This document shows, piece after piece, positions 1 through 64,000 of a stretch of DNA of 64,000 bases (position 1 is the stretch's first letter; every line of letters starts with the position of its first letter). This DNA is from Tieghemostelium lacteum (lineage: Eukaryota; Evosea; Eumycetozoa; Dictyosteliales; Raperosteliaceae): positions 81,396-145,395 of the forward strand of contig LODT01000032.1 in the NCBI GenBank assembly GCA_001606155.1. Reading direction: 5' to 3'. Made by a program: the position numbers and the translations under genes. Below the pieces are notes generated by a model. That model was given only the letters and a program-made list of their open reading frames with translations, ran no database searches and was not told the DNA's origin.

Positions 1-3
1 GAT

Positions 4-1450
4 ATGTTTGTGGATTCCACAGTACCAACAGCTATACCAAATAATATTTATATGGATGATGCACAAATAGGACCAACTGAATACTATGATAGATTAAAAC
101 TTAGAAAATACTATCAAGAATTATTCCCATTTGATATATTAGTAGATTGGTTAACTTTTAATTATGATCCTGAAAAAGGTAGGGAATATTTAATATCAAA
201 TTAAAAAAGTTTTCACATGTGAAATTCTAATAGATATCTCATGTATAATAGAATCTATAAATGATTATTATTCAAAAAGAGAATTTTCAACTAGATATGT
301 TGTAAAATCTAAACCATTTGTAATTAGAAATAAATCATTTCCAACAGTAGATGAAGAGATAAAGTCAAATGATTTAAAGGAATTTGTATTGGGTACAGTT
401 GATGAACATACATTTACTGCAAAAGTACCTGAGAAATTAGATATTGGTCCTGTATATAGTAGAGAACCTATAAAGATGAACCAGTATCAAGATTATAGAC
501 CTGTGGAGAGAGAATTGGTATTTGATATTGATATTGATGATTATAATGACATTAGAGTTTGTTGTGATGGTACAAGTCTCTGTAAGAAATGCTGGCAATT
601 TCTATCGATATCTGCAAAGTTTTTGGAATTATATCTCAAGGAATGTTACAATTTTCAACATATTCTCTATGTGTTCTCTGGTAGAAGAGGTTTACATGTT
701 TGGGTTAGTGACAGAGGTGCATTGACTCTCAGTAAGGATCTTCGTCAGAAGATTATATCCTATGCTAAACCAGGTTTTGAAGCTAATCAAACTCCAATTC
801 TACAGAGAGCATTCGATGAGATTTTCCTGCCAAGTTTTGAGAATTACATTGTAGAGGATCAGGAATTATTCACAATGGAATCTCAGATTAAGAAACTATT
901 GGATCTCCTACCTGGTGAGATTAAACTCAATAAGAAATCTGGAAAGAAATATGAAACTATAAATGTAAGAGTTCTAGTTGAAGACGATCTAAAAGAGAAT
1001 CCAAATCAAGCACCACTCGATAAATGGAAAAAAATTAAAAATCTACTTTTGGAAAATGATATAAAAGAGTATCTCTATAGAATTGTATTTCATTATACAT
1101 TTCCAAGATTAGATGAACAGGTATCTATTGGTCTTAACCATCTCTTAAAATCACCATTTTGTATTCATCCATCTACACAAAAACTATGTATACCTCTCGA
1201 TATTGATCTCATTGATTACTATGACCCTAATGATATTCCAACTCTCCCCAAATTACTCTCTGAACTCGATCAAAAAGGTAGCACTAACCCATCACCAAGC
1301 AAAATGGATACAGATCAGAAAAAATCACGTAAATCTAAATCATCAAAACAAGCACCACCAACCAACTTTAATTATTATAAATCATTTTTTAAAAACTATG
1401 TAAACAATATAAAATTATCAAAATCAAACCCTAATCCATTAGATTTCTAA
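4..1450 (+). CDS. prim1: DNA primase small (catalytic) subunit, PRIM1 homolog
   Basis: Catalytic subunit of the DNA polymerase alpha-primase complex, which makes RNA primers for nuclear replication. Seen: the primase metal-binding motif VFDIDIDDYND, the zinc-binding pattern CCDGTSLCKKCW directly after it, and SGRRGLHVWV, all in the order known for eukaryotic PRIM1. An intron with donor GTAGGG begins at 179. Two in-frame acceptors are possible, ending at 233 or 251; the second gives spacing closer to animal PRIM1 (DYYSKREFS aligns with human NYFQHREFSF). The long downstream open frame starts on TTG at 389 and is only part of the gene. The ATG at 4 is the first available, but the frame is open to the window edge, so the true start may lie upstream. 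The Lys/Ser-rich tail is unremarkable. Family assignment is certain; the 5' end is not. Confidence 0.93.
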
Positions 1451-1628
1451 ATCAAATAAATATTTAAATAATAATAATTCATAAAATGAAAAATTTTTTC
1501 GGTCGTTTTTTTTGATTCGAGGTTTTTTTTTTTTATTTCTTTATTTTCCTTTAGGCAAAGGTTGTTTATTTATTTTTTATATTTTTTTTGTAATAAAGAC
1601 ATACCACACCCATTAGATACTACCTAAT

Positions 1629-1641
1629 CCCCCCCCCCCCC
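1629..1641 (+). repeat. Poly(C)13 homopolymer in an intergenic region
   Basis: Thirteen consecutive C residues lie about 35 bp upstream of the Utp10 start codon, in an otherwise very AT-rich 225 bp spacer. Dictyostelid spacers normally carry A or T homopolymers. It may be promoter or 5' UTR sequence, or a collapsed or expanded homopolymer in the assembly. Confidence 0.9.
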
Positions 1642-1675
1642 ATACACAAGCCCCTCACCCAAATTAGAAAAAAAA

Positions 1676-4600
1676 ATGACTACAGCTTTAGACCAACAAT
1701 TAAAAATCATTAAACAAAAGATTCACTATGTAGATCAGAGTACAAAACGTGATTCACTATTGTTTGATCCTACAGAGGCAGCATCTATCGACATTGATAC
1801 ATACTATGAAATTGGTATGCAAGGTCTGAAAGAACTAATTGGATTAGATAGTCGATTTAAAGGTTTCGAACAGACATTGTTCTCTCCAACTAGTATCTCT
1901 GAAAACAGAATACTAAAGACTGAACAAGAGAATCAAAAGATTAATATTGAAATTAATGAATTTCTCAGATTGCAATCCAATTACTTTCTGTTGAATTCAG
2001 CCCAAAAGGCATTGGAATGGCTAATTAGAAGATATAGAATTAATGAATTCAATATAGATCAAATTATATCTTCAATCATCCCATTCCACGATTCTAATAT
2101 ATTTGCTAAATTTATTTCCATTTTACAATTAGAGTATGTATTTTAAACTATCAAAATTGATTTTTTGAGAAAAACATACTAAGTTTTTCCCCCTTCCAAT
2201 TACGAATAGTTTTAATGAAAAATGGAAAATATTAGAAAATATAGTAAAGAGTAAATTATCAGTTCCCAGAGGATATTTTATTACAATATGTAAAAACAAT
2301 CAATTCTTTTTAGAGTTTTTATGTAATACCATAGTAGAATACGAAAAGTCAGATATGATTTCAAAGACATTGATTTCATTTTTTACAGCATTGATTATTG
2401 AAACTTTATCTACCATGAATACAGTACCAACAAAATTCCTAAGAGCTCTATTACCAACTTTAAATTTTTCATTAAAATCAAAACAATTAGATTTACAAGT
2501 AAGTATATTTAAATATTAATACTTTTCGAAAGTGAAAAAGTGCACAGTAACATCATATTAAAATTTTCATTTCTTTAAGCTTGGAGCATTTATGATTATT
2601 GGTGATATTGCTAGTAAGACTCAATTCAAAGACGAAATTATTGAATTATTTTTTATAAATACTCTAAAAAACTATAGGAACTCTCTACAAGAATCATTTA
2701 CCTTTTTAATAGTCCTTTTCCAAAAACAAAATTTTAAATTATCCAATTCAACTTTGGAATTGTTAATTTCAATACCGTATGTATAATATTTAATTATTAA
2801 CTATATTTTAGGATATTAATATATATTTTTTTAATTATAACAATAGAACATTATTTGATTTATTAAATGATTTAAATTCACAAAACAAAAATTTGGATAA
2901 ATTATTTTCAATTTTGATTGAATATCTGTCGAGTAATTTCATTGAATCATCAGAATGTTTTTTGTTATTGAATCAATTCATTACTGAATTGCCACAGGTT
3001 ACTGGTAGATTCCAAAAGATTATCATTCAGAATATATTGGAACAACAGTATATAAAGAAACAAGTGCCTCTTGATAAGGAAAATCAAGATGTTGTTTTGG
3101 GTCTTTTGAGATCATTGGATCCAATGGTACTTCAAGAGGAATTTGAAAGATACCAACACCGTTACAGTAAAGATGAAATCTCAGAGAAACTAAATCAACT
3201 ACACAGTCAAGTCTTATTGAAAAAGACAATTAGTAAGATTAAATCCAATGAGATATTTTTACAATTACAGTCAACAATATCATCTGAACGTATAAAAGGT
3301 CTGAAACAATTGAAATCACTGTTGGAGAAGAATCCTGATATTACAGATAGTGGTTATTCACTATCATCTTCATTGGCTCAGGTATTGGTTGAAAAAGATT
3401 CTGAAATCTCTAGATTTGCATGGAAACTACCTGGTCTCATTCATTTGGTACACATTGATGCATTGACACAATCTGCCAGTCAGTGTATTGAAAGTAATTA
3501 CCTGTCATTGGATGATAAGAAATTCATAGTCTCTTTATTAGCTTCTGATAAGGAATTCCAAAAATCTAATCAAAGCGCTCTTTTAAAGGTTCTATTCCCA
3601 CATTTGATTAGCACTGATCTAAATCAAGAGATTCTAAAAAGTCTTGCAAGTCTTTTACCATCACTATTCAAGGGTATTAAAGATAGTAGTTCATTGTCAA
3701 CCCTGTTCCAAGGAATCAACAAAAACTATACATCATCACCATCAGAGGCTAACAAATTCATTAGTGACTATCTTAAAGAGTACCAATTCACAAAATCATT
3801 TCAAAATAACATTTCAAATAATGATTTGGTAGTTTTATTTTTGATTCTCAGTGGTCAACAAGCACTAGATGCTACTATGGTTGCTGTGGTATTTAATTTC
3901 ATAAATTCATTTTTGGACTCTTATAATGATTCATTTAGTCTGGTGATTAAAGAGATATCATCACCTACTGATTTGTACAAGTACACATCAGATCCATTAT
4001 CCATCATTATGAATAGCTTCTGTATGATAATTAAACAACTTCCATCCATAGCAGTAACTGAAATTCAAAAGTATCTCTTAACAGTTTTCTCTAAAAAGTC
4101 ATCAGAACAACAACAATACCAAATTCTCACAGGTATCAGACAACTCATTGAGAATATTTTCAATTCAAAGATTGAATGCATTGATCTAATACTCAGACAA
4201 CTCATTAGAAAGTATTTCAGTAACCAATTGGTATACTTTAAATTCCTTACACTATTCTGGGTACAACCAAACAACACCACCAATAATAATCTAATTATAT
4301 CATCATTGTCATTATTGAAATATCTCATTCCATCCAAATCATTCCAAATTCATCTTCAACAACAGAGAAATCAAATCATCCTCCCATTCCTATTATTATT
4401 AAACTATCAATGTAAAGATATACGTTCAAGCTCTTTACAGTTATTAGAATTGATTAATGAGACTTCAACAAATAGTAATAATAGTACTACAACTTCAACC
4501 AATAATGATTTTAAATTTTATAATAACAGTTCAACTATTCAATCTATTAATTCAAAATTGGTTAGTCAATTTTTAGGATTGATTTTGAAATATAAATTGG

Positions 4601-6897
4601 AAATTCAATCAGATTCTGAATTCTTTAAGACATTTATAAAGAATATTGTATTGACCCAATCCGAGTTAAAAGTTGATATTGCTAAATATCTAGTTGAAGG
4701 TTTACTATTGATGGAGAGTCAAGATCAGAAACTATTGTTACTGAAAGCCATTCAAGATTGTCAAGATTCTTATATAGTAACTACAACATTACCATTGCTA
4801 CAAGAACTATTCCAAAGTTACAAGAGTAAAACAATTAGCATTGTGGAATGTTCATTATTGGATATTCTCATTAGAAAACTATGTAATCTATCTGTAATGG
4901 GTCAGAGTAAATTGAGAAAATCACATAATCTCTTACAAGTCTACATTGATATTCTTTCAACTAAACATGATAGTCTAATGACATGGCCAAGTGGAAGTCA
5001 ATACAGTATATTGACTGTTTCCATCTCATCAATTACCAAACAACTAGTCATCTCACTGGCACTGAAAGAACAAATTCAGTTGGTTGAATTGTTACTTGCT
5101 CATTTGTTATCTGAAAATACTGAAATTCGTGAAGTTGCTAGAAAAGTTTTATTAAGTATTCTAGATGATTCAACAACAATTTTACCAATGATTACTGTAA
5201 ATGCCAAGAGTACTACACCATTACCTATTCCACAGTACAATTCTATGATGGAGATTTTGATAATCAATAGTGAGAGAATTCAAAATCCAATTATACTCTA
5301 TACACCAATGATTGGTATTTTAAAGAGATTTAATCAACAATCAGCTTCAGATGCTACAGAATATTGTAAACAATTGATATTCAGAGCTATGGTTAGTTTA
5401 ACTAAAGTATTGGAAAAGAATAGTAAAGAACTATCTACTCTTGAACAACTGTTGGATATTCAAACTATTGTTCAAAGTATTGGTACTAATCTTCAAACTT
5501 GTAACTCTGCAATGATTCTATTGCAGGTTGTAAGTAGTAACTTCCCATTGAAGATTTATAAGTCCATTGATGGTATTATATCATTGATAAAGTTCATTTT
5601 GGGTAATAGTCAAAATCATGATAATCAGACTATTATGAATTTGGAGGGTTTCATTTCAAGTCTCTTCCCAGCACTATTAAAGAGTACTACATCCAATGTC
5701 ACATTGACTACTATATTCAAATTGTTTATTGACAGTTTTAATACAATGTCTAAAGATCATCAAGTAGTTTTATTGGTAAATCTAATGAAATCTATTCAAT
5801 ATCAACAATTGAATTTATTATTGACTCTAATTCTAACTAGAAAGATTCAATTGTTACGTGATATCACTTTGGCATTGAAGAAGGATGATTCTACAATGAT
5901 GGTTGATTCCAATAAATCAGATGATCCTATGGAAGAAGATAATGAACAACAGTCACCACTAGAGAAACAATTGGATACTTTGAATGCATTCATTAGAGAA
6001 TTCTCAGAACAGATTCCAGTAATCTCTCTAACCAGCTCATTGACAATGGTTTCAAGATCTTTGAATTTTATCTCTTTGGAAAATGGTACTGTAGAACAAG
6101 AACAACAACAACAGAATTCACATTCTGATAAGGAAATGATTCAACTACTATCATATAACTCTGCTAAAGATAATAGATTACTCCAAGCCTCATTGTTGGA
6201 TTTCATTAATGAACGTTTATCATCCAGTAAATATCTTGAAGAAGTTGCATTCCTAGATCATGATGCTAAATCTCAAATTGAAACACACTACATGAATTCA
6301 TTTGAAAATCTTTTGGTTCTTTTAAAGAAGACATCAGAATCATTGGAAATTTCTACTGGTAGCTCCTCTAGTAGTAAAGGTAAAGAGAAATATCTCAAGA
6401 AATTACAATCATCAATTCACTTGTGTATGGATAAATATAATCAATTATTAAGTGTACCTGGTTTCATTGTAACTGTCAGTAAACTATTAAATCATCAAGA
6501 TTCATCAGTACGTCGTAGATCATTAGTAATCTTTAATGAAAAGATTAGTATGGTACGTGCACAACATTTAGAAGAGTCACATGTCACACTCTTTATATCA
6601 CTACTCTCTGACTTCTCTAAAATTATTGATACACCTACAGAAACTGAAACCAACAAACAAACTGCATTGCTCAGTTTTGAAATTTTGGCTAGAAATTTCT
6701 CAACACATTCACCACAAGTTTTCCTACAAAAGATTGCATCGATCATCAAAGCTATGGGACATAGTAGTTATCAAGTGGTATCTTCAGCAATCATTTGTAT
6801 TGCTACACTATGTTCTGAATTACAATCAAAAACCATTCCATACATTCCACAATTCTTCCCAGTCATTCTTAATACTCTAGTTAGTTCACAAAAACTT

Positions 6898-6930
<33 letters not shown>

Positions 6931-8469
6931 GCCAATACTACTACCTCTTCTACTTCCAATGGAAATTCAACATCAAATTCAACACAAACCAATGGTCATG
7001 ATAGTATTAGTACAACTATTAGTAATGAAACTAGATCACTTTTACAATTATCATGTATTAGTTCATTAGAGATAATGTTGAATAAGATACCAAAATTCTT
7101 GTCACCCTATCTACCACAACTACTCAACGCACTTCTTCACCCAAGACTAAATAACACATTGACACCAATGGCCACTAAAATTCATCAACAAGTAAAGAGA
7201 CTATTAACATTGATTACAAAGAATATTGAATTCCGTCTATTGTTACCATCTATGTTCTCTGCCTATGAATTTGCAGTTGTCTCTGAAAATGATCAATCCA
7301 TCATCTCACTCTTTGATTTTGTAGGTGATATCAGTAGTAATCTTGCACCTAAAGATATTGCATTACACCACAAGGCAATATTTAAATTCTATCTAGAATG
7401 TTTTGAATTTAGAAAGAAATATAGTCAACGTGTAAAGAATTTAGATTCAGTAGAAGAACACATTATCAATTCATTCCTAAATCTAGTGATGAAATTAAAT
7501 GAAAATCTATTTAAACCATTGTTTATTAAGATTTTAGATTGGGCAATACCATCACATTTAAATAATAATAATAATAATAATAATAAGAATAATAGTAACG
7601 GTAAAAATAATAATAGTGATGATTCAGACAATAATGATTCAGATTCAGATTCAGATAATAATAGTAAAAAGAAAAAGAAATTAAAAAATAATAATAACAG
7701 TAAAAGTAACGGAAAATCAAATAATAATAATAAGTCACCACAATATAATCAAAACAAAGATAATATTTTATTCTTTTATAAACTTGTAAATGCACTCACT
7801 CAAAACCTCAAATCAATATTTTTACCATACTTTGCCTACTTTTTAGATGATTCTATATATCATCTAAAGAATATATTCAGTTTACAACCAAATATAACAT
7901 CATCCTCCTCTACTGCCAATGGCCACCAACAAAATGGTAAAAAGAGAAAACAAGAAGATGACAAGAAATCACAACAAGAACAGAATAATCAAGAATCACT
8001 ACTCTGTTTAATCATGTCTGCATTTGAAAAATGTTTTATTAACGACACTGATGGTTTCTTGGATAAACAGAAATTTGAATTAATTCTACCAGCATTGGCA
8101 AATCAATTAGAGAATCAAATGGGTAGTAGTGAATCCTACAAGAATAGAGTTATTAATTATTTATCTCCAACTATAACTCAATTAGCAGTCGCCATTAAAC
8201 AAGATCTCTTGTGGAAACATTTAAATCACACCATACTCATGAAAACTAGATCACAATCCTCTGCAGTTCGTTACAGTGCTCTATTGGTTATTCATTCACT
8301 ACACAAGAAAATGGGTGAACAATTACTCATTCTCTTACCTGAAACTATTCCTTTCATTAGTGAACTATTGGAAGATTCCTCACCTGATGTCGAATCACTT
8401 TGTCAACAAGTCGTTAAAACTATTGAATCTCATTTGGGAGGTGATGAAAGTATTTCCTCATATTTATAA
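1676..8469 (+). CDS. utp10: HEATR1 / Utp10 homolog, SSU processome HEAT-repeat protein
   Basis: Large nucleolar HEAT-repeat protein required for pre-rRNA transcription and 18S rRNA processing as part of the t-UTP/UtpA subcomplex. The N-terminus carries the family signature SLLFDPTEAASID, then IGMQGLKELIGLDSRF, then SAQKALEWLIRRYRI. Four exons are inferred: 1676-2133, 2210-2498, 2580-2776 and 2847-8469. The phases join cleanly and give 2188 residues, close to human HEATR1 (2144). The C-terminal BP28CT-like region and final HEAT repeats are present. Dictyostelid insertions are poly-Thr near 6898-6930 and an Asn/Ser/Asp/Lys-rich stretch near 7560-7740. The in-frame open stretch from 2893 begins on TTG and is not a separate gene. 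Identification is based on recognised motifs and length. Confidence 0.92.
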
Positions 8470-8637
8470 AACTCCTAATTTTAAATTTAAAAATAAATAT
8501 TCACTAATTATACATTTGAAAAAAATTAACACCTTGCAATTTCACATTCCAAATTTCAACAAAGAACCAAAATTTTTCATCAATCAATTAAAAAAATTAA
8601 TCAATTCCTCATTTTTTTAATCTTTTTTTTTTCCTGA

Positions 8638-11478
<2,841 letters not shown>

Positions 11479-11562
11479 CCTTCTTTAAATTGTACTCAAC
11501 ATAAAAATATCTATCAATAAAATAAATGGTATAAATAATATTAATCTATTATATTTTAAAAT

Positions 11563-12690
11563 TTAAATATTTTTTATATCTACAAGATATTTATCAATAA
11601 TAACATTTTTAAGTTTACATTGCAGAATAAGAGTGTCTTGATTTAATATTCTACCATTTTTACAATCTAAAGGTCTCTTTAGAAATGATTGTAAATGTAC
11701 TCTATTAAAGGAAAGTGCATAATTAAATTTTAAATCGGTATTATTTAGAATATATTTAAATATTCGAGTATCTTTACATGTAATACTTTGTGATGCTGAA
11801 TATTTTGTAAATTGAAAACCCATCTCTAAATATAACATAAATACAGGAAATTTTAAATTTTCATGAAACAATTTATCCATTGTTTTATCACCAGTTGGAA
11901 ATAACCCAGTTTCATTTAAATAGACCACGGTATCATACATTTCAGGTGATTTACCAATGTTTTCATATATAGCTTTATTAAAAACTGACCAATTCATATA
12001 CTGGGAGTATTTACAAGTACGTAGGTATTTTAATTTTGGAATGCTAGATGCAACTGCTATACATGGGATTGCATTCGATAGAGAATTTTCCTCTAATAAA
12101 TAATTGTATTGGTGTAACCATCCCAATACCATTTCAATTTGATCAGTATTATAATTCTTAATGACATATTTTAATACCTCATTATAATTGATATTAAAAT
12201 GTAAGCTAATTAGTTTTTTTAAAAACAATAATTGAGTACTAATATCAATAGAATCTTTCGGTGTAAATTGTAGTGTTAAGGCTTTGATATTGTTAGCTAA
12301 ATAAAATCTTTCTACATAGAAATATTTTAAGGCAAAATCTAGATACTCTGCCATTGGATAATGTGAGAGAAATGAATATATTAAATGTATAATATTACCA
12401 ATATCGTTAGTTAATAAATCTTGGTCTATATTTTCATTTCTCTTCGCATTTCCTAACCTGACCACACATTGGAAATAAATGTAACTCGAGTTAAACTTGG
12501 TGTATTGAATATTATTATGTTGTTGTAGTTCTAGACAATTAATTATCAACTTAATCAATCCATTTTCATCCAAATTATTTAAAATTTCATTAATCTTATG
12601 ACAATACTCCTCTCTAGTTTTACATTTATCTAGAATAAATTTACTTTCCCAAAAACTCCCTACATAACTTGTCAGTTTTGTAAATTTACT

Positions 12691-12752
<62 letters not shown>

Positions 12753-13530
12753 CAAAACTATTTAGATTGGTAAAGAATAATAGTTTTTTAGTGTAATCAC
12801 AGAGCACATGGCCATCTAGATTCATAATATTATCGGGTAAATATTGTAAGAATAGATTATCTTTAAATGCTAGAGTGTGATTTAAAAAGAGGTTTTCTAT
12901 ATTGGTATAAGATAGTTTAGACAATGATTCTGTATATTCTTGTCCCCTGGGTCTATCATCAGTTCTCTGAAATTTTAAGTTTTTCAAGACAAAATCAACC
13001 AATGTATCACTATTGAGTGGAGCCATGATAGCCTCAGTTAATATAGTATTTTCATTATAACTACAATTATGTGAGTGTAGCCACAAGGTGGAATTTAAAC
13101 ATCCATTTCTGACAGAACAATTTAGAGCGTTATCAAATTTTAAGATGTTCAAATTTGTAAGCTTATCCAATGCTATTTCGTTATCAGATGTAATTGCTAT
13201 TGACAATATAGATTCACTAGTTGGAAATGTTACGGGTTTTTCCAAATATTGTTGTACAATGAACTCAATTACTTTTACATGTTCATCTTGTTTAATATCA
13301 CTAAAATTTCTGAATATAGATAATAACTGAGATCTACTATAATGAAATTCTGTATTTTTGATTACAATTTTATCTACAAATAGTTTCCAATGTTCATTTT
13401 CTACAATGAAGCTAATATCTGCTTCATAGTATTTCAATGAATAATATATATCATTTATATTTTCAATCTCTTTAAATATCTTAAAGTAAAGATATTTATT
13501 TCCGAATACCTTCGAAAATAATTGATCCAT
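11563..13530 (-). CDS. Dictyostelid repeat protein of unknown function with polyQ tract
   Basis: A 655-residue single-exon protein. The ATG is at 13530 and the gene converges on the vWA gene with an 84 bp gap. I recognise no catalytic domain. Repeating segments such as NGCLNSTLWLHSHNC, LVDFVLKNLKF and MVLGWLHQYNY resemble the degenerate ankyrin-like repeats of large dictyostelid gene families. A run of 20 CAA-encoded glutamines lies in mid-protein (12691-12750). No signal peptide or membrane segment is evident. It could be a divergent ankyrin or F-box family member, but no F-box is visible at the N-terminus. Confidence 0.75.
12691..12750 (-). repeat. (CAA)20 trinucleotide repeat, polyglutamine
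   Basis: Twenty TTG units on the plus strand, read as CAA on the coding minus strand, inside the 655-residue repeat protein. Such runs are common in dictyostelids. The frames opened on other strands by this repeat are not genes. Confidence 0.95.
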
Positions 13531-13640
13531 TGGAAATAAGCACCCAAATGAAAGTTCAAAAAAATCCGAATTTTTTTTTTTAAATTTTTTTTTTCTTCAT
13601 TTTTCAAATTTATTATAATATCACACAAACAGCAATCAAA

Positions 13641-14166
13641 ATGTCAAGTCACTACAGAGCCCAACTTTTAAAGAATATGATTGATAACCTCAAAACTCTC
13701 TATGCTATTGATATTCCAGTAGTTCATAACTTAAAAGAGAGAAACCTAGTTTCAAGAGTTATTGGTATGTGCATTCATAATAAATTACCTCTGTAATAAT
13801 ATAATACCCCTGGTTGTAAAATAACCACAAATTAAAATAACAGATATAAACTATTAAATAATAATTATCAGCATTGAAACATATTTTAGTATTTTAAAAC
13901 CTGGGGATTATTACTAGATTTATAGATAGATTAGTTCAAAAACAAAAAGGACTAATATTTAGTTAAATAATGATAATATTATAGATTTCTATAACCCAAT
14001 TACAGGTGATCCAACTGCTAAATTCATTAACATTTCATCAACTTTTGTTGGTTTTTATACTTTAAAGAACTTCATTTTTGCTCACCACGATCACCAAGAT
14101 GTTCAATACCCATACATGAAATCAAAGAGAAGAACTTTAGCTTTTATGTTTGAAAATAAACATTAA
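13641..14166 (+). CDS. Small conserved-looking protein (94 aa), unknown; possibly mitochondrial
   Basis: Two exons: 13641-13764 and 14006-14166, joined through a 241 bp intron with donor GTATGT and acceptor ...TTACAG. The product is 94 residues, starting MSSHYRAQLLKNMIDNL and ending LAFMFENKH. It is basic and His-rich in the second exon (FAHHDHQDVQYPYMKSKRR), with one moderately hydrophobic stretch (FINISSTFVGFYTLKNFIF). Size and composition resemble accessory subunits of mitochondrial respiratory complexes, for example a small cytochrome c oxidase subunit, but I do not recognise it and this is a guess. Clean splice phase and a good AAAATG start context support a real gene. Confidence 0.7.
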
Positions 14167-14402
14167 ATATATATATAACACTACTCATTCAGAAGTAGAC
14201 AGTAAAAATATAGTGATATTATTATAAACAACAGCTACCATATTATATAAAACACAACATAATGTTACACATTTATTTAAAGAATATATAAATCTTGATT
14301 AAACTTTAGTTATCAATTTTTTGTTTAAAACAACATTACTATAGTAATTCTGCCATTGACCTTAATGTGACATGGATTTTTGATCAAAAGTTGATTAAAA
14401 AA

Positions 14403-14428
14403 TTTTTTTTTTTTTTTTTTTTTTTTTT
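14403..14428 (+). repeat. Poly(T)26 tract upstream of ERGIC3
   Basis: An uninterrupted T run ends 12 bp before the ERGIC3 ATG. Oligo(dT) next to start codons is typical of dictyostelid promoters. Confidence 0.9.
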
Positions 14429-14440
14429 ATATTGAGTCAA

Positions 14441-15631
14441 ATGATCAAACAAAATAGAAACTCAAGATCAAATAATGATAGTGGTGAAATTTGGTTAGAA
14501 AGATTAAAATTATTTGATTTCTATCCAAAATTGGATGAAGATGTACCACAACAAAAAACTACATTTGGAGGAGTAGCAACACTTTTGTGTCTACTTTTTA
14601 GCTTCTATCTGTTGGCATCAGAATTTTATTACTATGCCTATCCACTAAGAGAACATTCATTAAAAGTTGATGTTACTAGAGGTAATAAATTAACAATTAA
14701 TATAGATATAATATTCCCCTCACTGGTTTGTACAGATATTGTTATTGATGCAGTTGATGGTATTGATGGTCGTCCTATAAAAGATGCATCCTATCAAGTT
14801 ATTAAACAACGTTTGAATAAAGATGGTACACCTATAGCAGAGGGTTTAGCAATGCCAGGTAGTAAAGGTATATTCAGTAAATTTCAATGTCAACCATGTG
14901 AATTACCATCAGGTGTCGTACCACGTCTTCGTCTAAATGGTCAATTTCATCAAAAATGTTGTACAAGTTGTGATGAATTGAGACAATATTACAGAGGAAA
15001 TAGAATTTCACAACATATAGCTGATTCACAACCACAATGTCTAATTGAAAAACCAGTTGCTGATGATGAAGGTTGTAGAATCTATGGTGAGTTAAATGTT
15101 CAAAAAATGAAAGGAGATTTTCACATTTTGGCAGGTACAGCAGTTGACCAAAAACATGACGGTCATACACACCACATTCATCACATTACCATGGAAAATA
15201 TCAATAGATTAGCACATTTTAATATAACACATCACATTCATAAATTCTCATTTGGTAATGATGTTCATGGTCTTGTTAATCCATTAGAAGGTAATCACAT
15301 TCGTGTCAATGGTCTAGGACAACAGATTTATTATATTCAAGTGGTACCTACACTCTATCAGAGTAATGGTTACCAATTAGAAACCAATCAGTACTCTTAC
15401 AATTATGAATTTCGTCCAGTAAATAGTTTCCAAATTGCAAGAATACCTGGTATCTATTTTAAATATGACATGTCACCTCTAATGATTGAAGTAAATCAAT
15501 CTTCAAAACCATTTGTAGAATTAGTAACCTCAATTTGTGCTATTGGTGGTGGAATGTATGTAGCTTTTGGTTTAGTTTATAATATAGTTTTTAAACTTTT
15601 AATTAAATTAAAATTACTTCAAAAACAATAA
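14441..15631 (+). CDS. ergic3: ERGIC3 / Erv46 homolog, ER-Golgi cycling membrane protein
   Basis: Cargo receptor of COPII/COPI vesicles that cycles between ER and Golgi with an Erv41-type partner. Seen: N-terminal cytosolic LKLFDFYPKLDEDV, a transmembrane segment about residues 50-70, the family core DVTRGNKLTINIDIIFPSLVC, the paired-cysteine lumenal region CQPC...CCTSCDE...GCRIYG, HFNITHHIHKFSFG, VNPLEG, VPTLY, and a second C-terminal membrane segment (SICAIGGGMYVAFGLVYNIVF). There are 396 residues and no intron. The frame is open upstream to a TTG at 14432; the first ATG (14441) is taken as the start. The length matches animal ERGIC3 (383). A His-rich lumenal loop (THHIHHITMENINR) is longer than in animals. 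Confidence 0.93.
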   Translation: MIKQNRNSRSNNDSGEIWLERLKLFDFYPKLDEDVPQQKTTFGGVATLLCLLFSFYLLASEFYYYAYPLREHSLKVDVTRGNKLTINIDIIFPSLVCTDIVIDAVDGIDGRPIKDASYQVIKQRLNKDGTPIAEGLAMPGSKGIFSKFQCQPCELPSGVVPRLRLNGQFHQKCCTSCDELRQYYRGNRISQHIADSQPQCLIEKPVADDEGCRIYGELNVQKMKGDFHILAGTAVDQKHDGHTHHIHHITMENINRLAHFNITHHIHKFSFGNDVHGLVNPLEGNHIRVNGLGQQIYYIQVVPTLYQSNGYQLETNQYSYNYEFRPVNSFQIARIPGIYFKYDMSPLMIEVNQSSKPFVELVTSICAIGGGMYVAFGLVYNIVFKLLIKLKLLQKQ

Positions 15632-15777
15632 ATAAATAAATATCACCACTCTTAAAACACAAATAATAATATTTGAAATTTCAAATCTTTTACAATCGAC
15701 TTTGATATCAAATTTTTTTTTTTTTTTCAATTTATAAAATTCTGTTCCCAGTGACCACTTTCAACACAACAACAACA

Positions 15778-17105
15778 ATGTTAAAGAATTTAGTTTTATC
15801 AAAATCAATAAAGTTAACTTTAAATGTAAGCTTTATTATTGTTCATTAAAGTACTACTTTTACCAAAAAAATCTTTTAATATTAATATATTGAAAATATT
15901 GTTGATGGAAAACATCAATCAAAATCAAAATCAAAATCACAATATCATGAAAAATTTATATAGGTTAGATATTTTCATAGTTCAACAAAATTGAAATCAG
16001 GTGGAGCAAGTCCAATTTCATATCCTTCATTGGAAATTGAAAATGCAGGTGAATTACAAAAAATGAATTTATTTCAATCGATAAATAATGCAATGGATAT
16101 TGCTTTAAAATCAGATCCAAAAGCATGTGTATTTGGAGAGGATGTTGGTTTTGGTGGTGTATTTCGTGCTACTGTTGATTTAAGAGATAAATATGGCGCA
16201 CATAGAGTTTTTAATACACCACTTTGTGAACAAGGTATTGCAGGTTTTGCTATTGGTATGGCTGCACAAGGTGCAACTCCAATTGCTGAAATTCAATTTG
16301 CTGATTGTATGTATAATTACATTTATCCAAATAGTTATGTTAATATACTAAAACAAATGATTGAATGAATGAATATATAGATATATTTCCAGCATTTGAT
16401 CAAATTGTAAATGAAGCAGCAAAATATAGATATAGATCAGGAGGACAATTTAATTGTGGATCATTAACATTTAGAACACCATATGGTGCAGTTGGACATG
16501 GTGGACATTATCATTCACAATCACCAGAGTCCTATTTTGGACATACACCAGGATTAAAAGTGGTAGTACCAAGTACACCAATTGAAGCTAAAGGATTACT
16601 GCTGGCATCGATAAGAGATCAGAATCCAGTCATATTTTTTGAACCAAAACTAATGTACAGATCAGCAGTTGAGGAAGTACCTATTGGTGATTACGAAATA
16701 CCTCTAGGTAAAGCACGTGTTGTCAAGGAGGGTTCTGATATTACAATTGTAGGTTGGGGTAGTCAAATGAGAGTACTATTACAAGCTGTTCATATGGCTG
16801 AAGAGAAATTAGGTATCAGTTGCGAACTGATTGATTTACGTACAATTCAACCTTGGGATGTTGAGACTGTTTGCAACAGTGTAAAGAAAACTGGTAGACT
16901 ATTAATAAGCCATGAGGCTCCAAAAACTGGTGGTTGGGCTGCTGAAATTTCAAGTACTGTACAAGAAAGATGTTTCCTCTCTCTAGAGGCTCCAATTCAA
17001 AGAGTTTGTGGTTATGATACTCCATTCCCTCTAATTTTTGAGAAATTCTATGTACCTGATCATCTTAAAAACTTTGAAGCCATTAAAAAGACTATTCAAT
17101 ATTAA
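15778..17105 (+). CDS. bkdB: Branched-chain 2-oxoacid dehydrogenase E1 beta subunit (BCKDHB homolog)
   Basis: Beta chain of the thiamine-diphosphate E1 component that decarboxylates the 2-oxoacids of Leu, Ile and Val in the mitochondrial matrix. Three exons: 15778-15825, 15964-16306 and 16381-17105, giving 371 residues (human 392). The first intron joins a short N-terminus to VRYFHSSTK, a typical mitochondrial presequence. Core motifs are [56 protein letters not shown] (restored only when the 74 bp second intron is removed), [33 protein letters not shown] and CGYDTPFP. The apparent stop near 16366 is intronic, so the gene is intact. Confidence 0.95.
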
Positions 17106-17188
17106 TAAAATTTAATTAATAATTATAAATATATTAAGTGATCTCTTTTTTTTTTGAATTTTCATCACATGCATTTTTAACAATTTTC

Positions 17189-18847
17189 ATGGAAGACTTA
17201 AATGATTATAATAATTTTATAAATAGTCATAAAAGAAAATTTGATGAATTAAATAATAATAATAATAATAGTAATAATATATCAACTACAGAAACTACTG
17301 TAGTTGAAAGTTCAAATAATGAAAATGTGCAAACATCATCAGCAATATCAACCACATCAACCATTTCACCAACAACAACAATAACAACAACTAATGCATC
17401 AACATCACCACCATTAACAACACCACCTAAAAAAGTTAAAGAAGATATATTAAGCTTACCATATAATATAACAACATTAAATTGGGATATAAATCATATG
17501 GAAAACAAAGAGAAATGTTATTGTTATTGTGGTAAAGATAAAGAAAATATAATGTTAAATTGTGATATTTGTAAACAAAGATTTCATCTAAGATGTATTA
17601 GATTATTGGATGGATCCGAACAATTGTATGGTGATTGGGTTTATAGATTCTCATGTTCAGTTTGTACACGTGGTAATGAATCTTTTGAGAGATTTTCAAA
17701 GAATTATGTTGATATTCTAGAGATTACTCTATTTAATCTTCAATTTAGAAAAGAGGAAAAGCAATTACTATTCGATACAGAGATTCAAGATGAAAAATCA
17801 CAACTTGGTTGGGGTAGTAGTTATTTTAGTTTAGAAGATGAAATTCTACCGTTTATCGACCACAATTGGAATCTATTGTGTTCTGATAAGAAAAAGAAAC
17901 CTCATTGGCAGAAACCATTACAGCAGGCATTACAAAGTGGTAGAATATTTAAATCTGGTCAAATTAATGCTAATAAACCTGGTTGCTATGCATTGGGTAC
18001 TGATATACTATTGTTAAAAGATAACAGTGTATTTAAAGATAAGGTATTAGCTCACCTACCAAAAAAGAATAAAAAGAAAAAGAAATCTCAACAGGATATA
18101 CAACAAGAGGAACGTGATAAATATCTTACCATTATATTGTTGACTCCAAATAAGGAACCAACATTTATACCAGGTATTGAATACGATATATTATGTTTAG
18201 CCAGACAAAACTCTGCACCACAAGTTCGTATTCTAGATGATCTAATGACAGTTAGAAATGATAAAGGTTATAGAACAGTAAGATCATCATTTCCAGTGGT
18301 AACTGGTGAATGGTATTTTGAAATTGAATTACTAGATGATGTTGGTAATGTTAGATTAGGATGGTCAACATTTAGATCAGATGTGCAAGCCAATGTTGGA
18401 TATGATCAATTTGGTTACTCCTATAGAAATAGTCAAGGTGATATATTTCATAAAGCACAATCACAGAGTTATTTTGAACCGTATGCCAGTAGAGATGTCA
18501 TTGGATTTTATATAAAGTTACCAGTTATTAATAATGTAACTACACAAGAAGAAATTAATTTTCCATTCATTAATCAAATATCCATTATTGATATGTTTCT
18601 AAATGAACAACAACAAGATATAAATAATTATCCAACTCTTGGTGATCAATCTGAGATTAGGTTCTTTAAAAATGGTCAATCTCCTGGTGTAGCTTTTAAA
18701 AATCTCAGTAAGGGTATGTATTATCCTTCAGCATCTCTTTACCTAGGTGCTGGTGTAAAATTTAATTTTGGTCCAAATTTTAAATATCCTCCTCAAAATT
18801 TAACTTTTAAACCTTATTGTGATTTATTAAAAAAATCTATCAAATAA
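17189..18847 (+). CDS. ash2: Ash2/ASH2L homolog, COMPASS (Set1) complex subunit
   Basis: Core subunit of the Set1/MLL histone H3K4 methyltransferase complexes in the nucleus. Starting at ATG 17189 (the frame is open upstream from a GTG but has no earlier ATG) it encodes 552 residues. After an Asn/Ser/Thr-rich N-terminus there is a PHD-like zinc region about 107-165 (CYCYCGKDKENIMLNCDICKQRFHLRC...CSVC), a winged-helix-like segment (PHWQKPLQQALQSGRIFKSG), a Lys-rich linker, and a SPRY domain from about 337 (GYRTVRSSFPVVTGEWYFEIEL...VRLGWST...GYSYRNSQGDIFHKAQ) to the end (PSASLYLGAGVKFNFGPNF). This domain order is diagnostic for ASH2L. It begins 83 bp after the bkdB stop. Single exon. Confidence 0.93.
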   Translation: MEDLNDYNNFINSHKRKFDELNNNNNNSNNISTTETTVVESSNNENVQTSSAISTTSTISPTTTITTTNASTSPPLTTPPKKVKEDILSLPYNITTLNWDINHMENKEKCYCYCGKDKENIMLNCDICKQRFHLRCIRLLDGSEQLYGDWVYRFSCSVCTRGNESFERFSKNYVDILEITLFNLQFRKEEKQLLFDTEIQDEKSQLGWGSSYFSLEDEILPFIDHNWNLLCSDKKKKPHWQKPLQQALQSGRIFKSGQINANKPGCYALGTDILLLKDNSVFKDKVLAHLPKKNKKKKKSQQDIQQEERDKYLTIILLTPNKEPTFIPGIEYDILCLARQNSAPQVRILDDLMTVRNDKGYRTVRSSFPVVTGEWYFEIELLDDVGNVRLGWSTFRSDVQANVGYDQFGYSYRNSQGDIFHKAQSQSYFEPYASRDVIGFYIKLPVINNVTTQEEINFPFINQISIIDMFLNEQQQDINNYPTLGDQSEIRFFKNGQSPGVAFKNLSKGMYYPSASLYLGAGVKFNFGPNFKYPPQNLTFKPYCDLLKKSIK

Positions 18848-18995
18848 ATATGTTTCGAAAACTGGGATAAAAAAAATAATTAATTATTTATATTTAATGA
18901 AATTTCATTAAACTATTCGTTGACCCACTTTCGCAATGTTCGAACACTTAAAAAAAATTTTAATTTTATTCTTTTCTTTTGGTTATCTAGATAAA

Positions 18996-20620
18996 ATGAA
19001 AATTATTTTAGCAGTAATATTATTAATTTGTATTAATAATACATTTGCTTTTAGATTAAACCAACATTCATCATTAAATAAAGGTTTAAAATATAGAGGT
19101 GTTGATATTAAAGAAGAATTAGAATCATTAAAATTTGATCGACTATTTACCGATTCATCATCATCATCTACACCACAATCACAATGGTTTACACAACAAT
19201 TAGATCATTTTGATCCACTTAATGATAATACATTTCAACAACAATTTTTAGTTAATGGTATATATATATATATATGAAATCACATATTGATTGAATATAA
19301 TAGTTGATGATACTTATACTTTAGGGTCTAAATATAGATACTTATTGGGATCAAAATGGACCAATATTTATTTTACTTGGAGGAGAAGGTCCAATTGCAC
19401 CATCTTATGTTCAAGGACATTTTATTTTAAATACCTATGCAGAGAAATTCAATGCCTTAATTGTAGCAGTTGAACACAGAGGTTATGGTCAGTCTGTAGT
19501 TGGTGATTTAGATATAAACTCTGGTTTAAAATATATTACTGTTGAACAAGCTCTAGCTGATTATGCAACTTTTAGACAATATATTGTTGAAAAGTATTCT
19601 GCATACAATAATAAATGGGTTAGTTTTGGTGGTTCATATAGTGGTTCACTTTCTGCTTGGTTCCGTTTGAAATATCCACAATTAATTGATGCTGCTATTG
19701 CAACTTCTGCTCCAGTTCAAGCTCAAGTAAGTATAATATGTCTATATTTTATTTTATCAAATTATTAATATTTATTAACTATAAATTTATAGTTAGATTT
19801 TAGTGAATATTTTGAAGTAGTTTCAAGATCATTAGGTCCAGAATGTTCAGCAATGTTTAAAAATATTACAAATACAGTAACAGAAATGATTCAACAAGGT
19901 CAAAATCAACAAGTTGAAGAATTATTCCAAGCATGTGATCCAATTGAATCAGAATTAGATTTTGCTACCTTTATGGAATCATTATCCGGTGGTCCATCTG
20001 AAATTGTTCAATACAATAATGATAATAAGGCTACATTTACTAATATCACTACAATGTGTACTCAAATTGGACAATCTTCTAATCCATTAGAGGCATTTGC
20101 TGAATGGAATCAACAATTTAATATCTATTCTGGTAGTAATTGTACAACATCTTCTTATCAATCCTTTATCCAGTCAATGCAAGAAACTGATCCATTAGGT
20201 GATAATGCTGCTGCTATTGCTTGGACTTGGCAAACTTGTATTGAATTTGGTTACTATCAAGATGGTGAATCTCCAAATCAGCCATTTAGCTCTGCTATCA
20301 CTTTAGATTATTTTGTTCAACAATGTACTGATATTTTTGGTCCTTCTAATTTTACCTATCAACCAGCTATCAATTGGATTAATACTGAATATGGTGCTAG
20401 AAATTTACAAACTAGTAACATTGTAATGGCAAATGGTTTTGTTGATCCTTGGTCATCTCTTGGTATTATTAATAGTACTGATCCATCAATTCAAACTATT
20501 TTAATTCCAACTGGTGCTCATTGTTCTGATTTATATGCACCATTACCAACTGATTCAGCAGCACTACAACAAGCAAGATCTATGGCTGTAAACTTAATTT
20601 CTCAAATTGTTTCTCAATAA
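18996..20620 (+). CDS. Peptidase S28 family serine carboxypeptidase (PRSS16-like), secreted/lysosomal
   Basis: Prolyl-specific serine exopeptidase family of the endolysosome. Three exons: 18996-19257, 19338-19726 and 19793-20620, 492 residues. The chosen ATG gives a classic signal peptide (MKIILAVILLICINNTFA); an in-frame ATG at 18936 would add 20 residues in front of it and seems less likely. Family landmarks are QWFTQQLDHFDP, GPIFILLGGEGP, AVEHRGYGQS, the nucleophile motif FGGSYSGSLSAWFR (Ser about 186), LDFSEYFEVVSRSL, the aspartate in GFVDPWSSLG (about 434) and the histidine in GAHCSDL (about 459). VVSRSL and WQTCIEFGYY place it nearer PRSS16 than PRCP. It is followed by two lysozyme genes on the same strand. 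Confidence 0.93.
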
Positions 20621-20789
20621 ATAATTTAAAAAACAAATGAAATATCTTATCTATCTATCTATCTTCAAAAGATTTTGAATATAAATTTCTGTGGGATCGG
20701 TCCTTTCGTTTTACAGTTTTTTTAGTAAGATGAGAAATTGTTTTTTTTTTAAATATTTAGATATTTTTCGTAAGTCATCTTGAGAACCA

Positions 20790-21690
20790 ATGAATAGACA
20801 TATTGTATCTCTATTTATCTTAATATCATTTTTTAATAGTTTTGTACTGTCAGTATGTATTTTTTTTTTTTAACTATCAATTCAATAATATTTATATTTA
20901 ACTCAATTATTTAGGATGTATTGGATTGTCCACAAATTCAATCTCTAATTGGACAATACTTTAAAGGAAAAGTTGCAACTAATATGATGTGTATTAGTTA
21001 TTTTGAATCATCATGGAATACTGGTAAATATTAATATTTATTTATACTGCTTTATTAGGATGTTCATTAATTCTTTGACACTTATTTAACTCATTAGATG
21101 CTGGTAGTTCCTCAACTGCAATTGGTCTATTTCAAATTCAACCAGAACATTGTGGTGAAATTTGTGCCTCATGTACTAATCCAAATCAATTATTTGATCC
21201 TAATGCTAATACACAATGCGCATCAGATTTATTTGTTGCAACTGGATACAAATCTTGGTCTGTAATTTCAAAATGTGAAGGTTGGAGACAATGTGTTTCC
21301 AATAGTACTTCAAGTAGTTCCTCTGGTGACTCTGGTACAATTACAAGTGGTGGTTCTGCATCTGGTCAAAGTGGTTCTTATTCGGGTGGTGTTTCATCAA
21401 GTGATACCTCAGGTGGACAATCTAGTGGTAATAATAGTGGTGTATATTCTGGTGGTCTAGATAACTCAAATGATGACTCTACAAGTGGTGGTGGTTATTC
21501 AACTGATAGTTCTGGTGCAACAAGTGCCATTTACAGTGGTCATCAAACTGGTAAAACCTCAAATCAAGATACTGGTTTTACTGGATATAGAACTGCTGCC
21601 GCACATGCCTCTTCTAGTGGTTTCAGTGATGGTGGTCTCTTTAAAAAATTAAAAAAACAACGTTCCAATAGAATTTCTATGCAAAAATAG
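20790..21690 (+). CDS. Lysozyme-like secreted protein with Ser/Gly-rich tail (copy 1)
   Basis: Predicted muramidase of the lysozyme superfamily. Three exons: 20790-20852 (signal peptide MNRHIVSLFILISFFNSFVLS), 20915-21023 and 21098-21690, 254 residues. The catalytic module covers about residues 22-115, with C-type-lysozyme-like MMCISYFESSWNT, STAIGLFQIQPEHC and WRQCV. The glutamate of FESSWN (about residue 52) aligns with the general acid Glu35 of hen lysozyme. The position of the second acid, Asp52 (STDYG in hen), is alanine (STAIG). From about 120 on the protein is low complexity (Ser, Gly, Asp, Thr) and ends in a basic stretch (FKKLKKQRSNR). The next gene is a diverged tandem copy sharing intron phase at the active-site exon. 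Confidence 0.85.
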
Positions 21691-21841
21691 TAACACAATT
21701 AAAAATATAATCGACATATTCAAAAAAGTGCTGCAAGAAAAATTCATCATCCAATTCTTTAGTTTTAATTTTTTCTGAAGACTGTAAATAATAATCAATA
21801 AAATTTTTTTCCTCTCGACTCCTGTTTAAAAAGATTTTTTA

Positions 21842-22650
21842 ATGATTAACAAGTTGATAATTATTACCTTTATACTCTTTGTATTTTTAGCCAATATATA
21901 TAAATCGGAATTTCTATCATGTCCGGAAATGAAAACATTGACACAAAGTTATTTTACAGAAGAGATTGCCAATATTATGATATGTATTAGTTTTTATGAG
22001 GCATCTTGGAATTCAGGTACATATATGTGATTTTCACTTTATAGAGGGGAGGTTTGATGTTTTAACAAACATTTAATTTTAATAGAAGCTGGTAATCCAA
22101 CAAGTGGAATTGGTTTATTCAGAATTTTACCTGAAAATTGGTATGTGTGTGTGAATAAATGACAAAAACCCTTCATTTTTCACTAATTTAATGATATTGT
22201 CATAAAAATAGTGGTTCAATATGTGATTGTACAGGTATAAAACAATTATATGATCCAGAAGTTAATACAAAATGTGCTGTAAAAGTATTTTTAGCAAATG
22301 GTTTTGCATATTTTCCTGTTTATTATGAAGGTCTTTGTGATGATTGGGATACGTATGTGTTATGACATTAATTGAGTTACATTTATTATAGTTATTTGAA
22401 ACACCAATCACTAAGTCATTTTTATTCTCTAGATGTGTAATAAATGGAAATATTAGTAGTTCACAATCAACAGAATCAAGTGATGAAAATACATCGTCAT
22501 CATCATTTACAGGAAGTAATAATGATGGTTATACAAGTTCTTCATATTCTTCATCACATCAAACAGATTCATCTTATTCAACTTCATATAGTGAAACATC
22601 ATCACCATTTTCAACTAGTTCTTATAGTGATACAACATCTATTCCTTCTG

Positions 22651-22693
<43 letters not shown>

Positions 22694-22970
22694 CAGTAGT
22701 AATGGTAACCCTAATAGTTCATCATTCTCTACTTGGTCAGGGTCCCATAGTAGTAGTGGTGGTACATATGGACCAACATCAAGTGGTTCTTCATTTTCAG
22801 GATCACAAAGTGCTAGACCATATACATCTGGTTCCACTTCAAGTGCTTCCTCTTCTTCTCCTTTTGACCCTCATACTGGCAGTCAATCTTCAAACTCTGC
22901 TTCTGGTTCTCACTACTATGATAACGAGTGGACTACTGGTAGTACTTCTACAAATAATGCTTGGAAATAG
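21842..22970 (+). CDS. Lysozyme-like secreted protein with Ser-rich tail (copy 2)
   Basis: Tandem paralog 151 bp downstream of copy 1. Four exons fit: 21842-22016, 22086-22140, 22212-22352 and 22433-22970, 302 residues. Signal-anchor-like N-terminus MINKLIIITFILFVFLANIY, then LSCPEMKTLTQSYF, ICISFYEASWNSEAG, TSGIGLFRILPENC, CDCTGIKQLYDPEVNTKC and DDWDTCV. The general-acid glutamate is kept; the second-acid position is again not Asp, and the otherwise conserved Gln of GLFQI is Arg. The tail is a long Ser/Thr/Gly-rich segment with an (AGT)n run at about 22650-22697. It has lost the signal-peptide intron of copy 1, or copy 1 gained it, and has two additional introns. Activity is uncertain given these substitutions. 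Confidence 0.8.
22650..22697 (+). repeat. (AGT)n trinucleotide run, polyserine
   Basis: A near-perfect run of AGT/AGC serine codons in the tail of the second lysozyme-like gene. It creates spurious poly-Val and poly-Leu frames in the other registers. Confidence 0.9.
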
Positions 22971-23137
22971 TTGCAATTTGTATTAGAAATAATTTTTTTT
23001 ATTTTGCAATGATTATGATTGTACAATATATTTATATACCGGCAACTACAATTTAAATTAAATTTTATTTGTACAAAATGTAAACAATCTACTTCAATTA
23101 TATTAACCATATGTCTCCCATTAATAAATTTTTTTAA

Positions 23138-23330
23138 ATTTTAAAATTTACAATTTATAGGTATCTTTTTAAAAACATTTTTTGTGAACAGATGGTGCAT
23201 CCACCCACATTCATTATATTCATCTCTTGAAACCCATATTTGACCAAATGTACTAAGAGATAAAATCGAACCAATCCAAACTGAATATTTTCTTTCAGGT
23301 GGTGCAATAACTTTAATATTCTTTGGTTCC
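23138..23330 (-). pseudogene. Actin 3'-end fragment
   Basis: On the minus strand a short open stretch reads [15 protein letters not shown], then [12 protein letters not shown], then [10 protein letters not shown]. This is the C-terminal part of actin (canonical [28 protein letters not shown]). It then diverges and stops. One Gly of the GGS and the Ala of SILAS are missing, and the canonical end IVHRKCF is degenerate. No upstream actin sequence is present; the fragment is directly preceded, on the same strand, by retroelement-like sequence. It is therefore a truncated pseudogene piece. Confidence 0.85.
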
Positions 23331-23498
23331 ATTGGTATCTACTTGATAGTACTCTTTCTTGAATATTCTTTATGAAACCCAGTCTTTTACAGGTAAAGAA
23401 TATGTGTTCTGACGTTTCTGTTTCTGTCCTTGCAGAATGGACACACACTACAATGGACTTTTGGTAAAGCTTTAAGTATATATCTCCACATCAGGTCT
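23331..23498 (-). pseudogene. Non-LTR retrotransposon reverse-transcriptase zinc-finger fragment (TRE-like)
   Basis: Minus-strand translation gives LMWRYILKALPKVHCSVCPFC and, after a one-base frame slip, ETSEHIFFTCKRLGF. The W...KALP...C-x2-C...H-x4-C layout is the zinc-binding domain found at the C-terminus of reverse transcriptases of non-LTR elements, including the tRNA-targeting TRE elements of Dictyostelium. Only this domain remains, about 75 bp from the tRNA gene. It is frameshifted and fused to the actin fragment, so it is dead. Assignment to TRE specifically is inference from location. Confidence 0.6.
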
Positions 23499-23571
23499 CT
23501 ACCAAAAAAAAAAAAAATTTTTTTGTTGGGAGTATTATAAAATATTATAAAAATTTTTTTTTTTATAAAAA

Positions 23572-23644
23572 GCTTTTATGGCTCAGTCGGCAGAGCGAGC
23601 GGCTGTTAACCGCTAGGTCAGTGGTTCGATCCCACTTAAAAGCG
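23572..23644 (+). tRNA. tRNA-Asn (anticodon GTT)
   Basis: A complete 73-nt cloverleaf folds by eye. Acceptor stem GCTTTTA pairs with TAAAAGC (23637-23643), discriminator G; D stem GCTC/GAGC; anticodon stem AGCGG/CCGCT with loop CTGTTAA and anticodon GTT at 23605-23607; T stem AGTGG/CCACT with loop TTCGATC. The internal Pol III A box (TGGCTCAGTCGG) and B box (GGTTCGATCCC) are intact. There is no intron. It sits between a retroelement remnant and the left end of an inverted-repeat transposon. Confidence 0.97.
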
Positions 23645-23650
23645 ATCACT

Positions 23651-23655
23651 TTTTG
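23651..23655 (+). terminator. Pol III terminator of tRNA-Asn
   Basis: A T5 run begins 7 bp after the tRNA 3' end, as expected for RNA polymerase III termination. The left inverted repeat of the transposon begins 9 bp beyond it, so the insertion left the tRNA transcription unit whole. Confidence 0.8.
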
Positions 23656-23664
23656 TTCAACGAC

Positions 23665-23790
23665 CTCTGAATTTTTGGTGTTTTGCTCCTGGAATGCCCA
23701 GTTATGTATTTATATGGTAAAAATACAAAATACAAAAATTTGGTTTATTCTGTCGTAAAAATCAAAAATATCCAAAAAATCTTTTTTGTA
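23665..23790 (+). repeat. Left terminal inverted repeat
   Basis: Begins CTCTGAATTTTTGGTG. It matches the reverse complement of 28425-28544 with only a few mismatches and small gaps. It contains no ORF and precedes the first transposon ATG by about 160 bp, so it probably also holds the promoter. Confidence 0.92.
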
Positions 23791-23952
23791 ACCTTTGGAG
23801 TGAATCTATTTTTTTTTAAATAAGCCACCAAACTAAATTTCTTTGCTCCACTGTGGCTCTCAAACACAAATATAATTAATTTGAAATCACCTATATATTT
23901 TTTATTTAATATTTTTAATATAAATTTTTTTGTATCATATTATATTTTCTTA

Positions 23953-24189
23953 ATGAATAGTAGTTATAATGAGAGTTTGGTAAATTCACAGCAAGTGAAT
24001 GATAGGATTACTGATGGAGATACAGCACAAGAGACGAATGAATTTGAAGAAATTGAAGCTGGGTTACTTTTGTCCAGTCTCTCACAAATAGCTGATATTA
24101 GAGAATCTATAGTGGTGAATGAGCTGATAAACAGAGAGGAGATTATTGACACAGAAGTTATAAGACAGACTGAGAGTAGTATTAGTAGC

Positions 24190-24220
<31 letters not shown>

Positions 24221-24807
24221 GTAATAGTAATGATGAATTTGTTAGCACCCAGGCAATGTTGTATGAAGATATTATAGAATCTTACCCTGATTTGTTAAGC
24301 AAAAAGAACGAGTCACTAATGAAAAAGATATTTGGATCCAGACAAGCACAGGAAGCACTTACAGAAGGGGACCATTTAAAAGCTTATCAAGCTGAATTGG
24401 ACAGTTTAATTGGTTCGAAGGAAGGAGAATACTTTTGTAAAGTGGATGGCTGCCAAATAACAAGCAAGAAAATGTATAATGCTCGTAGACATGTGTGGAG
24501 GAATCACTACACTCTAGTACAAGAAAAGAGAGAACAGATACCTTTAATGCCAGGAGCTCCCAAAATCATAGTTCCTGAGGATCACGTTAAATGCGAACAT
24601 ATTGGATGCAAAGTAGTGGTTGTAAAAAGCAACTATTCCAACCATAGTGTAACTGAACATCATGGTGGTGTTCCTGATTTCGATTGCTCTAGTTGTCCAA
24701 AGTGCAATAAAATAAAATATAAAATATATAGACTTATTAATCTTAAGAGATTCAACCAAACATCCAATACAAGTAAGTATAATTACCAACCAGAATTACA
24801 GATGTAA
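23953..24807 (+). CDS. Transposon ORF1: double C2H2-type zinc-finger protein
   Basis: About 284 residues from ATG 23953; the frame upstream to 23881 has only a TTG. The N-terminal half is acidic with an Asn run. Two C2H2-like fingers follow: C-x4-C-x12-H-x4-H (CKVDGCQ...RRHVWRNH) and C-x4-C-x11-H-x4-H (CEHIGCK...NHSVTEH), then a further CPKC. Such fingers are usual DNA-binding modules of transposases. A GTAAGT at 24773 looks like a splice donor, but joining it to the next ORF does not keep frame with the acceptors I can see. ORF1 is therefore either a separate protein or separated from the transposase by a frameshift. A partial inverted copy of residues around EGDHLKAYQ lies at 28081-28195. 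Confidence 0.65.
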
Positions 24808-24926
24808 TATAATAGGCATAGTTTTAGCTAATGACATAAACTCTTAGATCCATCTCTAGAAACAATTGCACTTTCAAAATAACTAATAGAATACCAGATC
24901 ACAAGTGGGAAAAGAGTTTAGTGCAT

Positions 24927-27644
24927 ATGGGTTTAAGCACAGTGAAGTACAGTTTAATTGCTATAAAAACCTATAATAATAATTTGATTAGTCAGGGGTT
25001 AAGTTTAATAGGATTTGAGAAAGGTACATACCTGCCAACTGAACAGACTATTATTAAATTCTTTCAGGAAGAGTATCCAAATCATCTTCAACCAAGGCAA
25101 GGACCTAGATTTGACCACTACAGATCACTTGGTCTGGAAAACAACGAAGATATCATTGTGATGATTGCACATGCAGATGGTGCTACAATGACAAAGAATA
25201 GGACCAATGAGCAAGTAATTGCAACATTTCAATTTGCTGATAATAATAAAACATTGGCAGCTGTTAAATCACCGAAAGACTCTTATATCTTCATGATATA
25301 CCTTGGTAGAGAGACTACTGAAGAATTGGCAAGTGGAATGTCAGAGTTTACCCGTAAACATCTATTAAAATCGACAAACATTCTAACAACGACCAGTGGT
25401 AATAGAATAGGATATAAGTTAGTTACTATTGATGAAAAGGAATACAAAGTGTTCACATTGTTTAGCTTTGATCTCGCGTTGCTGGTTGTTATCTTGGGAC
25501 TGTGTGCAGTATATCAATCACAATCTGAATACCGTTGTGCACATTGCAAATGTTACAGTTTATCAATCAATAACTTTAGTAACCAATGCTTCTTTAAATG
25601 GAGAACCCACAAAGATAACCTTATTCACCATAAATATGGAGGATCAACACCCAAAATGAAAATTGGTATGAAATCACATCCAGTTTTACCAATCGATCCA
25701 ATTAATATAGTTATTGATGATTTACATATGACCATGGGTGTAGTAAAATTCTTTTTAAAACCTCTTTTGGAAGGTGTTGATTCAAACCTTGAACTCACAA
25801 AAGATCTAGAGTCATTCTTTAAGAAAAAAGCTAAATTAAATTTGTCAGGTTTTTTTAGTGCTATAAATGTAAGAACCGGAACAGTATACACATTGAAAGA
25901 AAAATTTACAAAAGCAGCAGTAAATTATGGAGAATATATCAGAACAATTGTCAGCAATGTACAGTTGATGGAGGTTTTTCGCAAACATAATCACTTTGAT
26001 GAAATAAAATTTGAAAATGTAAGTATATATTCAAATATAGCTTCTATAGTATTATTATGATGATCATTTACTTACTTGCTTCTGTTGATGTTAATATAGA
26101 TATCTAAATTATTAAAACAAGTTCATTTTCTACTTGCTCTTTGTAAATGGGATCACAAACCAAATACAATATTTGATTATCAATGGTTGTATCTCACCAA
26201 GATAGTGGGTGATCAATTACGACTTTCATTTTGTAACTTTAAAGAGTTGTACTGGTTGGATCACTATATAGAAATATTACCAAACCATTTTTGTAAAAAA
26301 ATAGTTAAAAAGAAGCGTCAGCAGCAAGCTAGTGAGAATTCCAACTCGGAGAAGAGACTAGCAACTAGTGTTCAGTCTACTTTACCAGTTGTAACATCAT
26401 CCAATGTACCATCTCGATCAACTATACCAATTATACTCCGTTCCAATACATCTGCTACACCTCTATCATTATCATCTAGATCAATTACACCCATTGATCT
26501 CTCTTCCAATACATCATCTCCATTTCCATCATTACCACCAACTACTACACAAAGTGTTATTGCATATAATTCTAATAATAATAATAATAATAATAGCAAC
26601 AACACCTTTGCTAATTCTACTACTACCACTACTACTACGACTACACATGAATCCATTCCAGTACCAAATGATGATGTTGATGATGACACTTTACCCAAAG
26701 GTCAAAAGGTTTCTACCTATGTTCATTATTTTTTAAAGCACACTGGTTTCTATCTTGAACATTATGGCTCCCTGACTAGATACTCAATGACTTCCACTGA
26801 GGGAAAACATAAAGAGAATAGGGTTCTTAAAGACTCTTGCACCAATAAATATAACTTGAACAAAAGAAAGGAAGAACAAAAAAAAACCAAGGATATAACC
26901 AGTCAAACAATTAAATTGTCTGCTCTTAGTTCCATTCATGCCAATCATGCTACCAGTAATGAAATTGAATATATCTCCATCACTGATGATTCACCTGTTG
27001 ATGATTTTATAACCAAGTTTATGAATCCATATGACCAACAACTCTTTTCATTACCCTATCTATTCGGTATTCAAAGATTATCTGAGATTCCAAATCTACC
27101 TATTTCACGTCCAACCTATTTATTGGGTGATAACATAGAGTGTATGTCAATTCTTAATGATAATGACTATTTAGGATGGAACAGTGGGGTGGTTATCAAT
27201 TATCAATATATCAATAATAATAAGTTTTCTTATTCTGTTGTCTATCATATGTTAGTATTTAAATTGTTTAAGATGATTGTCAACTACCGATGACAAATGA
27301 CTGTTTATTAATTAATAAACCTACCAATCTCCTCTAACAACAGGGATAATAACCAAATAGAGACCAATATTCCACAGTACAGATTGGCATTTACCCCAGA
27401 GGGAATTATTCCATCATTAGATAAAGTTGATGTCAATTCAGTGATATTAATCAGTAACCCTAAACCTATAAAGTATTATGCTGCAAAAGTTTTAAGTAAA
27501 GATACTAACAATAATTTATTCACATTTCAATATCTTCACAACAAGAAAGAAGATAAAAGAAATTTTGATCAAAGTAAACGTTATATTATTCCACTCCTGC
27601 ACAATGATATAGCAGACTTGATAACTTTTTTGGACAAAAAGTGA
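24927..27644 (+). CDS. Transposon ORF2: DDE-like (RNase H-fold) transposase candidate
   Basis: Three exons join in phase: 24927-26018, 26100-27250 and 27344-27644, about 847 residues. Signals that recall DDE transposases are, in order: IAHADGATMTK (first acid), FSFDLALLVVILGL (second acid before a hydrophobic run), a CAHCKC pair, DDLHMTMGVVKFFLKPLL, and, after a Ser/Thr/Asn-rich insert, YVHYFLKHTGFYLEHYGSLTRYSMTSTEGKH, where a C-terminal glutamate would be expected. The last exon (FQYLHNKKEDKRNF) looks like a small terminal domain. The start is uncertain: the frame is open upstream of 24927 for about 80 bases. Transposase function is inferred from this layout plus the inverted repeats. Confidence 0.6.
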
Positions 27645-28080
27645 AAAAAATCAAAAAAAAAATTAAAAACTTAAACAATTTTATATGTATTATTCCACTC
27701 CAACACAACTTTTACATTTATTACTTATATCCTAATCTGAATTAATAAATATTGTATAAATACCTAATAAAAACGTAAATAAACATTACAACCTGATATA
27801 TTTTATATTTCTTGCAATTTCTGAAAAGCTTGGATTTATAATTCCTCACTCTTTACATCTTCCACCAATTACAATATCCTATGGAAATCTTATACCAATC
27901 ATCACCATATGATGAGTGGAGTAATATTATCTCTATAAATATACAAATAGAACCATACCTATAAAACTTGTAAATTTCTAAATTATGCATTTTACAACAA
28001 AATTTTAAAAAATCAAGATTATTTGGTCTATGAGAAACCATCATAATTTAAATAGTTGGTGGTAATGATAAAGATTGTAT
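27645..28080. other. Transposon 3' region, no assignable gene
   Basis: AT-rich sequence after the transposase stop. A minus-strand 63-codon frame (27853-28044, including LKFCCKMHNLEIYKFYRY) has a faint resemblance to dictyostelid repeat-family proteins but has no clear start, splice sites or domain. I treat it as unassigned. Confidence 0.5.
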
Positions 28081-28370
28081 TGGCCATCCCTTTTACAAAA
28101 GTAATATCCTTCATTTCGACCAATTTATTAATTGAACCGTCCAATTCATCTTGATAAGCTTTTAAATGGTCCCCTTCTGAAAGAGCCTCTTGTGGTTCTT
28201 CTGCTTCAACACATTCACCTGCCATATCATTGTGCAGGAGTGGAAGAATATAACGTTTACTTTGATCAAAATAGGTAGATTTGGAATCTCAGATAATCTT
28301 TGAATACCGAATAGATAGGGTAATGAAAGAGTTGTTGGTCACTGATAGTATGGACTCATAAACTTAGTTA
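28081..28370 (-). repeat. Shuffled inverted fragments of the transposon genes
   Basis: Three blocks are reverse-complement copies of internal transposon sequence: 28081-28195 matches about 24345-24465 (ORF1, EGDHLKAYQ region), 28224-28272 matches about 27562-27610 (ORF2 last exon), and 28269-28370 matches about 27008-27108 (ORF2, FGIQRLSEI region). Read on the minus strand the blocks are in the order ORF2, ORF2 end, ORF1, so this is not a simple internal deletion. Confidence 0.85.
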
Positions 28371-28424
28371 TACAAACATCGTTTAGTTTTTATATTTATC
28401 CAATACGTTTACACTACAGTGTTT

Positions 28425-28544
28425 ACAAAAAGATTTTTTGGATATTTTTGATTTTTTAGAATAAACCAAATTTTTGTATTTCGTATTTTTACCATATAAA
28501 TACATAACTGGGCATTCCAGGAGCAAAACACCAAAAATTCAGAG
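28425..28544 (-). repeat. Right terminal inverted repeat
   Basis: Reverse complement of the left repeat. Outside it the sequence shows no similarity to the left flank. It ends 180 bp before the stop codon of the next minus-strand gene. Confidence 0.92.
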
Positions 28545-28723
28545 CCCTTCGAAATAAAATTATTTTGCTCCGGAAGATAGTTTTGCATTTTTGAAAAAAT
28601 TTCATTCGAAAATATGAAAAATAATTTTTTTTTTGAAAAAATATAACAAAAAGAAAGATATAATAGAAAAGGTGTAAAAAGATTTTTTTATTAATCAAGA
28701 AAAGAGGAAATAAGAATAAAACT

Positions 28724-29769
28724 TTAATGTAATAAAGTTTGTAATATAATAAGGAATATTAATAATATTAAACTATAGGTTTGCTGTGAGGATACACTGA
28801 CAGTGGTTTGTGATGGTGATGGGGTAGGTGGTTCATTAATTATTGATGAAATGGAAGCAGTTTTATCTTTACCGATTACACCATATTGTTTCAATGCATC
28901 TATTGTTATTAAAGAATAGAAATCAGCTGGATTTGAGTGAATTGATAAACTTCCCACTAAATCAATTAACAATGTATAGCTATTTGAACTTATATCTTGA
29001 AATGAAACTCCTATTCTCTCAATTGTAAATGTATCATTACCAATTAGTTTTGCAATTTGAGATCTTTTTGAATATATATATTCATTTGATATTTGAGGAG
29101 TTCCTCCTACAACATTGACGAATATACTTATTGTCTCTGTTTAGTGTTTACAGCCGTTAATATTCTATCATACAATGTCAAATATCTGTTCTTAGGTTGT
29201 TGTACTTACTAGTTAATGGCCCATTTGAACAAAGCCCAGTAATACTCATAGTTCCAATATCTTCAACAATACATCCAGTTTTTGATGGGTCTAAATTAAC
29301 TCGTAGAATTAATATTCTATTTGATAATATAATTATTTCTAAAGTACCTACCATTATGATTTAATTTATAAAAAATGCTCCCATTTTGAATAGAAACAGT
29401 TCCAGTGAACTTCATTGTTTGAATTACAAATCTTTTACTTTCTAGTCCATCAAGAGAAATAGATGTTTGTATATTCATTCGACATTTACCAAAGTATTTT
29501 ATTGATATCGCAATAATTCTTGGGTCAACATCACCACTTTGGTGGTCAAAAGTAATAATTGTTCTATTTAAATCTAAAAGACCTAAAAAAGTTACAGAAT
29601 TTCTACCTAGATTAAAACTATCTCCAATAGTTGTACTATTATTAAAAACATATCTACTAGCACAACTATCAGCTGTATATCCAGATATATCACAACCTTG
29701 ACCACTTATTCCAAGGAAAGCTTGTGTCAAAAATAAAATTAATAAAGTTACTCTAATCTTTATGTCCAT
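28724..29769 (-). CDS. Secreted, probably GPI-anchored protein of unknown function
   Basis: Three exons on the minus strand: 29769-29352, 29290-29210 (an alternative acceptor would start it at 29299) and 29136-28724, giving 303 or 306 residues. Signal peptide MDIKIRVTLLILFLTQAFLG, then a Cys-containing ectodomain (CDISGYTADSCASRYVF) with several NxS/T sites. A Pro/Ser/Thr-rich stalk (PPTPSPSQTTVSVSS) and a C-terminal hydrophobic tail (SLILLIFLIILQTLLH) with no basic cytosolic end form the usual GPI-addition pattern. I do not recognise the ectodomain. The transposon's right end lies just downstream but does not interrupt the gene. Confidence 0.75.
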
Positions 29770-29934
29770 TAATACAAGTATGAGGAAAAAATTTTAAATC
29801 TCTTAAATAATTTAAAAATTTTCTAAAATATCTGGGATTTAATTTTATAATAATAGAACTGATATACCATTTGTTTTAGTAGTTTTTGGGTATTAAATGT
29901 AATTATTTTTTTTAGTTTTATTATTCTTAAAAAT

Positions 29935-32900
29935 TTACAGATCTTTTATACCATATAATCTGACAAGTCCTTTGGCATTTCCGGTATTTCTTGATAAAAT
30001 CCATTCTTCGGCAGTCAAAGAGACAAAGTTGAATTTGTCTGTACTGTTTGGAGCACATTCTTCATAGAAACCACAATAAACTTGACTTACCCAAAGATTA
30101 TTGATAATAGTGTTTGGCCAAGTTAAGGCACCCCAGTATAGAGAATTACCACTCTTGAGTTGAATTCCATTAATTCTTCCAATGTGTTTTGTAATTGGAA
30201 TCTTTAAAAGAACGTTCTTTCTAAAGCCGTTAATATCTGGGAATATGGTATCTTTCATTTCCAAAACATGTTGGTGAGTGCCTAATGTACCGTAGAGGAT
30301 AATCTCTAATTTATCCCACTCTGGTGCGATTTCATAGACATTACCTCCATTATCTTCGTCATCGTAACCTGGCTTTTTCCTCTTTCCTCTTAATTGTGGT
30401 TCATCATTACCATGGTTACAAGTAGCTATGAAAGATACCAAATAGTGGTTTTCATAGAATACTTGATTTTGTTTAATGGATGTAGAGGTATTGGAAATTT
30501 CAAAAAGATTCATATGACCATTACCCCAATTGAATACAGAAATATAGTTACTTTGAATGAATTGGTGTATTTGGGTTGATGTAGTATCAGAAGGTTGTTT
30601 CAGGGAAATAGTTTCAATATTGTCGCTCTGTGGAAGTGTAATTTCATATTTAAAAGGTGATGGTACATATTTCATATTACAACATTCGAAATCACTATGG
30701 CCGTATTCACAGGATTCACAAATTTCCCAACGGTGGTAGACATACTGTTCATTGACTACTGAAGTAATTGGAGTGAATGGATTGGATCCAAGAGCCATTA
30801 GACTGTGTTCTAGGGATTTCACAGATCTTGAAGTTATTTCAAAGTAGATATATATAGTGTATTTGGACTTTTTAGTTTCAATTGGTAAATTATAACTTAA
30901 TAATTCCTCTGCTTTATACCATAGATTGTGTATTAGATTAGATCCATTTTTACTCTTCCAATCTTTTGGAATCAGGTCATAGATTCTAGCTAGTTTAAAG
31001 TCAATTGGAACAGGTAACAAATCAACACTACCAGCCCATTCATCATAATTTGCAGTACTATCTCCACTTGGGTTAAATGAAGCTGGAGCACCACCGTAGG
31101 TAATCAAAGTAGATCTACTGGATTTTTGTTCGTATTCAGTATGCGAGCTGAAAGACACTTGATAATCATTGCTTTCCTTGTAATCAAAACTGGACTTGAA
31201 CATTGGTGCTTTTATAGACCCACCAAAACTGAGTTTTGAATGTTGTTCAAGTTCTTGCGATTGAGTTGAACTTTCGAATGAACTATCCATAACACTGACT
31301 TGGGTGAGTTTACCTCCCATGACTGCTGATTTTAAGTAATATGTACCGTATTTGTAGAGGAATGGAAGCATCTCTAGAGCATCATTTGCAGAACCAATAT
31401 CTTGAAGGAATACCGGATGAAAAGTGTTCTTTACCAATTCAACTTTAGAACTTAGACATTTAACTTCTGTACTTACTAAACTTCCAGATCTCTTTGATTC
31501 TAGTTCTCTTGCTGTTTTCACAGAAATTTCTTCTTGGAATGCAGCATTTGCACTTCCTCCAATTTTACCTTTACCAAATTCAACTGAAGCTTCAACACTA
31601 TAAGATGACTTTGTTGCCATTTCTGAGGCCATGGATGATGAAGAGGAATAGGAGCTGGTAGTGAGATCATATGCGCAACGAGGGTAAGGAACTGCAGAAA
31701 TTTCATCTGGAAGATCGTATATCAAACCTCTGTAGATATCTTGTACAAGATTAGAACCTTTGCTATTACAGTATCCAAAATAAAAGATTGGAGATAAAGT
31801 GGATTCACCATTCAATACATTTACACCCATTGTAAATTTCTCAACTCCTGGTAGATGCCATAACATTTGATTGTCAATAAGCATACCCAAAGTATCTATT
31901 CCAGTTGGGAAACCAGTTGGAATATGGTTATCAACAACTTTAGTTGATGAACATGTCTCTGTCAAATGTAAATAACAATCTAGAATACAGGTGGATATTT
32001 CTTCATTACAAATGCCATCTCCACATGTAATAGGTTTATCAATGGATATATCAGCCAAGAAATCTTGATAACATGTTTCATTAAGATCCAGAATTCTGTC
32101 ACCACAAACTGGTATAAATTAAGGTTTGTTAGTATAGACTTGGTACAAAATTCCCAAGGTCAATTATCACAATTACATACCATTCAAAGAGTAAAATGAT
32201 TTATCAAATAATGAAAATTCACTATTATAGAATGGTTTCCATTGTACTGTGACATTTCTTATACTGGGACCATTAGAAAAGAACTCCAATTTAAATCTAT
32301 TTACTTTATCATTTTGAAGAGCAATTTGATACTGTGTTTCAAATTTCTCTTGAATAAAGTATGCGTTGATATACACTTTACCGTTGATGTTTAGTTTAAC
32401 ACCTAAATTAGAAGCATCTATTTTAAATGTGTATAGACCATCTCTATCAACCATAAAGTAACTCTCCAATACACCAGCTACCAGACATTCATTATCCAGG
32501 AAATCTGTTATAACAGGTTTATTCAACACAATACTAGAGACTAAACATGAAGCATTCAAATTCAATGGATGGCAATCTTTGTAACTTGAGAATTTCATTC
32601 CAGAAAAGGAACAATTGTTGCAATCACTTGGGCAATTTAAACAAGATTCCGATTGGAAATTACAAATTCCATCTCCACATGAACCAGTTGGTGCTGGACA
32701 TGTTGGGTTTGTACCAGGGCCTCCATTACCAGGGCTAGTTCCATTACTAAGTGGACATAGAGTTCCTTTTATACCGCATACATTGGTCTTATTATTCAAT
32801 GTGAATATACTGTCACTGCAAGATACTTGGGAGCTTGCATTAATAGTGTCAGCTTTGATTGTTGTGTCTAGTAGATGGTAATCAGAGACAATAATACCTT

Positions 32901-33605
32901 TCAATGTATTACAGGTAGTTCTAGTATTAATCAAGGTTACTTTGGAATTCTCAAAGAATGTACCACCACCTTCTTCCAAAGCATTGTTTTTTTCAATCAC
33001 TGAATTAAGAATGGAAATTGTACTTGATTTAACATATAGACCAGCACCAACACTAGCAATATTATTTTGTAATTTAACTTCACTAAATGAAGTTGGAGTC
33101 TGGCTTATATAAATACCACCACCATAGTTACTATTACAATTTACAATGGAAATACCATTAAAAATCACCTGAGTAGCTTTAATTACTTTGAAACCATAGC
33201 TTATACCTTGACAATCAATAATAGTATTATTAGAATTACCATTCCATGATCTATAAAATTCAAAATTATTAAAATTAATATTAGCAAAGCTCAATTTAAT
33301 AATTAAGCAAATCATCATTACTTTAAATTAACAGGATTTATAATTAATAATTCTCTATTATTTAAACCAGTGTAATTTCCAATTTTTATATAAACTTCAG
33401 GTACATCATAATTATAGTCACTGCAAGAGACCATATTTGTAATTTTCAATGAATCTGCAATGGATTTAAATGGACATGATGATGTACCACTATTAGATTG
33501 ACATGTCGATTTACTATCTACATAATACCTCTTTGTAGCAAATGAATTATCAATCAAATAAAATGATATAAATAAATAAATATAAATATATAATTGTAGT
33601 TTCAT
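29935..33605 (-). CDS. Large secreted MACPF (perforin-like) protein, copy A
   Basis: Three minus-strand exons: 33605-33322, 33250-32181 and 32108-29935, total 1175 residues. In order: signal peptide (LQLYIYIYLFISFYLIDNSFA); repeats of a parallel beta-helix (GGGIYISQ, GAGLYVKSSTISILNSVIEKN); a CGDGICNFQSESC..C motif near 285; a PA14-like region about 315-440; a second CGDGICNEEISTC near 480; then a MACPF-like domain about 570-830 with the family signature region YGTYY...GGKLTQ near 705 and YGGAPASF. The C-terminal about 340 residues are unassigned. MACPF proteins oligomerise into membrane pores; targets here would be inferred as ingested or neighbouring cells. Transcribed divergently from its paralog. 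Confidence 0.82.
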
Positions 33606-33786
33606 TTTTTAATTAAAAGTAAATAAATAAAAAAATTTTTGAAGATATTTTGAAAGAGTGGTTTAGGTTATATTTCAAATAAAGAATTTATTAAAAATTG
33701 GTGATTGATAAAAAATCTGTATTTTTAAAAAAAAATGATTAGATATTTATATATCTTCCACACTTTGTAATTTCTTCTTTTAAACA
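33606..33786. promoter_or_regulatory. Shared divergent promoter region of the MACPF gene pair
   Basis: Only 181 bp separate the two start codons. The spacer is AT-rich with oligo(dA) and oligo(dT) runs and contains the 5' flanks of both genes, which suggests co-regulation. No specific factor site was identified. Confidence 0.6.
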
Positions 33787-36700
33787 ATGAAAATATATAA
33801 TACTATAGTATATGTGGTTCTGATTTTATCTCTAACCATTTGTGTAATACAGAGTCATGGATCATATAAAGGTAATTTAATTATAATTAAACTAAAAAAT
33901 GAATATCAATTATTAATGGAAAATATTTTTTATTTTTTTTTGGTATTATAAATAGGAAGATATGTCTATGTTTCAAGTACAAGTAAGAAAAATGAATATC
34001 AATTTGTTTTTTTTTATATTTTTATTAATTTTTTAAATGGCTAATAAACTAAAATTCTATAGGTACCTGTACAGGATATCGTTGTGGTTCGAAATATCAA
34101 CCATTTCAGTCTATATCAGAAGCAGTTAGTGCTATAAATAATTGTTACCCAAATATTATTGATTGGCTATTTGATTCTGATTCTGATTTTGGTGAAAATT
34201 ACTCTGATCTAGACGATTCATTTAGTTTTCTTGACTTTGGTTCAAATGCATCCTCTATTTCCAACCAAAACAAGTTTTATAATATTATAGTTAAACCAGG
34301 TGTTTATAGAGGAAAGAAAAACAAAGGAATACCAATAACTCAAGTACCAGTGTCCATAGTGTAAATATTTACAATTTCAAAGATAGTATGACATTATTTT
34401 AATATATTTATAGTTCATTAACAGGATCAGTATCTACAATTATTGATTGTGAGGGAGTAGGCAAATTTTTGGATGTATCTAATACACAATTCCAAATGAC
34501 AGGTTTTACCATTCAGAATTGCAAAGGAAATAGAGGTGGTGCTATTAGTTTAGTTCAATCATTATCGACATTAAATGAAATGTTATTTATTAATAACACC
34601 GGTGGTTATGGCGGCGCTATATATGTTAGCTCTAAAGGTTTATCACTTAACTCTATTCAATTTATCAACAATAAAGCTGAAAAGGGAGGTAGTATATACT
34701 TTGAGCAGGCTTCACTATCTATGTTTGATACCAAGTTCTCTTGCAGTGCGGGAAATCAGTCACCCTCCAAAGACTCAATCTCATGTATTTCAGGTTCTGC
34801 ATCATTTGATAATGCTAATTTAACTGGTGTTGGTGTGACTTGTGATAGTTATTGCAATTTTGGTGATGATAGTCAAATCAATTATTGTGGTACTTTATCT
34901 TCTTGTTCAGGAAATAATCCAGGAAATGGAAATGAAAATGATCTATGTCAATTAGTGCCTATCAAACCCACTTGTAAACTAGATGGAAAATGTGATATTC
35001 TCACTGAATCATGTCTCACTTGTGAAGATTGCCCATCATGTTACTTTACTGGTTTAGTATTGACTAGTTATCATTCATGTCAGCCAAATCAACTAAATTC
35101 CAATTGTATCTATAACATTGAATCCATTACAGCTCCACACGTTAATTTATTTATGCAATCAGTTGCTAGTTGCCCAGTTTCTGGAAGAATGAAAGGGTAT
35201 TTTAAAGTCCCTGAAACAAATTCCTATGAATTCCAATTGACAGGTTCAAACATTGGAGCTAATCTAACCATAAATGGAAGAGTTGTTCTCAATTCAATGT
35301 TCCACCACAGTGATTATCTATCAACTTTCAAAGTCCAATTGAATCAAGAATTTGTAAACTCTATTGAAATCTTATTCTCATCATTCTCATCCCTTGATAG
35401 AAACATTTCACTTTTATGGAGAAAATCATTTTTAGAGCCATTTGTACCAATGAATATAATCTATTACTCAAAGAATGTATGTGGTGATAAAATTTTGGAT
35501 CCCAGAGAATACCCTGGAAATGATCTACACTGCGTTAAAGACACCCAGGAATTTGCTCCTGCTAAATGTGGTGATGGTATATGTCAAGAAGACTTCCCAG
35601 ACCAATGTTTGGTAGATTGCTACGACCATATATCACCCGTCTGTCCAAGCCAAACAAAACCAACAAAACTAGACAGTGATTATCCAACTCATGAACTAGT
35701 AGGTACTCTATTGAACAATCAATATCTTTATCGTTTACCTGGTCTTGAGACTCTAATGCACGGTGTCGATATATCCAGTGGAGAAGGTAAACCAACATCA
35801 CTATTCACTTTTGACTATTGTGAAAATGAAACCTTTTCTGTCATTCAAGATACCTACAGAAACTTAGTTTATACCATCCCAAATGAAGTATTCGCATCTT
35901 TCCATCCATCTTGTAGATATGAATCAGTAACCACAGAATATACACAAGTATCTGAAATGTCGAGATCCATGTCCGAGTCCCACTCCCTCGAAGCAAGTCT
36001 TGAGATTGGAGGTGGTCCAAACATCATTCAAGTGGCTTCCAAAGCTACCTATGCCACTGAGAAATCAGTTAGTAGCAGTAGAGACATTGGAACAATAGAA
36101 AAGGGTTCATTTTTTAAAACTGATGCCAAATGCCTCGTTTCTAAGGTTCAAATTCACAAATACACCTTCCACCCAAATTTCCTCTACGATATCTCTTTAG
36201 TAAACACCACATTGGATATGTTAGCTATCATTAACAAATACGGTAGTCATTACTACAAATCAGTGTCTCTTGGAGGTAAACTATCACAAATTACAGTGGT
36301 ATCTGAAAAGACTCGAAATGAATTTGAAAGTTCTGAAATGAAAGAATCCATCAAACTATCATTCTCAGCATCTGTTTCATCCCCAATTGGTGGTGTTCGT
36401 GGATCGTACAGTCAATCGCTCGACAATGAAGTTTCAACCACCAGACAAAGTGAATTCACAAGTAAAACCAAAAAAACATCGATTATTGTGTATGGTGGTG
36501 CACCAGGTTCATATGGTCCTAGTGACACCCCAGAGAGTACAATCTCTTCCTTTGGTGCATGGGCATCATCAGTTGACCAAATTCCAGTTCCTATTGACTA
36601 CCAACTATCTGCCATTGGAAATATTATTCCCAAAACTTGGGTCACTAGAAATGGAACTCAAATTAGAGCTATTTGGTATGAAGCAGAACTCAAATACTAC

Positions 36701-37579
36701 GAACAATTACCAGTTATTCCACCTGGATACATCAAAACTGAATCTACTTATCAATTAATTTGGTTCTATAATCAAGATAGATCTGGTGTAACTGATGAAT
36801 TAAGATACTGTGATACACATTTAACCATCCGTGGTAACTCTGGAACTACTCCTGATCAGAAATTGATATTGATGAATAATTATGTATCTAATGGTTACAC
36901 TTACTATTCACCTGCAAAATGGATTGATACTGAAAATTCTACTAATCCAAGATCATTCACATTTAGTGGTACTTCTTATGACACTGTCAATAGTCTTAGT
37001 GTTGATATCATATGTAACCAAACAGTAACCCTTGGTAATAGCCATTCATGGATAAAAACACAAAAGATCTATATGTTTGATGGAAAGATGATCTACAAGT
37101 TTTTGGCAAATGGTATCACTCCAATAGACGACTATCAAACTCTGATGATACTTAAATTGAATTTCAAAGATGCATCTTCACTCACTTCCGATGACTTTAT
37201 TGAAATTGTGTTTATAGGTACATTTTCTCAATACACTACTGTAATTGTTCCAACTGGCTATTTACCTAAAATAGGTCTCATCTATTACGAAAAGAGTTTT
37301 GATAGCTTCCCATCATCACTTGGAAATATTATTGGTATGAAATTCAATATTGTCACACCTTTTTTAATTGCAGAGGCCACTAAAGATAACATTGGTGGTG
37401 CATCAATTGAATTTAGTGATATTTACTTTACCTCTAAAGTTTGTGTAAATAGCAATGAAATTGAAACTCCAACTTATCCATGTCCATCTGATTTCCAATT
37501 AAGAAGAAAAGTAAGAGTTGGTAAAAACTCTGTAACAATCACTCGAAAAGTAAACAATCAACAAGTTCTATTACAATAA
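33787..37579 (+). CDS. Large secreted MACPF (perforin-like) protein, copy B
   Basis: Four exons: 33787-33871, 33956-33982 (a 27-nt microexon), 34063-34360 and 34414-37579; phases fit and give 1191 residues. It has the same architecture as copy A: signal peptide (IVYVVLILSLTICVIQS), beta-helix-type repeats (GGAISLVQS, GGAIYVSSKGLSLNSIQF), a Cys-rich DGKCDILTESC motif near 327, a PA14-like region about 356-486, CGDGICQEDFPDQC near 522, and MACPF-like about 600-870 with YGSHYYKSVSLGGKLSQ near 745 and YGGAPGSYGP. The histidine of the canonical YGTH[FY] signature is present here and absent in copy A. The C-terminal part again has no assigned domain. Likely a secreted pore-former of phagosomes or the extracellular space. 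Confidence 0.83.
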
Positions 37580-37728
37580 AATAAAAAATCTAAAAAACTG
37601 TTGGTGTTCGAGTAAACACAAACCAAAAAATAACAATCCAATTCTCTTAAAAAATTAATCAAAAAGATATTTTTTCTTTTTTAAAAAATAAATAAATAAC
37701 AATTATCAAATTTTGTTTGGTCGTAACA

Positions 37729-39844
37729 ATGAAATTTAATTTATTAAATATAAAGATTATTTATTTATTATCACAAATTTTAATTTATATTGTGATTTGT
37801 CAAAATTGTTTTGATCCTTTTGAAAATGACATAAAACATGATTGGTCATTTTATTTAAGTACAAGAGCAGATGATTCAACAAAGAAAGTTCATTATTTTC
37901 ATTCTGATTCAACTGAAGTTAAGGTTTGTATCAATTCAAATTTATAATTTATAGTATTAGTATTCACAACATTTAAAATATCAATAGATTGTTGAGGCTA
38001 CAATAGAATTTTACAAAGATATTTTGAATAAAATTGTTGAAGATGTAGATTATCAAATTTATACCTTTTCTGATGAGGGAAACGGTGTGAAAGCCCATCA
38101 CAAGGTAATATACTATTAAATATTGATATTACAAATGTTGTGAATACAATGACTAATATTAAAAACAGAGTGTAGTTGCATTGAAAAAAGATGGAACAGG
38201 TATTTTTATTAGTCATTCTTTTTCTAGTTTGCATAGACATTTTGAACCTGATGTATCAATGGCGTCCAATGCTATTAAATTGGTCCAATCTCAACATATG
38301 TTTTGTATGAGTATTAAGTCTAAGGAAGGTAAGTATTATTACAAATACATTCAAATAACTTTGAAAATATTAAGTTTATTTTTTCATTCATTTTAAGATT
38401 TAGAAACATTAAAGCAAATCTTTGAAATTATTAAACCAAATTTCAAAAAAGTAAGGACAGATAAAGAAAAAAGCCCTGCCCAGTTTATTACAACATTTAA
38501 TACCAATCCGAATATTGATTGTTTAGAGGAAAAAGAAAAAAGATCTTGGCCTAAGCCACCAATCCCACCCGAATGGAATCTATTAAAAAATACCAAACAT
38601 CTTCTTGATCCAGCTCTAAGAGATCCAAAATGTTTAATTGAGTCTAAAATTGGAATATTTAATTTCTTTGCAGTTCGTATGTATTTAAATACTTTAGATC
38701 CATTATTATATAGTTTCTTACATCTCTTTAGCTCTAATGCAAACTCAGTTCCAAGTAATGAAAGCTGGTGGAATGGCATCTGTTGAATACTTTGGAGTTG
38801 ATGCATGGTGGATGATAGCTCGTAGATTACAAGAGAAATTTTTAGTTACAACTCATGTAAGTTTGAATACCCAATTTTTGTATTGTGGATACCATTTCTA
38901 ACATTTTCTCACATTAACAGAAAGATAAAGAATTAGATTATGGATCTATATACCACGAAGATGTATATTTGATAAATTTCATTTGGAAATATAGTGATGA
39001 AGTTGATTCAACTCATGAGAAATTAGCAATCAGTTATAAAGACGGATCTACTACAATTTGTATTGGTGATGGTAACAGACATTACACTCAATATAAAAGA
39101 GCTGGCCTTTATGTATGTATAACCAGTAATTATAATTGAGATATTCTTCAATTTCTAATTAAAATGGTATAGTTTTGTTTTGACAATGTTATTTTGCATA
39201 AACATTTAAAATCTAGAGCTAAACTCTTTCTTAAAGAAGAGTATTTAATATTAGATAAGACAACTGATGAATTGTATCTTGATTTTCTCAAGGGAAAAAC
39301 AGAAGATAATAAACTCAGTTTACAAGAATCAAAAAGAAAATTCTTTTTCAAAGTTGATAGTAGTGCTAAAGTTGTAAATGAAAAGAAACGTGAAATAGAT
39401 ACAGAGGAAGAAGTGAGTTCAGGTGAAGAGGAAAAAGTGAAAAAAAAATTCAAGACTAAACCCCCGGTAAATATGGTTAAAATTACAAAAGAAGTCGAAG
39501 ATGCCATTGCTTTATTTGAGAAAGATGGAACATTAAATGATTTAATGGAAAAATATCAAAGTAGTGCAAGTAAAACTAAACTTTTATTTAATGAAAAAAC
39601 AAATGTTTCACCAAAGCGTTTTTTATGTCATTTGACACAAGGATGTTCAAAAACTTTCCAAAGTAATAGAAATAGTGATCTAATAAAACATATGAAGTGC
39701 GAAGGCTGTGGGCTTTTTGCAAGTGCTCCATTAGAATACTTTTATGGCAATGGTAAATTAGATATAAAAACCGCCAATGAGAAAACTAAATATATATTAG
39801 TATATATGCATCTCCATAAAAAAAACAAAGATAAGGTTAAATAA
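37729..39844 (+). CDS. DNase II-family acid endonuclease with extra C-terminal basic/acidic and zinc-finger-like region
   Basis: Seven exons: 37729-37923, 37988-38104, 38169-38328, 38398-38676, 38732-38856, 38921-39112 and 39173-39844, 579 residues. A signal peptide (IIYLLSQILIYIVIC) precedes a DNase II domain. It shows VHYFHSDS near the N-terminus, the first catalytic HxK (H102/K104) before ISHSFSS, the second HxK (H324/K326), then TICIGDGNRHYTQYKRAGLYFCFDN, equivalent to the conserved GDMNR...RGGG segment. DNase II degrades DNA of ingested cells in lysosomes. Family members end about here (about 370). This one continues for about 200 residues in the same exon with an acidic/Lys-rich stretch (KKREIDTEEEVSSGEEEKVKKK) and a C-x5-C...H-x3-C-x2-C cluster. 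Confidence 0.85.
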
Positions 39845-40026
39845 ACATGCATACTCTAAACTAATCCCACTCACCGAGATTTGAAAGTTTCATAAATAAT
39901 ATAGAATTTTGATTCAGAATTTATATTTTTAAATAAATACTTTGAATTTAGTATTTTTTGAATTTGCCTCATTTTTATATTAAAATTATAAAAAAACAAA
40001 GACAAATTGCCCAATGATTTATATTT

Positions 40027-41667
40027 ATGGAAGATATGTTCCAAATAATATTTAATATTACTTTTATTCGGTTAAATATATTAAATAACATTACTAGAAA
40101 TACAGATTTGTTTAACTTAATGTTTACATCTTTATCAAATCAGAGATTAGTAAAGAAGTCTTTGGAAAATATGACAATAGAGATTAAAAATAGTACTGTA
40201 GAATTAACTAATGGAACTCTCTCTTCACCAATTAATCAGATTATCAATAATATATCACATGTCTATAGATTAAAGATTATAAATCCTATAATCTCTTGTC
40301 TATATCTATTGAAACAAGTTGAGATTTTAGAATTAGTTGGTTGGAATACAGATTCCTTTGGAATCCGACAATCAGAAGAAATTATAGACCATTTAAAAAA
40401 AACAGTAAAAAGTAAATTAATATTAACAAATGGCCATATTAAAGGGAGTATATATACCCAACTCATCCCCTTGATGAAGAAAGATCATTTGAGCACTCTA
40501 GATATGGAGTTTTTGAAAGATTCTAAATCACATCTACTGACATTGGATTGGAGTAATGTTCAATCTATATCATTTCAAGGGAATGTGGTAAATGATGAAA
40601 TATTAAAGAAATTATCAGAATCCTCTACAAGTGGTTTGATAAATGTAACTTTAAATGAATGTGATTTAGTTACTGATATGGGGATATCATATTTCATAAT
40701 GTCAGTCAAAAAACTATCAGTATCAGACCTCAATAATATCAGTGATAATTCTTTAGAGTTGGCAGAAGCGAATTTAGAGAGCCTATGTATCTCAGGGTGC
40801 TCAGGTGTACGTGGTGTTTGTTATAAAAAGTTATGCAAAACTCTTAGATTATTGGATGTAAATTATAGTGTAGACACTCTCTGGACTATGGGTGGTTGTG
40901 ATCCCTATGAATACCTAATACAGATACCAAACATACACGTGATTTATTCAAGAAAAATTAAACACCCCAAACATAGGAAAATGGAAAACTGTTATCGATA
41001 CCTTTCACTTATAACAAAAGTTGAAATTGGACACTCTCACATAATGACAGATGATATTTGGAGTAATCTAACAAGACTAAAGGAGATTTCTTTTCAAAGT
41101 GGTGGTGGATGCACATTTAAGGGTTATTCAGATATCGGTATTAAGAATTTCATTGAAAATAGACTCCCAAATGCAGGCCAAATCGAATTTCTATCATTGG
41201 ATAGTAGCATACTCACTGACCAATCTTTAAAAATACTACAAGGAAAAGTGAAGCATTTGGATTTATATTTAGATATTAAAGATGAATGGATGAAATATCT
41301 TGGTGACGTTGAGAAATTGGAACTTACCTGTGCCAAACATCTAACAGATGAAGGAATGAAATCACTTTCTAATGTATTATCACTAAATTTATTTTGTTGT
41401 CCTTTGGTTACAGAAAAAGGATTCTCCTATCTCAATAACATCAAAGAACTTAAAATTTCAGATTATTTTCCCCTGGAAGCAGTTAAATATTTGGAAAATT
41501 TAGATACATTGATTATATTAAGTTGGGAAAAAGAACCAATACCTCATGAATTGGCCAAACATTTACATAAGCTTATAACTATAATAGACCTCGATTATAG
41601 TACTTTTTTTTCAAATGATTCAATACAATTCCTAGTAAATAAAGGTGTACATTTTGAATATGAATGA
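40027..41667 (+). CDS. Leucine-rich-repeat protein (AMN1/cysteine-containing LRR type)
   Basis: Single exon, 546 residues. From about residue 160 on there are irregular LRRs of the LRR_CC class: INVTLNECDLVTDMGISYF, LESLCISGCSGVRGV, LELTCAKHLTDEGMKSL and LNLFCCPLVTEKGFSYL. Such proteins often act as substrate receptors with an F-box, but I see no clear F-box in the N-terminal part and no signal peptide. Related multi-copy LRR families occur in dictyostelids. Specific function unknown. Start at the first ATG; the upstream spacer is 182 bp. Confidence 0.75.
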   Translation: MEDMFQIIFNITFIRLNILNNITRNTDLFNLMFTSLSNQRLVKKSLENMTIEIKNSTVELTNGTLSSPINQIINNISHVYRLKIINPIISCLYLLKQVEILELVGWNTDSFGIRQSEEIIDHLKKTVKSKLILTNGHIKGSIYTQLIPLMKKDHLSTLDMEFLKDSKSHLLTLDWSNVQSISFQGNVVNDEILKKLSESSTSGLINVTLNECDLVTDMGISYFIMSVKKLSVSDLNNISDNSLELAEANLESLCISGCSGVRGVCYKKLCKTLRLLDVNYSVDTLWTMGGCDPYEYLIQIPNIHVIYSRKIKHPKHRKMENCYRYLSLITKVEIGHSHIMTDDIWSNLTRLKEISFQSGGGCTFKGYSDIGIKNFIENRLPNAGQIEFLSLDSSILTDQSLKILQGKVKHLDLYLDIKDEWMKYLGDVEKLELTCAKHLTDEGMKSLSNVLSLNLFCCPLVTEKGFSYLNNIKELKISDYFPLEAVKYLENLDTLIILSWEKEPIPHELAKHLHKLITIIDLDYSTFFSNDSIQFLVNKGVHFEYE

Positions 41668-42432
41668 TAGTTAAAAAAAAAAATTTGTTTTTAAATAATG
41701 TAAAGAGAATTAAAATGTGATTGTGGAAGATAGTCAGCAAAAAAAAAAATTTATCAGCTTTCTTTAATAAAACACACCATCATAGGATAAAGTTTAAGAC
41801 ATTGTTATCTCCATGTCTGACAATAAAGATAGTTATAATAATTTGCTTTTCTTTTATTTATGATATTTGAAAAGTAAATATGTGATTCATCACTTAAAGA
41901 GGTCGATATCCCATTTTCAAAAAATCAGTTTATTATTTCACCAATGATTTTCAAAACAGAAATATCACTATACGTGGAAAAACGACTCTCACTGGGAATT
42001 ACCAAAGAAATATTCATTCTATATGTACTTGAATATTTAAAAAATTAATTTGTGTTTAGACATATTATCAAAGAAGAATCAGAGATTAATCAAGAAACCA
42101 CTGAAACCTTTTGTAAATTGTAAAAAATATTCTCAGAAAAACAATCCATTTAATTTGGTTATTTTCAACTTGTAACAATTATTTATTTATATTTAATAAA
42201 TATTATTTTAGTTATAAATTTTAAAATAACAAAAATCTTGTAGATTTGTTAAAATATCACAACAAAATTTAATTTTTTTTTACCCCCTTTTTCCTTATTA
42301 AAATATAATATATTTTTAATATTTTATTAATATAAGGTGTGTTAAAAATTTATTTATATTATTCTATTTTTTTAATCTACTATTAAATTTTAAATTAAAA
42401 GAAGTTTATTTATTTATTGATTTTCTAAAAAA
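41668..42432. other. 765-bp intergenic region, no confident gene
   Basis: AT-rich spacer between the LRR gene and the ComC-like gene. A 35-codon ATG frame starts near 41944 (including KRLSLGITKEIFILYVLEYLKN), but I find no splice pattern that extends it and no known domain. It might be a remnant. No tRNA or other RNA fold was recognised. Confidence 0.5.
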
Positions 42433-45400
42433 ATGAGATGGAATTGTTTATTTTTAATAGTAATATATATTTTTAGAAATGTCAGTAGTTACGAAAATCA
42501 TTTAAAGATTACTGATCACATTGTACTATTGAGGTTTTATCAAGATACACAAGGCGATCAATGGAGGAATAATGGTGGCTGGAAACAATATATAGATATA
42601 TTATTAAAAGATGAATGGATGTTTGAAAATAATAGGAACTTAGCAGCTAATTCAATTCCCCAATTCCTATTAAAACAACATTTTAGATCTTACCAACATG
42701 AAAATCAAACTCAGGGTCTAAAAATTAATGAAGATCTAAAGAGAAATAATATAAATATATGTAAATCACTATTTGGTATTAAGTGTAGTCCAGAGAATCA
42801 ATTAACAGAGATATCAATGGAATCTAATCATTTAAGGGGTACATTGTCAGAATACTTACCATTTTTAAACGATCTAGTTGTTTTAAATCTGACAAGGAAT
42901 ACCATAGGTGGTAGATTACCAACACTATTACTATCAGTGCCAAAGAAATTAGAGATTTTAGATTTATCAAATAATCAGATAAATAGAAATATTCCATTTG
43001 TCAATGCCCCATCATTGAGAATACTAAATCTTAGCAATAATAAACTCAATAGTTATCTACCAAAAGCTTGGAATGCAACACAATTGGAATATATGAATCT
43101 ATCTAATAATCAACTTTCTGGAGTAGTACCAAAAACACTATTTAAACATAAATTGTTATCACTTGACATATCGAGGAACTACTACCTTGGTTATATTCCA
43201 ATTTTGACAAAAGCAAAATTGGAACATTTTAATTTTAGCTATAATAGAATGATGGATAATATAACATTTTCATCATTATGGAAATCAAATTTAATAACTG
43301 TAGATGCTGAATCCAATCAATTGACTGGTTTTACACCAGATAACCTATTGGATAATGCAAAGTTTACCTTTATTAATTTAAAAAAGAATCCAGTAGATGG
43401 ATACATACCTTCAGTGGTTGAATGTAATCCACGTCTTACCATTTTGGTGGATAATAGTAATCATACTACATGTAAACCCTATACCTATAATGCATCACAA
43501 ATGAATCCATCTGGTGGTTTTCTAACTATATCTGGTAGAGATTTTGGAGTTTATCAAGATCTTTTAACTATACAGTTTAGTGATGGAACTAATTGTGCTG
43601 ATTTGGTCATTTTAAAATCGAATCGTATATTAATGTGTAAATATACAAGTGGTTTTAAAAGTTATTTTAAAATTAATTATTTATTTAAAAATACTAGTCA
43701 AACTATATCAACTGTGTATCAAAGTATGTTATAGGCAATATATATTTTATTTTTATATTAATATTTATTAATTTCAATATACATTTAATAATATAAATAG
43801 GACCAGTAATTGATAAAATTAGTAAATTATCAAAAAATCAAAGTGGACAAATAACAATTACAGGTAGTTTTATATATTCATTTCAAAATGATATTACAAT
43901 TGATATTGGTAAAGAGAAATGCATAGATCCTAAAATTATAAATAATTCAACAATAATTTGTAATCTAAAAACTAGTAATTTAATAATCATGCCAGCATTA
44001 GTTATAATATATATTGATAAATTATTAGTTAGTGGTCAACCATTATACTTTTACTATGAAGAAAGTGAAAGATTTGATATAGAGTGTTCTACACCAGCAT
44101 CCTATAGTGATATGATAACTCTAAAATGTCCAACACTTAACCTAACCAATGCAGTTCAGGTATTTGTAGATGGTTATGATTGTAAAGACCTTATAAAATC
44201 AAAAGATGGTAGTGAAATTAAATGTCTACCAGACCCTGGTGTTTCTGGTAGAAATAGAAAAGTAATGCTTGTGGTTAGTAATGATCAACCATATTATAGG
44301 AATTGTCTAAGTTATCCACCACCATTGATAAGTCGTGCACTAGGTGTTCCCTATGATAAAGGTGGTATTGTAACTATTACTGGTCATAATCTAAAAGGTG
44401 CTATAACTAATGTCTCTGTTCAGATTGGTGATAGAATGTGTTGTCCACTATTTGACAATATGATGGATAATAACTTTCAATGTTATCTACCACCATATAG
44501 TGCTGATGATCAAGTTAAAATTCGTGAAAAGTATCTATCCATTCTAAATCAACCTGTTGAGATTGAAATTGATGGTCAGATAACTAGACATGAAAATATC
44601 TATTCTGATATTGATAGTCAATGTCTAGATCAATGTGTACTCCATCACACTAGAGGTTGTAAATCTGGTATATGTGATTGTTATCCAAATTTCTCTGGTC
44701 CAACTTGTGAACGTGATATAACTACAACCAATTTACAATTTCATCCAGAGGCTATACCATCAATTGCACTAACCTATCCAGAATATATATCAGAGTACAC
44801 TTTTGATGTTGCCATGTTGGAGATTGTTGAGTTTTCTGATCAACAAAATAAGCAAACCTATTCGGATCTACATTGGCAATTGAATTTTCAAAATGAAACT
44901 ACAAGAGTATTCAGTTGTAAACTATTACCATACCATCATCGTGATTCACCATATCCACATTTATTTGAATCTAGTATCACTGTAACTATAGATTACAATC
45001 CAGTACATAGAAATATATACTTTGCAGGTGAAATGCAATCCATACCAAAATTGGCAGCACGTTATCTTGTGGAAATTACAAATTGGAAATTTAGAAATAT
45101 TGTTAGTGATCATCTACAATTGGGATATAGAATATCAGCACCAAATCGTGAAAATACAAATCTATGTTCACCTAAACCCACTATAAAGAAATCAGATTCA
45201 CCATTGAGATGGTTGACCATGTCCATTTCAGATATCACATTATATCATAAAATACCTCAGAGAGTAATGATTGATGGTTTAGTTAGAAATATAAGTTCTA
45301 TAATGCAAAGTACCAATGATCTTACTAGTGTAAAGTTATACTATACCCTACCACCATTTACCATCAATGCTGTTTTTCAATCAGATTTTAGTGCAATAAT

Positions 45401-45767
45401 GGAGATTAACTATCATGTCATTCAGAAACAAGATGGTTGTTTTGTTGATAAAACTAGAAAGTTTCCTGATATTAAAATGATCCTATTCTTTGTAAGTTTG
45501 GTTTTTATTCTAATCATGATCGCTCTCATTATCCAATGTTCACGTGTAGAATCTAGAGAGAGAAAGAAACTATTACAAACTTATCCAATTAAAAATGATC
45601 TAGTTGAATTATTATCCTCACCTGCAATACATCATACAAATCATCCACAATTTAATATTTTAAATTTTAATTTAGATGATCAAAATATTAATAATAATAA
45701 TCATTATAAAAATAATAATAATAACAATGCTGTGAATGATCAAGATATTAATGAAAATATTGATTAA
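42433..45767 (+). CDS. ComC-like membrane protein: LRR, IPT/TIG, EGF-like, single TM
   Basis: Two exons, 42433-43723 and 43801-45767, 1085 residues. Signal peptide (WNCLFLIVIYIFRNVSS); N-terminal cap and plant-type LRRs about 115-330 (LEILDLSNNQI, LRILNLSNNKLNSYLPKAW, MNLSNNQLSGVVP); IPT/TIG-type immunoglobulin-like repeats about 350-690 (GGFLTISGRDFG, SGQITITGSF, GGIVTITGHNLKG); an EGF-like module about 700-735 (C..GCKSGICDCYPNFSGPTCE); a ComC-type extracellular domain; a transmembrane helix about 988-1010 (ILFFVSLVFILIMIALII); and a short Asn-rich cytosolic tail. This layout is that of dictyostelid developmental cell-surface adhesion/signalling proteins (ComC and Tgr relatives). The partner is unknown. 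Confidence 0.85.
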
Positions 45768-47039
45768 ATAAACGAATAGTATCTTTCAACAATGATGTTA
45801 TAACTTCTCTTAGAGTGTGTGTGTGTTGGGGTTTAAAAAAAAATCAACTAAACTTCAAAGTTGAAAAGGTTGGTGGTATGAGATACTTTGACCAATTTTA
45901 CTTTAGATCAAAAGACATAAAAAAAAAAAAAAGTTAAAATTGATTCTTATTATTTGATAAAGTTATAAAGATAGATAATTATCTATCTACCTAATATTTT
46001 TTGGTTGATTTTTTGTTTTTTTTTTGTTTACAGATATTTATTTAATCGTTGAACTAAAGAAAAAATATAAAAAAATTGGACCAACGCCATATTAAATAAT
46101 ATTTTTAAATAAATACGAAAAATATCTTTGGTTTATTTACTTTTTTTTTTGAAATTTTTATTTATTCTTTTCCGTCCTTCACTCAACACACATCTCTCAT
46201 TTTGAATCATTCTATTTAGTTTACTATCAAAATTTTCAATAGCTCAAACACAGATTTTATCAACATTAAATCGAAACAATTCAAACTTTTTTCTATAGAA
46301 ACCATCTTTTTTTTTTTTTGGCAAAATTTTTTTTTTGGACTTCATATTTTTGAACTTCACACCTAAAACTTAGATGTATGTATAAATTGAATCATATACA
46401 CCCGTAAACAGATATACATTTGTAAATTATCATTATCGTAAATTGTTTTTTTAAAAAAAAAAAAAAATTTTGGATTCTAAAAAAAACAAATAATGGGTCT
46501 TTAAAACTTTTTAACTTTTTCTATTTCAATTAATTTAAATTACTTTTTTTTTTTAAGTTAAACTTTTCTCTACCTTTGTTTTTTCTCTCTCTATTTTTCA
46601 CATTTCAATTCAATCAAATTTTATTTATAAGTGTATGTACAGAAATAGATTAAAGACAATTTCAATTTCAAAGTTGAATATTTATATCAAACAAAAAATC
46701 TATGTGTGTTGTTTAATGTTTTTTCATTTTAAATTCTGTCTGTTCACTCCGGTTTTACATATGAAGATTTTTTTTTTTAAATTTAATCTAAATTGCCCAC
46801 ACCACACACCAGTTAGAATGTGTACAGATAAATATATAGTTTTAAAATATTTTTAAAAATTTCTTTATTTAGAGATTAATTAATTCCCAAAGTAAAAGTT
46901 TTTTTTAAAATTTAAATTAATTTCGTATATTAGTTTTTATATTTATAAATATTTTTTTATATATTTAGAAATTTCTTTCTAACAAAAACTAATATTAATT
47001 ATTATTATATAAATAATTTTAGTTTATTTGAAATTCAAC

Positions 47040-47073
<34 letters not shown>

Positions 47074-47234
47074 TTTTCATTTAATATTTTCATTTAATAT
47101 TTTCAAAACAACAACAAACATTAGTAATAATAGTAGTTAAAAAAAAGAAATAATTAAATATCTTATTTTTTTTTTTTTACATTTTCACAGCAATCTTTAC
47201 AGATTATTAAAATAACACAAAATTGAGATTGAAA
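45768..47234. promoter_or_regulatory. Long (1.47 kb) 5' region of the Myb gene
   Basis: By far the longest spacer in this compact window. It holds numerous A and T homopolymers, a short GT run near 45816, and an (AAT)n run at about 47038-47072, close to the start codon. A 73-codon ATG frame at 46635-46856 looks like chance. Developmental transcription-factor genes in dictyostelids often have long upstream regions, so regulatory sequence or non-coding 5' exons are likely; none can be pinpointed. Confidence 0.5.
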
Positions 47235-47659
47235 ATGGAACAAATCGAAACATTTAATCAATTCCAAAAACCAGATGTAAATAATAATATGAAAAATGAT
47301 GAATTTTATTCATCACCAAGTTCAAATTATTCACCAAAATCACCAAATAATGGTTATTCAAGTGGTGAAGAAAAATCTTATAAAACTACTACCAACAATA
47401 ATAATCAATATCAGCAACAAACACCACCACAACAACCACAACAACCATTACCAAATGGTTCAAACCAAAATAACAATCAAAATAATAGTAGTAATAATAA
47501 TAATCAATCACCACAATTTACTAGTAACAAAGCACCTATCCAACAACAACATTTTTCACCAAATATTACTTCACAACAACCATTATATCAAATGGATTCC
47601 TCTGTACAACAAACACAGCCACAACAACATCAACAACAGCAACATCAATCACCACCACC

Positions 47660-47741
<82 letters not shown>

Positions 47742-49076
47742 CCACAACAACCACAACAACAACCACAACAACAACCACAACAACAAACTACTCCACAACT
47801 TACACAACATCAATTACAACAACAACATTATTCTCAACCAATTCAACAACAAAGTCAACCCCAACTCCCTCAACAACAACCACAACAACAACCACAACAA
47901 CATCATCATTCACCACAATCACAACATAATATTTTAAACATTAATAGTAGTAGTAGTAGTAAAAAAGAACATAGAGAAAGATCATCTAGAGATAGAGATT
48001 CTAGATCAAACGATAGAGATAGAGAGTCACGTTCTGGTAGAGAAAGAGAGAGAAAAGATAGAGTAATTTCACCAAATAGTTCATCACCACTATTACCACC
48101 ACAAAATAGTTCTAATAATCAATTATCAACACAATCATCAACTTCATCATCTAATAATAATTCTATTCCACCACATATACAACAACAAATGCAAATGTTA
48201 CAAAGTCAAGTTGAAAATTTAAAAAATCAAAATCAAAACCTCTACGATAAGATTAAAGATTGTGAAGCTCAAATAAGTAAAAAATCAGCACTATTGTCAA
48301 AATATAGAAAGACACTATTACAGTTTTTTGAAGACGAAAAGGGTGGACGTAATGATGACTATTCTGATGGTTCACGTTCAAGATCTCGTTCAAATTCATA
48401 TAGTAGATCTCGTTCACGTTCTGGCAGTAGATCCAGATCAAGTTCGAGATCACCTTCACCTAATAGATCGGTGCAGTTCAATCAAAAAGAATATCAACAA
48501 CATCAACAATTACATCAACAATACCAACAACAACAATTACCAAATTATTCACCAAATACAAGTTCTGATATGAAAAATGATCTAAAAAGAAAACTTGATG
48601 ATGGTATTTCCTCCTCCTCTTCTTCCAATCATCAAAATATTCAAAATAATAATAATAATGGAAAAGAACCACAAAAAAGAAGAAGAGTTGGTTCCAGAAA
48701 ACATAATCTATGGACAGCCGAAGACGATGCTAAATTTGCAGCAGCCTATCATAAATATGGTAAGAGTTGGAAGACTATTCACAGTCATTTACCAGATAAA
48801 ACTAGAGAACAAGTTCAATCACATGGCCAATATCTAATTAGAATTGGTAAATTGGAGGATCTTCACAAGGATGGTAGAAGAACTAGACATCAAAAGGATG
48901 GTAATCCTTCCTCTTCCAATAGTAATGCAATTACTGGTGGTGGTGTTCAACAAGGTCAACAGAATATCTCATCTAATGGTGCTTCTGTGGTTAACAACCT
49001 AATGGCTATGGAAGAAGATGACTATGAAACTTCTTCTTCACCCAGTAGAAATATAGATGAAGAATATACTGCTTAA
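47235..49076 (+). CDS. SHAQKYF-like Myb transcription factor, Q-rich
   Basis: 613 residues from ATG 47235 (an upstream in-frame TTG at 47223 is not used). A Ser/Asn/Pro-rich N-terminus is followed by long CAA-encoded glutamine runs (the largest about 26, at 47661-47740), a Lys/Arg/Asp-rich segment, a coiled-coil-like stretch (MQMLQSQVENLKNQNQNLYDKI), an RS-rich stretch (SRSRSRSGSRSRSSSRSPS) and a single Myb/SANT domain near residues 485-545: LWTAEDDAKFAAAYHKYGKSWKTIHSHLP with the variant signature VQSHGQYLIRIGKL in place of SHAQKYF. This is the one-repeat Myb class of dictyostelids and plants. It is nuclear and probably a developmental regulator; target unknown. Confidence 0.88.
47661..47740 (+). 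repeat. (CAA)n polyglutamine repeat
   Basis: A run of about 26 CAA codons flanked by further CAA/CCA mixtures in the Myb gene. It produces artefactual poly-Asn and poly-Val frames in other registers. Confidence 0.93.
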
Positions 49077-49309
49077 ATTTATCAATAACCAATATTTTTT
49101 TATAAACGTATATAAAATCACCTCTAATTTGCAACATGATGATCATCACACATTCAAACAATAACAACACAACAACAACAACAACAACTACAATTTACAA
49201 TTTCTATAATAAAATATTAAAATATTCTCGTGAAACTATTTGAGTAACTAATCTATAATGTTATTATTATTATTATTTTACAAGTTTTTTATTATATAAT
49301 ATGAGCTGG

Positions 49310-49888
49310 TTAACTTAGATATAAGAATGGTGGTGGATTATTTGGAATACCAACTAGATCAGTATCAAATAATTCAATAAATTGTTCATTTAATAATTTA
49401 ACTTTACTACCAGCAAATCTTCGGTATTCTTCAAAGATGGATGTGAGATTCCATCTTTGTAGTTTTCTTAGACATCCAACAACAGTACCTGTCCTATGTC
49501 TTCCAAGATTACACATTACCATGAGAGGATAACTCTCTGGATTTAATATAATTTTTAGAGCACTAATTACAATTTCCTCTGATATTGGATTCCAAGGATT
49601 TTGATGTGTATCCATTCCTAAATGTATTAATTCTATATCTTGATCTTCTACAAAATTCTGACTATTATTATTATTATTATTCTATAGTAAATATATTTAT
49701 AGTTCAACTTTTAATAGATATCAAAACAAAACATACAACTGTTGTGATGGATCATCTGGGGCTAAAAATATGATTTTTTTTAATTGTAGTTTTTCGAGAA
49801 ATGGAAAGTTTAGTTCATTAGGTTGACCTGACCTATATAGATCATCAGCTACCATGCCAAAGTTTAAAGGTGGTATATGATGTGCCAT
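49310..49888 (-). CDS. Oca1/Siw14-type atypical dual-specificity phosphatase
   Basis: Two minus-strand exons, 49888-49737 and 49661-49310, 167 residues. The acceptor within the AAT-repeat region restores the frame (...PSQQFQNFVEDQDIELIHLG). Landmarks: LNFGMVADDLYRSGQPNELNFPFLEKL, IIFLAPDDP, and the catalytic loop MCNLGRHRTG, a C-x5-R signature of cysteine phosphatases, then GCLRKLQRWNLTSIFEEYRRF. This is the plant and fungal atypical DSP family; several members act on inositol pyrophosphates, and yeast Oca1 belongs to a complex of such proteins. The NLG loop is Oca1-like rather than Siw14-like (KRG). Divergent from AP-1 gamma with a 133 bp gap. Confidence 0.9.
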
Positions 49889-50021
49889 TGTAATATAAAA
49901 AAACTCTAAAATGTGTGGTGGAACTTCTATTAATTAACTGAGGTTGCAAAAATGAAATTTGAAAAAAAAAATTAATCTTTATTTTTTTTTTGTTTTTATC
50001 AAAGATATCGCTTTTCATAAT

Positions 50022-52759
50022 ATGTCTGTTAAATTAAGAGATTTAATTAAAACAGTTAGAAGTTGCAAAACTGCAGCAGAGGAGAGAGCTCAGATTGCTA
50101 GAGAATCAGCTCAGATTCGTACTGGTATGAAAGAGGAAGATGTAGAATCAAGACAGAGAAATGTTGCAAAATTACTATACATTCACATGTTGGGTTATCC
50201 AACTCAATTTGGTCAAATGGAATGTCTAAAGCTTATTGTTTCACCATCTTATGCTGATAAAAGAATTGGATATTTAGGACTCATGTTATTATTAGATGAA
50301 AAACAAGAAGTCTTATTACTAGCAACCAATTGTATGAGACAGTATGTATTATCAACTCTAAATCCCTCATTTTATGTTTGTTTAAAGCAAAACAAATCTA
50401 ATTATAACCTAATTTTAATTTATAAATTACTACTAGTGATTTATATAATGTAAATCAATTTATAGTTGGATTATCATTATGTGCATTAGGTAATATATGT
50501 TCACAATCAATGGCAAGAGATATTGCACCTGATGTTGAAAAATTATTAGCACATTCCAATCCATATATTAGAAAGAAGGCTGCATTGTGTGCAATTAGAA
50601 TACTAAGAAAAGTACCTGATTTAGTTGAAAATTTTATTCCAAAGATTAAAGCATTGTTATCAGAGAGAAATCATGGTGTAATTTTAACAGCTTTAACTTT
50701 GATTATTGAAATTTGTGAAATGGATAAATCTCAAATTGTTCAATTTAAAAAGGTGAGGAATTATTGATAGAAATTAATTAAAACAATCTATTATTAACAT
50801 ATTTAAAATTATTATTATTATTATTATTATTTAAAGATGGTACCACAATTGGTTAGAATATTAAAAAGTTTAGTATCATCAGGGTATTTACCTGAACATG
50901 ATGTATCTGGTGTTACAGATCCATTTTTACAGGTTAAAATATTAAGACTCTTAAGAATTCTCGGACAAAATGATGCAGAGGCATCTGATCAAATGAATGA
51001 TATTTTGGCACAGGTTGCAACTAATACTGACAGTACAAAGAATGTTGGTAATGCAATTTTGTATGAATGTGTCCAAACTATTATGGCTGTAGAATCTGAA
51101 AATGGTCTAAAAGTTATGGCTATTAATATTCTAGGTAGATTCCTTCTTAATAGAGATAATAATATTCGTTATGTAGCCTTAAACACATTAAGTAAGGTAG
51201 TAAACACTGATATTCAAGCTGTTCAGAGACATAGAAATACTATTGTTGAATGTCTTAAAGATCCAGATGTATCTATTCGTTGTAGAGCTTTGGATTTAAT
51301 CTATTCATTGGTTACTGAATCTAATATCAGAGTATTGGTTAGAGAGTTACTAAATTTCCTATTGATATCCGATGCACAGTTCAAGGCTGAATTAGTTGCC
51401 AAATTATGTATTGTCACTGAGAAATATGCACCAAACAAAAGATGGCATATTGATACTATCCTACGTGTCATGTCAATTGCTGGTAATTTTATCCCTGATG
51501 AAGTACCCTCCAATTTGGTACAATTAATTTCATCTTCTCCAGAGTTATCAAGCTATGCCGTTCAAAAGTTTTATTTGGCTTTGGCTCAGGATATCTCTCA
51601 ACAACCACTCACTCAAGTTGCACTCTGGTGTATTGGTGAGTATGGTGACTTATTGGTAATGGATAAATCTCAATTACCAAAGGATGAAGAAGGTCTTGCA
51701 ATTCAAGTATCTGAAACCAATGTAATGGAATTGATTGAATCTATTTTTAAACATCCATCCACCAATCAAGTTACTCGTCAATACACCCTTACCACTCTGG
51801 TTAAATTATCTACACGTTTCTCCCAAGCCTCTATTCACAGAATTAAATCTCTCATTGATATTTTCAAAGTTAATATCAATTTGGAATTACAACAACGTGC
51901 TTGTGAATATTCTACTTTATTCCAATATGATATTAAATCTCAAATTTTAGAAAAAATGCCACCAATCGAAAAACCAGAAGAATCACCACATTCAACTAAA
52001 TCATCTTCTCATCAATCTACACCACAACAACAATATCAACAACAACAATATAATCAACAACAAAATGGATCTGGTGTAGGATCGTTATTAGAAGATTTAA
52101 CAAGTCCAACAACACCAACAGTAAATCAAACAAATAATGGTAACCAAACTTTATCATTACTTGAAGATATCTTTGGACCACCACCAACACTTGGATCCAA
52201 TTCAAATTCACAACAAAATACACCAAAACCAACTAATAGTGGTGGTATGGGTGGATTATTAGATTTAGATTTGAATTTGACACCATCTAATATGTCAAAT
52301 CCAACTACACCATCTTATCAACAACAACAATCAAATAATAGTAGTAGTAATAGTAATAGTTTAGCTGGACAATTCCAAGACATGTCACTTCAACCAGTAC
52401 CAAAACCAATATCAATTCCAGCATTCCAGAAATATGGTATTGAAATTAATTATGATTGTTCTAAACCACAACCAAATAACTTATCATTGACTAATATCAA
52501 TATAACTATTAGTAACACTTCCCAGGTAACCATTACAAACTTTTCATTGAAAGCTGCCGTTCCACAATATCTAAAAATTCAATTACTTCCACCATCAGGC
52601 ACCACTTTGGCTCCAAACAGCGAAGTAACTCAAAATGTAAAAGTTTTAAATTCTCTACAGGGTCAAAAACCAATTCTTCTCAGAATTAAGGTTGACTTCC
52701 AAATGAATGGTCAATCTTATAATGAGGTTGCTGATACTCCTTTACCATCAACTTTTTAA
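50022..52759 (+). CDS. ap1g1: AP-1 complex subunit gamma (gamma-adaptin)
   Basis: Large subunit of the clathrin adaptor AP-1, which sorts cargo between the trans-Golgi network and endosomes or contractile vacuole. Exons 50022-50341, 50437-50752 and 50837-52759 give 852 residues (human 822). The first intron joins NCMRHD to [17 protein letters not shown], matching the family exactly. Trunk landmarks: [79 protein letters not shown] and [10 protein letters not shown] Gln/Asn-rich hinge (about 615-730) is followed by a gamma-ear domain ([14 protein letters not shown]...[13 protein letters not shown]...PLPSTF). Confidence 0.97.
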
Positions 52760-52895
52760 AAAAAAAAACAAACTCACAACTGTTATAATTATCTCTTTTT
52801 TGTTTAATAGTAATAAAATTATTATTTAGGTATTTATATAAAGACAAACCTTTAAATTTATTATTTACAAATATGATAATATTCAAAAACAAAGA

Positions 52896-53756
52896 TTATT
52901 TATAATCTTGTAATTGTATTGGTGCGTATTGAGGTGGTAATTGTATACCATTTGGATTACCAGCAACATATGCTGGAGGTGGTGGTTTTAGAGATGGAGA
53001 GGGTAATGGTACTGGAGATGTTGATGAAAATAGTTGAGAGGGATGATGGAAATTACCAAAGTTTGTAGGATTTTTGAGAGTACTTTGGTATTTTTCTAAT
53101 TTTTTTTGTAATATTAATTTTTGTTTTTCAACACCCAGTATTTGTTGAAATAGTGAAAGTGATTCCGATTCTTTTTGTTTACATAGGTCTCTATATTTTT
53201 GCACTTCAGTCAAAGTTTTACTTCTTGCTTCTACTAACTTATTAATTTCTTGTTGATCTTGAATAGATAAATTTTGATCACCTGCTATCTGAAATGATGG
53301 ATTTGCAAGTTCTGATACTTTTTCTGGTTGTTTAATTAGATTATAAAATGATTCTGATGGATCTTGAAATACTATTACATCTAGAGTCTCTGAGACTACA
53401 GGTTGCCTACTACTTTTCATTCCTTCAGGAGGATGCAACCTCAGTAAATGAAATAAATCTAATGGTTTCTCTAGTGGATCTGTAAAATATACTGTAACTC
53501 CTAAATCAAACTCACCCCAACCGGTTTCTGACATTTCGAACGGAGCTTGTTCAACAACTCTATTTGGATTTTTAAAACTTTGATGTAAATGAAATACGAC
53601 CTTTTTTACAAACGGTAGTTCTTCATTGTTCATCCCTCTTATATATGCTGTCCATCTATGTGTATGTGCACTACCATCAATCTTCTTTTGAAGTACACTT
53701 GATATAGAACCAATAACAATTGGTCTTTCAAATGTACCTTTGACTCTTTTTACCAT
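52896..53756 (-). CDS. yeats4: YEATS-domain protein, GAS41/YEATS4/Yaf9 homolog
   Basis: Histone acyl-lysine reader shared by the SWR1/SRCAP and NuA4/TIP60 complexes. Starts at ATG 53756 (MVKRVKGTFERPIVIG); the longer open frame begins on TTG. 286 residues. YEATS core: HTHRWTAYIRG, VKKVVFHLHQSFKNPNRVVEQAPFEMSETGWGEFDL, YFTDPLEKPLDLFHLLRL, then VVSETLDVIVFQDPSE, as in GAS41. A predicted coiled coil follows (LVEARSKTLTEVQKYRDLCKQKE), then a Pro-rich tail. It lies 82 bp downstream of a SNF2-family remodeller on the same strand, and converges on AP-1 gamma. Confidence 0.93.
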   Translation of the reverse strand: MVKRVKGTFERPIVIGSISSVLQKKIDGSAHTHRWTAYIRGMNNEELPFVKKVVFHLHQSFKNPNRVVEQAPFEMSETGWGEFDLGVTVYFTDPLEKPLDLFHLLRLHPPEGMKSSRQPVVSETLDVIVFQDPSESFYNLIKQPEKVSELANPSFQIAGDQNLSIQDQQEINKLVEARSKTLTEVQKYRDLCKQKESESLSLFQQILGVEKQKLILQKKLEKYQSTLKNPTNFGNFHHPSQLFSSTSPVPLPSPSLKPPPPAYVAGNPNGIQLPPQYAPIQLQDYK

Positions 53757-53838
53757 TCCAAATATGAACAAACAAATCAAAAAAATATTGCATAAAAAAT
53801 GTAAAAAAAAATAAAAAAGATAGATGGATTAAGAGTTT

Positions 53839-55837
53839 TTATTTTGGTAAAACAGCATCTAACATTTTTATAAACAATTTTGAAGTTAATTTTTTACTAT
53901 CATCTTGCTCCTCTTGAGCAAAAGCACCTTCTTCCAGAATAGAATCATTTAATTTCTTTTTTTCATTTGATAAATTATTAATGTGAATATCAACAGTATT
54001 CTCAGTTAATAATTTATAGATTCTAACTTCTTTTTCTTGACCAAGACGATGAGCTCTATCTTCAGCTTGTCTATCAACTTGTGGATTAAAAGAAGAGTCA
54101 TAAAAGACAACAACATTAGCACAGGTTAAATTAATACCAAGACCTCCAGCACCAGTTGACAATAAAAATATAGGAATATCTTTTGATGATCCAAAATTAT
54201 CAATGATGGATTGTCTTTCAATAACTGGTGTTCCACCATCTAATCTACAAAACTGGTATCCAAATATTACCAAAACCTCTTCAAGAATATCCAAAACTCT
54301 AGTCATTTGAGAAAAAATCAAAACTTTGGAATGGTTTTGATTAATTTCTTTATCTAATATCTCACTAAGTCTTTGCATTTTGGTAGAGGACTGAATAAGA
54401 GTTTCATTAGATAATACATAGTCTTTCATTTCATTTTCCTTTGCAATCTGGTGCAAATTAAAATCAGAGTATTCTTCAAAAATCTCTTCCATGTCAGCTC
54501 TGCTATAGTCGTGGTAGATTTCATTTTGCATTACTTTATCAATAATGTTTGATACTTGTTCTGCTTGGTAAAATAGTCTTTTCATTAGTAATGGATGATT
54601 AGATATCTTTCTCAGTTCCATCAAAACATTACTGAGTACCAATTGCTTTGATTGTACTTTTGGTTTTCTACCTCTTGATTTTGTATTCATATCCTCATTA
54701 AAATCAATATCAACACTAATTTGGATATTTTCATCTTCTTCCTTTTGCTGCTGATCCTGTTGCTGCGATGGTTTCTTTCTTTTTTTAATACCATTACCTT
54801 GATTCCATTCCTTTTCACGTTCTTTATTTTCAATTTCCATTTGATGTATTTTCGATTTGGATTGTGTTACCAAATTCTGATAAAATGCTTCTTGTTGGCT
54901 TGACATTTTACAGAATTCTAAAATTTCTACTTTTGGAAGTAGTTCTTGACTGACAGCACTCTTTAATCTACGTAGAATGAATGGTGAAAGAATTTTCTTC
55001 ATACGACTAACAATGGCATTCTTATTGTTATCGTTTAGTTCCAATAACTGTGCTAGCAGTGAATTATTTCTTGATCCTTCACCAAAAATGTGTGGCATTA
55101 AAAAGTTTAATAGTGCCCATAACTCATAGAGATTGTTTTGTAGTGGTGTTCCAGTCAGTAATAGACGATGTTTAGATACAATATTAAAAAGACTTTTATA
55201 TCTTTTTGAATCACTATTCTTTATATTCTGTGCTTCATCCAATATCAAATAGGAATACTGAAACTTTGACTTTAGGAATCCTCTATCTAAATTGGAAAAC
55301 ATGATATTATAGGTGGTAATAAGGATATTAAAATCCTCTTTAGGTTTTAGTGTCCTCAAATGATTTCTCTGATACTCCCTCTCCTTTTGATTGCCATAGT
55401 ATGTAAATACTTTTAGTCTAGAACACCATTTTTGTAACTCTCTTTCCCAATTACTAAGTGTTGTAGGTGGCACAACAATTAAATGAGGTCCATAATCTTT
55501 TTGGTGTTCATGGATGTAGGCAAGTAAACTAATAGTTTGTATAGTTTTACCCAAACCCATTTCATCTGCCAAAATACCATTGATATTTTCTTTATATAAT
55601 AGTGCTAACCAATTTAATCCAATTAACTGATAGGATCTCATCTTTTGTATATCCATTATTGATGGTTGTAAAATAATATCATGCTTATATTTTGTTGTTG
55701 TTGTTGTTGTTATATTATTATTATTATCTTGTGTTGATTTTATGTATTTTAATTCAATAGCTTTTAGAATATCAAACATTCTAGTTGAAAAATGTTCGCA
55801 AGCTGTAATTAATTTTTCAATAATGGGAGTTTCATCG

Positions 55838-55869
<32 letters not shown>

Positions 55870-56847
55870 TTCATTGTTATTTTCCAACTCCATATCAGTA
55901 TCAGTATCATCATTTTCACCTTCTTTGTTGTCTTTTAAAACTTTTACAGTGGAATTTGAAACCATATCAGTTTCAACTGAATCATCTAATTTAAGTTTTT
56001 TTATAACTCTTTTTTTTCTTTTTTGTAGTTCTTCTTCATCATCAACATCAACATCAGTCTTGTCGCTATCAGTTTCCTCATTATCAGATATTGATTCTAA
56101 TTTTATAATTTTCTTTACTCTATCAGTTTTTCTATCTAAAAATTTAGAGGTGTTACTACTAATAATGGCACATTTGGGGTTATCAACACCATCCAAGAAT
56201 GGTTCATATTCCATTTTTGGTTTATATAAAAAGTTTGAAAAGAAATCAGATCCATTTCCAGCTCGAATTGTTGCCAATCTATTAATATTATTATTATTAA
56301 TATTGTTATTGTTATTATTATTATTATTATTATTAGTAGTAGTAATATTATTATTTTTATCTTGTTGTGATCCTTGATGTTTTTGTGCAAATGAAAAGTA
56401 AACTGATGACTTTTCTTGTGAAGATGGTGAAATTGTTGGTTTTAAAAGTGGTGTAATATGATTTGTTGAGCTGTTTAAATTATCAATATTACCCGCGCTA
56501 CTGTTGCTATTTTGACTTGAACTTGATTGAGAAAGTATTGCTCTTTCACTACTAGTAGACTTTTTGGTTGTCCATTGAGTAGTATCAGTTGATGACTGAA
56601 CATTGGTATTAATTTTTACTTTGCCTACAGTAATTGGTTTTTTTCTAACAGATTTTATAGGTGTGGAGTGCGACTTTTTTTTATTATGATTATTCTTATT
56701 TTTCTTTGATGGCGTTGAATTATCCTCATCCTCTTCTTCCGTTAAATAATCACTATCTGAATCATCATAGTCACTATCACCAACTTGTATAACATCCTTT
56801 TCTGTATCTTCAGTATCACTATTCACTTTATCTCTAGAAGGTGACAT
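53839..56847 (-). CDS. SNF2-family chromatin remodeller, Fun30/SMARCAD1 type
   Basis: 1002 residues, single exon, ATG 56847. The N-terminus (about 400 residues) is disordered: Asp/Glu/Ser-rich, an Asn run, and an EEEEEEEEDDE-like acidic block. The ATPase core runs from MRSYQLIGLNWLALLYKENINGILADEMGLGKT (Walker A about 425) through HLIVVPPTTLSNWERELQKWC, the Walker B motif DEAQ (about 538) and LLTGTPLQNNLYELWALLNFLMPHIF. The C-terminal lobe has KVLIFSQMTRVLDILEEVL, STGAGGLGINLTCANVV and QAEDRAHRLGQ. Spacing and the WERELQKWC / LITTYN / LNFLMPHIF motifs favour the Fun30/SMARCAD1 subfamily (resection, heterochromatin maintenance), though DEAQ rather than DEGH is unlike animal members. Confidence 0.85.
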
Positions 56848-56949
56848 TTAAAATTAACAGTAATTTTAATTTGACAAAAATAACGATAGTTTTGAAAAAA
56901 AATATTTTTTTTGTCGTTTTTCTTAGAACAAAGCTATTTTATTATGATG

Positions 56950-58683
56950 TTAAATATTAGAAAATGAAATATAATCATTAATTCCACCTACAGTAGAAAA
57001 CAATTTATCAATTAATTTCCAAGTACCATCTTTAATATTATAACAATGAACAGAATTCTCAATAGATCTCAGTACTAGATAAATGGAATGATCTCCATCA
57101 AAATACATTTTTGAATTGGTACTCTGTTCAATTGGAGTTGGTAGCACAGATGATGTTTTTGTATTCATATCATATCTATAAAATACAGGTTTGGAAGAGA
57201 TAAAATACAGACAATTATGATGATAATCAATGCAACCACTGATAAAGTGGTTATATTTTGATTTCTCATAGGCAGTTGGAATGATTTTTTCAAATTGATA
57301 GGTGAGAGTGTTGAATCCATTGATTTCATTCAAAAATAGTTTCTTCTTATTATAACCACCAAATATATAAATATAATTGTTATAATAGTGTAGACCATGA
57401 ATTCTAGAGGGATTAGGTAGTTGTGCTACCAATTTAAATTCACAAGTGTGAATATTAAATTGAAAAATGGAGGATCCAGAGAAACCATTTATAGTATCTG
57501 AACTGTATCCTCCAATGACAAATATACTGTCTTTACCATCATAGATGGATGATTGATAACGAAGTTTCTCTGAATTTATAGGAAATGGACCAGATTTCCA
57601 TACTGGGTACTCTTTTGAACAATCCAATTGAAAATATTTATCGTAACCAATAATGACAATTTGTTGATTACATGAGTTATTTTGATAAAAATAACCATCT
57701 TGGTCTGTAAAACTAGGACAACCAATTGATGCTTCTTCCGGTGTCAATATTATCTTTCTTTCACGCGTTACTATATTAACTCTTTCTACACCAGAGATAT
57801 TACCAAACCTGTAGAGATAATAGTTGGCCTCCAAATTCTTTCTTTCCAATTGATTGTTTTTAAAGTAACAATATCTCTGTCTAATAAATTCAATTGAATT
57901 TATTGCACCTTTTACATTAGATGAATGTTCATTTAAACTTAATATTTGATAATCTAATGTTTGTTCATTTTTTAATATATTATTATTATTATTATTATTA
58001 TTAATATTATTATTACTAGTTACAGGTATTGTATTGTTATTGGTAGCAGCTTGAAATGGATTAATGGAAATTTCAGAAAGTGCTGACCCTAACTTTTGTA
58101 AAAGTGTTTGTGGTGGTAGAGGTACCAGTGGTAGTAGTTGATCCAGCAGTATTGTTGGTGTTGGTATTGTTGCTATAGTTGGTGTTGTTGTTGTTATTGT
58201 TGTAGTTGCTGCTGGTGTTATCGGTGGTGTTTCAGGAATATTATTTTCTTGTTGTTGCTGTTGTTGTGGTTGATTCATATTTTCATATTCCTTTGTTATT
58301 TTATTTAGTAAATCAATATTTTGATCTAAATTTGATAATACTGTTGTATATTGTTCCAAATTATCATCATAATGGCTTTTTAGTTCTCTTTTTAATTCTA
58401 CTTCTTTAAAATATAACTGATCATGTAAATCTCTAAAAAATGATGTGATGGTGGCGACTTGTTGATCATATTGTGTTTGAATATCACTTGTAAATACCTC
58501 TAAATTCTTTTCTTTTTCATTAGTGAGGTTATTTAATTTACTATATAGTTGTTTAACTGCAACCACTTTGTGTTTTTCATGTTTTTTGAAACATTTTAGG
58601 CAAATTATTTCATAACATAGTTCACAATAATGTTCTGCTTTAATCAAATGGTTTGATACTGTACAAATTTTACTCTTTATCAT
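56950..58683 (-). CDS. B-box zinc-finger protein with C-terminal kelch-like repeats
   Basis: 577 residues, single exon. The N-terminal B-box-like zinc site (C...H...CELCYEIICLKCFKKHEKHKV) occupies about 1-45, followed by a coiled-coil region to about 140, a low-complexity Gln/Pro/Thr/Asn segment, and a beta-propeller-like C-terminal half with kelch-type repeats (IFVIGGYSSDTING, IYIFGGYNKKKLFLNEINGFNTLT). This is a large dictyostelid-specific family of B-box plus propeller proteins, with no RING. Probably a cytosolic scaffold. Function unknown. Confidence 0.82.
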   Translation of the reverse strand: MIKSKICTVSNHLIKAEHYCELCYEIICLKCFKKHEKHKVVAVKQLYSKLNNLTNEKEKNLEVFTSDIQTQYDQQVATITSFFRDLHDQLYFKEVELKRELKSHYDDNLEQYTTVLSNLDQNIDLLNKITKEYENMNQPQQQQQQENNIPETPPITPAATTTITTTTPTIATIPTPTILLDQLLPLVPLPPQTLLQKLGSALSEISINPFQAATNNNTIPVTSNNNINNNNNNNNILKNEQTLDYQILSLNEHSSNVKGAINSIEFIRQRYCYFKNNQLERKNLEANYYLYRFGNISGVERVNIVTRERKIILTPEEASIGCPSFTDQDGYFYQNNSCNQQIVIIGYDKYFQLDCSKEYPVWKSGPFPINSEKLRYQSSIYDGKDSIFVIGGYSSDTINGFSGSSIFQFNIHTCEFKLVAQLPNPSRIHGLHYYNNYIYIFGGYNKKKLFLNEINGFNTLTYQFEKIIPTAYEKSKYNHFISGCIDYHHNCLYFISSKPVFYRYDMNTKTSSVLPTPIEQSTNSKMYFDGDHSIYLVLRSIENSVHCYNIKDGTWKLIDKLFSTVGGINDYISFSNI

Positions 58684-58814
58684 TGAAGCAAAGGGAATAA
58701 AAAAAATTTAAAAAAAAGTTCAATTTGTGTAAATTGAATAACTACCATTTAAAATAAATCATGATATTTTTTTATAAACAATCAACTTTTTTTATTTTAG
58801 TTTTCTTGAAAATA

Positions 58815-59971
58815 ATGATTGTCATATTTTGTTCACTTTAAAATTTATCAATGTTATTTATTGCATATCATTACCTGTAGTCACTAGTATCACTTTTGAT
58901 GATTATCCCAATAATATAGTAGAATTTGATTTAAATAATAAAAATATAAATAATAAATCAGCAATCTATTCAATAAATACCTCAATATATAGTATATTAG
59001 ATATTACAGAAGAATATATAGAATTACTGTACATTAATGGAACGGACACATTTTTAAATATTGGAAGATTTCATCCGGAGGTATGTGCTAATATAATTCA
59101 ATTACAATTTATTTAATCAAATGTTTTAATGAATAATTTACACAGAATGGTGATTTAATATCAAAAATTGAACTAGAAAACTTTCAAATTGATTTTGCAT
59201 ATGGTATTCAGGCAAGTTATGTTTATACCAACTCTGATAGATTAATGATGATTGGAACCGATCCAATTTCAAGTAATTTAACATGTTGTTATTGGGAGAT
59301 TAATAGTACTTATGCACCAATGTATGTTTGTTAATTCATATAAATAGTAATAATTGAACAATTTAACAAATGTATTTTAACTAAATAGCTTTTACTTATT
59401 AGTTACTGTTTTATTAGTAGTGCTAAAAGTATAATGGAGGGATTTATTCCAATTATTCCAATAGGATTAGTTTCAAATAACAATGATATGATTGCACTAT
59501 ACTATAATGAATTAGATCAAGGTAAACCATATCTCATTAGATTTAATATAATGAATCATAGTTCAAATATTGAATATCCAATTGATGGTTTTGGTGATAT
59601 TAGTGTAAACAATTTACCATTTGTTGAATTAAAATATAATCAAGAGGTAGTTTATCTCATTAGTAATGTAGTAACCAGTGATGATGTCTTAATACTCTAT
59701 AGGTTAGATTTCAATGAAACTACAGGAAACTATTCAATGATATTTTTGTATAAATTTTCACAAACGGATTTTCTTGGTGGTGTAGTTTCTGTAATCTCCC
59801 AAGATGGAAATTATATTTATTGGTGCTGCTTCCTCTACTTTTGGACCTGATACAAACCAAATTATATTCACACTCTATCATTTTGAAAGTAATACCTTTA
59901 AAGAAATTACTATTCAAAATACAATAAATTATAATTTTCAAGATGTTGTAGCATTATATGCTCAACAGTAG
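58815..59971 (+). pseudogene. Decayed dictyostelid propeller-like protein gene
   Basis: Three coding segments splice in phase (about 58830-59080, 59146-59321 and 59418 onward) and read FDDYPNNIVEFDLNNKN, RFHPENGDLISKIE and IEYPIDGFGDISVNNLPFVELKYNQ, a repeat pattern like extracellular beta-propeller proteins of dictyostelids. Two defects are seen. No ATG is in frame with the first segment; the nearest ATG (58815) hits a stop unless an atypical splice is assumed. A frameshift occurs near 59815, after which the other register carries a sensible continuation (IGAASSTFGPDTNQIIFTLYHFE) to a stop at 59971. It could be a true pseudogene or contain sequencing errors at T-rich runs. The stop is only 6 bp from the convergent gene's stop. 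Confidence 0.65.
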
Positions 59972-59977
59972 TTTTAT

Positions 59978-61087
59978 TTATTCATTTATATCACTAATAT
60001 CTTCATTTTCATAATTATCATTATCATTATCATCTTCATCATTATTATCAATATTCTTTTCATTATTATTAATTTTTTTTGGTTTCGAACCAGAATAATA
60101 TTTTGAAGTAATATATTGTTCCCATTCTTTTTTATGGATATTATGTATCAGTTGAGTTAGGATACAATCTCTAATTGAATCATTAAAATCCCATTTATCA
60201 GGACTAAAATTTAATTCTAAACGTGCAATTGCTTTTAGTGATTGTGGTGATTTATCATTATTTAAATGTGCTGGAAATGTCATTAAATCACGAAGTAATT
60301 GTTTTTTATGTGCCAATTTTAGAACTTTAAAGTCCTCAGAAAGATCATGACCAACCAAAATCTTATCCTTGATGATTTTTAAAATTTCTTTTTGAGCCAC
60401 AAGGAAATCTACTCCTTGCTTATCTACAATCTCTTTAGTTAGTCCTGTGAACTTGGTTCTATAATCAATTATTGTATCTTCTGGTTTAATAATCTTTTCA
60501 TAGATTACATTAAATGATCGATTGACAATACATATTTTACCTAATGCTGCTTTATGTCCTGAAACTTCAACAATTTTACAATCCATTGATAAAATCTTAC
60601 TAATAGTTTTATCTTTACTATTACTTTCAAACAGTTTGCTGAGTTCTTTAATTTCAGGTCCTAATGGTTTTTTGGATTTTGTTTGTTCTTCAGCTGTGGA
60701 ACTCACTACATTGGAGTTATCATGGGTTTTCTTTTTTTGATAAAAAGATGATTTTTGTTCTTTAATTTGTGATTTGGCTGCATTCCAATTTGAGCTGATT
60801 GCTGTAGCTTCTACAACATTGGCTGTAGTTATAACTGGGGCTATATAAACTTGTTTATTATTTTCTAATTCTACTTTTACTTTTTCTATTAACTGTTGTT
60901 TCTGGGGTTTCTTAAATTTTATACCCCTAACTGGTTTATCACTTTTTGTTGTTTTTGTTGTTGTTGTTGTTTTAATTTTTTTAGTCGGTTTACTTTTTTC
61001 ATTTTTTATATTTGTAACTATTGGTTCATCTAATGTTTCACTCTTTCTTTTCACTTGTTTATTATTATTATTATTATTTTTAATCAT
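59978..61087 (-). CDS. rexo4: REXO4-like DEDD-family exonuclease with altered active site
   Basis: 369 residues from ATG 61087 (the frame upstream begins on TTG). A Lys-rich, probably nucleolar N-terminus precedes an exonuclease domain like REXO4/Rex4 (rRNA processing): ILSMDCKIVEVSGHKAALGKICIVN, DYRTKFTGLTKE, LVGHDLSEDFKVL, SLKAIARLELN and DSIRDCILTQLI. In the family the first motif is DCEMV; here the catalytic Glu is Lys (K171), and the His of the final H-x4-D motif appears to be Asn. Asp169, the Asp of SEDF and the Asp of RDC remain. The C-terminus is acidic (NNDEDDNDNDNYENEDISD). It could be catalytically dead with a structural role, or be a diverged functional enzyme. Confidence 0.82.
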   Translation of the reverse strand: MIKNNNNNNKQVKRKSETLDEPIVTNIKNEKSKPTKKIKTTTTTKTTKSDKPVRGIKFKKPQKQQLIEKVKVELENNKQVYIAPVITTANVVEATAISSNWNAAKSQIKEQKSSFYQKKKTHDNSNVVSSTAEEQTKSKKPLGPEIKELSKLFESNSKDKTISKILSMDCKIVEVSGHKAALGKICIVNRSFNVIYEKIIKPEDTIIDYRTKFTGLTKEIVDKQGVDFLVAQKEILKIIKDKILVGHDLSEDFKVLKLAHKKQLLRDLMTFPAHLNNDKSPQSLKAIARLELNFSPDKWDFNDSIRDCILTQLIHNIHKKEWEQYITSKYYSGSKPKKINNNEKNIDNNDEDDNDNDNYENEDISDINE

Positions 61088-61204
61088 TTTTTCGTTCGTT
61101 TTGATCAAATTAAAATTTTTTTTTTTTAATTTTTCATATTTATTTTTTAAATTTATCCCAACAATTCCAATGATTAGATATTGTCACAAATCTCTTTTTA
61201 TCAA

Positions 61205-63138
61205 ATGAATTTATCAAATTGTGAAGATAATATTCAACCAAAAAAAAATTTAAATTTTGATTATCATGAAGATGATAATCAAGCAACCTGTTGTTATTTA
61301 GCAACAGAGTTGGTAATCATCATTTTAAGATTCCTCTCACCATTTGACCTTAGAATGTGCTCAACTGTATCAAAGCATTGGGCTGAATTATCTTCAGACT
61401 CTTCATTATGTAGGTTTAAATCAATACCAATGATTATAGTTCCCTATCCTATCCTAACTAACTTCTAGGGTATGATAAATGCTTTTCTCAGTGGGGTTGG
61501 ATGACAAATATACAAGAAGAAAAAAATAATCATTTACCTGAGTCAACCTGGAAAGATTTTTATAAATTCTGGGCTACTGAGGTATGATTCAAACTTATTA
61601 GAACTTAATATTATATCAAAAATATTAATTTAAATAATAATAATAGTATTTAAAACACACAGGTTGGTATCAATATTCAATGACTAGAGAGCAATCTATT
61701 ATAGAGTTAAATACTGTTGGTAAAGGTACATTTATTATCCGAAATAGCTCCTCAAAACCAAACTATTTAGTGATAAGTTATAATGTTAAAGCTAGAAAAC
61801 CTCAACATTTATTATTAAAGTTTGTTATTAGAAATTTAACTCCTCTAGAGTATCTTACAAATTTATTAATCATATATGATAAATAGTAATTTAGGAGCAT
61901 ATAATGGTGTATTTTTAAATGATGAAATTGGTAAAATCTATCCAACATTGGCTAGTTTAGTAAGAGATAATAGGAAATTTTTAAAGAGACCATTGGGTCA
62001 ATGTAAACAATATCAAACAAAATCACAACAAAAAAGAAGCTATATTAGTTTGATGATAAATCAACCACTAGAAAGAAATGGTAAAACTATTGATCAACTA
62101 CAGTTACTTCATATGTCTTGCAAATGGGCTTTTGAAGATTTAGTTGGTAAATTAATATTAATGGGTGCCAATCTTAGTTATAAATCACAGAAAAAAGGGA
62201 GAACACCACTTCACTCCTCAATGACTATAGTTCATGGTGAACCATCCTCTGTTTCTAGAGTTAGCATTACAAAGTTATTGCTGAGAGAATCATCAGTAAC
62301 TTATGGTGGTGGTACTACCGAATATTGTAATATATTAGATAATAAGGGTAGAACACCTCTACATTTAATTGTTAAACAACATAACAAATCAAGTATAGAT
62401 ATTGTTAAACTATTACTGGATAATGGTTGTAATCCACAGATATATGATCATCGTGGACTCTATCCATTACATATAGCAACAAAAGAAAACAATTTATCTC
62501 TTTTAAAATTGCTAATTAAACATAACCAAGTGGATATAAATTGTACTGTTCAATTAACATCACAATCAAAATCTGATCATTCTTATGGTGACACATGCCT
62601 GATGATTGCCTCTCAAGACTGTTTACTATCTGTAATGAAGGAGCTTTTACAACATGACCATATTAAAATTAATCAATTAGATAATCAACATAGGACTTCT
62701 CTACACAGAGCTGTATTAAAACCACAAGATTGGTTAAGTATGACCAGATTTGGTAAACCATCTCAAAGTAATTTTTCTCATCAAATTGTTGAATTACTGT
62801 TACAATACAACTCTGATTTGTGTGTACAAGACAATAACGCTAAAACCCCTCTATATTTAAGTATAGAAAAAGGACACAGACAATCAACCCTTACCCTAGT
62901 AAATCAATTGATAAAGTCTGATTGGATACCGTCTGCTGTTGATAGAGAACAATTATACAAACAAATTACTGTTGGAAAAGAAAGTGATGACATCAAAAAA
63001 ATTAGATATGATCTTTCCTATTCTATATTGTGTGGTTTTAATGAAACTACTCTGGATGCTCTAACTATTACCATCGACAACCATTTTAATCAAATTAAAA
63101 ATATTTTAGATACTTTAATGTTAGTATCTTTAAAATAA
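61205..63138 (+). CDS. fbxB: F-box / SH2 / ankyrin-repeat protein (FbxB-like)
   Basis: Four exons: 61205-61409, 61469-61581, 61647-61819 and 61887-63138; phases fit to 580 residues. F-box about residues 38-70 (LATELVIIILRFLSPFDLRMCSTVSKHWAEL); SH2 domain about 114-210 (GWYQYSMTREQSIIEL, GTFIIRNSSSKPNYLVISYN with the phosphotyrosine-binding Arg, then YPTLASLV, reconstituted only after removal of the 67 bp third intron); and at least six ankyrin repeats in the rest (GRTPLHSSM, GRTPLHLIVKQHN, GLYPLHIATKENN, HRTSLHRAV, AKTPLYLSIEKGH). It is likely an SCF substrate receptor recognising tyrosine-phosphorylated proteins. This combination is known from Dictyostelium FbxB. It is the last gene before the telomere. 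Confidence 0.88.
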
Positions 63139-63274
63139 ACTTCTCAATATTAAATTTAGATATAAACAATGATATTTGTTTTATAACAATATGGTAATAG
63201 ATCTTTGTTTATGTTATATGTGAGATTTTTTTTATTAGATTTATATCAATTGATCCTAAAAGGATTTGCAACAT

Positions 63275-63771
63275 GGTATATTATAAGAGAAAAGTGGTGA
63301 TATTAGCAAATAGAGTGTGATAACATCAATATAATTACTTAAAAAGCTCATTTTAAAAATAATTCCATACAAATAATAATACAATCTAAATTTCAAAAAT
63401 GTATTATCTCGGAATTAAGTACCAATTGCTAACAGAAAGTTATAGATACCAATTTTACATGATTATCATACTAATAAGGGTATATTTTCTATGTAATTTG
63501 TACGAGATATTTTCGATTTACAAAAAAAAACAGATAATCTACAGATAGAGATTAACTGTATGAATTTATCTGTATGAATTTTCTTGAGTAAAGTGGGTAT
63601 ATTATAAGAGAAAAGTGATTGTAATAGCAAATAGGGAGTGATCAATAAAATATTATCAAGTAAGAATGTAATTATAATAATATTTTCATACAGATAATGT
63701 CTATCTGTAGATAAATTGAACAAAATTGTGGTGGTCTATGAATTAGGTACCAATAGTAAGAGAAAGTTATA
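63275..63771 (+). repeat. Subtelomeric imperfect direct repeat
   Basis: Two related units, about 63275-63446 and 63595-63771, are offset by roughly 320-330 bp. Both begin with GGTATATTATAAGAGAAAAGTG and end with AATTA(A/G)GTACCAAT...GAAAGTTATAG. Between them a short inverted repeat (CTACAGATAGA at about 63539 and its complement at about 63700) flanks the second unit. No gene is seen in 63139-63857. Confidence 0.85.
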
Positions 63772-63850
63772 GGGCTTATATATTCTATTCATATATTAGA
63801 ATTGTAGCTAATTTTCTACTGTAGAGAGGGTAGGTTAGTGAAGGATAGGT

Positions 63851-64000
63851 TTAGGTTGGGTAGGGTAGGGTAGGGTAGGGTAGGGTAGGGTAGGGTAGGG
63901 TAGGGTAGGGTAGGGTAGGGTAGGGTAGGGTAGGGTAGGGTAGGGTAGGGTAGGGTAGGGTAGGGTAGGGTAGGGTAGGGTAGGGTAGGGTAGGGTAGGG
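63851..64000 (+). repeat. Telomere: tandem TAGGG array
   Basis: From 63861 to the window end there are 28 perfect TAGGG pentamers (140 bp), preceded by degenerate units (GGTTTAGGTTGGG and, from about 63828, TAGGTTAG, GGATAGG). The G-rich strand runs 5' to 3' toward the edge, the correct polarity for a right-hand chromosome end. The unit is five bases, not the common TTAGGG hexamer. Confidence 0.96.

Follow-up and report, generated by a model that had tools for sequence, protein, structure and literature searches.

Layout of the window copy

Within the window, the 64,000-nucleotide stretch of Tieghemostelium lacteum DNA analysed here, a tRNA-Asn gene is followed by a T5 run and, just past it, by the left end of a mobile element, an order that the earlier note had read correctly. 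The element carries a single four-exon gene with three introns, whose 1,144-residue product was read from the uninterrupted, colinear copy in L013; in the window copy, a single-nucleotide frameshift interrupts exon 2 near its beginning. Splice sites were assigned by inspection. Two separate genes, a two-finger ORF and a second gene of about 847 residues, had been proposed before and are ruled out by the L013 copy. The features of the locus are compiled in Table 1.

Table 1. Features of the tRNA-Asn locus and the adjoining element in window coordinates.
Feature	Position	Strand	Basis
tRNA-Asn (GTT), target gene	23572..23644	+	ARAGORN; RF00005 at the matching position, C27:104967-105039, 67.8 bits
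T5 run separating tRNA and element; putative Pol III terminator	23650..23654	+	Sequence
Left end (CCTCTGAATTTTTGG...)	23664..23793	+	Terminus common to 26/29 left-end matches
Exon 1: acidic N-terminus, two C2H2-like fingers	23953..24772	+	Frames, colinear L013 gene; splice sites by inspection
Exon 2: HADGA (D1), FSFD (D2), CxxC, DDLHM; frameshifted near start	24848..26018	+	Frames, L013 gene, paralogues
Exon 3: low-complexity stretch, TEGKHKENR (proposed catalytic E), start of C-terminal module	26100..27250	+	Frames, L013 gene, paralogues
Exon 4: C-terminal module, weak Tudor-like match, stop codon	27344..27644	+	Frames; PF09465 LBR_tudor E 0.21, below cut-off
Break; end of colinearity with full-length copies, which run straight into the right end	28024..28025	.	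L010, L013
Scrambled fragment of another copy; left end at 28425-28544	28025..28544	-	Copy comparison
Right end (...TTCGAAGGG on minus strand), inverted here	28545..28615	-	11 right-end matches genome-wide

Two blocks of inverted repeats occur in the window, one of 102 nt and 93% complementarity (23650-23751 and 28458-28559) and one of 30 nt and 100% (23757-23786 and 28427-28456). The terminal inverted repeats of about 120 bp that the earlier note described are therefore real as repeats, but they do not delimit a single element, as their right arm belongs to another, fragmentary copy, of which it forms the left end. Likewise, the element is not the simple span 23665-28544: its own right terminus lies beyond the foreign fragment and is inverted relative to those of L010, L012, L013, L014, L016 and L022. 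The window copy is rearranged and probably inactive.

Termini and genomic placement of the family

Comparison of copies showed the left terminus (CCCTCTGAA...) to be fixed and the right terminus to be fixed as well, with a different sequence. A search of the whole T. lacteum genome with the left end alone, a query containing no tRNA, returned 29 matches, in 26 of which the terminus is intact, and the right-end query returned 11. These numbers exclude an origin of the repeats as unrelated dispersed sequence, though both repeats in the window are left ends. Seven copies possess two ends, three of about 4.4 kb and four internally deleted ones of 1.8-2.3 kb. With dispersed copies bearing both termini, the internally deleted ones included, the family conforms to a class II (DNA) transposon. 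The left and the inverted right end have only a short, imperfect repeat in common (CCCT..GAA and TTTTGCTCC-GGAA), and their local similarity score was reached by 1.6% of 1000 shuffles. A target-site duplication is exact over 6 bp in one of seven left/right pairs, matches at 7 of 8 positions by eye in a second, and is absent in five; an eighth pair, the wrongly matched L024, is excluded from this count, and its flanks are included in the 56 mismatched comparisons.

Two of the 26 intact left ends are tandem, situated directly behind the right end of another copy, leaving 24 non-tandem ends. In 22 of these, a tRNA gene lies 18-48 bp upstream on the same strand, and all 22 share one orientation, their left end turned towards the tRNA. 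These tRNAs were called by ARAGORN in 21 cases and by Rfam in one. The Rfam scan that recovered the tRNA-Asn of the window scored 63 of 1,668 tRNA candidates. Among the 21 ARAGORN cases, 12 anticodons are represented, the mean spacing is 26 bp, and a run of at least four Ts separates the tRNA from the left end in every measured copy (21/21). The spacer sequences themselves differ among copies. No tRNA was found at the two remaining ends, L017 and L029, nor was one detected near the C15 paralogue. Three further matches, beginning 17-27 bp inside the terminus, were set aside; one of them (C43:45656) has a tRNA-Lys upstream, and C21:849247 and C13:152948 have no upstream tRNA.

At the right ends, none of the nine examined out of the 11 matches adjoins a tRNA: the nearest ARAGORN tRNA is at least 1,705 bp distant in eight, and the ninth locus is without any. 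The exact 11-mer CCCTCTGAATT occurs 23 times in the genome, against a single occurrence of a reversed-pattern control. Left ends or a remnant account for nineteen of these occurrences, among which 17 are near a tRNA; the other four are unrelated, and none is near a tRNA. Taken genome-wide, a family of DNA-level elements tied to tRNA genes, as the earlier note had suggested for an uncharacterised element, is strongly supported, and the alternative that other copies lack a tRNA link is refuted.

The element gene and its product

The motifs quoted in the earlier note are all found in the translation, together with C2H2-like Cys/His patterns, which were assigned as fingers by eye and have no HMM match. 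In three divergent paralogues, D2, LHM and E are invariant, and D1 is present in both pieces that span it; the aspartate of DxLH is replaced by E in the C26 paralogue. We regard a DDE transposase with a D-D-(DxLH)-E pattern as plausible, if unproven, because the acidic residues are conserved in divergent paralogues and the introns are retained in all five near-full-length copies (the third intron being taken 8 bp short on its 5' side in this comparison). To this extent the likeness to DDE transposases proposed in the earlier note is plausible, but family HMMs gave nothing above cut-off and the PDB nothing notable. Pfam and NCBIfam returned nothing above cut-off for the element protein, the lowest Pfam E value being 0.0036 for a sub-cutoff Secretin_N_2 match at the N-terminus; PHROGs returned one unnamed family (E 0.012) for one paralogue only; and the best PDB match by sequence or profile had an E value of 0.31. 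AlphaFold models of exon 2 and of the C-terminus, built from single sequences, reached a pLDDT of 32 and 34 and are unusable. Pattern searches for relatives gave 33 matches in viral contigs and 304 in genome contigs of bacteria and archaea only, none of which was confirmed.

No reverse transcriptase was matched by Pfam in the exons of the element. The same scan of the retroelement upstream of the L009 tRNA gave RVT_1 at 1.2e-6, just below cut-off, as well as gag and protease matches. The missing reverse transcriptase match and the retained introns rule out a retroelement and indirectly suggest that the element moves without an RNA intermediate.

Alternatively, the DNA-level element might move by a recombinase or nuclease that is not a DDE transposase; this would account for the lack of regular target-site duplications in five of seven pairs and accords with a protein in which no transposase is recognisable. 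We consider such an enzyme unlikely, at perhaps one chance in a few, given the conserved acidic residues in D-D-(DxxH)-E order, a signature according to the available text of PMC8869645, and the possible duplications in two pairs.

Proposed placement through the Pol III machinery

It is likely, in our view, that this class II family is placed via the Pol III machinery of tRNA genes, with its gene product serving as the transposase at the DNA level. We postulate that this protein, combining C2H2-like fingers, a DDE-like core with DxLH and C-terminal Tudor/Agenet-like modules, would be recruited by a feature common to all tRNA genes, namely TFIIIC/TFIIIB or terminating Pol III, the insertion-point sequence itself giving no guidance. 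Repeat insertion at one tRNA would bring a newer copy to lie between the tRNA and the older copy, which would produce tandem right-end/left-end junctions; such junctions are present at L014 and in the window. L012 and L013 have left-end remnants shortly past the right end. The gene-disrupted copies L009, L010 and L012 are still placed at three different tRNAs. With somewhat less assurance, we lean towards a new eukaryotic class II superfamily, whose transposase, unlike those in Pfam, would be tethered to the Pol III machinery and insert, in a single orientation, into a zone about 30 bp wide directly behind the terminator of nearly any tRNA gene.

Direct DNA recognition, in which the fingers or another part of the protein would attach to a tRNA sequence, for example the B box, and the element would insert at a set distance from it with no Pol III factor involved, appears improbable, although it is the more serious of the competing accounts of placement. 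tRNA genes have the B box in common, and for 18 of 21 copies its measured distance to the left end is 40-69 bp, the other three values being false matches within the spacer, and the finger-like Cys/His patterns seen by eye would suit a DNA-binding role. However, the insertion points are spread over 30 bp, invariably beyond a run of at least four Ts, a pattern more in keeping with a bound complex than with a rigid DNA footprint. Random insertion followed by selection that spares only tRNA-adjacent copies is very improbable: many insertions would be harmful in a genome as small as 23.3 Mb, but selection sits poorly with one orientation in 22/22 within about 30 bp, with other intergenic DNA almost unused, and with tandem re-insertion between a tRNA and an older copy. 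Duplication of tRNA gene and element as a unit, the least probable account, could apply to two apparent shared-block pairs (both L015 copies, and L024 with L025), but it is already contradicted for most copies by the 12 anticodons, the varying spacers and the unlike 1-kb upstream flanks of the near-full-length copies tested, which are themselves 95-99% alike and of which only one pair has a common LTR retroelement upstream.

The insertion pattern invites comparison with bacterial Tn7, whose insertions all face one way and lie a set distance downstream of a conserved gene, and which relies on several proteins, among them a dedicated sequence-binding targeting protein; the likeness is one of outline only and implies no homology. 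By targeting tRNA genes, retrotransposons in compact genomes follow a classic safe-harbour strategy. If our reading holds, the family would parallel, as a DNA transposon, the targeting seen in Ty3, TRE and Skipper, so that tRNA-gene targeting would have been invented independently by DNA-only transposition and Pol III-guided placement could arise on a quite different enzyme. It would furthermore provide, in a tractable group of amoebae, a DNA-to-DNA system whose landing site is harmless and multicopy, and the finger-like and Tudor-like segments would be concrete tether candidates.

The earlier note considered cut-and-paste targeting of tRNA genes to be new; a partial precedent exists in the Dada DNA transposons, which insert inside small-RNA genes, as described in the available portions of PMC3706591 and PMC8869645. 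In those portions, Dada resembles the T. lacteum element as a DNA transposon with introns in most families, DDE residues whose second D and E flank a DxxH motif, zinc-binding cysteines, targets that include tRNA genes, and reported tandem insertions, but it differs in that it enters the gene itself at a particular sequence, where it leaves target-site duplications of 6-7 bp, and in that most families keep to one or few RNA genes (PMC3706591, PMC8869645). The T. lacteum element, inserted 18-48 bp outside and downstream of genes with 12 anticodons and with a clear duplication in one pair of seven, departs from this description, and on the ground of its insertions outside the RNA gene it was rejected as a member of Dada. 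Dictyostelium Tdd, DDT and Thug, compared here by description only, are also dictyostelid class II elements; their transposases are said to have no significant similarity to known ones, and tRNA targeting goes unmentioned in the accessible part of PMC5633606. A DNA transposon placed near tRNA genes does not appear in the accessible parts of PMC10085805 and PMC6875170, and those of PMC5911963 hold one general mention. The tRNA-linked DNA transposon family found here is apparently undescribed.

In dictyostelids, such targeting is otherwise described for retrotransposons. As the earlier note stated, and in agreement with the available text of PMC5006619, TRE3, TRE5, DGLT-A and Skipper-2 show position-specific insertion near many tRNA genes. 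According to the same text, the TRE, DGLT-A and Skipper-2 elements encode reverse transcriptase, whereas the T. lacteum element has introns, termini with a short imperfect inverted repeat and no recognisable reverse transcriptase; TRE3 (about 100 bp) and Skipper-2 (Df_Skipper-2, 26-97 bp) likewise lie downstream of tRNA genes (PMC5006619).

Positions of the left ends relative to tRNA genes

The element belongs to a genuine DNA-level family, undescribed within the literature searched, whose insertion downstream of tRNA genes is specific in both position and orientation. We searched the T. lacteum genome (23.3 Mb, 43 contigs; the window corresponds to C27:81396-145395) with the left end alone, a 137-bp query without any tRNA, and obtained 29 matches, 26 of which start at most 5 bp from the terminus. 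Two of these 26 (window 28544; 4681 in fetched locus L014) lie directly behind another copy's right end. Among the 24 non-tandem copies, ARAGORN places a same-strand tRNA 18-48 bp upstream of the left end in 21 (mean spacing 26.0 bp, s.d. 7.2 bp), and the copy at L010 follows a tRNA 34 bp upstream (Rfam 44.2 bits; gathering score 29). At L017 and L029, no tRNA was found upstream of the left end, even with a permissive Rfam threshold. The proposed tie to tRNA genes is thereby borne out, with 22 of 24 non-tandem left ends 18-48 bp downstream of a tRNA. The 21 ARAGORN tRNAs comprise 12 anticodons and are those for Met (four), Asn (three), Glu, Thr, Leu-TAG and Arg (two each), and Ser, Leu-CAA, Leu-AAG, Trp, Lys and Val (one each). 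All 22 tRNA-linked copies share the same orientation, with the left end towards the tRNA, and a run of at least four T separates the two in all 21 measured copies. As two pairs resemble shared blocks (both L015 copies; L024 with L025), the copies represent about 20 independent events. Even under the generous bound in which all 1,668 first-look candidates count as tRNA genes, a random site is expected in the 31-bp same-strand window only about once in 900, so that the observed proximity is not due to chance.

The right ends, examined at 9 of 11 genome matches, are positioned differently: for eight, the nearest ARAGORN tRNA within the fetched stretch is at least 1,705 bp away, and the ninth locus is without an ARAGORN tRNA. 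At L008, the sequence beyond the right end covers 72 bp only. A genome-wide count of the bare 11-mer CCCTCTGAATT gave 23 occurrences, compared to one for a reversed control pattern. Nineteen occurrences are left ends (one a left-end remnant), and 17 of these have a tRNA nearby; the remaining four, in unrelated sequence, all lack a neighbouring tRNA. tRNA targeting is demonstrated by the positions of existing copies. In the portions of the open-access literature searched, no DNA transposon inserting near, rather than inside, tRNA genes was recognised, and the term 'DNA transposon' is absent from the text of a study on the retrotransposons of five dictyostelids, D. lacteum among them (PMC5006619).

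Termini, tandem junctions and flanks

The copies share the left terminus CCCTCTGAATTTTTGGTGTTTTGCTCCTGGAATG, with one C fewer in the window copy, and a single right terminus, ...CTTCCGGAGCAAAATAATTTTATTTCGAAGGG. Both are present in seven copies: L010, L012 and L013 measure about 4.4 kb, and L008, L014, L016 and L022, which carry internal deletions, 1.8-2.3 kb. The left and inverted right ends have CCCT..GAA and TTTTGCTCC-GGAA in common and little else; their local score of 22 is reached by 1.6% of 1000 shuffles. The inverted repeats described in the earlier note do pair (102 nt, 93%; 30 nt, 100%), but the right arm is a left end in reverse orientation, not the element's right end, which adjoins this arm and is likewise reversed. 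This arrangement would correspond to an ordinary tandem, a new copy's right end followed by an old copy's left end, that was presumably inverted.

Repeated targeting of one spot past one tRNA would yield such right-end/left-end junctions. Right and left ends adjoin directly in the window, only a few bases separate a right end from the next left end at L014, and left-end-like remnants (CTGAATTTTTGGTG; CTGAATTTTT) lie at most 14 bp past the right ends of L012 and L013. A second tRNA-Lys gene at L019 (contig position C31:788532) is also followed, after 47 bp, by a left-end remnant, ACCCTCTGAATTT, and further element sequence was not seen there; this remnant is either a footprint or a copy reduced by heavy deletion.

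The element may duplicate about 8 bp of its target site. TTTGGA occurs on both sides of the L008 element (flanks AAATTTTTTGGA and AATTTGGAGG), and the L016 flanks agree by eye at 7 of 8 positions (TTTGTTTT/TTTGTATT). The other five of the seven valid left/right pairs have no flank duplication above 3 bp, and shared stretches between mismatched left/right pairs never exceed 5 bp across 56 comparisons.

Gene structure and predicted product

Exon frames and the uninterrupted, colinear L013 copy give one gene rather than the two ORFs proposed earlier, with a predicted product of 1,144 amino acids in L013; in the window copy, a single nucleotide shifts the reading frame near the beginning of exon 2. 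The five near-full-length copies, of which L009 leaves its contig at the right end, are 95-99% similar and all keep the three introns. In three of them (L009, L010, L012), an internal segment flanked by 52-bp inverted repeats is inverted, and exon 1 is shortened to 77 codons in L010 and L012. Because these rearranged copies are 98.7-99.0% alike, each by a different tRNA, movement in trans is suggested. Their shared inversion may be an inherited rearrangement, a template switch or an assembly effect.

Features in the window and at other loci (L, fetched locus; C, contig of the T. lacteum genome)
Feature	Location	Position	Basis
tRNA-Asn gene beside element, confirmed	window	23572-23644
Inverted-repeat pairing	window	23650-23786 with 28427-28559
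Right inverted-repeat arm	window	28425-28544	copy comparison
Right terminus	window	28545-28615
Exon 1	window	23953-24772	frames, L013 copy
Exon 2	window	24848-26018	frames, L013 copy
Exon 3	window	26100-27250	frames, L013 copy
Exon 4	window	27344-27644	frames, L013 copy
Segment inverted in three copies	window	25027-25707
Second tRNA-Lys with left-end remnant	L019	8412-8600
Distant paralogue	C26	410329-412542
Its locus, long open exons	C26 (L056, L052, L051)	408508-412998
Distant paralogue	C15	~49500-54300
3'-truncated tRNA-Lys	L056	809-863	Rfam 37.9 bits
ORF beside C15 paralogue	L055	2603-3013	HTH_Tnp_4, sub-cutoff
Retroelement ORF	L009	4888-6999	gag and aspartyl protease; RVT_1, sub-cutoff
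TTACACAGG-ending repeat	L027	~4590-4660
TTACACAGG-ending repeat	L026	~4760-4870; 8429
TTACACAGG-ending repeat	L022	~1000
TTACACAGG-ending repeat	L038	~428

Pfam and NCBIfam scans of the protein and its paralogues gave no match above cut-off, PHROGs a single unnamed family for one paralogue (E 0.012), and PDB searches a best E of 0.31. D. discoideum DNA transposases have no significant similarity to known transposases, according to PMC5633606. The two distant paralogues show 31-34% identity across the aligned core. In the three-way alignment, HxDGA is kept in both pieces spanning the motif, the D of KxYxVxxxxxxD is invariant, and CxxC, [DE]xLHMxMGxVK, VNYxE and YxHxFxxHxGxxxExxGxLxRxSxxxxExxHKxNR are conserved. 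We infer that the product may have transposase chemistry, and a tether would direct the element to tRNA genes. The C-terminus has a weak, sub-cutoff LBR_tudor match (E 0.21), and that of the C15 paralogue piece sub-cutoff Agenet (E 0.043) and Tudor_KDM3B (E 0.11) matches.

The C26 paralogue, a single divergent copy, is an old relative of the element or a domesticated gene; the truncated tRNA-Lys ends about 300 bp before its first coding match. No tRNA was found in 8 kb around the C15 paralogue. The neighbouring ORF with the HTH_Tnp_4 match (E 2.2e-4) is probably another DNA transposon.

Neighbouring retroelements

The sequences upstream of tRNA-Ser (L009) and tRNA-Glu (L012) have 1,036 bp in common (99.8%). 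Since the L009 ORF matches gag, aspartyl protease and, below cut-off, RVT_1, this sequence is assigned to an LTR retroelement, in agreement with DGLT-A in D. lacteum as described in PMC5006619. Some tRNA loci thus hold a retroelement upstream and the DNA element downstream. A further repeat, ending ...TTGCTA(A/G)TTACACAGG and followed by an A-run, lies in or against left-end sequence and resembles a non-LTR retroelement tail.
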